Of a DNA stretch of 57,800 bases, positions 1-57,800 are shown piece by piece. The position numbers were made by a program, and so were the translations under genes. The DNA lies in assembly GCF_014644555.1 (NCBI RefSeq), contig NZ_BMKX01000014.1, forward strand, positions 1 to 57,800, in the 5' to 3' direction. The notes beneath the pieces are model-generated. The model was not told the DNA's origin, searched no databases, and saw nothing but the letters and a program-made list of their open reading frames with translations. The stretch's first letter is position 1; each line of letters opens with the position of its first letter. The DNA comes from Glutamicibacter ardleyensis. GTDB lineage: Bacteria; Actinomycetota; Actinomycetes; Actinomycetales; Micrococcaceae.

Positions 1-46
1 GAAGCCGGCGGAACCTTTTGGTTCCGCCGGCTTCCCGGTTTTTCTT
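1..46 (+). terminator. Intrinsic terminator, strong hairpin
   Basis: A perfect 15-bp stem (1-15 with 20-34) closes on a TTTT loop and is followed on the plus strand by a T-rich tail (about 39-46). It would end a plus-strand gene lying left of the window. It also sits just downstream of the minus-strand gene that stops at 55 and could serve it too, but the tail on that side is outside the window. Confidence 0.8.
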
Positions 47-54
47 TACACATT

Positions 55-744
55 TCAGGCCGATCGGCGTTTGACCATTTCATTAATCCAAATCGGAGCG
101 AAGGGTGACGTGCACCCGGCAGGCGTGGGATAGTCCGCTAAAACCTGCAAGGACTCTCCGATACGTAAAGCGCGAGGGCGTAGTTCTTCGTTCTCGATAC
201 CAATCTGGGCCAGGGTGTTGTTCATGGCCCACTGCAAACGCTGTGGGGCGTGAAGCATTTGGGCTTCGACAACATCAAGCAATGCGGATTGGTCAAGGTT
301 TTCTGGAGCTTTAACCACCTGGTGGGCCGTCAGCTCCCATCCTGCACTTGCGACCACTGGGTCCTGATCGTCCACGAGCCTTCGGCGAAGCTCTTCAAGA
401 TGCTTGCTCTTTTTCACCACATAGTTCAGGAACCATGCTTGAACCTTTGGCGTACGGGACTGCCTGACCCACTGTTCTAAGTCATCAATGGTGAACGCCC
501 GCGGCTTGCAAATGAGAGTGGCGAGCAGCTGACATCCTGTCTGGTCGGTATGCCATAGCTCGGTGGCAAGTTCGTGATTACTTTTCAGTGCCTTGGCCAA
601 GGCGCGCAGTTTGCCAAGATTTACTCCGTAGTCGTCCCCGTGTTTTTCGTTGATGGCGCGGATCCGTGGATCTTCTAAGGATTCCAGCGCCCCTTGTACG
701 TCGGCAACATTACTCGAAGGACTCAGTTCAATGTCGGTACTCAT
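55..744 (-). CDS. AlkD-like DNA alkylation repair protein
   Basis: Predicted member of the DNA alkylation repair family (HEAT-repeat proteins related to AlkD, which excise alkylated bases without flipping them). The 229-residue length and the helical, repeat-like sequence fit; the stretch around residues 40-80 (YGVNLGKLRALAKAL, then ELWHTDQTGCQLLATL) is the most characteristic part. The ATG start is preceded by an AGGGAAG ribosome-binding site. It is the last gene of a minus-strand group and ends just before a strong hairpin. Which lesion it recognises cannot be read from the sequence; it could be a non-catalytic HEAT-repeat relative. Confidence 0.75.
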   Translation of the reverse strand: MSTDIELSPSSNVADVQGALESLEDPRIRAINEKHGDDYGVNLGKLRALAKALKSNHELATELWHTDQTGCQLLATLICKPRAFTIDDLEQWVRQSRTPKVQAWFLNYVVKKSKHLEELRRRLVDDQDPVVASAGWELTAHQVVKAPENLDQSALLDVVEAQMLHAPQRLQWAMNNTLAQIGIENEELRPRALRIGESLQVLADYPTPAGCTSPFAPIWINEMVKRRSA

Positions 745-822
745 GGTCTTATCTTCCCTGATATCTGGCTTCGGATCATCAACTACATCAAGGTAGCCGT
801 GCGTGTTGCTTCAGCGATTTAT

Positions 823-1290
823 CTACCGTGCAAGTACGGGTAGCAGGCGTTTCAGCCAGCGTCTTTGCCCGAAGGTTTCTACTGCCTGGGGATGATAGTT
901 CTCTTTGACCCAAGGCACAGCATCTGCTGGTGATACGCCGCCGAGCACGGCCAGTACCGCTAGGGCAGTTCCGGTCCTGCCTACTCCCCCGCGGCAGGAG
1001 ACCTCAACACGTTGAAACGAGGCCCGCCGGTATGCTTCGCGCAGCGCAGCCACGGCGGATTGGGTTGACTTGGGTGTCGAAAAATCTCGCCATTGGACCC
1101 ACCGGTATTCGCGGTCCGAAAATTGAGGATCCCGGCCTAGTAGATACACCCCAAAATCAGGAGGGTTCAAGGCTTTGCTACGTTTTAGGCTGGCACCTCG
1201 AAGTTGCTTTCCATCTGGCAAACGCACCAGACCAGGCTCGTCTGCCGGCCATTGCGATCCATCTGTCCACTGCCCTGGGCCCTTCTGCAT
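823..1290 (-). CDS. Small protein-tyrosine phosphatase family protein
   Basis: A 155-residue cysteine-dependent phosphatase. The P-loop is SCRGGVGRTG with nucleophile C99 and R105 (C-x5-R), though S replaces the usual histidine before the cysteine. A WRDFSTP segment (W67, D69) matches the WPD-type loop that carries the general acid. It starts only 6 bp after the GyrI-like gene and has no strong ribosome-binding site, so translation is probably coupled. Family placement is firm; the substrate is unknown, and single-domain phosphatases of this type may act on proteins, phosphoinositides or nucleotides. Confidence 0.75.
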   Translation of the reverse strand: MQKGPGQWTDGSQWPADEPGLVRLPDGKQLRGASLKRSKALNPPDFGVYLLGRDPQFSDREYRWVQWRDFSTPKSTQSAVAALREAYRRASFQRVEVSCRGGVGRTGTALAVLAVLGGVSPADAVPWVKENYHPQAVETFGQRRWLKRLLPVLAR

Positions 1291-1296
1291 ATCTGG

Positions 1297-1923
1297 TTAT
1301 CCGGCTATGCTCTGCACGGGCTGACGAAGGATCGTCCGGAGTTTTTCCGCTGCAACACGTCGCGGATCATTCAAATAAATTTCGTGATGTTTCCCGGTCA
1401 GCTCAAGAGCATAGGCAGGAATGAATTCTTGATGCAATCGGCGTAGTGTCTGGGATTCATCGTCATAGGGACCGATATGCAGGGTTTGTACGCATAACCC
1501 TTCGACGAAAATTTCGAATCTCACCTTTGCGAGATCTATCGGCGGATCTTTGCGCCCTAAGTCTTCCTTGATACTTTCAAACATGCTTTGCTCTACCCAG
1601 TCGGGCACCATGATCATCATGGTCCAGTGCCACAACGACTTGTCCCGGTGCTCGGTAAAAGAAGACATGTCCTTCGCCCACCAGAGCCCTTCTAAGGGCA
1701 TCACCACGTAGTCACGGCCAAGTTCACGCTTACTGAAAAACTTCAGCTTGTAGGCCACCGGATACAGCGCCTGCAGTGCTTGAGCATAGGCTGGCGAAGT
1801 GTTCGGATCCCCGTACCCATCAATCATCAGGTATCTGCGTTCGGGTAGCTCAAGTAGTGCAAACTCTTCATGCTTCGCTTGATACCCGAGCAAACTTTTC
1901 TTTAGGTCGACTTTCTCAGCCAT
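1297..1923 (-). CDS. GyrI-like small-molecule-binding protein
   Basis: About 208 residues when started at the ATG at 1923 (MAEKVDLKK), which has a good AAAGGGG ribosome-binding site; the frame runs further upstream into corA, but those codons lack support. The N-terminal LLELPERRYLMIDGYGDP and the later LHIGPYDDESQTLRRLHQEF match the GyrI-like domain found in BmrR-type effector-binding proteins, here without a DNA-binding domain. Stand-alone members are thought to bind or hydrolyse small organic molecules. It lies 16 bp after corA and 6 bp before the phosphatase, so the three genes probably share a transcript. Confidence 0.75.
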   Translation of the reverse strand: MAEKVDLKKSLLGYQAKHEEFALLELPERRYLMIDGYGDPNTSPAYAQALQALYPVAYKLKFFSKRELGRDYVVMPLEGLWWAKDMSSFTEHRDKSLWHWTMMIMVPDWVEQSMFESIKEDLGRKDPPIDLAKVRFEIFVEGLCVQTLHIGPYDDESQTLRRLHQEFIPAYALELTGKHHEIYLNDPRRVAAEKLRTILRQPVQSIAG

Positions 1924-1939
1924 CGCTTGCGCCCCTTTC

Positions 1940-3034
1940 TTAGAACCAGCCACGGCGTCGGAAGACAATATAAAGGGTCGCCGCGAACCCAATCATCAGG
2001 ATTACTGCCGCCGGATAACCCAAAGCCCAGTGCAGTTCGGGCATCACGTCAAAGTTCATTCCGTAGATCGCTGCTATCAGGGTCGGCGCGAACAAGATCG
2101 CAGCCCACCCGGAAATCTTTTTCATATCCTCGTTTTGACGTTGCGCCACCAGCGTTGAATTCACATTCAGGATTTGGGAGAGCGCATCACGATATTCCAC
2201 GGTCTGCACATGTGCCCGGGTCAGGTGATCGGTGACGTCTTGGAGATAGGTTTGCAACTCATTGGGTACGTCGTATTTATTGAAGCCATCCGATAGCGAA
2301 CGTACTACTTCAAGCAACGAGGCCGTCGCATGCTGCATATCGATAATCTCTTGGCTCAACCGGTAGATACGTTCGGTGACCGCTGCATCGCCGCTAAATA
2401 CCTGACGCTCGATCTGTTCTTTATCAATTCCCAAGCCTTGCAAGACGGGCACGTAGCCATCGACAATCTCATCTAGCAACCTATAGAGCACCGCTTCGGC
2501 GCCCATGCTCAGTAGTTTGTTATCAGCTAATAATGTCCGATCCCGGGCCACAAATTCGTCTGCCACCGAGGTTTCAAGCTTTAGCCCAGGGGTGCCATCG
2601 ATCCAGCGATGGTCTTGGCAAAGCACCGCAATGGAACCCGGTCGAAGAAGGATGTGAAATTCCGAAAGCTCGACTTCTTCAAGATCGTCTAAGTATCGTG
2701 CCGAACGCACCACTAAGAGCAGTACGTTCCCATAGCGTTCCAGTTTCGGTCTTTGCCGCGCATGCATCAAGTCATCTACCAGGACCGGGTGCAATTCCCA
2801 GGCTTGTGCGAGCTCGTGAATATCTTGTTCATCTGGCGTCGGATATAGGCTCAGTGACACGCGTCCCGCGGCACTGTCTGCGTATTCCAGTGCGTTGGTA
2901 GGCGAAGTAGCAGCTGGCGCCGCTCGCACCGAACCGTCCTCAACGAATCTCACCATAAAAGGCGCATGTTCATACTTCAGAGCATCTTTGGCTCGATTAG
3001 TACGGTGTAATACTTTGCGGGTTGGTTCCCTCAT
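1940..3034 (-). CDS. corA: CorA family magnesium/cobalt transport protein
   Basis: A 364-residue channel of the CorA family, which carries Mg2+ (also Co2+ or Ni2+) across the membrane as a pentamer. The large N-terminal cytoplasmic domain is followed by two C-terminal membrane helices (about 306-326 and 337-358). The signature GMN motif at 325-327 sits at the end of the first helix. The cytoplasmic tail ends in a basic FRRRGW. The chosen ATG has an ACAGGAG site 6 bp upstream; an internal ATG at residue 27 (MVRFVED) is an alternative. It is the first gene of the group that runs to the AlkD-like gene. Confidence 0.9.
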   Translation of the reverse strand: MREPTRKVLHRTNRAKDALKYEHAPFMVRFVEDGSVRAAPAATSPTNALEYADSAAGRVSLSLYPTPDEQDIHELAQAWELHPVLVDDLMHARQRPKLERYGNVLLLVVRSARYLDDLEEVELSEFHILLRPGSIAVLCQDHRWIDGTPGLKLETSVADEFVARDRTLLADNKLLSMGAEAVLYRLLDEIVDGYVPVLQGLGIDKEQIERQVFSGDAAVTERIYRLSQEIIDMQHATASLLEVVRSLSDGFNKYDVPNELQTYLQDVTDHLTRAHVQTVEYRDALSQILNVNSTLVAQRQNEDMKKISGWAAILFAPTLIAAIYGMNFDVMPELHWALGYPAAVILMIGFAATLYIVFRRRGWF

Positions 3035-3531
3035 CTGGGCTCCTGTCCAAAATCCAACGAAACTTGGGCGTAAACGAATTCCGCGGCATTCCAGTGAACC
3101 AAACGGGCTTCAACGTATCGTATCCCTCTAAGTTATAGGGCTACTGGGGAAATTATCGGCGCTACACGCGTCTTTTCGGCTGTTAGTAGTCATTTCCCGC
3201 CATCAGATATTTCCTCGGAGGCATCACCGCTGCACTGGTCGCGTCTGCTTTCTTGGGGATCTCTGCTTTACGGCGCGATCGCAGGAATCTTCGCGCTGGT
3301 ACACTCTCGGTTCAACGCCAATGTTCGTGCTACGCCTGCCGCGATGAACTACGGCTTCGACATAAATAGCTGTTCAAATTCCCCAACGCAATCTACCTTG
3401 CTGATGGTTTAGGAATGGGCCACATTGCGCTTTAGCACTCTAAGCAACCGGGGAAGGCTATTGCATGCGAATATCATTTTCATGCCGATACTTCTGGCCT
3501 CACGTGTCCGCAGTGGTATTCCAACGGATGA
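3035..3531. other. Intergenic region with a possible gene remnant
   Basis: About 500 bp between divergent genes. On the plus strand a frame open from 3098 to the stop at 3410-3412 has no usable start codon but reads like coding sequence in its second half (SWGSLLYGAIAGIFALVH then SRFNANVRATPAAMNYG). A neighbouring frame reads RYFLGGITAALVASAFLGIS, which looks like a membrane segment. This may be a decayed small membrane-protein gene. I see no complete gene. Promoters for corA (minus) and the DUF4232 gene (plus) should lie here. Confidence 0.3.
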
Positions 3532-4920
3532 ATGACTTTGAACTTTTGGTACGGTAACGAGGTGAAGAAGTCTCGAATAGTCGCACTGGTCTCGGTGCTC
3601 TTTATTGTCGCCGTGGGGCTTGTCATCTGGAATCCATGGGAATCTTGCGATGCGCCTCAACCGATATGCGAAAATTTCGAGAAGATCCAGAGCCTAGATG
3701 GCATAGCCTCAGTACAAGTCGACTACGAGACGATAGCTATTAATCTCAAGGACGGAGGTAGATCCTCCGCCACTTGGACTGTGAATCTGTCAGAAAATCA
3801 ACAAGATAGCGTAGCAATCGAATCTGCGGTTCGCGCAGAAAAGATCCTGCAGGGAACGGTGGTTCCCACCGTAGAGCTACAAAATTACTCTCAGTACGTG
3901 CTCGGGATACCACAGGTCATCAAAACCGAAGCAAAAACAGGTCAATATTATGAGCTGAGCGTCTCCCCCTTTGAGGATTTGAAGAGCGAATTGCGCCAAG
4001 CTTTCATGCTCAGAAATGCTGGGGCATTACGCGTCACCAACTCGTCCGCGGTCGCTGTCAATCCACAAGACTTGCAACGGATAGCCAGTTTCGCCAAAGA
4101 ACACGGTTTCGATGTCAGCCTAGAAACCGAGGATCAAAAAGTGCGCTATACCCCCGATCCGACAATCGATATGGAAAAAGTGGCTCTCGTTATCGATGCG
4201 GGAGCATTACCGAACGTCGAAACAGCCCTTTACGGCAGTCAAATGCTTTCCGTTCACAGCGCCACTGCCGATAGCACCGTTGAAACCAGCGCCATTCAAC
4301 AATGGCTGGAGCAGCACACGCCTCCACACAATCAACCATTGAAGTACTCCGTTTCCTCCCCTGGCTACGCAAAAATCCTTGAGGGGTGGATTGGCAAAAT
4401 ACTCCCGGATTCGTTAATCCCAGTGCCTGCTCCTTTGCCTGAGGGAACCAAGGCGTGGAAACAAGATCCAAATGCCAATTACTGTACGACTAACGATGTG
4501 AAGTTCGAACTCAGTGCGCCTGACGCGGCTCTTGGTTCCCGGTATTTATCGGTCTACGCCACGAACATTTCGGATACACCTTGTGCGGTTCAAGGCGTGG
4601 CTAATCTGGAGTTTTTCAACGAAGAGGGCCAACCCCAAATAAATGTTACGGTGACAGCAGATCCGGGAATCTCTCCAGAATTGGTGGTCATTCCCGAAGG
4701 AGAAACGGCGATGACCACAATGAAATGGGGCGCCATGTCGACTTCTCAGGATCCCGATGAAACTACGCGTCTGGAAATCTCTTTACTGCCCGGACTGGAA
4801 CCGACCAAGCTGACGCCACAAATTGAAGGTGCCGACACCTCGTTAGATATTCTCGACGGTGCGAAGATTCGCATTAGTCCGTGGGTGCAAGCCTTGGCGG
4901 GATGGAGCAAGCCTAACTAG
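3532..4920 (+). CDS. Membrane-anchored DUF4232 domain protein
   Basis: A 462-residue exported protein of unknown function. One hydrophobic helix (about residues 15-33) near the N-terminus acts as a signal anchor, followed by a short cysteine pair (C39, C46). The middle 250 residues are soluble and not recognised. The C-terminal part (about 315-460) resembles DUF4232, a beta-sandwich domain common on actinobacterial lipoproteins and secreted proteins: a cysteine (YCTTND), then VYATNISDTPCAVQG and LEFFNEEGQP. A GTG eleven codons downstream is an alternative start. The gene stands alone between corA and the tRNA-Ala genes. Confidence 0.65.
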   Translation: MTLNFWYGNEVKKSRIVALVSVLFIVAVGLVIWNPWESCDAPQPICENFEKIQSLDGIASVQVDYETIAINLKDGGRSSATWTVNLSENQQDSVAIESAVRAEKILQGTVVPTVELQNYSQYVLGIPQVIKTEAKTGQYYELSVSPFEDLKSELRQAFMLRNAGALRVTNSSAVAVNPQDLQRIASFAKEHGFDVSLETEDQKVRYTPDPTIDMEKVALVIDAGALPNVETALYGSQMLSVHSATADSTVETSAIQQWLEQHTPPHNQPLKYSVSSPGYAKILEGWIGKILPDSLIPVPAPLPEGTKAWKQDPNANYCTTNDVKFELSAPDAALGSRYLSVYATNISDTPCAVQGVANLEFFNEEGQPQINVTVTADPGISPELVVIPEGETAMTTMKWGAMSTSQDPDETTRLEISLLPGLEPTKLTPQIEGADTSLDILDGAKIRISPWVQALAGWSKPN

Positions 4921-5042
4921 TCTTGTCCGACTCTCGTCAAGGCTATGCTGGCTACTTCAGCTACGTCTGGAGACCGGGCTTGGGAAGCTAGCAACCGGTT
5001 CCAGAACTGAGTAACGACAATGTATCTGAAGATATTCAAAAG

Positions 5043-5062
5043 GCCTGCGACTCAACGCAGGC
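5043..5062 (-). terminator. Terminator after tRNA-Ala(CGC)
   Basis: A 7-bp GC-rich stem (GCCTGCG with CGCAGGC) and 6-nt loop, followed on the minus strand by CTTTTGAA. It lies 3 nt past the 3-prime end of the tRNA and fits an intrinsic terminator. Confidence 0.6.
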
Positions 5063-5064
5063 AG

Positions 5065-5137
5065 TGGAGCTAAGGGGAATCGGACCCCTGACCTCTTCGT
5101 TGCGAACGATTCGCTCTACCAACTGAGCTATAGCCCC
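5065..5137 (-). tRNA. tRNA-Ala, anticodon CGC, with unusual features
   Basis: A 73-nt cloverleaf reads on the minus strand. The acceptor stem keeps the G3-U70 wobble that marks alanine tRNAs; the anticodon loop is TTCGCAA, giving CGC for codon GCG. Two features are abnormal. The anticodon stem is AATCG against CGAAG, leaving A-G and A-A mismatches at positions 27-43 and 28-42. The T-loop is TCCGATT, so position 55 is C instead of the near-universal U (pseudouridine). The other arms pair normally. It may be functional but weak, or a decaying gene. Confidence 0.8.
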
Positions 5138-5280
5138 GCGATACCTTCGACCTTACTCCTGTAAATTTCATCTCAGATGAAATCACCCCACCGATGGCAC
5201 AGGAAGACCGTGCGTCTTATGCCGCGTAATTCAAGACATTGAAACTCTCTAAATACGGATCTCATACCTGGCAGAACACA

Positions 5281-5313
5281 AAAGTCCCACCTCGTGAGTA
5301 ACGAGATGGGACT
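5281..5313 (-). terminator. Terminator after tRNA-Ala(GGC)
   Basis: A 12-bp stem (5284-5295 with 5301-5312, one G-T wobble on one strand) with a 5-nt loop, followed on the minus strand by TTTTGTG. It lies 16 nt past the tRNA-Ala(GGC), so the two alanine tRNAs are probably separate transcripts. Confidence 0.75.
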
Positions 5314-5328
5314 CTTGAATTTAGTTTG

Positions 5329-5401
5329 TGGAGATAAGGGGATTCGAACCCCTGACCTTCTGCATGCCATGCAGACGCGCTACCAACTGCGCCATACCCC
5401 C
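5329..5401 (-). tRNA. tRNA-Ala, anticodon GGC
   Basis: A 73-nt cloverleaf on the minus strand. The anticodon loop ATGGCAT gives GGC (codon GCC), and the stem TCTGC pairs with GCAGA. The acceptor stem has the alanine-specific G3-U70 wobble, and the T-loop TTCGAAT is standard. It stands between rsfS and tRNA-Ala(CGC) and has its own downstream terminator. Confidence 0.95.
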
Positions 5402-5483
5402 AAAAGGATTGCTCCCTGATCAGGCAACTTACTAATCATAAGTGAGCTCTAATCTAGGAAGCAAATCCGGTTTTCACTTAAGA

Positions 5484-5852
5484 CTATTTGGCTTCTGCAG
5501 TGATTTCGATGACCGGGCAGTCCGACCACAGTCGGTCCAGGGCGTAGAAGACACGGTCTTCCTGGTGCTGGATGTGAACGACCACGTCGCCGTAGTCCAG
5601 AAGTACCCAACGGCCCAAGCCGAATCCTTCGCGGCGTACCGGACGAAGGTCAAACTTTCCGAGGACCATTGCCTGGACCTCGTCAGCGATTGCGTTGACC
5701 TGTGGCTCAGAGCCACCGGAGACGATCAGGAACGCGTCAGTTACGCCCATACGTTCGGCGACATCAAGTGCCACAATGTCTTCTGCCAACTTGTCAGATG
5801 CGGCCTGAGCGGCCACCTGAACGAGGGCGATAGAGTCTGCGTGTGCTCCCAT
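5484..5852 (-). CDS. rsfS: Ribosome silencing factor RsfS
   Basis: A 122-residue RsfS (DUF143/Iojap) protein. Members bind ribosomal protein L14 on the 50S subunit and block subunit joining when nutrients run out. The family pattern is clear: ALDVAERMGVTDAFLIVSGGS in the first half, then GRWVLLDYGDVVVHI and the end of the fold with FYALDRLWSDCP. Full length for the family. AAGGAG lies about 12 nt before the ATG. It closes the block after nadD and the Ala/Pro/Lys-rich gene, the usual actinobacterial order. Confidence 0.93.
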   Translation of the reverse strand: MGAHADSIALVQVAAQAASDKLAEDIVALDVAERMGVTDAFLIVSGGSEPQVNAIADEVQAMVLGKFDLRPVRREGFGLGRWVLLDYGDVVVHIQHQEDRVFYALDRLWSDCPVIEITAEAK

Positions 5853-5900
5853 GAAGTGGGGTGTCTCCTTATAGAGGTATAGATCGAGAACTTAATTGTC

Positions 5901-7475
5901 CTACGAAGACAGCGAACTGATCAACATAACAATACCCGCAATGAGTGCGGCACCGCCCACGCTGAGTGCAGCGATCATAGCAATCAGCATGTTATTTGCA
6001 CGCCGAACGCCATGAGTTTGAGCATCTAGTGGCTGCAGCCCTTGAGCATTTACCGCCTCGATACGTGGCATTTCCACATTCGCTTGCGGCGCCGAAGCTT
6101 GAGCAGTCGATTGATCATTTGAGCCAGCTGTTTTTACTTGCGGCTTTGCCGCTGGTTTGACCGCTTGGCCAGTCGCAGGTTTAGGCGCAGGTACGGCTTG
6201 TGGCTTCGCCGCTGCCGGTGCTGGTTTAGCTGGTGAAACCGTTGAAGCTGGCTTGACCACCGGCTTAACAGTTTTCGCGGCAGGCTTTGGAGGCATCTTG
6301 CCAACGCTTGGCTTCTTGGATGCCTGCGAATTATGCTTCAGTTTGTCAGAGAGTTTCCCACTGGAATCAAGATCCAGCGAGACGCTTTCAGTCTTAGGAC
6401 CTTGCACGCCAGTCTTGGCGATACGGTCTTCGACTTCGCGAATATTGCCCAGGGCGCCGGTAAAAGGATCGGAGAGCGGCTGCTCTTTACCCTTCTTTGC
6501 GTTCTCAATACGTAGTCGTTCACGCTCTGCAGCACGACGAGAAATGATTGCAGCACGAGCCGCCATTTCCCGCTGATGAGCGAGTACTTCGAGATCAATC
6601 TCACCATCATCTTCGTTCAAAAGATTCGGATCGACTGGAGTCTTGGGATCGTGGGAGCGTCGAGCAGCTAAGGCTTCTTCGACACTCATCACCGTGGTTT
6701 CCGGTGAATCATCGGTTGACTTCGGTTTCGAAGCCGGCTTAGCGGCCTTGGGCTTCTGATTCGCCGAGTCAGGATTTTGGTCTGCCAGCGACTGCAAGCG
6801 TAGCTGGCGTCGGGTCAACGGTTTTGGCTCTTCAGCGGGTTCCACTGTGGGAACGTTTGTGGTGAGCGCACCGACTTCTTCTTCAAGGCGACGGCGTTCG
6901 CGTAGTGCTTCGCGGTCACGGGCACGACGCAGCGATGCGCGCTCCCCCATTGGCTTATCGGATGATTCGTCAGGCTTTGCAGCAGACTCAGTTTTTGGTG
7001 CTGACGCAGGCTTCACGGCGCTATCAGCCGGCTTTACAGCTGGCTTTACAGCTGGCTTGGGAGCTGAAGGGACCGTCTTAGATTCCGTTGCCTGCTTAGG
7101 GGCAGGACCGGCCTTTGGAGCAACGGCAGGCTTACCTGCTGGCTTCTTTGCTTCGGTGGATGACTTGTCCGGCACGCCGGATGAGATTTTACCAACCGGC
7201 GCTTTTACCGAGGCAGGCTTCGCTGGTGCTTTAGCCGGTGGTGTCTTTACTTCCGGTTTCGCCGAAGGCTTTGAATCAGATGGAGCGGCAGTTTTCGGGT
7301 CAGCTGGGCTGGCACCTGCCGAAGGCTTGACATCCTTCTTTTCAGTTGCCTGCTGATCGGCTAGCTTCTTGGCTTCCTGCTCGGCCTTACTACTGGCCAG
7401 CATGGCTTCCATTTCAGCGCGCCGCTTTTCACGCAATGCTCGCCGGCTTGAAGCCGGCTGCGTGTTATCGCTCAT
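5901..7475 (-). CDS. Ala/Pro/Lys-rich tail-anchored membrane protein
   Basis: About 524 residues when started at the ATG at 7475 (MSDNTQ), which has a GGGAG site 10 nt upstream; 13 further in-frame codons upstream lack support. I recognise no enzyme domain. The N-terminus is basic (RRALREKRRAE), followed by long low-complexity stretches of KPA, KPAVKPA and KTP type, with charged coiled-coil-prone segments between (LRRARDREALRERRRLEEE and AAERERLRIENAKK). A single hydrophobic helix (about 496-519) ends the chain, so the bulk should face the cytoplasm. The gene sits between nadD and rsfS. The basic repeats could bind nucleic acid or acidic polymers; this is a guess. Confidence 0.7.
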   Translation of the reverse strand: MSDNTQPASSRRALREKRRAEMEAMLASSKAEQEAKKLADQQATEKKDVKPSAGASPADPKTAAPSDSKPSAKPEVKTPPAKAPAKPASVKAPVGKISSGVPDKSSTEAKKPAGKPAVAPKAGPAPKQATESKTVPSAPKPAVKPAVKPADSAVKPASAPKTESAAKPDESSDKPMGERASLRRARDREALRERRRLEEEVGALTTNVPTVEPAEEPKPLTRRQLRLQSLADQNPDSANQKPKAAKPASKPKSTDDSPETTVMSVEEALAARRSHDPKTPVDPNLLNEDDGEIDLEVLAHQREMAARAAIISRRAAERERLRIENAKKGKEQPLSDPFTGALGNIREVEDRIAKTGVQGPKTESVSLDLDSSGKLSDKLKHNSQASKKPSVGKMPPKPAAKTVKPVVKPASTVSPAKPAPAAAKPQAVPAPKPATGQAVKPAAKPQVKTAGSNDQSTAQASAPQANVEMPRIEAVNAQGLQPLDAQTHGVRRANNMLIAMIAALSVGGAALIAGIVMLISSLSS

Positions 7476-7557
7476 CCTGTTCTTCTCCCGACCGCGTAGA
7501 CAAAATACCGTCACCCTTACCTAGAGATTATGCCGTGTTAGAGGTAGCAATGTGAGG

Positions 7558-8163
7558 TTACGACTCGGTATAGAGCCCATATTTTGCAATGTACTGCACC
7601 ACACCATCCGGAACCAAGTACCAGACAGGCTTGCCTTGGGCTACTCGACCGCGACAATCTGTGGAGGAAATCGCCAATGCTGGGATTTCTAATAATGAAA
7701 CGTTCTCTTGGTGAAGTTCCGGAAGCACATGTCCTGGACGACTTACACCGACAAAATGCGCCAAGTCCCAGACTTGATCTATGTCTTTCCAACTGGCGAT
7801 ACGACTCAGCGCATCGGCACCGGTGATAAAGAACAACTCCGCTTCGGGACGTTCGGCACGAAGATCAAGCAAGGTGTCGTGCGTATACGTTGCGCCTTCA
7901 CGGTCAATGTCGACTCGGCTCACCGTGAAACCCGGGTTCGAAGCGGTAGCAATAACCGTCATCAGGTAACGATGCTCGGCGGCAGACACATCTCGTGTGG
8001 ACTTCTGCCAAGGCTGTCCGGTAGGAACGAACACCACTTCATCCAGATCATATTCAGCAGCAACCTCACTGGCTGCTACCAAGTGACCATTATGGATAGG
8101 ATCAAAAGTACCGCCCATCACGCCGAGGCGCAATGGGCGGTTCTTGTCTTTTGGATCAGCCAA
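7558..8163 (-). CDS. nadD: Nicotinate-nucleotide adenylyltransferase
   Basis: A 201-residue enzyme that joins ATP and nicotinate mononucleotide to make deamido-NAD, the penultimate step of NAD synthesis. The nucleotidyltransferase core is plain: [11 protein letters not shown] at 17-27 with the HxGH pair (H24, H27), [11 protein letters not shown], and the late ISSTDCR (about 165-171), equivalent to the ISST-x-R motif. It begins 2 bp after a small membrane-protein gene, suggesting coupled translation, and is followed by the Ala/Pro/Lys-rich gene and rsfS. Confidence 0.95.
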
Positions 8164-8165
8164 AG

Positions 8166-8375
8166 CTAGTGCTTGTCGCCGTGAACCTTGAACTGACGGT
8201 GAACATCTTCACCCTCAGCGTGATCCGCGTGACGCATACCCACGTTGGTGTAGGAAACGGCGACCAGCAACAACACCATCAGCGTAAGGAAGATGCCACC
8301 ACCAATGATGATTGCCATGGTGTGCGGATCCATGCCGGTGGATGCAGCTTCAGAAGCCATAATCAACGCGTTCAA
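8166..8375 (-). CDS. Small single-helix membrane protein
   Basis: A 69-residue protein with one hydrophobic segment (about 20-42) and a short, His- and Asp-rich tail ([14 protein letters not shown]). The start is TTG at 8375, because GGAG lies 7 nt before it; the ATG at 8360 would be 22 nt from that site. The stop is 2 bp from nadD, so it is likely translated together with it. I do not recognise a function; its position and composition look conserved rather than accidental. Confidence 0.6.
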
Positions 8376-8481
8376 CTTATTTCTCCAAACGTTTTAACGA
8401 GACCATGCCTGTACGACAAACACTGGTCCGAAAAGTAACGGTACGATTCTTCTACATCCTACCGAAAACACAGAACATAAA

Positions 8482-9786
8482 CTATTTACGAATATGCCCG
8501 TCGCCCTGAACGATCCATTTAGTTGTCGTCAGTTCGGTCAGACCCATAGGACCGCGGGCGTGCATCTTCTGTGTGGAGATACCTACTTCGGCGCCTAAGC
8601 CCAGCTGTCCACCGTCGGTGAATCGAGTCGAAGCATTAACAATCACTGCGGCAGATTCAATCTCCGCAATGAATCTCTCGGACTCTGCCAGTGATGAAGT
8701 AATGATTGCTTCGGTATGCCCGGTGGAGTACTCGCGGATATGTTCCAGCGCCTCATCCATCGTATCTACGAGCTTGACCGCGATATCCAGGTCTAAGTAC
8801 TCATTACGCCAGTCATCTTCTCCGGCAGCAATAGTCTCAATCCCTGGCACCAAGGAGGCAACACGTGCGTCGGTATGCAGCGTGACGCCAGCCTGCGCGA
8901 GAGCTTTCAATACCGCCGGTGCTGCCGGAGCATCTTTAGCGATCAGCAGGGTTTCTACCGTATTGCACACGCTGGGACGGTGAGTCTTCGCGTTGAGCAA
9001 GATGTCGGTAGCCATTTCCTCATCGGCGCTTGCGCTCATGAAAATGTGCACATTGCCTTCGCCGGTTTCAATCACTGGAACCTTGGCCGTGGTCACTACA
9101 CGCTGGATCAATTCTCGACCACCACGTGGGATCAACACATCGATACGGCCACGTGCTGCCATCATCGCGTCGGCGCCTTCGCGTCCGTATTCGTCCACGG
9201 AGATCACTAGGTCTCGTGGCAAGGAGACAGACTCCAAGGCGTTGCGGATGTAGTTAACCAATGCGACATTTGAGTTCAGCGCAGCGGAACCACCACGGAG
9301 CAATACCGCGTTGCCACTCTTTAGCGACAACCCCGCGATATCTACGGTCACGTTGGGACGCGCCTCGTAAATGGTGCCAATAACGCCCATTGGAACGTTG
9401 ATCTGACGCATTCGCAAGCCGTTAGGGAGGGTCTCTCCACGCACTACACGTCCGACGGGATCGGGTAGGCCAATAAGTTCTTCAAGGGCTGAGATCAGTC
9501 CGTCAATACGCTGATCATCAAGCTTGAGTCGGTCAAGCATCGCAGCACTCGTGCCGCGCTCCCGACCATTTTCTAGGTCTTTGGCGTTTGCAGCCATAAT
9601 TTGCTGACGGTGAGCATCGATGGTGTCAGCGATGGCGCGGAGCGCCTTATCTTTCCAATCACGGTTTGCTCGCGCAAGTGTTCGCGATGCCCGGCGGGCC
9701 CGATCTGCCAGCTGGTTGACCGACGTAGCAACGTCGGTGGTGGATTCGGTCTTGGTTTCGGCTGAATCTAGACTCATATTTGCCAT
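8482..9786 (-). CDS. proA: Glutamate-5-semialdehyde dehydrogenase (ProA)
   Basis: A 434-residue aldehyde dehydrogenase-fold enzyme that reduces glutamyl-5-phosphate to glutamate-5-semialdehyde with NADPH, the second step of proline synthesis. Recognisable segments are VPMGVIGTIYEARPNVTVD (131-149), the glycine-rich KSGNAVLLRGGS, the catalytic cysteine C274 in THRPSVCNT, and DGGQLGLGAEVGIST near the C-terminus. It starts one base after the proB stop, so the two are translationally coupled, as is common because the proteins form a channeling pair. Confidence 0.96.
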   Translation of the reverse strand: MANMSLDSAETKTESTTDVATSVNQLADRARRASRTLARANRDWKDKALRAIADTIDAHRQQIMAANAKDLENGRERGTSAAMLDRLKLDDQRIDGLISALEELIGLPDPVGRVVRGETLPNGLRMRQINVPMGVIGTIYEARPNVTVDIAGLSLKSGNAVLLRGGSAALNSNVALVNYIRNALESVSLPRDLVISVDEYGREGADAMMAARGRIDVLIPRGGRELIQRVVTTAKVPVIETGEGNVHIFMSASADEEMATDILLNAKTHRPSVCNTVETLLIAKDAPAAPAVLKALAQAGVTLHTDARVASLVPGIETIAAGEDDWRNEYLDLDIAVKLVDTMDEALEHIREYSTGHTEAIITSSLAESERFIAEIESAAVIVNASTRFTDGGQLGLGAEVGISTQKMHARGPMGLTELTTTKWIVQGDGHIRK

Positions 9787-9787
9787 T

Positions 9788-10945
9788 CTATTGACCCACG
9801 TCCATCAAAGCCAGATCGTCGATATGCACGACGGCTTTTTCGTAACCTTCACCGAGGGAGTCGGCGATCTCACCGGTGGTGCGCCCTAGCATTGCGGGAA
9901 GTTCTTCGGAGGAGTAATTCACTAGGCCTCGTCCGATAATGTTTCCGTCTGCATCACAGATTTCTACCGCGTCTCCGGCTTCAAATTCTCCACGAGTTGC
10001 GGTGATGCCTGCGGCAAGTAATGAGTTCGTTCCATCGGCGACGGCACGTACCGCACCGGCGTCCAAGATCAAACGACCTTCGGCGGAGGCCAGATGAGCA
10101 AGCCACACGTCACGGGCCGAACGGCGGGTGTTGCGCGCCGCAAACCAGGTTCCGACGTCCTCGCCGGCAAGTGCGCGGGCGGCGTTGTCGGTGCTGGTCA
10201 CCAGGGTAGGGATGCCCGCGGCGGAGCTCATGGTGGCTGCGTCCACCTTGGTGATCATGCCACCGGTGCCCACGCCTGCCGACCCTGGGGTGCCCAGGTC
10301 GACGGTATCAAGTTCGTCGGGGTGGCCCACATGCGAAATGCGGCTTCCGCCGTCCTTCGGGTGCGCGTCATAAACCGAGTCAACATCGGAGAACAGCAGC
10401 AACGCATCGGCCTTGATCAGGTGGGCTACCAGGGCGGCCAAACGATCATTGTCGCCAAAACGGATTTCTCGGGTGGCTACCGCATCATTTTCGTTGACAA
10501 TCGGCAAGACGCCCAGATTCAACAGGCGCGTCAGTGAACGCAGCGCGTTGGTGTACGTGGTGCGGTGCATCAGATCATCGGCAGTCAACAAGACCTGCCC
10601 GACGTTCAGGTCATACTTGGCAAATTCTTGGGTGTACTGCGCTAGCAGTAACCCCTGGCCTACGGCTGCTGCCGCCTGCTGGGTGGCAAGGTCCTTAGGA
10701 CGCTTGTCCAATCCCAGCGGCGACAGTCCAGCGGCAATAGCGCCGGAGGAGACTAAAACGATTTGAGTGTCGTCGTGCACGGTTTGTGCGAGAGTGTCGG
10801 CCAGGAACTTCAGCCGCTCATGGGAGATTCCCCCGCTGACGGTTGTCAGCGAGCTGGATCCCACCTTGACTACTAGTCTTCGTGCTTGAGGTAGATCTCG
10901 AAGTGAGGAAATTGAAGATAATGTCTTGGTTGCTCGCACATTCAT
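9788..10945 (-). CDS. proB: Glutamate 5-kinase (ProB) with PUA domain
   Basis: A 385-residue kinase that phosphorylates glutamate to start proline synthesis and is usually feedback-inhibited by proline. The amino-acid kinase fold opens with RLVVKVGSSSLT (about 23-34), followed by IVLVSSGAIAAG and the glutamate-site region VNENDAV; GTGGMITKVDAA is also present. The C-terminal ~100 residues form a PUA domain (VRAVADGTNSLLAAGI onward), as in the long form of the enzyme. The start has AAGGAAG upstream and lies 2 bp after the obg stop. Confidence 0.96.
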   Translation of the reverse strand: MNVRATKTLSSISSLRDLPQARRLVVKVGSSSLTTVSGGISHERLKFLADTLAQTVHDDTQIVLVSSGAIAAGLSPLGLDKRPKDLATQQAAAAVGQGLLLAQYTQEFAKYDLNVGQVLLTADDLMHRTTYTNALRSLTRLLNLGVLPIVNENDAVATREIRFGDNDRLAALVAHLIKADALLLFSDVDSVYDAHPKDGGSRISHVGHPDELDTVDLGTPGSAGVGTGGMITKVDAATMSSAAGIPTLVTSTDNAARALAGEDVGTWFAARNTRRSARDVWLAHLASAEGRLILDAGAVRAVADGTNSLLAAGITATRGEFEAGDAVEICDADGNIIGRGLVNYSSEELPAMLGRTTGEIADSLGEGYEKAVVHIDDLALMDVGQ

Positions 10946-10947
10946 AC

Positions 10948-12531
10948 TTAGTCTTCCTTTTCTGCTGCTCGATCCTTCGCAGCGCGTTCAGCATTCTTAG
11001 CATGTACAGACTCGGTCCAGATGCCAGCGCGACGTTCAGCTTCAAGCTCCGCACGTGCCTCGGCCTTCGCGGCACGGCGATCTTCGTGCTCTGCGCGCTT
11101 CTGTTCACGAGTCTTACGGTTTCGGTCTTCCAGACGGATGTCTTCGCCACGGCGTGAGCCGAGCAATTCTGCACCGGCAGCCATAGTTGGCTCCCAGTCA
11201 AAGACCACCGAGTTTTCTTCGGAGCCAATCACGACGGCGTCGCCAGGCTTTGCCCCGGCCCTAAACAACTGGTTTTCAACACCCAGCTTCGCTAGGCGGT
11301 CTGCCAGGTAGCCGACTGCTTCGTCATTACGGAAGTCGGTCTGCACGATCCAGCGTTCAGGCTTTTCACCAATGACACGCCAGAGCGGTTCGTTGCTCAC
11401 CTCTTCACGGCGAATAACAAATTCGGTCTTCTTTCCGGTGCGTTGACGCAGCATCGGAACTTCCACAACCGGGGATTCTTCGACACGCTCGGAGCGTGCC
11501 TTCTCTACCAATTCAGCCATGGCGAAGGTCAAATCACGTAATCCATTACGTGCCAAAGCCGAGATTTCAAAGACGCGGTAGCCACGTTTTTCGAGCTCTG
11601 GGCGCACAAACTCGGCCATGTCGGCACCATCAGGCATATCCACTTTGTTGAGCGCAACAAGTTTTGGACGCTCGGTCAGAGGAATAATATTGCCGTCGGT
11701 TCCGGCGAAAGTCGAGTCGGCTTCGTAGGCCGCCAATTCGGCTTCGATGGTTTCCAGGTCGCCAATGGGATCGCGATCCGACTCTAGGGAACCGCAGTCA
11801 AGCACGTGCACAATAGCGGCACAGCGTTCAACGTGGCGTAGGAATTCGTGACCCAACCCCTTGCCTTCGGACGCACCGGGGATCAGCCCAGGGACATCGG
11901 CTACGGTGAAACGAATTTCGCCTGCCATGACGACGCCAAGGTTTGGCACCAGGGTGGTGAATGGGTAGTCAGCAATCTTCGGTCGGGCAGCCGATACGGC
12001 GGCGATCAACGAAGACTTACCGGCCGATGGGAAGCCAACCAGGGCAATATCTGCCACTGACTTCAGTTCCAGCACTACTTCTTGGCTGGTACCTGGGGTG
12101 CCAAGTAGGGCGAAGCCCGGTGCTTTACGCTTATCCGAGGCGATAGCCGCGTTGCCCAGACCACCGAGGCCACCTACGGCAGCACGGTATTCGTCACCGA
12201 CCTTGACTAGGTCTGCAATGATGTCGCCATCCTTGGTTTTCACCACGGTGCCCGCTGGGACGCCAAGGATCAGGTCCTCACCCTGCTTGCCCGGGCGCAG
12301 ATCGCCCTTACCTGGCTCGCCATTGGCAGCCTTGCGGTGTGGCAGGTGATGGAAGTCCAGCAAGGTGGTGACCTGTGGGTCAACGCGCAAGAAGACGTTG
12401 CCACCATTGCCGCCTGCTGCACCGTCTGGCCCACCGAGCGGTTTGAACTTCTCACGCTTGATGGACACACAACCGTGGCCACCATTACCTGCGGTGACAT
12501 CTAGAGTTACGCGATCAACGAATGCAGCCAC
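10948..12531 (-). CDS. obg: Obg/CgtA ribosome-assembly GTPase
   Basis: A 527-residue Obg GTPase involved in late 50S assembly and stress control. It has the glycine-rich Obg domain (1-158), then the G domain with Walker A GFPSAGKS at 166-173, G3 [14 protein letters not shown] and G4 NKVD. The OCT domain follows (about 345-430). A highly charged C-terminal extension rich in Arg, Glu and Ala ([20 protein letters not shown]) ends the protein; actinobacterial Obg proteins often have such tails. The start is GTG at 12531 with AGGAG 11 nt upstream; a closer ATG is out of frame. Confidence 0.96.
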
Positions 12532-12557
12532 GGGGCCATCTTCTCCTATAACGGGGT

Positions 12558-12629
12558 GCGAGCTTATGCTCGCTTAAAGTCTATCTATACGCACACAAGG
12601 GGCGGGCCGAAATCGGCCCACCCCTTGTG
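12558..12629 (-). promoter_or_regulatory. Two hairpins in the rpmA-obg spacer
   Basis: Two inverted repeats lie between L27 and Obg. The larger (12594-12602 plus 12604-12610 pairing with 12613-12619 plus 12621-12629) has 16 paired positions with one C-A mismatch. The smaller (12558-12563 with 12568-12573) has a 6-bp stem and TTAT loop and lies just upstream of the obg ribosome-binding site. No T-tract follows, so attenuation, RNA processing or partial termination that lowers obg relative to the ribosomal genes are all possible. Confidence 0.5.
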
Positions 12630-12657
12630 CACTGAAATAATTGTCTGTCGCCTAAAG

Positions 12658-12912
12658 TTAGGCAGCAGTCACAATGTTCACTACGCGACGACCACGACGG
12701 GTGCCGAACTCGACTGCACCAGCAGCCAATGCGAACAGGGTGTCATCCTTGCCACGGCCTACGCCGGCGCCTGGGTGGAAGTGGGTGCCACGCTGGCGGA
12801 CGATGATTTCGCCTGCCTTGACATCCTGTCCACCAAAGCGCTTTACGCCTAGGTACTGTGCGTTGGAATCGCGACCGTTGCGAGTGGAACTCGCACCTTT
12901 CTTATGTGCCAT
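12658..12912 (-). CDS. rpmA: 50S ribosomal protein L27
   Basis: An 84-residue L27, which sits near the peptidyl-transferase centre with its N-terminal tail reaching the P site. The sequence has the usual [19 protein letters not shown] opening, [18 protein letters not shown] and the end [14 protein letters not shown]. There is no N-terminal extension of the kind cleaved in Firmicutes. It follows rplU by 50 bp, as in almost all bacteria. Confidence 0.98.
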
Positions 12913-12962
12913 GCCTTTTAGCCTCTTTCGCTACAAAAATTGGTTATTACGATCAGCCCAAA

Positions 12963-13271
12963 TTAGGCGATCGAGGTGACCTTGACCTTGGTCAGAGCGG
13001 CACGGAAGCCCTGGCGCTTCTTGTAACCGGTCTTGTTCTTGTACTTCTGGATAACAATCTTCTGGCCGCGGAGGTTTTCTACAACCTCAGCGGAAACCTT
13101 GACCTTAGCCAGGTCAGCAGCGGCGGAAGTTACCTTCTCGCCATCTACCAACAACAAGGCTGGAAGCTCAATAGAGCTACCTGGGGTAGCCCGAAGACGG
13201 TCTACGGTGATGAGGTCTCCAACGGAGACCTTTTCCTGGTGGCCGCCTGCGCGGACAATTGCGTACACCAC
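12963..13271 (-). CDS. rplU: 50S ribosomal protein L21
   Basis: A 102-residue L21, which binds 23S rRNA next to L20. Characteristic parts are [19 protein letters not shown], then [18 protein letters not shown] and the basic end ([18 protein letters not shown]). It opens the rplU-rpmA-obg group. The 231-bp gap upstream (13272-13502) carries its promoter and the 3-prime end of rne, including an imperfect GC-rich dyad at about 13379-13415 without a T-tract. Confidence 0.97.
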
Positions 13272-13502
13272 GTGGGTACTCGCTTCTACTCGACGTTTAT
13301 TGTCTTACCGGCGCAGAAATCAACCCGAACATCTAATAAATTAGATGCCTGAATCAGGGATCTCATGCGCTTGTGCCTTGACGCCGAGCGGATCAGAAAT
13401 CCGTGATCTTGGCGTTTAGCACCGATCAACCAGATTACGCTAGTCAACACCACCGGGGCAAATAGAAACTGCCCCAGCGGGTGAAGCGTGATCAAGTTCA
13501 TC

Positions 13503-16500
13503 TTATTTCAGTTCACGAACCGGAACTCCAACACCAAGCATTACCGGTTGCCCGGCAGCCGCTGTTGGCTTTACGTTTCGTGCACTGCTGGTATCCATCT
13601 GAACCACCGAACCGGTGGCAGCAGATACCTCGGCCACACTAACCTCTGCGTGCGCATCGCCCTGGACCGAGGTGGCCCGACGGCTGCGTCGCTTTGGTTT
13701 AGTGGAACTCTGTGGGGCCACAGCGGTTGCTGCGGCTGCTGGAGCGGCTGCGGCAGCTTGGGCTACCTGCGCTCCCTGCGAGGCTGGCATTGCAAGCCCA
13801 GTCAGCATTGGCTGTCCGGACGAGCTGGGCACAGCTACGGATTCACTCTGCGCGCGAGTAGCTCGGCGTGAGCCACGCTTGCGTGCATTTGGTTCTGGCT
13901 GCTTTTCGGCAACCGGAACCTGAGAGGTTTCAGTTTCGGTTTCTGGAGCGGATGCCTGTACTTCGGCCTGCTCGGATCCGTGTCCTTGGTCCGCGTGGCC
14001 ACGTCCGCGTGAACGTGATCGTGAACGGCGACGTGGCTTGCGACCAGCCTCAAGGCCTTCCGGATCTTCCCCTTCGGCTCCGCCCGGAAGGGCGGCTTCC
14101 AAGGCTTCCAGAGTTACCGAGTTCTCCTCGGAGGAAGCCTGTGCAGCTTCACCCTTAGTGACCGGGACGTTCGTTCCGTCAATCTTCAAACCAGCTTCAA
14201 CAGGTTGCTCAAGGTGCGATGCCGCAGCAATATTGGCTAACGCGTGGCGAGTAACTTCGTTCTTCTCACTAGGTTCAGATTCATGATGCGCGGCGTTATG
14301 CTCTGCTGGCTTCACGTCTTCACGTTCGTTGCCACGACGGCGACGACGCTCCGGACGCTGAGACGAAGACTTCTCCGGGAACTTCTTTGCGTGAGCTTCA
14401 CCGGAAGAGTTGAAGGATTTGCGGTGTTCTACTGGCTCTTCATGGGTGATGAAGCCACTACCGGAACATGCTTCACATTCTTCACCGAAGACCTCCAGCA
14501 AACCTGTACCCATGCGCTTACGCGTCATCTGTACCAGTCCTAGGCTGGTGACCTCGGCTACCTGATGCTTAGTGCGGTCACGGCCAAGACACTCGACCAG
14601 TCGGCGTAGCACCAGATCGCGGTTGGCTTCCAAAACCATGTCAATGAAGTCGATGACGATAATGCCACCAATGTCACGCAAGCGCAGCTGGCGGACAACT
14701 TCTTCGGCCGCTTCCAAGTTATTCTTGGTGACGGTTTCTTCCAGATTTCCGCCAGAGCCGGTGAACTTACCGGTATTCACGTCAATAACGGTCATTGCTT
14801 CGGTACGATCAATAACCAGCGAACCGCCCGATGGCAAGAAGACCTTACGATCCAAAGCCTTGTTGATCTGTTCGTCAATGCGGAAATTGTTGAAGATATC
14901 CTCAGACTGTTCCCACTTCTCCAAGCGGCTCATCAGATCCGGTGCCACGTACATCACGTAAGCCTCGATGGTGTCCCAAGCTTGTTCGCCGGAGACTATC
15001 AGCTTGGTGAAGTCTTCGTTGAAGACGTCACGAACCACCTTGATGGTGAGGTCAGGTTCCGAGTACAGAAGCTCTGGAGCTAGGGTCTTGGTTGAGGAAG
15101 ACTGTGCTTCGATACCTTCCCACTGAGCTCGCAGGCGGTTGATGTCGTTAGTCAGCTCTTCTTCAGATGCGCCCTCGGCCGCGGTACGTACGATGACGCC
15201 AGCGTTTTCCGGCAGGTGATCCTTCAAGATCTTCTTCAGGCGCTGACGTTCCACGTCTGGCAATTTGCGGGAGATACCAGTCATCGAGCCACCTGGCACA
15301 TAAACCAGGTAACGACCCGGCAGGGACACCTGGCTGGTCAGACGTGCACCCTTGTGGCCCACTGGATCCTTGGTGACCTGCACGAGGACCGAATCTCCGG
15401 CCTTCAACGCATTTTCAATGCGGCGTGGCTGGCCCTCAAGTGCTGCAACATCCCAGTTCACTTCGCCGGCATAAAGCACCGCATTACGGCCGCGACCAAT
15501 ATCCACGAATGCAGCTTCCATAGAAGGCAACACATTCTGAACCTTGCCCAGGTAAACGTTGCCAATCAATGAATCTTGCTGAGTCTTGGAGACAAAGTGC
15601 TCGGCGAGCACTCCGTCTTCCATCACGCCGATCTGGATACGATCTTCGCGCTGGCGCACAATCATCTTGCGCTCTACCGATTCGCGACGAGCTAAGAACT
15701 CGGCTTCGGTAATCACCTGACGACGACGACCGGTCTCACGCGATTCGCGGCGACGCTGACGTTTTGCTTCCAGACGGGTGGAACCGCGAACCGAGGTCAC
15801 GCGGTCCGATGCTGGAATCTGTGACTCAACGCTGGCGCGTGGGGCGCGAACGCGGGTCACAGTGTTTGGCGGATCATCCTGCGAGCCGCCTTCAACCTCA
15901 AGATCGACATCTCCACGGCGGCGACGGCGACGACGACGCGAGGTGACATCTTCGTCTTCGGTCTCTTCACTGTGCTGCTGGCGTGGGGTTCGCGTCTTCA
16001 CCGGGTTAGCGGTCTTAGCCACCGCATGCTGCACTACCGTGTGAGCTGCCTCTGGAATTGCGAACGGGTTCATGATCATCGTGTTGCCGTGCTCTGCAAG
16101 CAAGGCACCGGTGTGGTCCTCGGGCGAAACTTCGCTGGCCGCGGATCCCTTGGTTGGCTCGGTGACTGCCGCGGCAAGCTTCGGACCGGTTTCTTCCGGA
16201 ACCTGCTCAACCTCAACCTCGACTGCTGTCTCTTGTGAGGCAATCTTCTCTTCAGACGCTGCGGCTGCTTGCTCGACGGCGTCACGAGCCACTTGCTGGC
16301 GGCGTTCGGCTTGGCGGCTCAGGCGCTTGACCGAGTCAGGAGTGGATACCTGTGTGCGGCGCGTGGCGCGCCAACGGAACGGGCTTTCCTCTACGCCGGC
16401 TGCGGCATTGAGTTCGGCCAGAGTTAATGCACGTCGCAGTGGACGTGAGGGGGTGGTGGCTACAGTGGTACGGCGGGCTCGCGAACGATTGCCTCGCTTA

Positions 16501-16541
16501 TTTGACTGCGCCCCTCCCTTTCGCTGATTTGATGCGCTCAT
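13503..16541 (-). CDS. rne: Ribonuclease E/G family endoribonuclease
   Basis: A 1012-residue RNase E/G, the main single-strand endonuclease for mRNA decay and rRNA maturation. The catalytic core lies in the middle: S1 domain at about 322-405, DNase I-like domain with catalytic aspartates D587 (VIDVNTGKF) and D631 (IVIDFIDM), and the Zn-link CEACSG (C689, C692). Long disordered arms flank it: residues 1-290, with a run of eight arginines near 202-209, and 700-1012, rich in Arg, Glu, Ala and Pro. Such arms bind RNA and partner enzymes in actinobacteria. AGGAG lies 13 nt before the ATG. Confidence 0.95.
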   Translation of the reverse strand: MSASNQRKGGAQSNKRGNRSRARRTTVATTPSRPLRRALTLAELNAAAGVEESPFRWRATRRTQVSTPDSVKRLSRQAERRQQVARDAVEQAAAASEEKIASQETAVEVEVEQVPEETGPKLAAAVTEPTKGSAASEVSPEDHTGALLAEHGNTMIMNPFAIPEAAHTVVQHAVAKTANPVKTRTPRQQHSEETEDEDVTSRRRRRRRRGDVDLEVEGGSQDDPPNTVTRVRAPRASVESQIPASDRVTSVRGSTRLEAKRQRRRESRETGRRRQVITEAEFLARRESVERKMIVRQREDRIQIGVMEDGVLAEHFVSKTQQDSLIGNVYLGKVQNVLPSMEAAFVDIGRGRNAVLYAGEVNWDVAALEGQPRRIENALKAGDSVLVQVTKDPVGHKGARLTSQVSLPGRYLVYVPGGSMTGISRKLPDVERQRLKKILKDHLPENAGVIVRTAAEGASEEELTNDINRLRAQWEGIEAQSSSTKTLAPELLYSEPDLTIKVVRDVFNEDFTKLIVSGEQAWDTIEAYVMYVAPDLMSRLEKWEQSEDIFNNFRIDEQINKALDRKVFLPSGGSLVIDRTEAMTVIDVNTGKFTGSGGNLEETVTKNNLEAAEEVVRQLRLRDIGGIIVIDFIDMVLEANRDLVLRRLVECLGRDRTKHQVAEVTSLGLVQMTRKRMGTGLLEVFGEECEACSGSGFITHEEPVEHRKSFNSSGEAHAKKFPEKSSSQRPERRRRRGNEREDVKPAEHNAAHHESEPSEKNEVTRHALANIAAASHLEQPVEAGLKIDGTNVPVTKGEAAQASSEENSVTLEALEAALPGGAEGEDPEGLEAGRKPRRRSRSRSRGRGHADQGHGSEQAEVQASAPETETETSQVPVAEKQPEPNARKRGSRRATRAQSESVAVPSSSGQPMLTGLAMPASQGAQVAQAAAAAPAAAATAVAPQSSTKPKRRSRRATSVQGDAHAEVSVAEVSAATGSVVQMDTSSARNVKPTAAAGQPVMLGVGVPVRELK

Positions 16542-17037
16542 TTAAATTCGCGTACTCCTAGTTTAAATTCCCGCTTCGGCGACCTCCACAGACGGTGCCT
16601 AGGCTGAAACAACATTCGTCACGTGTCTTAAGGCCGTCCTCGATGAGTCGGCCAGACACAAAAGTCCTTGTGTGTTCCGCAGCTTGTTTCATGCCGGTCC
16701 ATTTAACTGATCCGATATGCACTTGCTGCGGCTCAACGTGGCCGTTGAAAACCGGCTGCTTTCCTTTGCAGCCCTACGATCCGCGGTATTCCCTCGGGAG
16801 GCGCACGTAATGGGCACTCAACCGAAGCGATGCATCGCAAGACGATCTGTCGTTTCAAAAGTCTGTCGTCGGGTTGAAAGCAGACTGTGGATCCGCGAAC
16901 AACCATTTCCATTCTCTCATATTTAGTTCATTGCAAGTTCACAAACACATATATATTGCACAGAAAAGCTCCATAGTATGAGCTATGCAAGTTGCGCGTT
17001 GACCCGCATTCGACTGAACATATGGAATAGTCAAGAT
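16542..17037. other. Divergent intergenic region, rne leader with hairpin
   Basis: About 500 bp separating rne (minus) from the VKOR gene (plus). On the rne side a hairpin at 16623-16659 (gtgtct and ggccg arms, with a 3-nt bulge) could form in the rne 5-prime UTR, and a 9-bp direct repeat TTTAAATTC lies beside the start (16543-16551 and 16562-16570). RNase E leaders often fold to allow self-control; that is an analogy, not shown here. On the VKOR side TTGACC (16999-17004) and TATGGA (17021-17026) make a plausible promoter 12 nt before the start. No gene seen. Confidence 0.4.
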
Positions 17038-17658
17038 ATGGTTTCATCACTTGAGAGTCCGCAGAACTCGGGCGTGTTGCCCTGGTGGGCAAAAGAGCGC
17101 GGCTATGGAATATTCGCTGTACTCACCGGAACGATCGCATGGATCGCTTCAGGCATTTTGGTCTTAGAGCGCCTAGAGCTCTACAAGAATCCCGATTACA
17201 TCACCAGCTGTGACTTCAACCCATGGGTCTCCTGTGGCACCGTAATGAAGTCCAGCCAAGCGGCACTCCTAGGATTCCCCAACCCATTTCTGGGAATTGT
17301 GCTCTTTGGCGTACTGATCACCATCGGCATGGCCTTGCTCGCAGGCGCCAAATTCCAGCGTTGGTTCTGGATTGGCATCCAAGCCGGCGTAACCATCGCC
17401 ATGGTATTCGTAATTTGGCTCTGGTCTCAGGCACTTTACGAGATTAACGCGCTATGCCCTTACTGCATGGTGGTTTGGGCGGTCATGATTCCCCTCTTCG
17501 TCTTCACCACCTCACATAATATTGTCCGAGGCATCATCCCAGGTTCGGCAGGACTGAAAAAGTTTGTCACCGAATGGAGCTGGATTATCACCGCAATCCT
17601 CTGGGTCCTGGTTGCGGCCTCAATCGTCATGCGATTCCCGAATGCCTTCTTTGGCTAG
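17038..17658 (+). CDS. Vitamin K epoxide reductase (VKOR) family membrane protein
   Basis: About 206 residues from the ATG at 17038. VKOR-type proteins pass electrons from a DsbA-like partner to quinone and so drive disulfide formation outside the cell, replacing DsbB in actinobacteria. The two required cysteine pairs are present: C58 and C66 in the first loop (TSCDFNPWVSCGTVM) and the active CPYC at C140 and C143. Four to five hydrophobic helices are visible. An upstream in-frame ATG at 16978 lies on the wrong side of the likely promoter, so the mRNA may be almost leaderless. The next gene overlaps its end. Confidence 0.88.
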   Translation: MVSSLESPQNSGVLPWWAKERGYGIFAVLTGTIAWIASGILVLERLELYKNPDYITSCDFNPWVSCGTVMKSSQAALLGFPNPFLGIVLFGVLITIGMALLAGAKFQRWFWIGIQAGVTIAMVFVIWLWSQALYEINALCPYCMVVWAVMIPLFVFTTSHNIVRGIIPGSAGLKKFVTEWSWIITAILWVLVAASIVMRFPNAFFG

Positions 17659-18025
17659 TCTCAGCCAGCGTCGACTCATGATGGGGATCAGTGCCGTGGC
17701 GCTGATCCCCATCGGTTTATTCCTGCGCTTTCAGCCCTGGGGTTTGCTCTCGGATCTATCCGGAGGAATTCTCTACGCGAGTTTAATCTATGTTTTGGTG
17801 GCGTTCCTAGTCCCGACAGGCACACAGATTACCGTGGGATTGTGGGCACTGGGATGGTGCGTAGCGGTGGAACTATTGCAATTAACTGCTTTCCCAAGCT
17901 CCGTGGCGGACTTATTCCCACCCGCACGGTTAGTTTTGGGGACCGGTTTTGCGCCAACCGATCTAGTGGCTTACTTCTTCGGTGTGCTTTTCGCGTTTCT
18001 AGTTGATTTGATTTGGCAACGATGA
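17642..18025 (+). CDS. DUF2809 family membrane protein
   Basis: About 127 residues from the ATG at 17642, which overlaps the end of the VKOR gene by 17 bp and suggests translational coupling. Three to four hydrophobic helices carry the DUF2809 pattern: LLSDLSGGILYASLIYVLV, WCVAVELLQLTAFP, then FPPARLVLGTGFAPTDLVAYF. The function of the family is unknown. Codons further upstream in the frame lie within the VKOR gene and are not needed. Confidence 0.75.
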   Translation: MPSLASLSQRRLMMGISAVALIPIGLFLRFQPWGLLSDLSGGILYASLIYVLVAFLVPTGTQITVGLWALGWCVAVELLQLTAFPSSVADLFPPARLVLGTGFAPTDLVAYFFGVLFAFLVDLIWQR

Positions 18026-18193
18026 ATCACCAATTCGCGCTATTAGCGAAAACCTTGATGCACCGGTGCCCCACGAATTTTCGCTTACTCCCCCGCGCAA
18101 TCAGGGAATTTTTCGCTTAGGCCCAATACCGCATCGACTGCTCACCATGAGCCAAATCACCCCAAGCGAGTTCAAAGCGACTAGATTAGGGTC

Positions 18194-18778
18194 ATGGGAA
18201 GCGACAATTGGAATACAGAAAATGCCCAAGATTACGGCATCAATCTACTGATCTCGGACACAATTAGGCTCCGTGAGCTACAAGACGATGATCTACCAAT
18301 CCTGACCCAGTGGTGGAACAGTCCAGAATTCATGGCACTGCAAGGAAATATTGTCCTGCCTCATCCAGGAATTGAAGCTGCCAGCCTTTTTAAGAGCTGG
18401 AGCCTGAACCGTGGGACCAAAGATGGTGTGGGTCTGTCCGTGACGCTGCCAGATGACACTTTGATTGGACACACCGCACTTTATAACTTCAACGCTCCGG
18501 CACGTTCGGCTGAACTCATGCTGATGATTGGCGGCTCAAACGTCGGCCAGGGATACGGCACCGTCGCAACGAAGATGATCGTTGACTTTGGCTTCCGAGA
18601 AATGGGACTGAACCGAATCGGCTTGGGAATCTGGGCATACAACGAACGCGCACTGCGCACGTTCTCTCGTGCCGGCTTCCGCGAGGAAGGCCGCCACCGT
18701 CAGGCAGGATTCCACGATGGAGCATTCCATGACCGTATTCTGATGAGCTTGCTCGCCGAGGAGTATTTCGGGAACTAA
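18194..18778 (+). CDS. GNAT family N-acetyltransferase (RimJ/RimL-like)
   Basis: A 194-residue acetyltransferase of the Acetyltransf_3 type. The fold opens with TIRLRELQDDDLPILTQWW; the acetyl-CoA loop is NVGQGYGTVATKMIVDFGF; the end has NRIGLGIWAYNERALRTFSRAGF then HDGAFHDRILMSLLAEE, as in RimJ/RimL proteins that modify protein N-termini, antibiotics or small amines. The substrate is unknown. A strong terminator follows, so this gene ends its unit. Confidence 0.85.
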   Translation: MGSDNWNTENAQDYGINLLISDTIRLRELQDDDLPILTQWWNSPEFMALQGNIVLPHPGIEAASLFKSWSLNRGTKDGVGLSVTLPDDTLIGHTALYNFNAPARSAELMLMIGGSNVGQGYGTVATKMIVDFGFREMGLNRIGLGIWAYNERALRTFSRAGFREEGRHRQAGFHDGAFHDRILMSLLAEEYFGN

Positions 18779-18804
18779 TCCCCTACTGACTCAAACTAGC
18801 TCTG

Positions 18805-18850
18805 ATGGGGTGCTTGTCCACGTTTTCGTGGATAAACACCCCATTTTGTT
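18805..18850 (+). terminator. Intrinsic terminator after the GNAT gene
   Basis: An 18-bp stem (18805-18822 with 18827-18844; one C-A mismatch and one wobble) closes on TTTT and is followed by TTTGTT on the plus strand. Confidence 0.85.
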
Positions 18851-18974
18851 GCTCCAGTGGCTTATAAACACAAAAGCCAGACCCGAAATTAGCTTCTCTC
18901 GGCGTTGTGGCGATTGCTAATCCACTCGTTAGCCTATTGTTGAAGCTAGTTAGTGTCAGTTACAAGGAGTACCC

Positions 18975-20264
18975 ATGGATTTTCTCCGTAAACTTAAGTT
19001 GCCGCAGCGTCAGCCAAAAGCCGCTCCGTCAGCATCCCCAGAGCCTCCGGTAGGTGAACTTCTCAACGAGTCTGAAGCGGCTAAGCCCAACTTCACAGTA
19101 CCCGGGCTATGGACGGACATGCTCGGTCGTCTGGGTATTCGCAGCGCACAGTTGCTAATCGTCGGAACACTAGCAGCGTTCTTTATTATTGGCTTGTTGC
19201 GCCTCACAGTGATCGTTATCCCGACCCTGCTCGCGGTGATTATTTCTTGCGCATTGTGGCCACTGGTACTGAAACTGCGCAAGGTCTTCTCCCCCTTGCT
19301 TTCCGCATGGATTGTCTTCCTCGGTTCATTATTGGTGCTTGGCGGAATTGGTACCGGCTTAGTCTTCTCGGTCATCAAAGAATGGCCTAGGCTTGTTGAT
19401 CAGGCGGTCGAGGGCTTTAATCAGCTCAACGACATGGTCCAAGGTTTCATTGGCAATATGCCACTATCCATTGATCAATCGCAGATCGATAGTGTCGTAA
19501 ATTCCGTCACCTCGTTCCTGACAAGTTCGCAGTTCGGAACAGGCGCGCTCAACACGCTCAGTGCCGCCGGTAGCTTCGTGACCGGACTGGTCTTACTGCT
19601 GGTGATATTGTTCTTCTTCCTGAAGGACGGCGACCGGATCTGGGCTTTTGCCGTCTCTTGGACGCCAAAGCACTACCGCAACAAGTGGATTCTTTCCGGA
19701 GATCGTGCTCTGCGCACCTTCGGCGGATACATTCGTGGAACCGCAACAGTCGCCGCCGTAGATACTCTGGGTATCGCAGCGACGTTGTTGATCTTGCAAG
19801 TTCCTTTGGCTCTGCCGCTGGCGGTTATTGTCTTCCTCGGTTCGTTCATTCCGATGGTTGGTGCCACCGTGGCCGGTATTTTGGCTACGCTGATCGCCTT
19901 GGTAACCAACGGTCCAGTCGTCGCATTGATCGTGCTGGCAGCGGTAATCATCGTCAACCAGCTAGAAGGTAACTTCCTTCAGCCGGTGGTCATGGCCAAC
20001 GCGCTGAACTTGCATGCTCTTGTAGTCTTGATCGCTCTGGCCGCCGGCACCGTGCTGGCAGGCATTATCGGCGCCGTGTTGTCTGTGCCATTGACCGCAG
20101 CTGCTTGGGCAGTGGTCAAGGTCTGGACGGATAGAGATAACTCGCATGCCGTTGATGATGCCAAGAAGGACATCGAGGCGGAGGTCAAACCAGAAGATAA
20201 TAAAAAATCGCTGGACACCGACGATTCTCTTCCCGAAGGCACCCCCCGAGGTGCCGAAAGCTAG
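18975..20264 (+). CDS. AI-2E family (PerM-like) transporter
   Basis: A 429-residue membrane protein of the AI-2E transporter/PerM family; members have been linked to autoinducer-2 export and Na+/H+ exchange, so the substrate is uncertain. After a soluble N-terminus there are two close helices (about 56-105), a helix near 115-135, a soluble insertion with VEGFNQLNDMVQGF, then the conserved FFFLKDGDRIWAF and the later helices with VFLGSFIPMVGATVAGI and NQLEGNFLQPVVMA. The C-terminus is acidic. AAGGAG lies 5 nt before the ATG, and a strong terminator follows. Confidence 0.88.
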   Translation: MDFLRKLKLPQRQPKAAPSASPEPPVGELLNESEAAKPNFTVPGLWTDMLGRLGIRSAQLLIVGTLAAFFIIGLLRLTVIVIPTLLAVIISCALWPLVLKLRKVFSPLLSAWIVFLGSLLVLGGIGTGLVFSVIKEWPRLVDQAVEGFNQLNDMVQGFIGNMPLSIDQSQIDSVVNSVTSFLTSSQFGTGALNTLSAAGSFVTGLVLLLVILFFFLKDGDRIWAFAVSWTPKHYRNKWILSGDRALRTFGGYIRGTATVAAVDTLGIAATLLILQVPLALPLAVIVFLGSFIPMVGATVAGILATLIALVTNGPVVALIVLAAVIIVNQLEGNFLQPVVMANALNLHALVVLIALAAGTVLAGIIGAVLSVPLTAAAWAVVKVWTDRDNSHAVDDAKKDIEAEVKPEDNKKSLDTDDSLPEGTPRGAES

Positions 20265-20280
20265 AACTCGATAGTGCATT

Positions 20281-20320
20281 GTCTTGGCCTCACCGATTGT
20301 GGTGGGGCCAAGACTTTTTT
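20281..20320 (+). terminator. Intrinsic terminator after the AI-2E transporter
   Basis: A 14-bp stem with one T-G pair (20281-20294 with 20301-20314) and 6-nt loop followed by six Ts. It shows that codons upstream of the next gene's GTG (20339) cannot be part of that gene. Confidence 0.9.
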
Positions 20321-20338
20321 GTATTGAAAGGAGTAGAC

Positions 20339-20869
20339 GTGCCTGGAATAAAACGTGAAATCATCACCACGCATACAACGGTGTCCCTAGGTCGTTTTCT
20401 GCCCTCGGACTTTGCTGCCGTACATGAGTACGCCACCGACCCGCTGGTCTATCGATATGCCGAATGGGGCCCGAACACCGAAGCGCAGACTCACGAGTAC
20501 CTGTTGGAGGCCTGTACGCCGTCCACAGAGGCGTTAACTCTGGCAATGCTCGTCGAAGGTCAGCTCATTGGGGCCGCGGCCGTGTGGACCACCGACGAGC
20601 GACACCGGTGCGGCGAGCTTGGCTACAGCCTCAACCAGCGCTACTGGGGTCGCGGATACGCTACCGAAGCGGCACAGTTGCTCCTTGAACTAGGCTTTGG
20701 CACTCTTGATCTGCATCGCCTCACTGCCACGTGCGCGCCACAGAATACCGCTTCCCGCCGGGTCTTGGAAAAGGCTGGCTTGAACTATGAGGGGCTGTTA
20801 CGCGGACACAAACTCATCAATTCTCAGCGCCGCGATTCATTGCTATTCGCAAAGCTCAGAACTGATTAG
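20339..20869 (+). CDS. GNAT family N-acetyltransferase (RimJ/RimL-like)
   Basis: A 176-residue acetyltransferase. The start is GTG at 20339 with AAAGGAG 5 nt upstream; the frame opens earlier but would read through a terminator. Family pattern: GRFLPSDFAAVHEYATDPLVYRYAEWGP, the acetyl-CoA region RCGELGYSLNQRYWGRGYATEAAQLLLE, and RLTATCAPQNTASRRVLEKAGL. The Acetyltransf_3 subfamily modifies ribosomal protein N-termini or small molecules; the substrate here is open. It has little sequence in common with the GNAT at 18194. Confidence 0.87.
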   Translation: MPGIKREIITTHTTVSLGRFLPSDFAAVHEYATDPLVYRYAEWGPNTEAQTHEYLLEACTPSTEALTLAMLVEGQLIGAAAVWTTDERHRCGELGYSLNQRYWGRGYATEAAQLLLELGFGTLDLHRLTATCAPQNTASRRVLEKAGLNYEGLLRGHKLINSQRRDSLLFAKLRTD

Positions 20870-21091
20870 GGCCGTCATCTGGAGACCTGCAACGTTGCGC
20901 TTTCTTCTAGTGATGTGTTTAATGTGACTCAAGTGAAAGAAGCGGCTTTATGTGACAAGTGCGGCGCCTGGAGAATCGTTGTCACAGCAACAAGATCCGG
21001 TTTTTAGTTAGATCTGATCTCAACGCAGGCCACGCTTGACTACACCAACGAAGTGCCTTTGAGCGCTCACTGCGATATTTAGGAGGTACTC

Positions 21092-21343
21092 ATGCTGAAT
21101 TTCAGCTATGAGGATGCACTAAAGAATTTTTCTAGTTTGGTCGATAATGTCGTGACCGAACATGCAGTTGTCTCTGTTTCCAGGTCCCCCAAAGAATCTG
21201 TCGTCATGCTCTCCAAAGATGATTATGATTCCATTCGTCAGTCTTCGGTACCGGCCTCGGCTCATGCTTCATGGAGCTCATCCCCCGCTCCAAGCGCATC
21301 ACTTGTACCGCATTCGCATAACTCCCTGGATGACTGGTTCTAA
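21092..21343 (+). CDS. Phd/YefM-like antitoxin, apparently without toxin
   Basis: An 83-residue protein whose first 50 residues match the Phd/YefM antitoxin fold: MLNFSYEDALKNFSSLVDNV, then AVVSVSRSPKESVVMLSKDDYDSI. Such antitoxins bind DNA through this half and neutralise RelE/YoeB or Doc toxins through the C-terminal half. Here the rest is a Ser/Ala/Pro-rich tail ending LDDWF. AGGAGG sits 7 nt before the ATG. No toxin gene lies on either side: a bidirectional terminator and ndk follow. It may act alone as a regulator or be left from a lost pair. Confidence 0.7.
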   Translation: MLNFSYEDALKNFSSLVDNVVTEHAVVSVSRSPKESVVMLSKDDYDSIRQSSVPASAHASWSSSPAPSASLVPHSHNSLDDWF

Positions 21344-21473
21344 GTTCCAGCGGAGCTCCTGAGCATGAAGCAGTGAATTGAGTGCTTGCAACATTGCTCC
21401 TTCCTCAGCCGTCCAGCTTAATATTTCTTTTCTGCTCGCGCTTCTTAGCGTTGCTTAGCCCGGGCTGGATACT

Positions 21474-21515
21474 AAAAATCCCTGTCCGCCCTTTAGAGGG
21501 CAGACAGGGATTTTT
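21474..21515. terminator. Bidirectional terminator between the antitoxin gene and ndk
   Basis: A 13-bp stem with one mismatch flanked by five As on the left and five Ts on the right (AAAAATCCCTGTC and GACAGGGATTTTT arms). It can end both the plus-strand antitoxin transcript and the minus-strand ndk transcript. Confidence 0.9.
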
Positions 21516-21544
21516 GCTCTCGTCGAAGAGCGATACAACGTGGC

Positions 21545-21961
21545 TTACTTGGCGAACCAGATGCCGATTTCACGTTCTGCAGACTCAACCGAGTCCGAAC
21601 CGTGAACCAGGTTCTGCTGAACCTTCAGGCCCCAGTCGCGTCCGAAGTCACCACGGATAGTGCCCGGTGCTGCGCTGGTTGGATCGGTAGTACCTGCAAG
21701 CGAGCGGAAACCTGGGATGACTCCCTGGCCTTCGGCAACAATCGCAACAACTGGGCCCGAGAGCATGAATTCCACCAGTGGCTCGTAGAATGGCTTGCCC
21801 TCGTGCTCTGCGTAGTGCTCGGCCAGCAACTCGCGAGTTGCGTTCAGCTGCTGCAACTCGGCGATGGTGTAGCCCTTCGCTTCAATGCGAGCGAGGATCT
21901 GGCCGGTTAGGCCGCGCTTCACACCGTCTGGCTTGACGAGAATGAGAGTACGTTCGGTCAT
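21545..21961 (-). CDS. ndk: Nucleoside diphosphate kinase
   Basis: A 138-residue enzyme that moves the gamma-phosphate of ATP to other nucleoside diphosphates. The catalytic histidine H120 is in NLVHGSDSVESAEREI; the N-terminus has MTERTLILVKPDGVKRGL. Full length. It follows folC and the DUF4233 gene on the minus strand and ends at the bidirectional terminator. Confidence 0.98.
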   Translation of the reverse strand: MTERTLILVKPDGVKRGLTGQILARIEAKGYTIAELQQLNATRELLAEHYAEHEGKPFYEPLVEFMLSGPVVAIVAEGQGVIPGFRSLAGTTDPTSAAPGTIRGDFGRDWGLKVQQNLVHGSDSVESAEREIGIWFAK

Positions 21962-21996
21962 GTTTCTACCTCTTCGTTCCTAGATACTTTGGTTTA

Positions 21997-22431
21997 TTAA
22001 GATTCTACGTTTGGGTGGGCGCGGTCCCACTCGGCTTGTGCAGCGGCTCGGCGTTTGTCTTCAACGTCCATTTCGCCACCCTTCTTCAGCGCGTACCACC
22101 AGCACAGGCCAAAGAAGACCGACAGGTAGAACATGTCTACCAGGATGAACCCAGTCAGGAAGAACAGCACCTGAAGGATCCAGCCGATTAAGTAGCCGGC
22201 AGGCTTACGCAATAGCGCGCAGGTGACGATGCACAGTACTGCCATCGCGGCACCCAGGCTAAGCACTACCGCAGGTTCGGCGCGCTTGAGCCCGAAAGCT
22301 GCCAGGGTGACAAAGATGGCGAGAAACGCCTCACAGGTCAACACCGTGGAAGCAAACATCACCTTGGTGGATCGGGGCTTCTTTTTCATCCCCGGACGCC
22401 ACTCGCGCTGCGCCTTAGTTAACTTGGCCAT
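21997..22431 (-). CDS. DUF4233 family membrane protein
   Basis: A 144-residue membrane protein starting at the ATG at 22431, which shares one base with the folC stop (TAATG). It begins [18 protein letters not shown] and has about four hydrophobic helices (SFTVLTCEAF-like region, then VVLSLGAAMAVLCIVTCALL, GWILQVLFFLTGFILVDMF and YLSVFFGLCWWYAL). DUF4233 proteins regularly follow folC in actinobacteria; the function is unknown. Codons upstream in this frame fall within folC and were left out. Confidence 0.8.
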   Translation of the reverse strand: MAKLTKAQREWRPGMKKKPRSTKVMFASTVLTCEAFLAIFVTLAAFGLKRAEPAVVLSLGAAMAVLCIVTCALLRKPAGYLIGWILQVLFFLTGFILVDMFYLSVFFGLCWWYALKKGGEMDVEDKRRAAAQAEWDRAHPNVES

Positions 22432-23786
22432 TAGGAGCTCTGCCCTCCCTTGAGCAGTAGTGAGATTTCGCCCACCAGTGTAATCGAACCGGTGACAAGT
22501 ACGCCTCCGGCCAGGTCGTCTCCGGATTCGGCGCGTCCCACGCACCACTCCACCGCGTCTTCAAGATTTTCGGTGACGTGTAGGTCTTCCTCCGGCCACC
22601 CAGCCTCGATAGCCATGGTGGACAGTTCGCCAGCAGGAATTGCGCGTGGTGAAGAGGACTGGGTCAAGCAAAGGTCATCAACCAGATCGCCGTACTCTTC
22701 ACGCATGGTGTATAGCATCGCTTCGGCGTCCTTTTCCTGCAGGATGCCGACCATGAGCACTAAGCGGGAGAAGCCGAAGGATTCTTTGATTGCTTCCGCG
22801 CTGGCTTTAATACCATCGGGATTGTGTCCGGCATCAACCAAGATGCTCGGTGCACTGCGCACCAGCTCTAGTCGGCCCGGGCTGGTGGTGGCGGCAAAGC
22901 CATCACGGACAAGTTCCACGTTGAGTTCGCGTTCGCCACCTCCGAGGAAAGCTTCAACGGCAGCCAGTGCAACGACAGCGTTCTGTGCTTGGTGTGCACC
23001 GTATAGCGGCAGGTAGATCTCGTCGTAACGACCCGCCTGCCCCTCTATGGACAATACCTGTCCGCCAACGCCCATGGTGCGGTCAATGAGTTTGAAGTCC
23101 CTGGTTTCAAAGGCCATGGGAACTTCCAGTTCACGCACCTTAGAAACCAATACCTCGGCCGCGTCTTCTGGTTGCCGTGCGGAGACTAGGTAACCGCCTG
23201 GCTTAAGAATTCCAACCTTTTCTTCGGCGATGAGCTCGGTGGTATCCCCCAGCAAATCGGTATGATCCAACGAAATCGGGGTGAACACGGACACTTGGGC
23301 ATCTGCCACATTAGTCGCGTCGGTAATTCCGCCAAGGCCTACCTCCAACACAACAACTTCCACCGGTACCTCGGCGAAAATCGCGAAGGCGAGGATGGTC
23401 ACCGCTTCGAAGTAGGTCAGCCGATTCTCTGATTGCTCGGCAAGTTCCGCGTCGACTAGGTCCAGAAACGGGGCTATCTCATCCCAGACGCGCACGAACG
23501 TCTCGTCATCAACTGGTTCCCCGTCAATGCTGATTCGTTCGGTGACCTTCAGCAGATGTGGCGAGGAGTAGCGTCCGGTACGGATATCGTGTGCCTGCAG
23601 CAGCGACTCGATCATGCGTGCGGTGGAAGTTTTTCCGTTGGTACCGGTGATGTGTATAACCGGCGCAGCCTTTTGCGGCTCCCCCAAGATTTCCATGGCA
23701 CGAAACATCGGGTCCATGCGTGGTTCGATCTTGTTTTCTGGCGCGCGAGCCAGTAACTGGGCGTAGACGCGCTCTAGATCACTCAT
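22431..23786 (-). CDS. folC: Folylpolyglutamate / dihydrofolate synthase
   Basis: A 451-residue ATP-dependent ligase of the Mur-ligase fold that adds glutamate to folates and usually also joins glutamate to dihydropteroate. The P-loop is [14 protein letters not shown] (G48-S53); the omega loop region has [17 protein letters not shown]; the ATP/Mg region has [13 protein letters not shown]; and the C-terminal domain has [14 protein letters not shown]. It overlaps the ileS stop by 4 bp (ATGA), so it is translated from the ileS message. Confidence 0.95.
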
Positions 23787-26700
23787 ACGGTGCGCTCCAC
23801 TTCAATTTTCGTTTCAACCTGCGACTCATCAATGACCAGGTCCAAGACGTCGGTCAAGGTTTCACTGCTGATCAGTTCGCGGTTGCTTTCCAACGCTTCA
23901 ACGGTCTGCGCGGTAGCGGTGATGACCGTACGAATACGATCCGAAACCTGCAGGTCTGCTTCCTTGCGGGCCGACTGGATGGCGCGAACCATATCGCGGG
24001 CGGTACCTTCGGCAGCAAGTTCCGCGGTGACCTCGGTATCCAATACCAAGAAGCCTCCGTCGATGACGGCTGCCGCAATTTCGGCCGCCTCATCAACTAC
24101 GGTGTCCAAGGTGTATTCACCCTCGGCCAGTTCTAGGCCTCCAGCGGTGACCACGCCAGCGGTCACCGACCAGTCCCCGGACTTAGCGCCCTTGATAGCT
24201 TGCTGGACGTTCTTGCCCAAGCGTGGACCGGCAGCACGAGCATTGACCACCAGCTGCTGGCTGATGCCATAACTTGCGGTGTCCACTCCGGCAGCATCGA
24301 TCAGGGTGACTGACTTCAGGTTCAGTTCGTCCTTGATGATCGAAGCGTAGGTGCCTTCTAGACGCGCTGCGTCGGTGAGTACTACCTTCAGCTCTGCCAG
24401 TGGCAAGCGTACGCGCAGGTTTTTGGCCTTACGCAGTGAGGAGCCTACAGAGCAGATCTTTCGGGTGGTGTCCATGGTTTCCAGCAACACCGTATCGGCT
24501 GGGAACTCATTGGCATCTGGCCAGTCGGTCAGGTGCACCGAGCGTTCCCCGGTCAGCCCGCGGAAGATTTCTTCGCTGGCCAGTGGCAACAGCGATGCCG
24601 AAACCTTCACGAGGGTTTCCAACGCGGTGTACAGCGTGTCGAAGGCCTGAGTATCTTCGTCGAAGAAGCGCTGGCGCGAACGGCGCACGTACCAGTTGGT
24701 CAGCGTGTCCATGTAGTGACGAACAGCTTCGGTAGCATCCGATACTTCATAGGTGTCCAGTGCTTCGGTGACTTCGCGAACGAGTTCTCCGGTGGCCGCG
24801 AGCATGTACTGATCCAGTGGGTCAGTAGAGCTGGTTGAACGCTTAGCTTCGTAGCCGGCTCCGTTATTCGCGGAGTTGGTGTACAGGTTGAAGAAGTGCC
24901 AGACGTTCCATAGGGGCAGCAGGACTTGACGCACGCCATCGCGGATACCCTGCTCGGTCACTACCAGATTGCCACCACGCAGAATTGGTGAGGCCATCAG
25001 GAACCAACGCATCGCGTCGGAACCGTCGCGGTCCAAAACTTCGTTGACGTTCGGGTAGTTCTGCAACGACTTGGACATCTTCTGCCCGTCGGATCCGAGC
25101 ACAATGCCATGGGAGATGACGTTGGTGTAGGCCGGGCGGTCAAACAGTGCGGTGGACAGCACGTGCATGGTGTAGAACCAACCACGAGTCTGGCCAATGT
25201 ACTCCACGATGAAATCTGCTGGGTGGTGACCTGAGTCGAACCACTGACCGTTTTCAAATGGGTAGTGGACCTGTGCGTAAGGCATGGAACCTGAGTCGAA
25301 CCAGACATCAAGCACGTCTTCAACGCGTGAGAGAGTGCCGCCTTCGGCGCAACCCTCGTGAGCCTTGGTCAGCTCATCGATGAATGGTCGGTGCAGGTCT
25401 GGCTGTCCTTCATGATTCAGCGGAAGGCGTCCGAAGAAGTTCTTGATCTCTTCAAGCGAGCCAAAAACCTCGCGGTGGGTACACTCAACGCCCGAGCATT
25501 CCCATACTGGGATTGGCGAACCCCAGTAGCGGTTGCGTGAGATGGACCAGTCGCGGGCGTTTTCCAGCCACTTACCGAACTGGCCGTGCTTCACGTTGCC
25601 TGGGATCCAGTTGATCTGCTCATTGAGCTCGACCATCCGGTCCTTGATCTTGGTGACTTCCACGTACCACGAGGAGATGGCGCGGTAGATCAGTGGCGTA
25701 CGGCAGCGCCAGCAGTGTGGGTAGGAGTGCTCATAGGAAGCCTGCTTAACCAAGCGGGCGTCTTCCTTCAGTACGTTCGTGATGGTTTTGTTAGCGTCGA
25801 AAACCTGCACGCCGGCGATGTCGTTCAGTGGGCCGCCAGCAAACAGTGGAAGGAACTTCGCACCCTCGTCTATCGAGAGCACTACCGGGATGCCGTGTGC
25901 TTCACAGACCTGCTGGTCGTCTTCGCCGTAAGCCGGGGCCTGGTGCACGATACCGGTACCGTCACCCACGGTGACGTAGTCAGCGGTAACAATCTGCCAA
26001 GCGTTTTCGGTACCGTATTTTTCGGTATCGGTAAAGGTGTCCCACAGTGGTTCGTAGCGGACCCCCGCAAGTTCGGAGCCTTGGAAACTCGCGGTGATCG
26101 CCGAGGCGGCTTCCTTCGCGTCTTTGTAGCCAAGATCTTTTGCATAGGAGCCAAGTAGGTCTTTGGCCAGCAAGAATGGTCCGGCGGCAGCGGAAGCCTT
26201 CACACCGGCCTCACCTGCAGGCACAACAACGTATTCGATCGCTGGGTGCACGGCCAGGGCCGCGTTAGTCGGCAGGGTCCAAGGGGTCGTCGTCCAGGCC
26301 AATGCCTGAACGCCGGCAAGTTCCTTGGAAACTTCAGTTTCCCCGGCACGAATCGTGAAGCCGACGGTGACCGTCTGGTCCTGGCGGTTCTTGTACACGT
26401 CGTCGTCCATGCGCAGCTCGTGGTTGGACAGCGGGGTTTCGTCTTTCCAGCAGTAAGGCAGGACGCGGAAGCCCTGGTAGGTCAGGCCCTTGTCCGAAAG
26501 CTGCTTGAAGGCCCAGATGACCGATTCCATGAACTCAACGTTCAGGGTCTTGTAGTCATTTTCGAAGTCAACCCAACGTGCTTGGCGGTTGACGTATTGC
26601 TTCCACTCATCGGCGTATTTCATCACCGAGGTGCGGCAAGCATCGTTGAACTTGTCGATACCCATCGACTCGATCTGCTGCTTGTCGGTCATGCCCAGCT

Positions 26701-27022
26701 GCTTCATGGCTTCCAGCTCGGCTGGCAATCCGTGGGTATCCCAGCCGAAGCGGCGTTCTACGCGTTTGCCACGCTGGGTCTGGTAGCGGGCCACCAGGTC
26801 CTTGACGTAGCCGGTGAGCAGGTGGCCGTAGTGCGGCAGGCCGTTAGCGAAAGGAGGACCATCGTAGAAGACGAACTCTTCACCCTCACGCTGGTCAATG
26901 GAGGCCTGGAAGGTGCCGTCATTCTTCCAGTATTCGAGGACTCGCTTCTCAATTTCTGGGAAACGCGGTGAGGCCGGGGTTGAACCGGTCGGGTCGGTAG
27001 TGACCTTTGGGTAGAAGCTCAT
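23783..27022 (-). CDS. ileS: Isoleucine--tRNA ligase, eukaryote-type (IleRS2-like)
   Basis: About 1079 residues from the ATG at 27022 (MSFYPKV), chosen because GAAGGA lies 11 nt upstream; the ATG at 27034 has its site directly against it. Class I motifs are HYGH at 64-67 and KMSKS at 648-652. The editing domain lies between (about 200-420, with [17 protein letters not shown]), and the anticodon-binding region follows. The length and C-terminal extension ([15 protein letters not shown] onward) are those of eukaryote-like IleRS, a form often insensitive to mupirocin; that property is inferred from the family. A T-box leader controls the gene. Confidence 0.95.
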
Positions 27023-27034
27023 CGAAATGGCCAT

Positions 27035-27262
27035 CCTTCAAGCGTAGGGTCAAAAAATCTTGCCTACGAGGACGACACTTGGCCGCGGTACCACCCCGCT
27101 TATTTCCCACCGTGATGCTCACGCAAAAAGTGAAAAACCGCTTCTCATCAGCTATGACGGGCTGGTCCCGCTTGGTTCTACTGGATCAAGTGCAAATCTG
27201 CATCCTGATTCTTCTTCCAAGGACTCCCCGGTGATATCCGGATCAATGTCGCGTACCTACCA
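27035..27262 (-). promoter_or_regulatory. T-box riboswitch leader of ileS
   Basis: The untranslated leader carries the T-box core GGGGTGGTACCGCGG (minus strand, 27083-27097); its TGGT (27090-27093) can pair with the ACCA end of uncharged tRNA-Ile. About 140 nt upstream, GGATATCACCGGGGAG matches the short Stem I of actinobacterial ileS T-boxes, with ATC (27233-27235) as specifier codon. TAGAC (about 27263-27270) is a possible -10. A 6-bp stem (27043-27048 with 27063-27068) and a run of six Ts lie just before the ribosome-binding site. Actinobacterial ileS T-boxes usually control translation rather than termination; which applies here is not certain. Confidence 0.9.
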
Positions 27263-27439
27263 GTCTAGCGCGTATTGACCACGCTGAAAACTCAATCAGC
27301 ATCGATGAAAGCTGAATCACTTCTGTCAACCTGGTTGGGCTTGAGCCTACTTTTAAGCCCCGTATTTTTAGTGCCACAAACACTGGCTGATGTCATCGCG
27401 TAGCCGATAGGAAAAGACCTATTGGACAACTGACTCGAT

Positions 27440-27495
27440 GAGTAGCTCACGTAGTTCGCCGGGTCGCGAAGATGCTACTCCGTGGCCCGGCGAAC
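27440..27495. repeat. Interleaved inverted repeats (possible pseudoknot)
   Basis: A 10-bp perfect arm pair (27454-27463 with 27486-27495), extendable to 15 bp with two G-T wobbles on the plus strand, closes on a 12-nt loop. That loop contains GCTACTC (27474-27480), which is complementary to GAGTAGC just upstream (27440-27446). The order of the four arms is that of an H-type pseudoknot. It lies 16 bp beyond the stop of the glycerophosphodiesterase gene and has no T-tract. Confidence 0.5.
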
Positions 27496-27511
27496 GATCC
27501 CTTACCCGGGA

Positions 27512-28714
27512 TTAGTTGGCGAAAGTATCGGCCAGCTTATCTTTTGCTGTCCACAATGCCACCGAATCTCCACCGTTGTTCAGCACACTAGCAGTGCCGC
27601 CGTTGTAGTACGCCTGTGCAGAGTTAGTCCCCGGGCCGGTGTAGACACGCAGCTCTTGGCCTGGCTGCAGCGCATAACCCTCACCGATGGACAGCACGTT
27701 ATTCCCGGCATCTCGAAGCAGGTATCCCGATACGTCAATCGTGCGCTTCGAATTATTAGTCAGCACCACATGTTCACCGGTTTCGGCTTGAACGTCATTG
27801 CCCGGGACATCGTTGACCGAGTCCTCGATCACCACACCATTGTTCGAGGGGAAAACTTTTTGCCCCTTCAAGTGACGGTGAATCTGCGCGGGGAAGTCTC
27901 CGGTCAAACGCTCCACCCCCAACTCCAAGGAAGCCTGGGCGGCCTGCACAGAATTGACAGTGTAGACCCCGAGACCCAGCCCGGCATTTTTCACTCGCTC
28001 TGCACCGGCCGCGTCAAGCGTGCGGTAGCTAGTACCGAATGAATCTGCGTAGCTGGCAATTTCCTCCAGTTCCGTAGCGCTTGGCACGGAACCAAGCAGT
28101 TGTTGCAACGGTACCTCCGGAGCGAGCGCGGCGAATCGTTTGTTCGAGGCTGCATCGAAGCTAAGAACCTCAATTTTTCCTCCCGCTTCTAGCGCACTCC
28201 ATTGCGGATCGGTTTTAAGATAATCGGCCACAACCTGTTCTACCCCGGGGGACTTCGCCGGGGACTTGATCTCGATGAACACTCCCGTTTCGCCGGTCAG
28301 TGCATCAGCCACGTCGTCAAAGTGCGGGATCTTTTCGCCAACGAATTGCTCTGAGAAATACGAACCAACATCTAGGCGCTGAAGTTCATCCCAGGTGAAG
28401 GAGGTAATCGGATCATTCTCACGGCCCGGGAAGACCTCAGCCACGTTGCTGGTGCGCGCGGGAGTATCATCGTGGAAAATAAACGGCACGCCGTCTGCAG
28501 AGAGCTGAATATCAATCTCCACAAACCCTGCTCCCGAGCGGCTTCCGGTTTCAATGGCCGAAATCGTGTTCTCCGGCGCGACGCCTGCTGCACCACGATG
28601 ACCTATCAAGATAGTCTCACCATTGTGTTTTGGACTGTCTGCCAGTACCGGGCTTACTACGGTAGCGGCTAAACAGGCGGTCAGGGCGCCAACTGCTAGG
28701 GAACGAATTTTCAT
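27512..28714 (-). CDS. Secreted glycerophosphodiester phosphodiesterase with lamin-tail domain
   Basis: A 400-residue exported enzyme. A signal peptide (about 1-25, ending SPVLA) leads into a GDPD domain that cuts glycerophosphodiesters to glycerol-3-phosphate and an alcohol. Catalytic residues are visible: H39 and R40 in GHRGAAG, PENT, E66 and D68 in VEIDIQLS, and H80 in FHDDTP. After about residue 285 comes a lamin-tail (LTD) beta-sandwich (VVLTNNSKRTIDVSGYLLRD onward), often an attachment or binding module in secreted enzymes. The role is likely phosphate or glycerol scavenging from lipids or teichoic acids. It stands alone. Confidence 0.87.
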   Translation of the reverse strand: MKIRSLAVGALTACLAATVVSPVLADSPKHNGETILIGHRGAAGVAPENTISAIETGSRSGAGFVEIDIQLSADGVPFIFHDDTPARTSNVAEVFPGRENDPITSFTWDELQRLDVGSYFSEQFVGEKIPHFDDVADALTGETGVFIEIKSPAKSPGVEQVVADYLKTDPQWSALEAGGKIEVLSFDAASNKRFAALAPEVPLQQLLGSVPSATELEEIASYADSFGTSYRTLDAAGAERVKNAGLGLGVYTVNSVQAAQASLELGVERLTGDFPAQIHRHLKGQKVFPSNNGVVIEDSVNDVPGNDVQAETGEHVVLTNNSKRTIDVSGYLLRDAGNNVLSIGEGYALQPGQELRVYTGPGTNSAQAYYNGGTASVLNNGGDSVALWTAKDKLADTFAN

Positions 28715-28917
28715 TTCTACAATGTCCTTTGGCTTGAGAATGCTTCGCGGCTCACCCTTCCCGATGTAAACAACTCGTTATCAAACGCAAGATGAAGCAG
28801 AGCTAAAGTCTTGTTCAGTCCCCCGCCACGTCACCAAAGCTCCACGCGCAACTGCGCGGGGGCAAATGCTTTCGATAGAGTCAGAGTCATGAGTTTTAGA
28901 CCATGGGTGGGTAAGTC

Positions 28918-30198
28918 ATGAATATGCCCAGCGAAGCCACCGTGCCAGCATCCGGCAAATCGAGGTTTTCGCCTAAAATCGCACAACAACGAGCGCTCTC
29001 GGTGAGTGCTCTGCGCTGGGGGCAACACCTAATTACTGCGGTTTTGCTCCTTGTCGCGCTACTTCGTGCAGCATCGACCACAGCATCCAGTCTCTGGTTA
29101 GCCATCGCCGCGGCAGGACTTTTTGCTCTGTGGTACCTCTTCGGATTCGTAGTTCTCCGTTCCAAGGGAAGTACCCGACTACCGGGATATTGGCTCGCCG
29201 TGCTCGTCGCCATCTGGGCCCTAGGGATGAGCGCCTCACCGGAATTCATGTGGGTTGCCTTTAGCCTCTGGCTACTCATTGGCCACCAATTAGCCTTAGG
29301 GCTTTCCGTTGTCTGGTGCGCGGCAGTATATGTACTCACCGTTGTGGCTCCTTTCCTGCACCATGGTGCAACCACAGTCTCCGGAGTAGTTGGCCCACTG
29401 GTTGGTGGCACCTTCGCTTGGGGAATCTCCCGCGGATATTTACAGCTCGAACGTGATATCGCCGAACGCAACGAGCTTGTCTCCTCACTCTTACGCGCAC
29501 ATCAGGAAATGGCTGATCTTCAAGAGGAACTGGCACGCTCCCAGCATGAAGCCGGCGCACTCGCCGAACGTACCCGAGTGGCCAGAGAAATCCATGACAC
29601 CATCGCTCAACAGCTCTCCTCCATTGGGCTCCATGCCAAAGCCGCCCTCCACACGCAGCAAACTGGCCAAGCAACCAACGCCTTAGAAAGAATCGAAGAG
29701 CTCTCCGGGCAAGGGCTGTCTGACCTACGCAGGATCATTGCCGCCATGTCACCAAGTGAATTAGATTCCCAAGCGCTCGCCGGAGCACTGCGGCGTATGC
29801 TCGAAGACTTTGAAAAGGATTGTGAGGTCTCCAGCGAGTTACGGGTGGATGTCGACCTTCCAGTGTTAGATCCCGGAATTCAGGTGGCCCTACTACGCAC
29901 CGCCCAGTCCGCGCTTGCCAACGTGCGTCGCCACGCGAAAGCCACACGGACGGTAGTCTCATTGGCAGATACCGGTGATGCCATCAGATTAGATATCGTT
30001 GATGACGGCATTGGATTCAGCCTTAAAGAATGGCAATCCAACGTGGGAAAAAACCTAGAATCCGGTGGATTCGGCTTACCCGCCATGCGCCAACGTTTAC
30101 GCGAACTAGGCGGCGGACTGGACATTGAAAGTACGCTGGGCGAAGGTACCGCTTTGTCGGCCTATGTCCCATTAAAGAACCCTGAGGCCGGAAATTGA
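28918..30198 (+). CDS. Sensor histidine kinase, NarL/DesK type
   Basis: A 426-residue membrane kinase. About five to six hydrophobic helices (about 35-170) form a sensor region with no large outside loop, so the signal is probably sensed in the membrane. A coiled linker (about 178-215) leads to the HisKA_3 dimerisation domain with phospho-acceptor H226 in REIHDTIAQQL. The HATPase domain follows, with RRHAKATR, DIVDDGIGF and GGFGLPAMRQRLRELGG. Its stop overlaps the start of the response regulator gene (TTGA). The signal is unknown; the MMPL exporter downstream is a candidate target. Confidence 0.9.
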   Translation: MNMPSEATVPASGKSRFSPKIAQQRALSVSALRWGQHLITAVLLLVALLRAASTTASSLWLAIAAAGLFALWYLFGFVVLRSKGSTRLPGYWLAVLVAIWALGMSASPEFMWVAFSLWLLIGHQLALGLSVVWCAAVYVLTVVAPFLHHGATTVSGVVGPLVGGTFAWGISRGYLQLERDIAERNELVSSLLRAHQEMADLQEELARSQHEAGALAERTRVAREIHDTIAQQLSSIGLHAKAALHTQQTGQATNALERIEELSGQGLSDLRRIIAAMSPSELDSQALAGALRRMLEDFEKDCEVSSELRVDVDLPVLDPGIQVALLRTAQSALANVRRHAKATRTVVSLADTGDAIRLDIVDDGIGFSLKEWQSNVGKNLESGGFGLPAMRQRLRELGGGLDIESTLGEGTALSAYVPLKNPEAGN

Positions 30199-30812
30199 TT
30201 AACCTTATGCTGGTTGATGACCACCCAATCGTGCGCACCGGACTGCGCGCACTCTTTGAAAACTATGAGGACATTTCCGTGCTCAGCGAAGCTGGCAGCG
30301 GTGAAGAGGCAGTTAAGTTAGCCTCCCAAGTCCCGGTAGACGTGGTCTTGTGCGACCTCCGGCTGGGAGATGGCATGAATGGTGTGGCTACTACCGCGGC
30401 GCTTCGCGCTTTACCCAGTCCGCCCCAGGTTCTCATTTTGACCACCTTTGATAAGGATGCCGAGATCCTACAGTGCATCGAGGCCGGAGCCGCAGGGTAC
30501 TTACTCAAAGATGTCGCCTCACAAACGATCATCGATTCGGTCCGCCAGGCGGCTGCCGGGCACACGGTGTTGGCCCCCGAGATGGCCCAACGTGTAGTGG
30601 CCGGGTTGCGTAAACCAAAAATTGCCTTGACCAGCCGTGAAGCCGAAGTATTAAAACACCTAGCCACGGGCCTAAGTAACCGCGAAATTGCACGGACGCT
30701 CTTCGTCTCCGAAGCGACCGTGAAGACTCACTTGGTGCATATTTTTGACAAGCTGCAGGCTCCTACACGCACCGCCGCGGTGCAGGCTGCACGCAACCAC
30801 GGACTACTTTAG
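30195..30812 (+). CDS. LuxR-family response regulator
   Basis: A 205-residue NarL-type regulator. The receiver domain has acidic residues D8 and D9 (LVDDHP), phospho-acceptor D54 in VVLCDLRLGDG, and AAGYLLKD near the end. The DNA-binding domain (about 140-205) has LTSREAEVLKHLATGLSNREIARTL and the helix SEATVKTHL. TTG at 30195 overlaps the kinase stop and gives the usual N-terminus for this family; ATG at 30207 would cut into the first strand. It is probably phosphorylated by the kinase just upstream. Confidence 0.92.
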   Translation: MINLMLVDDHPIVRTGLRALFENYEDISVLSEAGSGEEAVKLASQVPVDVVLCDLRLGDGMNGVATTAALRALPSPPQVLILTTFDKDAEILQCIEAGAAGYLLKDVASQTIIDSVRQAAAGHTVLAPEMAQRVVAGLRKPKIALTSREAEVLKHLATGLSNREIARTLFVSEATVKTHLVHIFDKLQAPTRTAAVQAARNHGLL

Positions 30813-30908
30813 CAGCCCGCTCCTAGTAGGCGTATCAACCGAAGGGTTGAGATAGAGTTCGAACGCTTTCACGATTTGCTAAACCTCAATTTGGCATTGA
30901 CTAGAAGT

Positions 30909-33014
30909 ATGAAATCTCCAGTTCTCACATCGGTAGCGAATTCGCTCACCTCACGTCGCGGTGCACGCCTCTGGCTTCTCGGGGCGCTCGCTGTCATCCT
31001 TGCCGTTTTCGGTCTGCTCAGTTCCATTCCGGCAGCCGAACGCAGCACCAGTTCATTAGTCGCAGGCTCTGACTCAGCCACAGTGGCCAAGCTTCTCGAA
31101 CAAATCCCCGATTCCGGTAAAGAGTCAGCATTACTCGTTGCCGGACACCCCGATCAGCAACAGCTGAGCAACACAGACCTCGCAGGACTAAACAACCTGT
31201 CCAGCAAGCTCAGCAATGAACTAAATGTCGAGATTTCCAAGCCGCTAGTCAGCGAGGACGGCAAGCTTTCTTTGCTGACCGCCTCCTGGGACAGCGCAGG
31301 CACCGACGCTGACCGTGCGATGGTCACTGATCTGCGTGAGCAGATCAGCACCGATGCAAACGCCGGGATACTCATCGAGGTTTCCGGAGCACCAGCCTTT
31401 GGGCTGGATTTGTCGGCAACCTTCGCCGGAGCAGACTTCACCTTGTTGGCAGTGACCATCGGCATTGTGGCGGTACTGTTGATTCTCACCTACCGCTCGC
31501 CGATTCTCTGGCTAATTCCCTTGGCTGTCGTTGGGCTAGCAGATCGCAGTGCGAGCCTCATCGCTAACGCACTCAGCGAGCCTTTCAACCTACACTTTGA
31601 TTCCGGTGTGCTCAGCGTCCTGGTCTTCGGCGCCGGCACCAACTATGCACTATTGCTCATTTCCCGCTACCGTGATGAGCTACACCAGCACACCGATCAC
31701 CGAGCTGCTCTTGCTAGCGCCTGGCGCAACAGCTTTGAAGCGATTGTTTCCTCAAACTTGACCGTAGTCTTGGCGCTGGCCACGATGGCCCTGGCCGTTA
31801 TGGAGGACACCCGTGGCTTGGGTATTGTCTGCGCTGTAGGTCTACTGATCGCTGCCGGGTTCAACTTGTTCGTACTGACCCCAGTGATGGCACTGTGTGG
31901 CCGAAGAGTTTTCTGGCCGCTAGTTCCCCGCCCGGATCATGAAACTGCTAAACGTTCCATCTGGGGTAAAGCCGCAGCGGCGGTCATCAAGCGTCCGGTA
32001 GTCAACCTGAGCGCGCTGGTACTCATTCTTGGTATCTTGGCATCCGCGCTAGGTGCTACCAGTGTGGGACTACGCCAAACCGAACAGTTCCGTACGGCCA
32101 CCGAATCGACTTCGGCGACCCAACGGCTGGCCGAGCACTTCCCCGTCGGAGAGACCGCGCCCATCACCGTCCTTGCTTCCCCTGGTACCGGCGAAGCGGT
32201 CACTACCGCGGCTAAAGCTGTCCACGGAGTAGAACGCGCGACACAATTGCCAGCACTGCCAGACAGCGGATCTGACCGCATCATGATAATCGGCAACAGC
32301 GAATCAGGTTCTCCGGAAAGCTTCGAACTGATCAAGTCACTGCGAACCGTGTTCGAGCAGATTCCCGGCGCTGAGGCCCTCGTTGGCGGAATCATTGCCG
32401 AAGCCTACGACTCGCACCAAAGCCACCTGCGTGACTTCCTGGTCATTGCGCCACTGATCTTGCTGGTCTGCCTCATCATGTTGTGGATTGTCACCGGAAA
32501 GTTCCGCACCGCCTTACTGCTCTCGTTGACGAACTTGCTCAGTGCCGCCGCCGCGGTGGGCTTGGGATCCCTAATCGGATCCATGGTTTTTGAAACCTCT
32601 GCTCTGGACGTTCAGGTTCCGCTACTTGCCTTCGTCTTCCTCGTCGCCCTCGGCGTCGACTACACGATCTTCCTGACACAGAGAGTCAAACAAGATGCCC
32701 TTCGCATGCCTCTGGCGGATGCAATCATCAATGCCACCAGCCGGACTGGAACGGTCATCACCAGCGCAGGCGTGGTCTTGGCAGGAGTGTTTGCGGCTTT
32801 GTCCAGTCTGCCGCTGATGGTCTTGGGGCTGCTTGGTCTGATCGTTGGTCTCGGAGTACTTATGGACACGTTCGTCGTACGCACCTTGCTACTACCGGCG
32901 TTGTTCATCTTGTTGGGCCGCACAAAATCTCCGGTCTTCGGATACCGCGGCAACAGCAACACCAAAGAAAATTCTTCAAACACCCAACTCATTGAAAGTG
33001 AAACTCATGCGTAA
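30909..33014 (+). CDS. MMPL family transporter
   Basis: About 701 residues from the ATG at 30909 (MKSPVLTSV). RND-superfamily MMPL/YdfJ-type proteins export lipids, siderophores or drugs. The expected double arrangement is present: one N-terminal helix, an outside loop (about 40-180), five helices, then a sixth and second outside loop (about 340-510) and five more helices. Conserved segments are VLVFGAGTNYALLLISRYRDEL in the first half and FVFLVALGVDYTIFLTQRVK in the second, carrying the proton-relay acidic and Tyr residues. It overlaps the DUF2871 gene by 8 bp and lies about 100 bp after the two-component genes. Confidence 0.9.
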   Translation: MKSPVLTSVANSLTSRRGARLWLLGALAVILAVFGLLSSIPAAERSTSSLVAGSDSATVAKLLEQIPDSGKESALLVAGHPDQQQLSNTDLAGLNNLSSKLSNELNVEISKPLVSEDGKLSLLTASWDSAGTDADRAMVTDLREQISTDANAGILIEVSGAPAFGLDLSATFAGADFTLLAVTIGIVAVLLILTYRSPILWLIPLAVVGLADRSASLIANALSEPFNLHFDSGVLSVLVFGAGTNYALLLISRYRDELHQHTDHRAALASAWRNSFEAIVSSNLTVVLALATMALAVMEDTRGLGIVCAVGLLIAAGFNLFVLTPVMALCGRRVFWPLVPRPDHETAKRSIWGKAAAAVIKRPVVNLSALVLILGILASALGATSVGLRQTEQFRTATESTSATQRLAEHFPVGETAPITVLASPGTGEAVTTAAKAVHGVERATQLPALPDSGSDRIMIIGNSESGSPESFELIKSLRTVFEQIPGAEALVGGIIAEAYDSHQSHLRDFLVIAPLILLVCLIMLWIVTGKFRTALLLSLTNLLSAAAAVGLGSLIGSMVFETSALDVQVPLLAFVFLVALGVDYTIFLTQRVKQDALRMPLADAIINATSRTGTVITSAGVVLAGVFAALSSLPLMVLGLLGLIVGLGVLMDTFVVRTLLLPALFILLGRTKSPVFGYRGNSNTKENSSNTQLIESETHA

Positions 33015-33450
33015 GCTCATCAACATCGCCTTTGCCTACATGCTCGTAGGCGTCGCCTCCGGACTGTTCTTCCGCGAATTCACCAAAATGAACGATTTCC
33101 CCGAAGGTGGTTGGACCCAGCTTTCGGTAGTCCATACACACCTGCTGGTCCTTGGTTTCGTCGTCACCTTGCTGGTGTTACTGCTGGAGAAGGCATTCAA
33201 CATTAGCTCCCACCGCAAGCTCTACGCATGGTTCATGGGCACGTACCATGCCGGTGTCATCATCACCGCGGGAATGCAGCTGACCCACGGAATGCTCACG
33301 GTGCTGGACATTGAATCCTCTGCCATGATCTCCGGAATCGCAGGTCTTGGCCACATGGCGTTGACCGCTGGAATGATCTTGCTGTTCATCATGTTGCGTC
33401 GCAGCGTCGGAAGCACAAAACAGACTCCGCAGGAAGCCGTAGCAAGCTAA
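33007..33450 (+). CDS. DUF2871 family membrane protein
   Basis: A 147-residue protein with four hydrophobic helices. The DUF2871 pattern is clear: LINIAFAYMLVGVASGLFFREFTK, then TQLSVVHTHLLVLGFVVTLLVLLLEK and ISGIAGLGHMALTAGMILLF. The histidines in VVHTHLL and GLGHMA and the heme-protein-like layout hint at a metal or heme site, but no function is established. The ATG lies within the MMPL gene end (8-bp overlap), so its translation is coupled to the exporter. Confidence 0.82.
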   Translation: MRKLINIAFAYMLVGVASGLFFREFTKMNDFPEGGWTQLSVVHTHLLVLGFVVTLLVLLLEKAFNISSHRKLYAWFMGTYHAGVIITAGMQLTHGMLTVLDIESSAMISGIAGLGHMALTAGMILLFIMLRRSVGSTKQTPQEAVAS

Positions 33451-33471
33451 CCTCACGACAAGGTTCTACAG

Positions 33472-33512
33472 CTCAGGGTGGCTCAGACATTATTAGTCTG
33501 AGCCACCCTGAG
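33472..33512 (+). terminator. Long hairpin after the MMPL-DUF2871 genes
   Basis: A perfect 17-bp stem (33472-33488 with 33496-33512) with loop ATTATTA, 21 bp after the DUF2871 stop. No T-tract follows on either side, but its position and strength suggest transcription ends or the mRNA 3-prime end is protected here. Confidence 0.65.
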
Positions 33513-33589
33513 CATATTAATCCGAAAATACCTTCATACGAACTATAACTTTCTAGAACGTCAGGTTCTAAGGTACTAGGGTTCGATTA

Positions 33590-34060
33590 TTAGTTAGACG
33601 TTGAGTCAGGAAGCACAATTTCTACGCCGCCAAGTTGTGTTCCACCGAGGCATCGAAGGAAGTCATCTTCCGTCATTACTTCGATATTTTGCCCTTTTTC
33701 TTGAAGGTCAAAGGCTTTACGCGCCTTTCCAGTGAGATCCGAACCTGGTCGCAAAACGGAGGGGTCGATGTCACCGAAGACCAAAACATTAGTGCGCTTG
33801 GTCGTATTGTTCTCCGGGACCGCACCGACTCTCGCGCACTCCTGCCGTGCGACGTCTCGAGACATTGATTGGAGTGCACCGGTAAAGACGACCACACGTC
33901 CGTACAAATAACCGTCGGGATCCGCATCGGTGTTGGTCTGAACCTCGATGATTGATTTGGAATTTGACTGCCGGCGCGCTGTGCCTCCCTGATAAATTCC
34001 CGGGGCCATATATCCGAAACGTACACCAACAGTGTCGGCAAGCTCTTGAAGATCTGACAC
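33590..34060 (-). pseudogene. BRCT-domain part of a frameshifted exonuclease gene
   Basis: A 156-codon frame containing a BRCT domain (YGRVVVFTGALQSMSRDVARQECARVGA, then KRTNVLVFGD). It is the displaced C-terminal part of the exonuclease at 33676-34593. Its first possible codon is a GTG at 34060 without a ribosome-binding site. Removing one copy of the 29-bp duplication at 34061-34118 joins the two parts in frame (KLAEQHA then VSDLQELADTVGV). In the intact family the BRCT domain follows the nuclease and likely directs it to DNA-repair partners. As it stands this part is probably not made. Confidence 0.75.
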
Positions 34061-34593
34061 TGCATGTTGCTCGGCCAGCTTGCTAACAATGCATGTTGCT
34101 CGGCCAGCTTGCTAACAATCTGCACGACAGCTCGAGCATCCGCGAGTGCATCATGGTGGTTCTCCAACGAAAAACCAAGAGACTCCACGACAAAGGGGAG
34201 GCGATAAGAAGGCAGCTCCATGGCTTTTCGGGCAGTCACTAGTGTGCACAGAAAGTTGAATTCTGGGCTTTCGATACCATCAACGGTGCAAGCGTAGCGG
34301 ATGACGCCAGTATCGAAGGCAGCATTATGGGCAACGAGAATGTCATTCCCAACGAAATCAACAATGAGCGGCAGCACGTCTTTCCAGCGTGGGGCATCGG
34401 CGACCATGTCGGCTGTAATGCCGTGAATCGTGGTATTCCATGCATCGAAGGAGTCCACACCTTCTGGTGGACGGATCAAATAGTGACGCTCCTCCACAAT
34501 CTGGCCATCTCGAACCCGGACAAGCCCCACTGAACATGGAGATCCCCTATACGAATTTGCCGTTTCAAAATCAATCGCAGTAAAGTCCAACAT
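33676..34593 (-). CDS. DnaQ-type 3-prime-5-prime exonuclease, frameshifted
   Basis: The frame encodes a DEDDh exonuclease in its first ~165 residues: D8 and E10 in FTAIDFETAN, ILVAHNAAFD, and the final HHDALADA with catalytic histidine and aspartate. Such proteins resemble the proofreading subunit epsilon. After VSKLAEQHA the reading frame shifts because of a 29-bp tandem duplication (34061-34118), and the remaining ~135 codons encode a sequence unrelated to any domain. The ATG at 34593 has GAGG 6 nt upstream; a TTG four codons earlier is the alternative. The nuclease domain itself is complete and could be active without its BRCT partner. Confidence 0.75.
   Translation of the reverse strand: MLDFTAIDFETANSYRGSPCSVGLVRVRDGQIVEERHYLIRPPEGVDSFDAWNTTIHGITADMVADAPRWKDVLPLIVDFVGNDILVAHNAAFDTGVIRYACTVDGIESPEFNFLCTLVTARKAMELPSYRLPFVVESLGFSLENHHDALADARAVVQIVSKLAEQHALLASWPSNMQCQIFKSLPTLLVYVSDIWPREFIREAQRAGSQIPNQSSRFRPTPMRIPTVICTDVWSSLPVHSNQCLETSHGRSARESVRSRRTIRPSALMFWSSVTSTPPFCDQVRISLERRVKPLTFKKKGKISK
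34061..34118. repeat. Perfect 29-bp tandem duplication
   Basis: Bases 34061-34089 are repeated exactly at 34090-34118. The unit is not a multiple of three and lies inside the exonuclease-BRCT gene, so the second copy shifts the frame. A single copy restores one long frame. Confidence 0.95.
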
Positions 34594-34776
34594 CCATTGC
34601 CTCAACTCTCAGCTCAAATACGATCCTTTAAGCCATTCTCTACCATTGCCACGACAAGTTGGGTTCTACCTCCCGAAGCGAAAGTTACATGAAGCAGGAC
34701 AACTGTTGAAAGTTTCAAATATGGCAATATAAAGGTCTCCTCAGCGACCCGGATATGTTCTTCCTGGTGGCAAATT

Positions 34777-34833
34777 AGAACATTATGGGCGGTGCTCCTC
34801 AGCTATTACTGAGGGACACCGCCCATAATGTTC
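34777..34833. terminator. Long hairpin after the FprA gene
   Basis: Two 26-bp arms (34777-34802 and 34808-34833) match at 24 positions around a 5-nt loop, 18 bp beyond the stop of the FprA-like gene. No clear T-tract follows on the minus strand, but it is the only candidate terminator for the long sulfur operon. Confidence 0.65.
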
Positions 34834-34850
34834 TGAGCCTGGGGTAGAAC

Positions 34851-36305
34851 TTACAGGCTCTTAGCTAATTTTTTTGCTCGTGCAAACTCCAGCATTTCTT
34901 CGCGCTCAACTAGCTTGATGCGGTCACGGGTGATCTCACCGAAGCGGGTCGACACGGTACCGGCTTCGGCACCCAGAGCCTTTTCTTGCTCGTCCAGGCT
35001 CATCCAGCCATCCCAGTCGGCGTAGTCCACGCCACGGGACTCCAGCAGCTCTTCGATGCTCTGGTTCGAGGACGGAACCGGCAGGTTCGCCAAGTCTTCA
35101 AGCAGGTGGTTGATGGTCTCCAAGGCGTCACCCTTGGTGTGGCCAATTAGTCCGATAGGGCCACGCTTGATCCAACCGGTCGCGTACAAACCATCGATGT
35201 GGGTGCCTTCAGCGTTCAAGACTCGGCCTTCAACGTTTGGCAAGACACCGCGGTTTCCGTCGTATTCGATGTTGTCTACGGCAGAACCGAAGTAGCCAAC
35301 TGCACGGTATACGGCCTGTACTGGATACTCGGTAAATTCACCGGTGCCCTTCACATTTCCGGTGCCGTCTAGTTCGTTGCGTTCAAGCTTCAGACCGGTG
35401 ACCTTGCCGTCTTCACCGAGCACCTCAACCGGGGTCTGCAGGAAGTGCAGATGCAGTCGACGTGAAGCACTTGCGGTTTCCTCGGTCTCTTCCTGTTCAA
35501 TCAACCAGTTGGTCAGGGTCGAGACCATGGTCTTCGTTTGGTTGCTGGTGCGGATTGCTTCTTCCGAACCTTCGTCGAAGTCAAAGTCCTCTTCGTACAA
35601 GACGATGTCTACATCTTTGGAATGCGATAGTTCGCGAAGCTCCAGCGGGGTGAACTTCACCTGTGCGGGGCCACGGCGGCCGAAGATATGTACATCGGTG
35701 ACCGCGGAGCCGTTCAGCTGCTCATATACGTGAGCTGGAATTTCGGTCTCTAGCAGCTGGTCAGCATGTTTGGAGAGAATACGAGCGACGTCCAAAGCTA
35801 CGTTGCCATTACCGATCACTGCTACTTCAGTGGCGGAAAGGTCCCAATCCTTCGCGGCATCCGGATGCGCGTCGTACCAAGATACAAAGTCTGCGCCACC
35901 GTGAGAGCCGGTAAGTTCAATGCCTGGGATGTTCAGGTCGGCGTCTTTTTGGGCACCTGTCGCGATAATGACCGCGTCATAGCGCTCGTGTAATTCGTCA
36001 AGGGTGATGTCCCGGCCCAGTCCAACGTTTCCGTAGAAGTTGATCCAGTCGTTGTTCAGCACCTTATGCAGGGCATTGATAATGCCCTTAATGCGTGGGT
36101 GGTCCGGGGATACGCCGTAACGGATCAGGCCGAACGGGGTAGGTAGCTCATCGAAGAGATCTACCTTCAGCGATAGTTCGCCAGAAGAAACCGGCTCGCT
36201 CTTATTGAGCATGTCCGCGGCGTAGATACCTGCGGGACCGGCACCGACAATGGCAACGCGCAGGGCGCGGGAGGTCAAATGTTCAGGTACGTGAACTTCA
36301 CTCAT
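34851..36305 (-). CDS. fprA: FprA-like ferredoxin/adrenodoxin--NADP+ reductase
   Basis: About 484 residues. It has the FAD-binding VAIVGAGPAGIYAADML (18-34), the family segment LPTPFGLIRYGVSPDHPRIK, the NADPH site VAVIGNGNVALDVARIL, and the late GLYATGWIKRGPIGLIGHTKGDA. This is the adrenodoxin-reductase-like FprA form that moves electrons between NADPH and ferredoxin. It is the last gene of the sulfur cluster, 18 bp after cobA, which suggests it reduces the ferredoxin needed by the sulfite reductase at 42678; that role is inferred. TTG one codon earlier is a possible start. Confidence 0.9.
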   Translation of the reverse strand: MSEVHVPEHLTSRALRVAIVGAGPAGIYAADMLNKSEPVSSGELSLKVDLFDELPTPFGLIRYGVSPDHPRIKGIINALHKVLNNDWINFYGNVGLGRDITLDELHERYDAVIIATGAQKDADLNIPGIELTGSHGGADFVSWYDAHPDAAKDWDLSATEVAVIGNGNVALDVARILSKHADQLLETEIPAHVYEQLNGSAVTDVHIFGRRGPAQVKFTPLELRELSHSKDVDIVLYEEDFDFDEGSEEAIRTSNQTKTMVSTLTNWLIEQEETEETASASRRLHLHFLQTPVEVLGEDGKVTGLKLERNELDGTGNVKGTGEFTEYPVQAVYRAVGYFGSAVDNIEYDGNRGVLPNVEGRVLNAEGTHIDGLYATGWIKRGPIGLIGHTKGDALETINHLLEDLANLPVPSSNQSIEELLESRGVDYADWDGWMSLDEQEKALGAEAGTVSTRFGEITRDRIKLVEREEMLEFARAKKLAKSL

Positions 36306-36323
36306 CAAACAACATCTACTTTC

Positions 36324-37103
36324 TTAGTCAGCGAATGAGACCGACGCTGTGACGTCGACCGTGTCCAGCGGCTGAAGCTCAACCAACTGGGTTGAAGCTT
36401 CAGGTGCCAGACGTACAACGTCACCAATTACGATGACGGCCGGATTCGCCACGGCGGCCTTACGGGCGCGCACTACAATCTCCTCTAGCGTACCGATAGT
36501 TGTCCGCTGCGTCTGTGAGTAACCTCGCTCCACTATCCCAATTGGCGTACTAAACGGTAAACCCCGGGTAAGTAATGTCTCAACAATTTGTGCCAAATTC
36601 GACACCCCCATGAGCACTACCAGGGTGTGGTCGGCGCGTAGCGGAACATCGCTAAGATCCTCATGCCCACTAATGACGGTAAAACCGGCGGCGACTCCTC
36701 GGTGGGTTACCGGAATCCCTGCTGCGGCCGGCACGGAAATGGAACTAGTAATTCCGGGAATTACACGCGTAGCGATCCCATGTTCCGCGGCGAAGATCAT
36801 TTCTTCGCCACCACGCCCTAGCACGAAGGGATCCCCACCTTTTAAGCGGACCACGTCCAGACCCTGAGAAGCATATTTGACTAGGAGATCATTGATCTCA
36901 TCCTGTGTTTTTACGTGGCAACCCGGCGCCTTTCCCACATCAATAACTTTAACTTCGGGACGCAGCTCCTCCAGCAATGCAATGGGTCCAAGTCGGTCCG
37001 CAAGCACCACATCCGCGGCAAGCAGAGCCTTGTAGCCAGCAACCGTGATCAACTCAGGATCACCCGGCCCGCCTCCAATGAGCGTAATTTTTCCTTTAGA
37101 CAT
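36324..37103 (-). CDS. cobA: Uroporphyrinogen-III C-methyltransferase (SUMT)
   Basis: A 259-residue enzyme from the ATG at 37103, which has GGAGG 5 nt upstream and overlaps the permease stop by 8 bp. SUMT adds two methyl groups to uroporphyrinogen III to make precorrin-2, the first step to siroheme and cobalamin. Motifs: ITLIGGGPGDPELITV, VLADRLG, VRLKGGDPFVLGRGGEE, and VIPGITSSISVPAAAGIPVTHRG. The protein lacks the CysG-type dehydrogenase/chelatase half; the chelatase is probably the separate gene at 44479. In this operon the product most likely serves siroheme for sulfite reductase. Confidence 0.94.
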   Translation of the reverse strand: MSKGKITLIGGGPGDPELITVAGYKALLAADVVLADRLGPIALLEELRPEVKVIDVGKAPGCHVKTQDEINDLLVKYASQGLDVVRLKGGDPFVLGRGGEEMIFAAEHGIATRVIPGITSSISVPAAAGIPVTHRGVAAGFTVISGHEDLSDVPLRADHTLVVLMGVSNLAQIVETLLTRGLPFSTPIGIVERGYSQTQRTTIGTLEEIVVRARKAAVANPAVIVIGDVVRLAPEASTQLVELQPLDTVDVTASVSFAD

Positions 37104-37953
37104 TTTTTCCTCCAGTGCGGTTAATGCCCCTGTCGCGCAAAAGCTTGCGTTCCACGGGTGCAAAACATAAAAGTTCAATCAAGACGCCAACCAGCAAAAT
37201 AACAAGTATGACTAAGATCACTAACGGTAAATCTGCGAGGTCCCGTCCACGTTGCAGCAACGAGCCCACACCAAGGGCGAGCGACCCGCCCACCGCAATC
37301 AATTCGGCGGCCATTAGGGAGCGCCAGGCGAAGGCCCAGCCTTGACGTAACCCGGCCACATAGCCTGGTAGCGCAGCAGGCAGTTCAACATGCCAAATAT
37401 GCTGGCGCTTATCTGCGCCCAAGACTTGGGATAGCGCCCGGTACTGGTGCGGGATCAGGTCAATGCCAGAAAGCAGTCCATTGATAATCGAGGGCACCGC
37501 ACCAAGGAGGAGCACCATGTAGATGGTTGCGTTGCTCAGCCCAAACAAGATGATCGCAGCCGGTACCCATGCGATGGATGGAAGTACCTGCATCGCTGAA
37601 ATCAGTGGCCCTAGTCCCTTACGCAGTAAGGGTTGGTGCGCCAGCAGTAACGCGATGGGGGTTGCGATCAGCACAGCTAGCAAAAATCCGGACAGCGCCC
37701 TAAAAAGTGAGGTTCCTACGGCACCGAGTAGTGATCCGTTGTCCAACATCTCGGGCAGCTTGGCCACGATGGCGCCGGGCCCCGGGAATAGGTCTGAACG
37801 GATGGGAACAGCCCAGGAAGCAATCTGCCACAGGCTCAGGAGCACGATGACGGTGATGACCGGCGCAAGGACCGAATCAAGTGAAGTCTTTGGCAGCCGT
37901 AACTTGTCGGCCTTGACCGTCGGTTCGCTAGCCTGCTGCGCTAGTGCGCTCAT
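37096..37953 (-). CDS. ABC transporter permease, SsuC/TauC-like
   Basis: A 285-residue inner-membrane subunit with about six helices of the BPD_transp_1 type. The coupling motif region is EAA-like (LIPHQYRALSQVLGADKRQHIWHVELPAALPGYVAGLRQGWAFAW, residues about 160-205). Family resemblance is to sulfonate, taurine and nitrate permeases. AAAGGAG lies 10 nt before the ATG, and the gene overlaps the ATPase gene by 26 bp. Given the surrounding sulfate-activation genes, the substrate is most likely an organosulfonate or sulfate-like anion. Confidence 0.88.
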   Translation of the reverse strand: MSALAQQASEPTVKADKLRLPKTSLDSVLAPVITVIVLLSLWQIASWAVPIRSDLFPGPGAIVAKLPEMLDNGSLLGAVGTSLFRALSGFLLAVLIATPIALLLAHQPLLRKGLGPLISAMQVLPSIAWVPAAIILFGLSNATIYMVLLLGAVPSIINGLLSGIDLIPHQYRALSQVLGADKRQHIWHVELPAALPGYVAGLRQGWAFAWRSLMAAELIAVGGSLALGVGSLLQRGRDLADLPLVILVILVILLVGVLIELLCFAPVERKLLRDRGINRTGGKNV

Positions 37954-38668
37954 GTTTTCGTTGCTCCTTTCTGAGGATTGTTGTCAGTTCGTCGGCCAAA
38001 GCCGCCGCTTGGGCTGGATCGTTTCGCAGTTGCGCCGAAATCCGTCGGGTTTCAAGGATTCGTCCCGGGTGGGAGGACAACACCAAAATACGTCCGGCGA
38101 GCCGAATCGCTTCGCGTACATTGTGGGTGACGAAGATGATGGTTTTGCCCGTCTGTTGCCAGAGGCTGCGTAACTCTTCATGCAACATGTCGCGGGTAAT
38201 CGCATCAAGCGCCGCGAAGGGCTCGTCCATCAGCAGCACCTGACGGTCTTGAGCCAAGGATCTAGCCAAGGCCACTCTTTGGCGCATCCCCCCGGAGAGC
38301 TCATGAGGTTTTTTCTGTCCTGCATGCCCCAACTGAACTAGGTTGAGCAACTGCGCTACACGCGCATCGCGTAAGTCGGCCGGGTATCCCCCAAGTTTTA
38401 ATGCGAGCGAAATATTATCGGCCGCGCTCAGCCACGGAAGCAGGTTTGCATCTTGGAACATGAAGGCCGCCCCATCCTGTGGAACTTCAAGCCACCCGGA
38501 GGTGGGCTGCAACAGCCCGGCAATCATGTTCAGCAACGAAGATTTACCACATCCTGAAGCACCAAGAACGGCAACAAACTCGCCATCGTCAATCTGTGCG
38601 GTGAGCGAATCGATCACCAGATCGGTTCCTGGATAGCTCAGTGAGACTTCGTGAAGTTCTACTCCCAT
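37928..38668 (-). CDS. ABC transporter ATP-binding protein, SsuB/TauB-like
   Basis: About 246 residues from the ATG at 38668; an in-frame ATG at 38686 is also possible. It is a complete ATPase: Walker A GASGCGKSS, Q-loop MFQDANLLPW, signature LSGGMRQRVALARSLAQ, Walker B VLLMDEPFAALDA, and the switch histidine in IIFVTHNVREA. These are the forms seen in sulfonate/nitrate/taurine transporters. It starts inside the binding-protein gene end, so the three transporter genes form one tightly coupled unit. Confidence 0.9.
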   Translation of the reverse strand: MGVELHEVSLSYPGTDLVIDSLTAQIDDGEFVAVLGASGCGKSSLLNMIAGLLQPTSGWLEVPQDGAAFMFQDANLLPWLSAADNISLALKLGGYPADLRDARVAQLLNLVQLGHAGQKKPHELSGGMRQRVALARSLAQDRQVLLMDEPFAALDAITRDMLHEELRSLWQQTGKTIIFVTHNVREAIRLAGRILVLSSHPGRILETRRISAQLRNDPAQAAALADELTTILRKEQRKHERTSAAG

Positions 38669-39747
38669 GGACGTTGTCCAATCCATTGGTCGTTCACGAT
38701 GTTTGTTACCTCGCCAGGCTCTCCAATACCCACCGCGGACTGATGCGCGACCAGAGTTTTGAAGGTATCTTCCAGCGGGATCTCATCGAAGCTCACCTGG
38801 CCCAGCGCCAAATTGATTACCTCGTCAGAGAGGCTACTTCCGTTGATCTTGTTCAAGGCCGCTTGTACTGCACTGAGCCGTTCAGCGGCGCTAACCGAGT
38901 TGAGCCAATGAATAGACTGCGCATTGGCTGCCACAAGTTTCGCGACGCTCTGTGGGTGTTCGGCCAAGAAATCCTGGCTGACGACTAATACCGTGGTGGG
39001 GAACTTGCCTTTGGGCCACAACGACGATTCATTGATCAACCGGTGAGCCTCGTGTTCCTTAACCAACAAAGAAGCGTGAGGTTCCGGCAACCAGGCCCCG
39101 TCGATAGCTTGACGAGCAAATAGTTGCGGCACCGTACCGTTTGAACTTGGGGTCACAGTCACCTGCTCGCCCAGTCCTTGGTCCAAGAGGTAATGACGCA
39201 ACGCCACGTCCTGAGTTCCACCGAATTGCGGCGTTGCCAGCTCGGTTCCCGGCAAATCTTCAACGCTTCTAATGTCCTTGGAGACCACTAAACTCGCTCC
39301 CCCATTGGTCACCCCTGCCACGATTTTTAATGACTTTCCCGCGCTGGCTAGGTAGCTGGTCAATGCCGGTGACGGGCCAAGGTAAGCCGCGTCCAGTGCC
39401 CCACTATTTAGCGCTTCGATTGCTGCCGGACCAGCGTTGAAAATTTGGGTTTCCAACTGTGTATTGTCACTTTTTAGGGCGGATTCTAGAAAGCCCTGGT
39501 GGTCCGCAATGAGCGCCGGAGCATGGGTGACGTTGGCAAAATATCCCAGACGTAGTTCCTTCGCGGCACTTGTCGCCGAGACCTGAGCCTTCGCCTCACC
39601 CAGGGGCGGAACAAACGCGGTACCCACGGCAAAAATTGCCAAGAACCCCACGATCCACAGAGCCGCCCTGCGTGCCCGAGAGTTAGTAGCTTCCGCAGTA
39701 GAGGTGAACCGCTGTCGTCTTGGAGTTTCTCGCTCAAGCGGCGGCAT
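38659..39747 (-). CDS. ABC transporter substrate-binding protein, SsuA-like
   Basis: About 362 residues from the ATG at 39747 (GAGG 6 nt upstream), overlapping cysN by 14 bp. A basic N-terminus (SRARRAALW) and hydrophobic stretch (about 30-48) form a signal anchor or a cleavable signal (AKA near 53); no lipobox cysteine is seen, unlike many Gram-positive binding proteins. The mature part has LRLGYFANVTHAPALIADHQGF, DAAYLGPSPALTSYL, and VPQLFARQAIDGAWLPEPHASLL, as in the NMT1/SsuA family. The ligand is probably an alkanesulfonate, or sulfate-like. Confidence 0.87.
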   Translation of the reverse strand: MPPLERETPRRQRFTSTAEATNSRARRAALWIVGFLAIFAVGTAFVPPLGEAKAQVSATSAAKELRLGYFANVTHAPALIADHQGFLESALKSDNTQLETQIFNAGPAAIEALNSGALDAAYLGPSPALTSYLASAGKSLKIVAGVTNGGASLVVSKDIRSVEDLPGTELATPQFGGTQDVALRHYLLDQGLGEQVTVTPSSNGTVPQLFARQAIDGAWLPEPHASLLVKEHEAHRLINESSLWPKGKFPTTVLVVSQDFLAEHPQSVAKLVAANAQSIHWLNSVSAAERLSAVQAALNKINGSSLSDEVINLALGQVSFDEIPLEDTFKTLVAHQSAVGIGEPGEVTNIVNDQWIGQRPWE

Positions 39748-41029
39748 TCTGGGCCTCAATAATTCCTGCAGCTAAAGTGGCTCCGCTATTGGGGTCAATT
39801 AGTAAGAAGGAACCTGCGGTACGTGAATTTTGGTACTCGTCCACGGCCAGAGCCGCGGAGCTACGAACCGTGATGCGTGCCAAATCATTGAGCTGCAATT
39901 CGGTGGCCGCACTACGGGAGAAATCAACCACATTGATCACGTGATCAAGGCTTTGAACCTTCGCCCGAGCAACCTTGGTGCCGTGTTTAATGAGCACCAG
40001 CTGACCGGCGGTGATCTTGTTCGGGGACAGTACACAAATATTCGCTTCGATCTGACGAACCGGCACCTCGGGCTCCCCCGCAATGATGGTGTCGCCGCGG
40101 GCAATGTCGATCTCACCGGTTAGTTCCACAAGCACCGCTTCTCCAGCTAGCGCCGTGGTCACTTCGCCGTGCGAGTTGCGAATGGACTTGATGGTGCTGG
40201 TTGCTGGCTGCCCGTTGGAGATAATCTGGACGGTGTCGCCCACACTCAACTCTCCGTCGGCTAGCGTGCCGGAGTAACCGCGGAAGTCGCGATATTGTTC
40301 TGCATCAAGTCCAGGAGCCAATGCACCCTGTGGACGGATGACATACTGCACGTCAAGACGGGCAGTCCCTTGTCCACGTTCGGGTTCAAGGGCTTCCAGT
40401 AATCCGAGCAACGTTGGCCCGGCATACCAGTCACTATGCGCCGAGGCATCAACTATGTTGTCGCCATTCAACGCCGACACGGGAATGACTGCGGTGCGCT
40501 TGATGCCCAATTCGGCAGTGATATCCAGAATTTGCGTTTCAATTTCGCTGAAGCGTTGCTCTTTCCAATCCACGAGGTCCATCTTGTTCACGGCTACTAC
40601 CAGTTGCGGCACCCGCAGTAGGGAAAGCACGCCAAGGTGGCGGCGGGTTTGTTCCAGTACTCCGTGTCGCGCGTCCACCAGCACAATCGCTGCGTCTGCG
40701 GTTGAGGCGCCGGTGACAGTATTGCGGGTGTACTGCACATGCCCCGGGCAGTCGGCCAGAATGAAGGAGCGGTTGGCGGTGGAGAAATACCGGTAGGCCA
40801 CGTCGATGGTGATGCCTTGTTCGCGTTCGGCGCGTAGTCCGTCGGTGACCAACGCCAGATCCAGCGCCGGGGTTTCACCGCCAAAACCACGTTCAGCGCT
40901 GGTGCGCGCAATGTCATCTAGCGAGTCGGCGAGAATTGCTTTGGCGTCGTGGAGCAGCCGTCCGACAAGCGTTGATTTTCCGTCGTCTACCGAGCCAGCG
41001 GTGGCGATACGTAACAGTGTGGTGGTCAT
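39734..41029 (-). CDS. cysN: Sulfate adenylyltransferase subunit 1 (CysN)
   Basis: A 431-residue EF-Tu-like GTPase that powers formation of adenylyl sulfate (APS) by CysD. GTP-binding motifs are G1 GSVDDGKST (12-20), G3 DCPGH, and G4 NKMD; two beta-barrel domains follow (IRPQGALAPGLDAEQYRDFRGYSG and VLSPNKITAGQ). The chain ends after the barrels, so there is no fused APS kinase (CysC) as in NodQ or mycobacterial CysNC. It starts one base after the cysD stop. Confidence 0.95.
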   Translation of the reverse strand: MTTTLLRIATAGSVDDGKSTLVGRLLHDAKAILADSLDDIARTSAERGFGGETPALDLALVTDGLRAEREQGITIDVAYRYFSTANRSFILADCPGHVQYTRNTVTGASTADAAIVLVDARHGVLEQTRRHLGVLSLLRVPQLVVAVNKMDLVDWKEQRFSEIETQILDITAELGIKRTAVIPVSALNGDNIVDASAHSDWYAGPTLLGLLEALEPERGQGTARLDVQYVIRPQGALAPGLDAEQYRDFRGYSGTLADGELSVGDTVQIISNGQPATSTIKSIRNSHGEVTTALAGEAVLVELTGEIDIARGDTIIAGEPEVPVRQIEANICVLSPNKITAGQLVLIKHGTKVARAKVQSLDHVINVVDFSRSAATELQLNDLARITVRSSAALAVDEYQNSRTAGSFLLIDPNSGATLAAGIIEAQNAAA

Positions 41030-41030
41030 T

Positions 41031-41954
41031 TTAGAAGTACCCTTCGGTCTTGCGGTCTTCCATTCCAGCCGCTGAAATTCGGTCGTCGGCGCGGGTGGCG
41101 CCGCGTTCGGTTACGGTAGCCAAGGCCAACTCGTCCAGTACCTTCGGTACGGTGTCGGCGGCCGAGAGCACCGCACCGGTGCAGCTGGCGTCTCCTACGG
41201 TCCGATAGCGCACCTGGCGAATGCTGACGATTTCTCCCTGGGCCGGCAGCGAGACGCCGGTGACCGCTCGCCACATACCGTCTCGTTCAAAGACCTGGCG
41301 CTTGTGGGCAAAGTAGATTGGCGGTAACTCGATTTGTTCTTGGTTGATGTACGCCCAGATATCGCGTTCGGTCCAGTTGGAGATCGGGAAGGCGCGGACG
41401 TGCCCACCGGGTGCGTGGCGCCCGTTGTAGAGATTCCAGATTTCCGGGCGTTGGTTACGTGGATCCCAGACTCCGAATTCATCGCGCAGCGATAAGATGC
41501 GTTCCTTGGCCCGGGCTTTGTCTTCATCGCGGCGGGCCCCACCGAAGACCACATCGAAGCGGTTGGCCTCGATGGTGTCTAATAGCACCCGGGTTTGCAA
41601 ACGGTTTCGGGTGCCATCTGGCAGTTCTGTCAGCTCCCCGCGGTCGATATATTCCTGTACCGAACCAACTACGAGGTTCAGCCCGTAGCGAGCCACGACC
41701 TGGTCGCGGAATTTCAGTACCTCGCCGAAGTTGTGGCCGGTATCGATATGCACTACAGGAATCGGCACACGGGCCGGAAACACTGCTTTAGCCAGCAGGT
41801 GTAGTACTACCACCGAGTCTTTACCTCCGGAAAAGAGCAAACCGGGATTTTCGAATTCGGCGAGCACTTCACGGATGATGTGAATTGATTCGGCTTCGAG
41901 CTCGTCGAGGACGCTGCGCCGTGCTTGGCTGGGTGCATTGACTGTGATGGTCAT
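41031..41954 (-). CDS. cysD: Sulfate adenylyltransferase subunit 2 (CysD)
   Basis: A 307-residue ATP pyrophosphatase-type subunit that joins sulfate and AMP to form APS. The PP-loop is FSGGKDSVV (S42-S47). Other family segments are PVVHIDTGHNFGEVL, GGARRDEDKARAKERI and PISNWTERDIWAYI. Full length. It lies 16 bp after cysH and directly before cysN. Confidence 0.96.
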   Translation of the reverse strand: MTITVNAPSQARRSVLDELEAESIHIIREVLAEFENPGLLFSGGKDSVVVLHLLAKAVFPARVPIPVVHIDTGHNFGEVLKFRDQVVARYGLNLVVGSVQEYIDRGELTELPDGTRNRLQTRVLLDTIEANRFDVVFGGARRDEDKARAKERILSLRDEFGVWDPRNQRPEIWNLYNGRHAPGGHVRAFPISNWTERDIWAYINQEQIELPPIYFAHKRQVFERDGMWRAVTGVSLPAQGEIVSIRQVRYRTVGDASCTGAVLSAADTVPKVLDELALATVTERGATRADDRISAAGMEDRKTEGYF

Positions 41955-41970
41955 TTGCTTCTCTCCTTCA

Positions 41971-42681
41971 CTAGATGTGTATGCCGCATTCAGTTTTTGC
42001 TAGGCCTGCCCAGCGGCCGGCGCGGGGATCTTCGCCCTCGGCTACCGGCCTGGTACATGGTTGACATCCAATGGAGGGGTATCCCTGGGTGAGCAGCATG
42101 TTCACCGGCACCGAGTGCTCGGTGGCGTAGCCAATCAGTTCGTCAAAGGACCAGGCGGCCAGCGGGTTGAATTTCACCAGCCCGTGTTTTTCGTCGAAGC
42201 CCACCAGCGGCGTGTTGGCTCTGGTCGGCGCCTCCTCGCGACGCACCCCGGTGAACCAGGCGCCATAGTCTTTCAAGGAATTTTTCAGCGGATCCATTTT
42301 TCGCATCTGGCAGCAGGCTGCCGCGTCACGCGCGAAGAGCTCCCTGCCGAATTTCGCATCTTGCTCATCCACCGTGAGTTCTGGCAGTACCTTGATGATG
42401 CGTACCTGCAGAGCCCGGGCGACCTCGTCGCGGGTGCTGATGGTTTCGGCGAAGTGATACCCGGTCTCAAGGAACAGCACGTCAACATCTGGAATCGCGG
42501 CCGAAACCAAATGCGGTAAGACCGCGTCAGCCATGGAACAGGCAACCGCGATCTCACGGACCGCGAAATGGTTGGCCGCAAAATTGATGACCTGTTCGGC
42601 GGTAGAGTCCCAACCAAGCTCTTCGGCTCCGATTGCGGCGATCTTCCGCAATTCTGCTTCGCTGCGTTGCACGGTGCTCAT
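41971..42681 (-). CDS. cysH: Assimilatory APS reductase (CysH, Fe-S type)
   Basis: A 236-residue thioredoxin-dependent reductase that turns activated sulfate into sulfite. Two cysteine pairs, C123-C124 (ACCQMRKM) and C206-C209 (GCQPC), bind a 4Fe-4S cluster and mark the form that uses APS directly rather than PAPS. The catalytic cysteine C232 sits in the C-terminal ECGIHI. This fits the absence of an APS kinase in the cluster. It overlaps the sulfite reductase gene by 4 bp. Confidence 0.95.
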   Translation of the reverse strand: MSTVQRSEAELRKIAAIGAEELGWDSTAEQVINFAANHFAVREIAVACSMADAVLPHLVSAAIPDVDVLFLETGYHFAETISTRDEVARALQVRIIKVLPELTVDEQDAKFGRELFARDAAACCQMRKMDPLKNSLKDYGAWFTGVRREEAPTRANTPLVGFDEKHGLVKFNPLAAWSFDELIGYATEHSVPVNMLLTQGYPSIGCQPCTRPVAEGEDPRAGRWAGLAKTECGIHI

Positions 42682-44378
42682 ACCAGGTCCTCCTCGTCGG
42701 CGCGGTGTGCCCAGGCAGCGAAAGATTCGTTCTCTTCTGACTTCCTTGAATAGCTTTTGACAACTCGTTCCACGTACTCGGGAAGCTCATCTGCCGCGAC
42801 CTTCAGTCCGCGAACGGTGCGGCCTAAGCCAGCCTCACCGTTTTCAAATCCGGCCAGTGTTCCACCTAGGTGTACTTGGAAGCCGGAAACCTGCTCGCCC
42901 TGCGCGTTGGTGATCAGTTGCCCCTTCAAACCGATGTCGGCGGTTTGGATGCGCGCGCAGGAGTTTGGGCAACCATTAACATGCAAGGACAGGGCCTTGG
43001 GAAGTTTTCCTTTGTGGTCCGCCAGCCTTGATTCGATTTGTTTCACCGCCTCGATGGTGGTGTCCTTGGTGTCCACGATGGCTAGCTTGCAAAACTCAAT
43101 GCCGGTGCAAGCGATAGCGGAGCGCTTGATTAAGCCGGGAAACGGGTCCAAGCCCAGTTCTTGCACCGCGCTGGTAAAGGCATCAACGTGGTCTGCGGGG
43201 ATGTCTAGGGCGATGATTTTCTGGTGTGGGGTGGTACGCAGCCTGGTAGAACCGGTCGCTTCAACCAGGTCCGCCAGCTTGTTCAGAATGGTTCCCGAGA
43301 CGCGTCCAACCGGCGGAGTCAGCCCGATAAAGAACCGGCCGTCCTTCTGCTCGTGCACTCCGCAGTGATCTCCCGCGTCCTGTGGCTTGTGCGCCGGCGG
43401 CCCGTCGGGAAGTTCAAACCCCAGGTACTCGTCTTGGAGGATCTGACGGAATTTCTCGGTGCCCCAATCGGCGAGCAGGAACTTCAGGCGTGCCCGGTTG
43501 CGCAGCCGCCGATAGCCGTAGTCTCGGAAGATGGAAGTGACTGCCTCCCAAACGTCGGCAGCAATTTCTGCGCGGACGAATGTGCCGAGTCGTTCGCCCA
43601 AGCGTGGGTTGGCGGAGAGCCCACCACCGACCCAGAGGTCATAGCCGACGCCAAGTTCCGGATGTTCAACGCCGATTAGCGCGAAGTCATTGATCTCGTG
43701 GACGACATCTTGGTTTGGGTGGCCGGTAATGGCGGTCTTGTACTTGCGCGGCAAGTTGGAGAAATCCGGGTTGCCCACATAGCGCCGAGCGATCTCCTGG
43801 ATCACGGGAGTTGGGTCGATGATCTCATTTTTGGCGATGCCTGCCACGGGCGAACCTAGGATGACTCGGGGTACGTCTCCACAGGCTTCGGTGGTGTTCA
43901 GCCCCACGGCTTCGAGTCGGCGCCAGATTTCGGGTACATCCACCACATCTACCCAGTGCAACTGAATGTTCTGGCGGTCGGTGAAGTCCGCGGTGTCGCG
44001 GGCGAACTCGGTAGAGATCCCGGCGATCACCCGAAGCTGATCGGTGCTTAGTGCTCCGCCGTCGATGCGCACCCGAAGCATGAAGTATTTGTCTTCAAGT
44101 TCGTGCGGCTCCAGCGTGGCGGTCTTACCACCGGGAATGCCTTGGGCTCGTTGGGTGTACAAGCCCCACCAGCGAAAGCGCCCGTGCAGGTCGTCTGGAT
44201 CAATTGAGTCGAAACCCTTAAGCGCGTAAATCTGCTCGATACGTTCGCGGACGTTCAGACCGTCGTCGGCGGCTTTGAGTTCCTCGTTGTGGTTGAGCGG
44301 TGCTTTGCCGTCAATCTTCCATTGACCTTGGGGTTTGGCTGCCCGCTTGGGGCGACCGGGTGCAGTAGTTTGCGTCAT
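42678..44378 (-). CDS. sir: Ferredoxin-type sulfite reductase
   Basis: About 566 residues from the ATG at 44378. The protein reduces sulfite to sulfide using siroheme and a 4Fe-4S cluster. Cluster cysteines are C424 and C430 (CTGIEFC) and C470 and C474 (NGCPNSC). It has two ferredoxin-like repeats (YFMLRVRIDGGALSTDQLR and DGRFFIGLTPPVGRVSG) and heme-site arginine-rich segments. Nitrite reductase is very similar, but the neighbouring cysH, cysD and cysN indicate sulfite. In-frame codons up to GTG 44420 cover a palindrome that looks like promoter DNA, so I start at 44378; spacing suggests a nearly leaderless mRNA. Confidence 0.92.
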   Translation of the reverse strand: MTQTTAPGRPKRAAKPQGQWKIDGKAPLNHNEELKAADDGLNVRERIEQIYALKGFDSIDPDDLHGRFRWWGLYTQRAQGIPGGKTATLEPHELEDKYFMLRVRIDGGALSTDQLRVIAGISTEFARDTADFTDRQNIQLHWVDVVDVPEIWRRLEAVGLNTTEACGDVPRVILGSPVAGIAKNEIIDPTPVIQEIARRYVGNPDFSNLPRKYKTAITGHPNQDVVHEINDFALIGVEHPELGVGYDLWVGGGLSANPRLGERLGTFVRAEIAADVWEAVTSIFRDYGYRRLRNRARLKFLLADWGTEKFRQILQDEYLGFELPDGPPAHKPQDAGDHCGVHEQKDGRFFIGLTPPVGRVSGTILNKLADLVEATGSTRLRTTPHQKIIALDIPADHVDAFTSAVQELGLDPFPGLIKRSAIACTGIEFCKLAIVDTKDTTIEAVKQIESRLADHKGKLPKALSLHVNGCPNSCARIQTADIGLKGQLITNAQGEQVSGFQVHLGGTLAGFENGEAGLGRTVRGLKVAADELPEYVERVVKSYSRKSEENESFAAWAHRADEEDLV

Positions 44379-44395
44379 GTAAGCCAGCGTAGAAA

Positions 44396-44413
44396 CCAGC
44401 CCCCGGGGGCTGG
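44396..44413. promoter_or_regulatory. Perfect 18-bp palindrome upstream of the sulfur operon
   Basis: CCAGCCCCC followed by its exact complement GGGGGCTGG lies 18-35 bp before the sulfite reductase ATG. TACGCT (minus strand, about 44386-44391) could be a -10 element, which would put the palindrome over the -35 region. It is a candidate operator for a dimeric regulator of sulfur genes. It could also fold as an RNA hairpin if transcription starts further up. Confidence 0.5.
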
Positions 44414-44478
44414 CAACCACGAGTAGTCACATGAACGCGCTTTACTTAATCACCGCGAACTTCGTCATCTGAGGACAA

Positions 44479-45171
44479 TTATGAGCTCTGTTTCAGGGCC
44501 ACTTGCAGTCTTATGAGGAAACATTTAGCGATCATGACGTCAGGGAGCAATGGGCTTGTGGTGATCCGGGCACCCATGCTAACTAGCCGTGTTTGAAAGA
44601 GTCCATCGGCCAACAACGCGCTAAGTACCAGCGTCTTTGGCTTCAGTTCCTCGGAAAGCAGTTCATTAATCAGCGGTTTGGCCCCAGCACAGTAGGTCAC
44701 CTGAACTTCCTGACCCAGATGCGTTGAGATCTGCGCTGCTAAGTCCCTGAGTTGCTCTTGGCCTTGCTCTAGCCGGGTCCCGGCCGCAGCAAGGAGAACC
44801 TTCTGATTCGGCTCCAGCTGAGCCATGGCGCGCTGACTTAGTAGGTAAGCAAGTTCTGGCAAAGCACCTAACGGACTGGCCGCGACCGTGTTTTGCCGTG
44901 CTGCTACTGCCTGGGCGATGTCCTGAGTCGTATGTACTCCGTCGGCGACCAGCAGCGGCAGTACTACCGCGGCTTCCCCCTCGGGCAATGAGGCGAGCAC
45001 TTGAGCAAGTTGCGGCTGTTGAACATCAACATACGCCTCGTGCCAGACCAACTCGGTGTGTATCTCACTACGTGCCAGTTCTTCGAGCTGTGTACGTAAG
45101 TCGTGGATCAGTTGTTGACCGCGAAGATTATCGGTGCCATGGGACGCAGCGAGGACGTGGGTTTTCTTCAT
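44479..45171 (-). CDS. CbiX-like sirohydrochlorin chelatase
   Basis: About 230 residues. The N-terminal half has the metal-binding histidine H11 in VLAASHGT and the conserved VVLPLLVADGVHTTQDI; the second half repeats the fold (VTYCAGAKPLINELL, then LVLSALLADGLF). Proteins of this type insert Fe2+ (or Co2+) into sirohydrochlorin, the last step to siroheme. Between a short-chain dehydrogenase and the sulfite reductase, the iron role is more likely. It would work with CobA (36324). ATG 45171 or GTG 45174 may be the start. Confidence 0.82.
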   Translation of the reverse strand: MKKTHVLAASHGTDNLRGQQLIHDLRTQLEELARSEIHTELVWHEAYVDVQQPQLAQVLASLPEGEAAVVLPLLVADGVHTTQDIAQAVAARQNTVAASPLGALPELAYLLSQRAMAQLEPNQKVLLAAAGTRLEQGQEQLRDLAAQISTHLGQEVQVTYCAGAKPLINELLSEELKPKTLVLSALLADGLFQTRLVSMGARITTSPLLPDVMIAKCFLIRLQVALKQSS

Positions 45172-45181
45172 CACCGGTTTA

Positions 45182-45946
45182 TTAGCTCTGGCGGATCAGC
45201 TTGTGATTGGCGGCTTGAGCCTGTGGCCGAATCACGATTTCGTCCAGGTTCACATGTGACGGGGCGCTGACCGCGTAGCGGATCACCTCTGCCACGTCCT
45301 CGGCCGTGAGCGGTTCGGCGACCCCGGCATATACCTTCTCGGCCGCTTCTTTCGTTCCGAGCCGGCGCAACGCGAATTCTTCGGTGTGGACGAGTCCTGG
45401 AAGAACCTCAATGACACGGACCCCGTTGCCAACTTCTTCCAGGCGCAGCGCCTGAGTCATGGCTCGTTGCGCTGCTTTAGCGGCGTTATATCCGCTACCT
45501 CCCTCATAGCTGGAAAGTGCGGCGGTCGAGGTAACGTTCAAAATGGTGCCTGCGCTGGTACGCAAGGAAGGTAATAGCGCCCGAGTCAACCGCATGGTTC
45601 CCATGACGTTTGCCTGCCACATGAATTCCCAGTCTTCATCTTTTGCTTCGGCCCAGTGATCACTACCGCGTGCTCCGCCAGCACAGTTGATGAGCGTATC
45701 GACCCCGCCTTGTGCTTCAACGACGCTGACCAGCGCATCAACATCGGCTTGAACACTGACATCTGCAGTCAGTGCAACTGCGCCGGTTTCGGCGGCCAAG
45801 GACTCCAGCCGGTCTGCACGACGTGCCACTGCAAAAACGTTCCAGCCCTGTGCGCGCAAGGCACGGACGGTGGCCTGACCGATGCCGCTCGAAGCACCGG
45901 TGACGAGGGCAGAGCGTGAATTGTTCTGATTTTGAGAATTAGTCAT
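45182..45946 (-). CDS. Short-chain dehydrogenase/reductase
   Basis: A 254-residue classical SDR. The nucleotide site is TGASSGIG (16-23), NAG-type ICAGGARG follows, and the active-site triad is S140 (NVTSTAA), Y153 and K157 (GYNAAK). The late GLVHTEEFALRRLG matches clade members acting as NADP-dependent serine/3-hydroxy acid dehydrogenases of the YdfG type. It is 10 bp upstream of the CbiX-like gene; a role in siroheme or sulfur metabolism is possible but not shown. It begins 200 bp from the divergent valS. Confidence 0.87.
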   Translation of the reverse strand: MTNSQNQNNSRSALVTGASSGIGQATVRALRAQGWNVFAVARRADRLESLAAETGAVALTADVSVQADVDALVSVVEAQGGVDTLINCAGGARGSDHWAEAKDEDWEFMWQANVMGTMRLTRALLPSLRTSAGTILNVTSTAALSSYEGGSGYNAAKAAQRAMTQALRLEEVGNGVRVIEVLPGLVHTEEFALRRLGTKEAAEKVYAGVAEPLTAEDVAEVIRYAVSAPSHVNLDEIVIRPQAQAANHKLIRQS

Positions 45947-46147
45947 ATGCCCACTTTAGAACTTTGGGGTGCCCGTATGCGAAGCGATGAATTTCTCTTA
46001 CGTAAGCCGTTTATCCGGCCTCGAGATGACGCCCTACAGATTAAGTTTCGCCCATTTGTCTACGCTAGTCATGTATCCCTGGCTCAAGTGGCCCAGACCA
46101 TGAACTTCAATGCTTCCTTGGCCTATGAAACATGAAAGAATAGAAAC

Positions 46148-48766
46148 ATGGCAGAAGACAACTTGGGCACAGACACGCCCGCAACGGTTTCCGTTCCTGA
46201 CAAGCCCGCTTTGGAAGGCCTAGAGGAACGTCTTTCGTCCCGGTGGCGCACCGAGGGCACCTATCACTTCAACGAGGACACGACCCGCGAGGACGTTTAC
46301 TCCATTGACACTCCCCCACCAACCGCTTCCGGTTCCCTGCACGTAGGACATATGTTCTCCTACACGCAGACCGACGTGCTGGCCCGCTTCCAGCGCATGA
46401 GCGGCAAGAACGTGTTCTACCCACTGGGTTGGGATGACAATGGTCTTCCAACCGAGCGTCGCGTACAGAACTACTACGGTGTTCGTTGCGACCCGACCAA
46501 ACCATATATCGAGGGTTATCGCCCGCCCGAGTCGCCGGCCAAAAACCAGCGCGACTGGGATGTGGTCAGCCGTAAAAACTTTATTGAACTCTGTGAAGAA
46601 CTAGCAGTAGAGGACGAGAAGGTCTTCGAACAGCTCTTCTCCACCCTTGGCCTGTCCGTTGACTGGCGCATGACCTACCGCACCATTGACGACAACGCCC
46701 GTGCGGTGTCTCAGCGAGCGTTCTTGGAAAACCTAAAGCAGGGCGATGCCTATATGGCCGAAGCTCCGACTCTGTGGGATGTCACCTTCCGTACCGCGGT
46801 GGCCCAAGCAGAACTCGAAGACCGCGAAATGCCAGGCGCCTACTACCGCTACGCATTCAACGCTGACGGTGGCGAACAGGTCTTCATCGAGACCACTCGC
46901 CCGGAACTACTCGCAGCCTGTGCCGGCCTGGTCGCTCACCCAGACGATGAGCGCTACAAGCACCTGTTCGGCAAAACCGTCACCTCGCCGATCTTCGGCG
47001 TGCCGGTTACCGTTTACCCACACCCACTGGCTCAGCCAGACAAGGGTTCGGGTATCGCCATGGTCTGCACCTTCGGCGACCTGACCGACGTAACTTGGTG
47101 GCGTGAACTGCAGCTACCAACTCGTGCCATCATTGGCCGTGACGGCCGTATTTTGGCAGACACCCCGGAGTGGATCACCACCGAGGCCGGTCAGGCAGCC
47201 TACGCAGAGATCTCGGCGAAAACCGTGTTCTCCGCGAAGGAAACCGTCGTCAAGATGCTCAGCGAAGCAGATCTACTAGATGGTGAACCTAAAAAAGTTT
47301 CACGTCCGGTGAACTTCTTCGAAAAGGGCGATAAGCCTTTGGAAATCGTCACCTCACGTCAGTGGTACATCCGAAATGGTGGCCGTGACGAAGAGCGTCG
47401 TACGCAAATGATTGCCCGCGGGCAGGAGATCGAATTCCACCCATCGTTCATGCGCTCGCGCTATGAGAACTGGGTTTCTGGCCTAAATGGTGACTGGCTG
47501 GTTTCCCGCCAACGCTTCTTCGGCGTACCTGTACCCGTTTGGTACAAGGTTGATGAGCATGGCGAGCCTAACTATGACGCTCCGATCTTGCCTGAGACTG
47601 CACAGCTTCCGGTTGATCCGGCAGCTGATGCGCCAATCGGTTATACCGAAGACCAGCGTGGTGTAGCTGGCGGCTTCATCGGTGATGCCGATGTGCTTGA
47701 TACTTGGGCAACGAGCTCGCTGACCCCTCAGATTGTGGGCCGTTGGGGACGCGATGACGAGTTCTTCTCCAAGGTATACCCGTTTGATCTACGCCCACAG
47801 GGCCACGACATCATCCGCACCTGGTTGTTCTCAACTGCGGTGCGTGCCGATGCGCTGCACAACGATGTTCCTTGGAAGCATGCTGCCATTTCCGGCTGGA
47901 TTCTAGATCCAGACCGGAAGAAAATGTCCAAGTCCAAGGGCAACGTAGTGGTACCAAACGAGGTGTTGGAGAAGTTTGGTTCCGACGCGGTTCGTTATTG
48001 GGCCGCTAGTGCCAAGTTGGGCGCCGATACCGCCTACGAAATCAACCAGATGAAGATTGGCCGCCGCCTGGCGATCAAGATTCTTAACGCTTCTAAGTTC
48101 GTCTTGAACTTGGGTGCCACCGAGGCAAATGTGCTGACCAATGACGCATCATTGGTCACCAACGGTCTGGATCGTTCATTGCTGTTACGTCTGTCGACCG
48201 TGATCGAGGATGCTCAGCGTGCCTTTGAAAACTACGACTATGCGCGTGCTCTGGATATCACTGAGTCGTTCTTCTGGTCGTTCACTGACGATTATGTTGA
48301 ATTGATCAAGGATCGCGCCTATGGCGGTCATGGTGAAGCTGAACAGGCCAGCGTTCTCGCAACGCTCGCAACGACCCTTGACTCGGTACTGCGCTTGTTT
48401 GCACCGTTCTTGCCGTTTGCTACCGAAGAAGTTTGGGGCTGGTGGCGCACCGGTTCGGTTCACCTGTCGCAGTGGCCAAGCGTTGCTCATCTCAGCGCAG
48501 CCACCGAAGGTGCTGATGCCATGGTTCTTCCGACCGTTGGCCACGCACTGTCGGGTATCCGTAAGGCTAAGTCAGACGCTAAGGTCAAACAACGCACCGA
48601 GGTGCTTTCTGGTGAAATCCACGCACCAGCAGCTGCGATTGAGCAGTTGCGTGCAGGCTTCACCGACCTAAAGTCCGCCGGAAACGCACGTGAACTGACT
48701 TTGGTTGAAGCCGAGGGCGATCTCACCGTTGTGAACGTGGAATTGGCTCCTGCCGAAGAAGATTAA
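46148..48766 (+). CDS. valS: Valine--tRNA ligase
   Basis: An 872-residue class I synthetase. Active-site motifs are HVGH at 65-68 and KMSKS at 592-596; the editing domain (about 210-370) has ETTRPELLAACAGLVAHPDD and the substrate recognition PLGWDDNGLPTERRVQ. After the anticodon-binding domain the chain ends without an obvious long coiled coil, with EIHAPAAAIEQLRAGF near the C-terminus. Its own terminator follows. No T-box is seen upstream, unlike ileS. Confidence 0.96.
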   Translation: MAEDNLGTDTPATVSVPDKPALEGLEERLSSRWRTEGTYHFNEDTTREDVYSIDTPPPTASGSLHVGHMFSYTQTDVLARFQRMSGKNVFYPLGWDDNGLPTERRVQNYYGVRCDPTKPYIEGYRPPESPAKNQRDWDVVSRKNFIELCEELAVEDEKVFEQLFSTLGLSVDWRMTYRTIDDNARAVSQRAFLENLKQGDAYMAEAPTLWDVTFRTAVAQAELEDREMPGAYYRYAFNADGGEQVFIETTRPELLAACAGLVAHPDDERYKHLFGKTVTSPIFGVPVTVYPHPLAQPDKGSGIAMVCTFGDLTDVTWWRELQLPTRAIIGRDGRILADTPEWITTEAGQAAYAEISAKTVFSAKETVVKMLSEADLLDGEPKKVSRPVNFFEKGDKPLEIVTSRQWYIRNGGRDEERRTQMIARGQEIEFHPSFMRSRYENWVSGLNGDWLVSRQRFFGVPVPVWYKVDEHGEPNYDAPILPETAQLPVDPAADAPIGYTEDQRGVAGGFIGDADVLDTWATSSLTPQIVGRWGRDDEFFSKVYPFDLRPQGHDIIRTWLFSTAVRADALHNDVPWKHAAISGWILDPDRKKMSKSKGNVVVPNEVLEKFGSDAVRYWAASAKLGADTAYEINQMKIGRRLAIKILNASKFVLNLGATEANVLTNDASLVTNGLDRSLLLRLSTVIEDAQRAFENYDYARALDITESFFWSFTDDYVELIKDRAYGGHGEAEQASVLATLATTLDSVLRLFAPFLPFATEEVWGWWRTGSVHLSQWPSVAHLSAATEGADAMVLPTVGHALSGIRKAKSDAKVKQRTEVLSGEIHAPAAAIEQLRAGFTDLKSAGNARELTLVEAEGDLTVVNVELAPAEED

Positions 48767-48784
48767 TCTTCATTAGCTACGACA

Positions 48785-48827
48785 CGAAGGCCGTCGAGAT
48801 TTTCTTCTCGGCGGCCTTCGTTGTTTC
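48785..48827 (+). terminator. Intrinsic terminator after valS
   Basis: A 15-bp stem (48785-48799 with 48806-48820; one mismatch) with a 6-nt loop, followed by TTGTTT on the plus strand, 19 bp past the valS stop. Confidence 0.85.
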
Positions 48828-48850
48828 TGAGATAGTTCACGATTCGTTCC

Positions 48851-48878
48851 TCGTAGTTTAACAGCTGTTGAACTACGA
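48851..48878. promoter_or_regulatory. 28-bp palindrome upstream of the DUF4870 gene
   Basis: TCGTAGTTTAACAGC pairs with GCTGTTGAACTACGA at 26 of 28 positions, about 100 bp before the DUF4870 start. A weaker dyad with TTAAAC and GTTTAA arms lies at 48911-48931. Both share GTTTAAC-like half-sites, so they may be operators for one dimeric repressor. No T-tract, so it is not a normal terminator. Confidence 0.45.
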
Positions 48879-48980
48879 CAAAATCAAGTGTAATAACGAT
48901 TTGATCTCTATTAAACGGAACGTTGGTTTAACGGTGTACGGTCAGAGTAAGCAATCAGGCTCGACTCTTGAGAGGCTCAA

Positions 48981-49469
48981 ATGACAACCACACCGGAAGA
49001 CCCCAACGAGTTCAAACCAGATGATGAGGGCGGTTCAACAACTCCCCCAACAAACAATTCACCAACTGGGAATCCCAGCGCTGAGTCGACCGGTACATAT
49101 TATGGACAGCAAGGTATTCCTCCAGCTCCTCAGCCAGGACAAATCGCAGACGACAGCCTCCAACGCATTCAACTTAATGGATGGCTTTCGGCATTCTTTG
49201 GAATCATTCCGGCACTCATTTTCTTTGTGATCGATAAGGAACGAAGCAATCCGCTGGTTCGCGACTTTCATCAGCAGACACTGAACTTCAGCATCATTCG
49301 CGCAATTATTGGCTTGCTAGCTTTCATACCTGTCATTGGATGGGTGATTGGTGTCCTCGGCGGCATCGTCTGCTTTGTTATTGCTATTATGGCCGCAGTC
49401 AAAGCACCAGATGAGTACCAGGCCGGACGCGCGTACAAGTATCCAATTAATTTCGCGTTTGTAAGCTAA
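48981..49469 (+). CDS. DUF4870 (Tic20-like) membrane protein
   Basis: A 162-residue membrane protein. The first 55 residues are soluble and rich in Thr, Pro, Gly and Asn (a disordered stretch common in actinobacteria). Then three hydrophobic helices (about 67-85, 103-118 and 118-140) follow DUF4870: LNGWLSAFFGIIPALIFFVIDKE, the conserved VRDFHQQTLNFSI, and IPVIGWVIGVLGGIVCFV. The function is unknown. AGAGG lies 5 nt before the ATG. Palindromes upstream may regulate it. Confidence 0.8.
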   Translation: MTTTPEDPNEFKPDDEGGSTTPPTNNSPTGNPSAESTGTYYGQQGIPPAPQPGQIADDSLQRIQLNGWLSAFFGIIPALIFFVIDKERSNPLVRDFHQQTLNFSIIRAIIGLLAFIPVIGWVIGVLGGIVCFVIAIMAAVKAPDEYQAGRAYKYPINFAFVS

Positions 49470-49547
49470 AACTGTCGAAACTGTTCGTCGCCGAGCATCG
49501 GTTATTGCCTCTCGTTGGCCGGATACGGGAATTGGTGCGGCCCCGGG

Positions 49548-49730
49548 TCACTTCTCAGAGGCAGGTTTATCTGACTCTTCAGAACAAGCTATTATCCGTT
49601 GCATCGGCTTCGCTTTGCGTCGGTTTACTTCGTTAAAATGGGCAACCTGTTCACTAACCGGTTGGGCTATCTTGTGAACGATAGTTGAATCGTTCTCGCC
49701 TGTCACCGCGTCATCGTCTCGTGATTCCAT
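49548..49730 (-). CDS. Small hypothetical protein
   Basis: A 60-residue charged, soluble frame (MESRDDDAVTGENDST onward) with AAGGA 7 nt before the ATG at 49730. It contains no hydrophobic helix and no domain I know. It lies just downstream of the protease gene and its hairpin. Short, with no homology that I can see, so it could be a chance frame. Confidence 0.35.
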   Translation of the reverse strand: MESRDDDAVTGENDSTIVHKIAQPVSEQVAHFNEVNRRKAKPMQRIIACSEESDKPASEK

Positions 49731-49750
49731 CACTTCATCCTTAACCAAGC

Positions 49751-49782
49751 TGGGCGGAATGTCTTCTTCGACATTCCGCCCA
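49751..49782 (-). terminator. Hairpin after the trypsin-like protease
   Basis: A perfect 13-bp stem (49751-49763 with 49770-49782) with a 6-nt loop, 12 bp after the protease stop. The following minus-strand bases are not a good T-tract, so termination may be incomplete and let the small gene be transcribed. Confidence 0.6.
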
Positions 49783-49794
49783 ACTCACTTCCTG

Positions 49795-50787
49795 CTAGTT
49801 TTGTGCAGAATTATATGCCTGCTCGATGACGGTGCCCCAGTAGGGCCCGAACATCGTGTTACGCACTCCGCTGTAGCCAAAACTGTTGACTGAGTTCTGA
49901 TAGGCACTGGATCCGCCAAGGAACCACGGACCACCCGAAGATCCGCCGGTCATATCGCATGGGATGCCCTGAGAATCGCTCTGTCCATATGGATCATCAA
50001 TTGCCGAACCAGAGCATGACTGCAACGTCTCGCCATTGAATGGGCTCGCTGCCGGGTAACCGAAAGCTGTGTATGTTAATCCACGAGCCTGGTTGAACGC
50101 AACGCCAGAAGCTCCGACCTGATCAGCCAAACTGACTCCACTATTATCGGAGACCACGGCAAAGGCAGTGTCAAAGGTAATATCTCCGCCGTTGCTCCAC
50201 TGGGTGGGGGTCACCAATTCGGTTGCGGCAAAAGATCCGTACGGTGCGTTACCGTTTTCGTACGCAGGCACGAAGACCCAGCGGGTTGCGAAGGCACCAG
50301 GGCCTTCATTGGCGCAGTGACCAGCAGTGGAAACTGTTGATTCATTGGCCGAAACAACTGAGTTACCCGAGCACACATAATCGGAGCCACCGAGGGTGAA
50401 GAACACCTTACCAATGTGGGACACCGGAGTGACCGATGATGATTTCTTCGGTTTTTGACCCTTATTCTTCGGGTTCGTTGCTTTCTGGCCGGAAATCTTC
50501 TTTGACTCCCCCGCCTTCTGTGCACCCTTGGTAGCGGATTTCCCGTGCGTGAGAACGTCAGCGGACTTGGCGTTCTTCATACGCGAGGAGGTCCAGTAGT
50601 TCATCGCATTTTCAGCCTTTGCCTGGCTGATGGTTGTTGATTCGACTTTGTCGGTGGGGGCTGTGGGGGCAGCCATGGCCATTGAAGCACTTCCACCGAT
50701 CAGTCCGCCGGCAAGCAAAAGTGCAGCTATTGCTCGACCTTTGCGCAGGCTTGCCTTGGGGGCATGGTTTTGGATTTTGTCTTGCAC
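49795..50787 (-). CDS. Secreted trypsin-like serine protease
   Basis: A 330-residue S1-type (chymotrypsin-fold) peptidase started at GTG 50787 with GGGAG 5 nt upstream; codons further upstream lack support. A signal peptide (about 1-39, ending SMAMAA) is followed by an about 80-residue Lys/Ser-rich pro-region, then the protease. The catalytic triad is H157 (STAGHC), D206 (FDTAFAVV) and S284 (TGGSSGGPW). Cysteines C139-C158 and C258-C277 could form disulfides. It is probably exported and activated by removal of the pro-region. It stands alone beside AT-rich DNA. Confidence 0.88.
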   Translation of the reverse strand: MQDKIQNHAPKASLRKGRAIAALLLAGGLIGGSASMAMAAPTAPTDKVESTTISQAKAENAMNYWTSSRMKNAKSADVLTHGKSATKGAQKAGESKKISGQKATNPKNKGQKPKKSSSVTPVSHIGKVFFTLGGSDYVCSGNSVVSANESTVSTAGHCANEGPGAFATRWVFVPAYENGNAPYGSFAATELVTPTQWSNGGDITFDTAFAVVSDNSGVSLADQVGASGVAFNQARGLTYTAFGYPAASPFNGETLQSCSGSAIDDPYGQSDSQGIPCDMTGGSSGGPWFLGGSSAYQNSVNSFGYSGVRNTMFGPYWGTVIEQAYNSAQN

Positions 50788-51306
50788 GATTTCTCCCTGT
50801 GTGGCGGATGGGGGCCGCCGTCGAAAGCATGTGCCGGAGCACCTGTGGGAGTTAGTCAAACACATCTTTCAAGTAATACATAGGACCGTTCGCGAAGAAT
50901 TTTATACATTCAACACGCTAATTGGTAAAAACTATGAAGCTACGAATTTCTTGTAACAAAAAACTAAGAGCGATCCCAACAAAAAATCGGAGCACGGGCA
51001 TCTCATTTACGGGAGTCTCTCGATCCTGCGCAAGAAATCGCTTGGAAAATGAAACCTACTTATCAGTAGGTGTACGCACCATGCAAGACTTGAAGCAATT
51101 AAAATTTGTGAAACAACAGTGACGCACTTCATATTCTGGAAATTCGAAAGTCAGCCAAAATTTATTCACGAAAAGTTACCACTGAGCGAAACATTAACTC
51201 TCAAGTAGTCAGTGAGAGCGCTCCCCCGGTTATCTCTCGTTTATGATAGGTCAACTTCATTAACTAACGCATAACAGGTCTACGAAGATTGTTGCTGGCA
51301 CTAATT
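50788..51306. other. AT-rich intergenic region
   Basis: About 520 bp of visibly lower GC than its surroundings, upstream of the protease gene (minus) and beyond the terminator of the DsbA-like gene. I see no gene with a start, ribosome-binding site and recognisable product; the plus-strand frame 50922-51122 is basic and unlike a protein family. The protease promoter should lie here. Confidence 0.4.
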
Positions 51307-51364
51307 AAACAAAAACCTCGTACAATCAGACCCGCCATAATATGACTGAGCAGATTGCACGAGG
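51307..51364 (-). terminator. Intrinsic terminator after the DsbA-like gene
   Basis: A 12-bp stem with one mismatch (CCTCGTGCAATC on the minus strand, pairing with GATTGTACGAGG) spans a 25-nt loop and is followed by TTTTTGTTT. The loop is long but the T-tract is good. Confidence 0.75.
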
Positions 51365-51379
51365 CTTGTAGAGCGCGGA

Positions 51380-51988
51380 TTAATCGAAGACTGGACTTTC
51401 GGTCCGACTGCGCTTCATTTCAAAGAAGTAAGGGAAAGATGCCAGCTGCACCGCAGCATCAAACATCTTGCCCGCGTCTTCGCCAGTTGGGATTCTGGTA
51501 ATGACCGGACCAAAGAACCCTACTCCGTCCACTGCGATGACTGGGGTGCCGACGTCTTGACCAACCTTGGAGATACCACCTTCGTGGCTTGCCCGTAGTG
51601 CTGCATCATTGGCATCGGTGCCGGCAGCTTGCGCTAGTTCAGCTGGAAGCCCGACCTTTGCTAACGCGCGGGATATGACATCAGCGCGGTCTTCAACTTT
51701 CTCATAATGAATTAGTTCGCCCATTGCGGTGTAGAGCTGGTCTATAACCTCATCGCCATGCTCTTGCGCGGCCTTGATGATCACTCGTACTGGACCCCAG
51801 GCGTTATCCATTGATGCGCGGTAATCTTCAGGAAGGTCACGACCTTCGTTGAGCACCGAAAGGCTCATCACACTCCACCGAACGTCGATGTCACGAACTT
51901 TTTCAACTTCCTTGATCCAACGACTAGTGGCCCAAGCGAAGGGGCAGATTGGGTCGAACCAGAAATCAACTTGTGTGCGTTGTGGCAT
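51380..51988 (-). CDS. DsbA-family protein of the Rv2466c mycothiol reductase type
   Basis: A 202-residue thioredoxin-like protein. The opening VDFWFDPICPFAWATSRW places it near Rv2466c, a mycothiol-dependent nitroreductase/mycoredoxin-like protein. The usual CPxC active site is reduced to C15-P-F-A: the second cysteine is missing, so if redox active it must use a single-cysteine mechanism with mycothiol. GTPVIAVDGVGFFGPVITRIP near the C-terminus includes the cis-proline. It lies 40 bp after clpX; the start has AGGAAG upstream. The precise substrate is open. Confidence 0.8.
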   Translation of the reverse strand: MPQRTQVDFWFDPICPFAWATSRWIKEVEKVRDIDVRWSVMSLSVLNEGRDLPEDYRASMDNAWGPVRVIIKAAQEHGDEVIDQLYTAMGELIHYEKVEDRADVISRALAKVGLPAELAQAAGTDANDAALRASHEGGISKVGQDVGTPVIAVDGVGFFGPVITRIPTGEDAGKMFDAAVQLASFPYFFEMKRSRTESPVFD

Positions 51989-52028
51989 GAACCTTCAACT
52001 TCCTACGAAAAATTAATGGAACTCTAAA

Positions 52029-53321
52029 CTATGCGGATTTTTTGTTGCGCTTCGCTGCAAGTTCGTGGGAAAGGAGCAACGGCTCATCCTTATCCAAGAC
52101 AGTTCCACGAGTCACGACTACCTCTGCTACATCTTCCAAGCTAGGCAGCTCAAACATGATGCCACCCAAAGTCTCTTCCAAAATTGCGCGAAGCCCACGT
52201 GCGCCGGTTTCACGTTCAATTGCCAGTTCAGCAATTGCGTCCAAGGCCTGTGGTTCGAAGCTCAGCTCAACGCCGTCCATACGGAACATTTTCTGGTACT
52301 GCTTGACCAGTGCATTCTTGGGTTCCGTGAGAACTCGAATCAATGCTCCACGGTCAAGATGCTCTACCGTAGCAATCACCGGTAAGCGTCCAACGAATTC
52401 TGGAATCAACCCGAACTTCAGCAAGTCTTCGGGACGAACATCGGAATAAGACGGAGCCTCAGACTTAATTGCGGTCAGTGGCGCCCCGAAACCGATACCC
52501 TTTCGACCAGCACGGGAGGAAATAATTTCCTCGAGTCCTGCAAAGGCACCAGCCACAATAAACAGAATGTTCGTCGTATCCAGCTGCAAGAAATCCTGAT
52601 GTGGGTGTTTGCGTCCACCCTGAGGCGGAACTGCTGCGACGGTACCTTCAAGGATCTTCAATAAAGCTTGCTGAACGCCTTCACCGGAAACGTCCCGAGT
52701 AATTGAAGGGTTCTCGCTCTTTCGTGAGATCTTGTCAATTTCGTCAATGTAGATAATGCCAGTTTCGGCCTTCTTGACGTCAAAGTCTGCGGCTTGAATC
52801 AGCTTCAGCAAAATATTTTCAACGTCTTCACCGACATAACCGGCCTCAGTCAAACTGGTTGCATCGGCTACGGCGAACGGAACGTTCAGCTTCTTAGCCA
52901 ACGACTGCGCCAAGTAGGTCTTACCGCAACCGGTGGGACCAATTAGCATGATGTTAGATTTCGAAACCTCAACATCATCTAGAGGGTTCTCGCTATTCAA
53001 GGCAGCAACAGGAGAATGCTCCTGAGTACCATGAATTCGCTTGTAGTGGTTGTACACGGCGACGGATAGAGCACGCTTAGCGTTCTCCTGACCGATCACG
53101 TACTCTTCCAAGGAATTGAAGATTTCTCGTGGTTTTGGCAACGAAAAATCTTCGGAGACCTGTTCTTCAGCAAACTCTTCGGCAATGATCTCATTGCACA
53201 GTTCGATGCATTCGGTACAGATGTAGACTCCGTGGCCTGCTATTAGCTTCTTTACCTGTTTCTGGCTCTTTCCGCAGAAAGAACACTTCAACAGATCCGA
53301 GCCTTCGCCCATACGTCCCAT
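52029..53321 (-). CDS. clpX: ATP-dependent unfoldase ClpX
   Basis: A 430-residue AAA+ ATPase that unfolds tagged proteins for ClpP. The zinc domain has C13, C16, C35 and C38; Walker A is GPTGCGKT (128-135); Walker B is [10 protein letters not shown]; the IGF-type loop region GIGFGAPL that docks on ClpP is present; and the sensor-2 arginine lies in ARGLRAILE. Start ATG with CAGGAG 9 nt upstream. It is downstream of clpP1-clpP2 and upstream of the DsbA-like gene. Confidence 0.97.
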
Positions 53322-53399
53322 CGCACCGATCTCCTGTTTGCTTGAGTTGCCGTGGACTATCCCAATTCTAGGTCAGGTAACCCCCAAATTAGCTGAATA

Positions 53400-53461
53400 T
53401 GGCGGTCTACCTGCGTGGTGCAATCCTCTTGTGGAGAACACACCTACAAGGTAAACCGCCA
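53400..53461 (-). terminator. Hairpin in the clpP2-clpX spacer
   Basis: TGGCGGTTTACCT pairs with AGGTAGACCGCCA (minus strand; 12 of 13 positions) around a 36-nt loop that can itself fold (GGTGTG and CACC segments). No T-tract follows. It may end the clpP transcript partly or be a regulatory structure ahead of clpX, about 80 bp before its start. Confidence 0.45.
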
Positions 53462-53488
53462 GTACTCAGTAATTATTCCGAGTAAGTC

Positions 53489-54148
53489 CTAGTGACCAAG
53501 AACTGCGCGGGTGAGCTTACGTGGAGTAAGCACCTCGTCGACGATGCCATATTCCTTGGCATCGGCAGCAGTCATGAACAAATCGCGTTCAACGTCGTCG
53601 CGGACCTTCTCGACACTCTGGCCCGAGTGACTTGCAATGGTTTCTTCGAGCCACGAGCGCATGCGCATAACTTCTTCGGCCTGAATCTGCAGATCGGTCG
53701 CGGTACCGCGTTCGCCGCCACCCATCGATGGCTGGTGGATTAGCACGCGCGCGTTTGGCAGGGCCAGACGCTTGCCAGGGGTACCGGCGGCTAGCAGTAC
53801 GGCCGCGGCGGAGGCCGCCTGGCCGAGGCAGACCGTCTGTACTTCTGGGCGAATGAACTGAATCGTGTCGTAGATCGCGGTCATCGCGGTGAAGGATCCA
53901 CCTGGTGAGTTGATGTACAGGGTGACATCGCGTTCTGGGTCCATCGACTCAAGAACCAGCAGCTGGGCCATGACGTCATCTGCCGATGCATCATCGACCT
54001 GCGCGCCGAGGAAGATAATACGATCCTCGAACAGCTTGGCGTATGGATCCTGGCGCTTAAACCCGTACGGGGTGCGCTCTTCGAACTGTGGCAGGATGTA
54101 GCGAGCCGACGGCATCTGACCGCTAACGGCTTCCGGATTGAAGTTCAT
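53489..54148 (-). CDS. clpP2: ATP-dependent Clp protease proteolytic subunit 2
   Basis: About 219 residues from the ATG at 54148, which has AAGGAG 6 nt upstream. The catalytic triad is S113 (LGQAASAAA), H138 (LIHQPSMGG) and D189 (ERDLFMTA). Actinobacterial ClpP1 and ClpP2 form a mixed 14-mer that works with ClpX and ClpC. It is 52 bp after clpP1. An N-terminal pro-peptide of about 15 residues is probably removed on activation. Confidence 0.96.
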   Translation of the reverse strand: MNFNPEAVSGQMPSARYILPQFEERTPYGFKRQDPYAKLFEDRIIFLGAQVDDASADDVMAQLLVLESMDPERDVTLYINSPGGSFTAMTAIYDTIQFIRPEVQTVCLGQAASAAAVLLAAGTPGKRLALPNARVLIHQPSMGGGERGTATDLQIQAEEVMRMRSWLEETIASHSGQSVEKVRDDVERDLFMTAADAKEYGIVDEVLTPRKLTRAVLGH

Positions 54149-54199
54149 GGTTTTCTCCTTGGACAAATCTTTGGGGTTCAGGGCGATAGCTAAGGCCGA

Positions 54200-54826
54200 C
54201 TACTTGCCGGCGTCGACGCCGCCGCCACCGGTGACCGTACCGGCATGCTTTGCGATCTGGTCGAAGAATCCGTATTCCAGCGCGTCCTCAGCGGTGAACC
54301 ACTTATCACGCTGGTTGTCGATCAGGATCTGCTCGACGCTCTGCCCGGTCTGCTCCGCGGTCAGGTCGCTCATGACCTTCTTCATGTGCATGATCAGTTC
54401 GGCTTGGATCTTGATGTCCGAAGCAGTTCCGCCAATGCCACCCGAAGGCTGGTGCATGAGGATGCGAGCGTTAGGGGTCGCATAGCGCTTGCCTGGGGTA
54501 CCCGAGGACAGCAGGAACTGGCCCATCGATGCGGCCAGACCGGTTGCCACGGTCACCACATCGTTCGGGATGAAGTTCATGGTGTCGTAGATAGCCATGC
54601 CTGCGGTGATCGATCCGCCTGGGGAGTTGATGTAAAGGTAGATGTCCTTTTCAGTATCCTCCGCAGAGAGCAAGAGCAGCTGTGAGCAAATCGCATTCGC
54701 GTTGTCATCGCGGACTTCGGAGCCCAGCCAGATGATGCGCTCTTTGAGCAAGCGGTTGTAGATGTAATCCTCACGGCCGGCCGGGTCAACGGAGGCCATG
54801 GTGGGAGTGCGCGAATCATTTGACAT
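54200..54826 (-). CDS. clpP1: ATP-dependent Clp protease proteolytic subunit 1
   Basis: About 208 residues from the ATG at 54826, with GAGGTAGAG a few bases upstream. The triad is S100 (GLAASMGQ), H125 (LMHQPSGG) and D174 (NQRDKWFT). It lies first in the clpP1-clpP2 pair, separated from tig by about 220 bp including a terminator, so it has its own promoter. Confidence 0.96.
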
Positions 54827-54986
54827 GTTCTCTACCTCTTCCAAACGTGTAGATCAGATTTTGAAATTCTTTTTCGAATCCCAAAGCTGCAACTGGTTAC
54901 TTTGAGATTACTGACTTCAACTGCTAGATGCGCGGTTTCATGCCCTTGTTTCGCTCACGGCGCATGACTATACCGACAGCGAACAC

Positions 54987-55032
54987 AAAAGTAGCCACCT
55001 ACCAACTTGTTTCCAAGTGGGTAGGTGGCTAC
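54987..55032 (-). terminator. Intrinsic terminator after tig
   Basis: A stem of about 17 bp (54991-55007 region with 55014-55032) around GAAA, followed on the minus strand by TTTTGTG. It ends the tig transcript 14 bp past its stop. Confidence 0.85.
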
Positions 55033-55045
55033 CGAGGTTGCGAGA

Positions 55046-56374
55046 CTACTTAGCCTCTGCGGTTTCCTCTACAGCTTCTTCTTCGCCAGCTGGCTTCACG
55101 AATGAAGTCAGGTCCACAGCGGCACCGTTCGAATCGGTGACGGTTGCGAATTCAAGAACCTTGGCAAGTGCCTTGCGACGGCGAACTTCGCCCATCAACA
55201 TTGGAACCTGGCCGGCGCCGTCAAGCATCTGCGCGAACTGGTTTGGCTCCATGCCGTACTGACCTGCGGTCTGCACGATGTAGTCGATCAGCTCGGACTG
55301 CTCAACGCCAACTTCCTCGGCGTCAGCAACGGCGTCAAGGATGATTTCGTTCTTGAAAGCACGCTCGGTGTTCTCGCGAACTTCTGCGCGGTGCTCTTCG
55401 GTGTCGTGGTCAGCTTCAGCATCTGGTGCGTTGAAGTGCTGTTCGATCTGCTCGTCGATTACGGAAGCAGGAACAGGAACCTCAACCAGTTCAACCAGCT
55501 TGTCGAGAACTAGCTCGCGAGCTTCTACGCCCTGCTCAGTGATCTTGCCTTCGGCAGCATCCTTGGACAGCGATTCGCGTAGTTCTGCGAGGGTGTCGAA
55601 CTCGGAAGCTAGCTGAGCAAAGTCATCGTTTGCTTCTGGCAGCTCACGGGTCTTGACCGCAGAGACAACAACCTTGACGATCGCGGTCTTGCCTGCGTGC
55701 TCGCCACCGGCAAGGGTGGTCTCGAAGGTGGCGTCTTCGCCTGCTGAAAGGCCAGTAACAGCCTCGTCCATGCCCTCAAGCATGTTGCCCGAACCAACCT
55801 GGTAGGACAGGCCCTGAGCTGCGTCTACCTCTTCGCCCTCGACCGCTGCGGTCAGGTCCAAGGTGACGAAGGAATCTGCAGCAGCTGGTGCTTCAACATC
55901 CTTCAGGGTGCCGAAGCGACCGCGCAGGTCATCAAGGGCCTTATCGATGTCTTCGTCAGCAACTTCCTTAGCCTCGACGGAAACTTCAATACCCTTGTAG
56001 TCAGGTAGTTCAACCTTCGGACGGATATCTACTTCGAAGGTGAAGACCAACTGGCCTTCGCCTTCCTTCTCGATGGAAGGAAGTTCGGTGATGTCAACCT
56101 CTGGGCGGGAAAGCGGGGTCAGTTCGTTCTCGACCATAGCCTTCTGGTAGAAGTCGTTCAGGCCCTCGTTCACAGCGGTTTCGATGACGTATCCGCGACC
56201 AACGCGCTGATCGATCATACGAGTCGGCACCTTGCCCTTACGGAAGCCTGGAACCTGAATCTGCTGAGCGATGGTCTTGTACGCCTCATCGACGCGGGGC
56301 TTCAGTTCCTCATAAGGAACCTCAACGGTCAGTTTCACCCGGGTCGGGTTGACGTTTTCGACGGCGCTCTTCAC
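55046..56374 (-). CDS. tig: Trigger factor
   Basis: A 442-residue ribosome-bound chaperone and prolyl isomerase. The ribosome-docking signature GFRKGKVP is at 43-50; the FKBP-type domain spans about 160-245 ([17 protein letters not shown], then [20 protein letters not shown]); the C-terminal arm domain follows. The tail is acidic ([14 protein letters not shown]), as is common in actinobacteria. It is followed by clpP1 and clpP2, a normal grouping of folding and proteolysis genes. Confidence 0.96.
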
Positions 56375-56415
56375 AGCGTTGTACTCCTGAGTGTCTAAGA
56401 ATTAGGTTTTATCTG

Positions 56416-56450
56416 CAAAAAACCCCGCAACATGGTGGCGTTGCGGGGTT
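56416..56450 (-). terminator. Terminator after tRNA-Pro(TGG) copy 1
   Basis: An 11-bp stem (56421-56431 with 56440-56450) and 8-nt loop, followed on the minus strand by six Ts. It is 11 nt past the tRNA and 41 bp before the tig start. Confidence 0.85.
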
Positions 56451-56461
56451 GTTCGACAGAG

Positions 56462-56536
56462 TCGGGGTGACAGGATTCGAACCTGCGACCTCACGCTCCC
56501 AAAGCGCGCGCTCTAGCCAAGCTGAGCTACACCCCG
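56462..56536 (-). tRNA. tRNA-Pro, anticodon TGG (copy 1)
   Basis: A 75-nt cloverleaf on the minus strand: acceptor CGGGGTG with CACCCCG, anticodon loop TTTGGGA (TGG, reads CCA), T-loop TTCGAAT. It is nearly identical to the copy at 56692; the two differ at position 7-66 (G-C here, A-T there). It has its own terminator. Confidence 0.95.
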
Positions 56537-56619
56537 ATTAGCAGTGAACAGTCTAACCCGAGTCATCCTGTATCCACTAATCGTTTGCGATTCTTGCCAG
56601 ATACTTTTTATTGTTTCCG

Positions 56620-56639
56620 GTGATCACAAGAACTAAATT
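56620..56639 (-). repeat. 20-bp element upstream of tRNA-Pro copy 1
   Basis: On the minus strand this carries TTCTTGTGATCAC, and 19 of 20 bases match 56843-56862. It lies 83 nt before the tRNA 5-prime end. The same spacing (76 nt) holds for copy 2, so it belongs to a duplicated unit or a conserved control element. Confidence 0.7.
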
Positions 56640-56691
56640 ATCTTTAGATCTTTTTATCATGCAACAATTTCCGAAGAACTTATCTCATGAG

Positions 56692-56766
56692 TCGGGGTAA
56701 CAGGATTCGAACCTGCGACCTCACGCTCCCAAAGCGCGCGCTCTAGCCAAGCTGAGCTATACCCCG
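56692..56766 (-). tRNA. tRNA-Pro, anticodon TGG (copy 2)
   Basis: A 75-nt cloverleaf on the minus strand with acceptor CGGGGTA and TACCCCG. The difference from copy 1 is a compensatory pair change in the acceptor stem. Normal T-loop and anticodon stem. No terminator is visible between this copy and copy 1, so both may be in one transcript or separate ones. Confidence 0.95.
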
Positions 56767-57133
56767 TTGTGCTCTGTGTGAAAATCGCTTTTCACCTGAG
56801 CCAACGTCTTGTGAATCTTTGCTGGGAAGTTGTTATCCCTGCGTGATCACAAGAAATAAATTTACACGGGTTCGAGCTAAAAGCAAAATCGGCTTCCTCG
56901 TGTTCAAAACTTCTAACTTCTGCGAATTTACGCGGGTTTTCTGGCGTTGACGTCTGTTTTTGAGGTAAAACACCGAAAAAGGTGAGTTGAGTAACAAGCT
57001 TTTTCCATGTTCTTCACAGAAATAGCCCGGAACGCTCACAGTCAACTCTCCGACCTACGTTTCGAACTGTGCTTTCCGGGTTTGTTGGTAGCCTTCCACT
57101 GCCCACACAGCGGTGAATAGTACCCTTTTAGCC
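56767..57133. other. Intergenic region, no gene seen
   Basis: About 370 bp between tRNA-Pro copy 2 (minus) and the VOC gene (plus). It contains the 20-bp repeat, a hairpin GTGAAAA/TTTTCAC at about 56778-56795, and otherwise AT-rich sequence. A minus-strand frame at 56833-57045 lacks a ribosome-binding site and looks like chance. Confidence 0.5.
56843..56862 (-). repeat. 20-bp element upstream of tRNA-Pro copy 2
   Basis: Matches 56620-56639 at 19 of 20 bases and lies 76 nt before the 5-prime end of the second tRNA-Pro. It contains the palindromic TGATCA. Confidence 0.7.
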
Positions 57134-57616
57134 ATGCTGACTACATGGACACTGACTTTTGATTGCGCAGCTCCTGCACAACTTGCTAGCTTCTGGAAGG
57201 CTGCGCTGGGATATGTGGACGCTGAAGCCCCCGCCGGCTTCGTCTCCTGGGAGGACTGGCTGATTGCTTGCGAAGTGCCACCAGCGGAATGGGATGACGG
57301 TGCAGTCATCTGCGACCCGACCGGTGTCGGCCCGCAAATTTCAATGCTCAAGGTGCCCGAAGCCAAAATCGCGAAAAATCGTATTCATCTGGACGTGAAA
57401 ATAGGACTGGGTCGCGACCAGCCCGCCGAGCAACGCGGGGCTCGAGTTGAAGCGAAAGTCGAGCAGCTAATACAGCTCGGGGCTAAGGAACTATCCAAAC
57501 ACTTCATGCACGGACATCTAGATCACGTAGTGCTTTCAGATCCCGAGGGGAATGAATTCTGCGGGTTAAGTGCCAAAAAGTGTGTACAGAAACCCCTCAA
57601 AACAACTAACCACTAG
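57134..57616 (+). CDS. VOC (glyoxalase-like) family protein, C-terminus altered by an IS
   Basis: About 160 residues from the ATG at 57134 (MLTTWTLTFDCAAP). It has a single glyoxalase/bleomycin-resistance type fold: FWKAALGYVDAEAP, GPQISMLKVPEAKIAKNRIHLDV, and the family end DHVVLSDPEGNEFC. Such proteins bind metals and act on small ligands; the substrate is unknown. The last ~15 codons (after about AKKC) run into what looks like the left end of an insertion sequence, so the natural stop was probably just after NEFC. The GTG at 57113 is a possible earlier start. Confidence 0.7.
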   Translation: MLTTWTLTFDCAAPAQLASFWKAALGYVDAEAPAGFVSWEDWLIACEVPPAEWDDGAVICDPTGVGPQISMLKVPEAKIAKNRIHLDVKIGLGRDQPAEQRGARVEAKVEQLIQLGAKELSKHFMHGHLDHVVLSDPEGNEFCGLSAKKCVQKPLKTTNH

Positions 57617-57800
57617 GGCTAACACCACCAACACATGCTTTGAAAGCATGTACCGTGGCAAAAGTTGCGAATCAACCCCTCTGCGATGTATGCGGAAACA
57701 AACAAGTAAAAAACGGGAAAACCAGCGCTGGACGCACCCGATGGCGATGCAAAAACTGCGGCGCGTCCAGCACAATATCCTGCCCAGACATCACCGCCAA
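57575..57800 (+). mobile_element. Left end of an IS1249-like (IS256 family) insertion sequence, partial
   Basis: The edge begins near GTGTGTACAGAAACCCC (about 57579-57596), which resembles the terminal repeats of IS256-family elements. A short hairpin (CATGCTTT/AAAGCATG, 57634-57650) precedes the transposase start. The window ends inside the element, so the right end, the target duplication and the full transposase cannot be checked. Confidence 0.65.
57655..57800 (+). CDS. IS1249-like transposase, N-terminal part only
   Basis: A GTG-started frame running off the right edge. The 48 visible residues form a zinc ribbon with C10, C13, C32 and C35 (PLCDVCG then RWRCKNCG), and KNGKTSAGRTRWRC is typical of the IS1249-type transposases of the IS256 family found in corynebacteria and Arthrobacter relatives. 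The catalytic DDE domain is outside the window. Confidence 0.75.
   Translation, partial: MAKVANQPLCDVCGNKQVKNGKTSAGRTRWRCKNCGASSTISCPDITA

Follow-up and report, generated by a model that had tools for sequence, protein, structure and literature searches.

The locus and its two reading frames

The window analysed here, contig C14 in its entirety (57,800 bases), belongs to a 3.94-Mb genome assembled in 28 contigs. It carries a gene in two pieces, flanked by two conserved genes that converge on it: a DUF2871 membrane protein gene (32845..33450, plus strand, longest open reading frame) and a pyridine nucleotide-disulphide oxidoreductase gene (34851..36308, minus strand). In G012, the nearest sibling compared, the flanking genes encode proteins of 98 and 94% identity, and DNA identity in the flanks is 92.5% as far as position 33407 and 94.3% from 34851 onwards. 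The G012 locus gave no blastn match between these two positions at E 1e-3. The variable segment that holds the gene (33408..34850) has a G+C content of 50.3%, compared to 55.0% for the window.

Long, terminator-like inverted repeats, seen by eye and not returned by the consensus scan, follow the DUF2871 gene (33471..33513) and the oxidoreductase gene (34778..34833). A promoter and terminator scan of 33400-34900 gave one promoter-like site (shuffle mean 1.2) and two terminator-like sites (shuffle mean 1.6), and since these counts lie near the shuffle means, it shows nothing beyond chance. The gap between the two conserved genes (33451-34850 in the window) holds a distant DEDDh exonuclease match in seven of the 16 genus loci fetched (L191, L192, L197, L198, L203, L204 and, weakly at E 0.010, L200). 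All seven are oriented opposite to the window gene, and the two that were scanned (L191 and L192) also have a BRCT domain. An Rfam search of the whole window returned four tRNAs only. Two tRNA-Pro genes that share the anticodon tgg lie 154 bases apart near the contig end (56461-56536 and 56691-56766), and at 7025-7058 a listed open frame contains 2.8 copies of a 12-bp unit, a length divisible by 3.

The first part of the gene (34090..34593, minus strand; 168 codons from an ATG at 34593) is a DEDDh exonuclease. It matches Pfam RNase_T (PF00929) at E 3.5e-21, with 76.9 bits against a curated cut-off of 24, and is 74-75% identical in amino acids to its counterparts in G234 and G010. The motifs DFE, HNAAFD and HHDALAD can be seen by eye and may hold the catalytic residues D, E, D, H and D of the family. 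The second part (33590..34060, minus strand; 156 codons) lies in another frame; it shares 65% amino-acid identity with the unbroken G234 protein over residues 169-320 of the latter. The two pieces correspond to successive stretches (positions 1-163 and 167-305) of NF004844 (PRK06195, "DNA polymerase III subunit epsilon"), a model of exonuclease-BRCT proteins, with scores of 157.1 and 73.1 bits that each fall below the 373-bit cut-off set for the whole protein.

The original prediction read the gene as a DEDDh exonuclease followed by a BRCT domain. The Pfam match bears out the exonuclease. A Pfam search of the second piece, however, gave no BRCT match, and the label is an indirect one that draws on its relatives (12 of 18 aligned rows match Pfam BRCT), on matches to two LigA models (E 5.6e-7 and 1.7e-6) and on its profile, which finds replication factor C subunit 1 (RFC1) as well as the C-terminal part of DNA ligases (LigA) of solved structure (best 1.2e-8).

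The two parts meet at an exact tandem duplication of 29 bases. In gene direction, an exact-match search places the 3' copy at 34061..34089 and the 5' copy at 34090..34118. These are the only two exact matches of the unit in the 3.94-Mb genome, and 100 shuffles of the window gave a mean of 0.00 matches at up to 3 mismatches. The repeat run is one base longer (2.03 copies), the extra base being, by eye, a T at 34119. Codons of the exonuclease frame start at coordinates divisible by 3 (34605, 34593), and the BRCT frame has a codon start at 34060, with remainder 1. Since 29 leaves a remainder of 2, one unit accounts exactly for the frame shift, by arithmetic on the coordinates. The duplication is thus upheld, and the arithmetic agrees with the prediction that one copy fewer would give a single continuous frame.

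As the sequence stands, the nuclease frame (33676..34593, minus strand) runs for 305 amino acids from the ATG at 34593, or 309 from a TTG at 34605. Its roughly 137 codons beyond the junction are the BRCT region read out of frame, much as predicted. The BRCT part had also been described as lacking a start, which does not hold in full: a GTG at 34060, exactly at the junction, is its first possible start, with no clear ribosome-binding site upstream by eye. All five relatives, read in the equivalent frame, run into a stop (codon 6, 13, 18, 36 or 64), so the tail is not a conserved product. A programmed -1 ribosomal frameshift could in principle yield the fused protein despite the duplication, as frame arithmetic has a shift in the overlap leading from the nuclease frame into the BRCT frame. 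However, no X XXY YYZ heptamer occurs in the nuclease frame between 33990 and 34130, the sole heptamer there (CCCGGGA at 34004) being in the other frame, and we regard such recoding as extremely improbable.

Spacing and damage in the close relatives

Five close relatives were compared: the copies of G234, G010 and Aeromicrobium sp. Leaf350, and those of two Rhodococcus plasmids. Aligned separately with the intact protein of G234, the two window parts span its residues 1-167 and 169-320. The offsets between the parts fit a single unit at the junction in all five, the second-part match of G010 being short and weak (49 residues, E 5e-5). A second repeat copy was sought at this site in the same five relatives and found in none. 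The two-copy frame is not the normal state of the gene among them, and the original prediction stands on this point. Relative to its intact homologues the window gene is disrupted in frame, which on sequence grounds makes it a pseudogene or loss-of-function allele.

In its own frame the BRCT part is free of stops, and third codon positions differ most in 10 of 10 comparisons. No second lesion is thus seen, and the break looks recent. The lack of any other lesion would also be expected if the true gene were single-copy and the duplication an error of sequencing or assembly, a reading taken up below.

Damage is not confined to the window copy. Of seven copies found in the clade, four are intact in frame (G234, Aeromicrobium and the two plasmids) and three are damaged (the window, G010 and G196). 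G234 and both Rhodococcus plasmid copies are extended at the C terminus by a cysteine-rich part of roughly 200 residues. The G010 copy is broken by a TAA after the nuclease; its BRCT match stops at residue 90 of 156, and past that point lies a gene for a Mutator-family transposase. This break is independent of that in the window. In G196, a BRCT fragment holds a TAG, and nothing on its 4,373-base contig matches the nuclease part.

In both genus members that carry the window type (the window genome, G000, and G010), the break falls after an uninterrupted exonuclease frame. Pure decay does not require this, although two cases are few. One could propose that a nuclease without BRCT domain is a useful form, selected for and reached independently in these two genomes. 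Against this, there are only the two cases, and the damaged G196 copy shows the opposite arrangement. We hold selection for the truncated form to be very unlikely. Exonuclease activity of the window product may remain.

An extra gene of scattered distribution

The window genome also encodes an intact core exonuclease-BRCT paralogue of 335 amino acids. All 18 genus genomes, including its own, have counterparts of this core paralogue, and the window type occurs in two of the 18. G012 has a single exonuclease match, which is of the core type, and lacks the window-type gene. Among 395 family genomes, the nuclease part was matched at E 1e-62 or better in three (G000 itself, G010 and G234), a cut-off of our choosing at which more distant copies could be missed; a further G234 match passing it is core-like by tree. 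In a scan of named genomes, Aeromicrobium sp. Leaf350 (72%) stood above all others (62% or less) among the best 80 loci listed. Plasmid records matched in 26 cases, two of them, both from Rhodococcus, at more than 60% identity. A phage origin was considered and rejected: the 58 phage records that match the nuclease frame are all below 60% identity, and among the matches listed (best 20 of 58) the alignment ends at query residue 182 or earlier.

In a tree of 55 exonuclease domains, the window copy falls in a clade of six with support of 98/97. This clade spans Micrococcaceae, Aeromicrobium and Rhodococcus plasmids, its other members being G010, G234, the Aeromicrobium copy and the two plasmid genes. 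Such a placement points to horizontal transfer of the window gene. The core exonuclease of the window genome groups with Arthrobacter and other Micrococcaceae rows, and the host is probably a member of that family. Within the clade, the window copy groups with the Aeromicrobium and plasmid genes and not with G010, at 92/89, which is below the starred level. The G010 copy sits at a different genome location, and acquisition was possibly separate in the two genus members. From its distribution, the gene is probably a dispensable, accessory extra.

The surroundings of the intact relatives offer a lead on what such a gene might do. All four (L205, L206, L169 and L087) have defence-type genes no more than about 4 kb away: a gene annotated as a restriction endonuclease (Mrr_cat, 1e-4) with an OLD/AriA-like protein, Lamassu LmuA and LmuB, AbiD with a transposase, and a type II cytosine methyltransferase. 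PADLOC matched five of 17 scanned neighbours of the four intact copies (eight from plasmid loci, five from G234 and four from Aeromicrobium), compared to one of ten neighbours of core-type genes from three genomes (five models, best 1.9e-16); the one G010 neighbour scanned had no match. Because the scanned neighbours were chosen by us, the defence link is a lead and no more. The plasmid exonuclease-BRCT proteins themselves also match PADLOC models (PDC-S48, DEDDh), but the best stretch of these matches is confined to the nuclease domain. On both Rhodococcus plasmids, a 185-amino-acid protein with a weak match to DUF6218, below the curated cut-off, is encoded after the exonuclease-BRCT gene (L205:7707-8264 and L206:7705-8262).

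From these neighbourhoods one may conceive of the window-type clade as a mobile, defence-associated nuclease, whose stray chromosomal copies would repeatedly shed the BRCT part, here by a reversible duplication, and so uncouple or silence a costly nuclease. We consider this proposal, taken as a whole, very doubtful.

Origin of the duplication and fate of the gene

One repeat copy begins with ACACT and ends with ACAAT, a match by eye at four of five positions, and this short end homology is consistent with slippage. Secondary structure of the repeat strand was tried as a cause of slippage and rejected, since the strand folds no better than its shuffles (z 0.20). Exact tandem duplications with units of at least 10 bases numbered two in a 409,247-base sample of this genome, and one other occurs in the window. 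The 29-bp unit is the only one in the window of at least 20 bases with a length that is not a multiple of 3, and the sample held none of that kind. Across 80 named loci (937,439 bases), three of five exact tandem units of at least 20 bases (the units of 59, 40 and 22) were not multiples of 3, counted irrespective of genic location. An excess of tandem duplications in this genome was not seen in the sample, and duplications of this sort are uncommon, not extraordinary.

These counts bear on whether the duplication is real. The assembly is a draft in 28 contigs, which leaves some room for a sequencing or assembly error. However, few other exact tandem duplications turned up in the bases sampled from this genome. 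Errors do not typically take the form of an exact 29-base expansion, short tandem arrays collapse more often than they expand, and the 58-bp array is shorter than usual reads. Its shortness relative to reads and the rarity of exact tandem duplications here lead us to think an error quite unlikely.

It was also suggested that the duplication acts as a reversible switch, in which slippage would add or remove the unit at an appreciable rate and the population would mix nuclease with and without its BRCT domain. Frame-shifting insertions that revert are known. In Escherichia coli K-12 phnE, the 8 bp concerned are a repeat unit. PMC6469041 describes how this 8-bp insertion shifts the frame and silences the gene, and how its loss by slippage restores it. 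The window gene resembles phnE in being disrupted by a short frame-shifting insertion, but the phnE unit is smaller and its reversion under selection was demonstrated experimentally (PMC6469041), whereas the present case is known from sequence. In the pneumococcal type 3 locus, cap8E and tts, spontaneous sequence duplications inactivate genes (Waite 2001, 2003, as cited in PMC4022640 and PMC4243769). There too, the duplication lies inside the reading frame, but the outcome is described as reversible phase variation (PMC4022640; PMC4243769), whereas here we have one static assembly. Reversion is expected at most at about 1e-5 for insertions of at most nine bases, according to PMC4022640, a figure that does not extend to a 29-base unit.

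Against these precedents, any one slippage event would leave the unit in two copies. Neither the site in the five relatives, where the repeat is missing, nor the folding of the strand speaks for a switch, and with an intact paralogue elsewhere in the genome nothing in the sequence asks for one. The duplication could in principle be lost again, as in the known insertions, but we think a switch unlikely. Were both forms present in the population, this would be a simple domain-removing switch.

It is thus reasonable to favour, at a probability of about three in four, an ordinary gene break, read from a single draft assembly, in which a recent slippage duplication cost a dispensable extra gene, acquired horizontally, its BRCT part. 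Under this reading, an additional exonuclease-BRCT gene would have been acquired horizontally and placed between the two convergent conserved genes. A recent tandem duplication of 29 bp, most likely the result of slippage in replication between the imperfect end homologies ACACT and ACAAT, would then have shifted the frame, and the protein now made would be a nuclease that lacks the BRCT domain and ends in a meaningless tail. With the core paralogue still in place and the extra gene dispensable, loss of the BRCT domain would be tolerated. Among the options of the original prediction, a fresh loss of function, placed in a dispensable extra copy, is the best fit to the evidence as a whole.

A limited look at the literature for this gene type found no work joining exonuclease, BRCT and Glutamicibacter. 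The locus is a caution for automated annotation, which would call a nuclease of about 305 amino acids with a false tail. It would also cleanly capture a redundant, acquired nuclease gene in early decay, apparently set off by a single slippage event.
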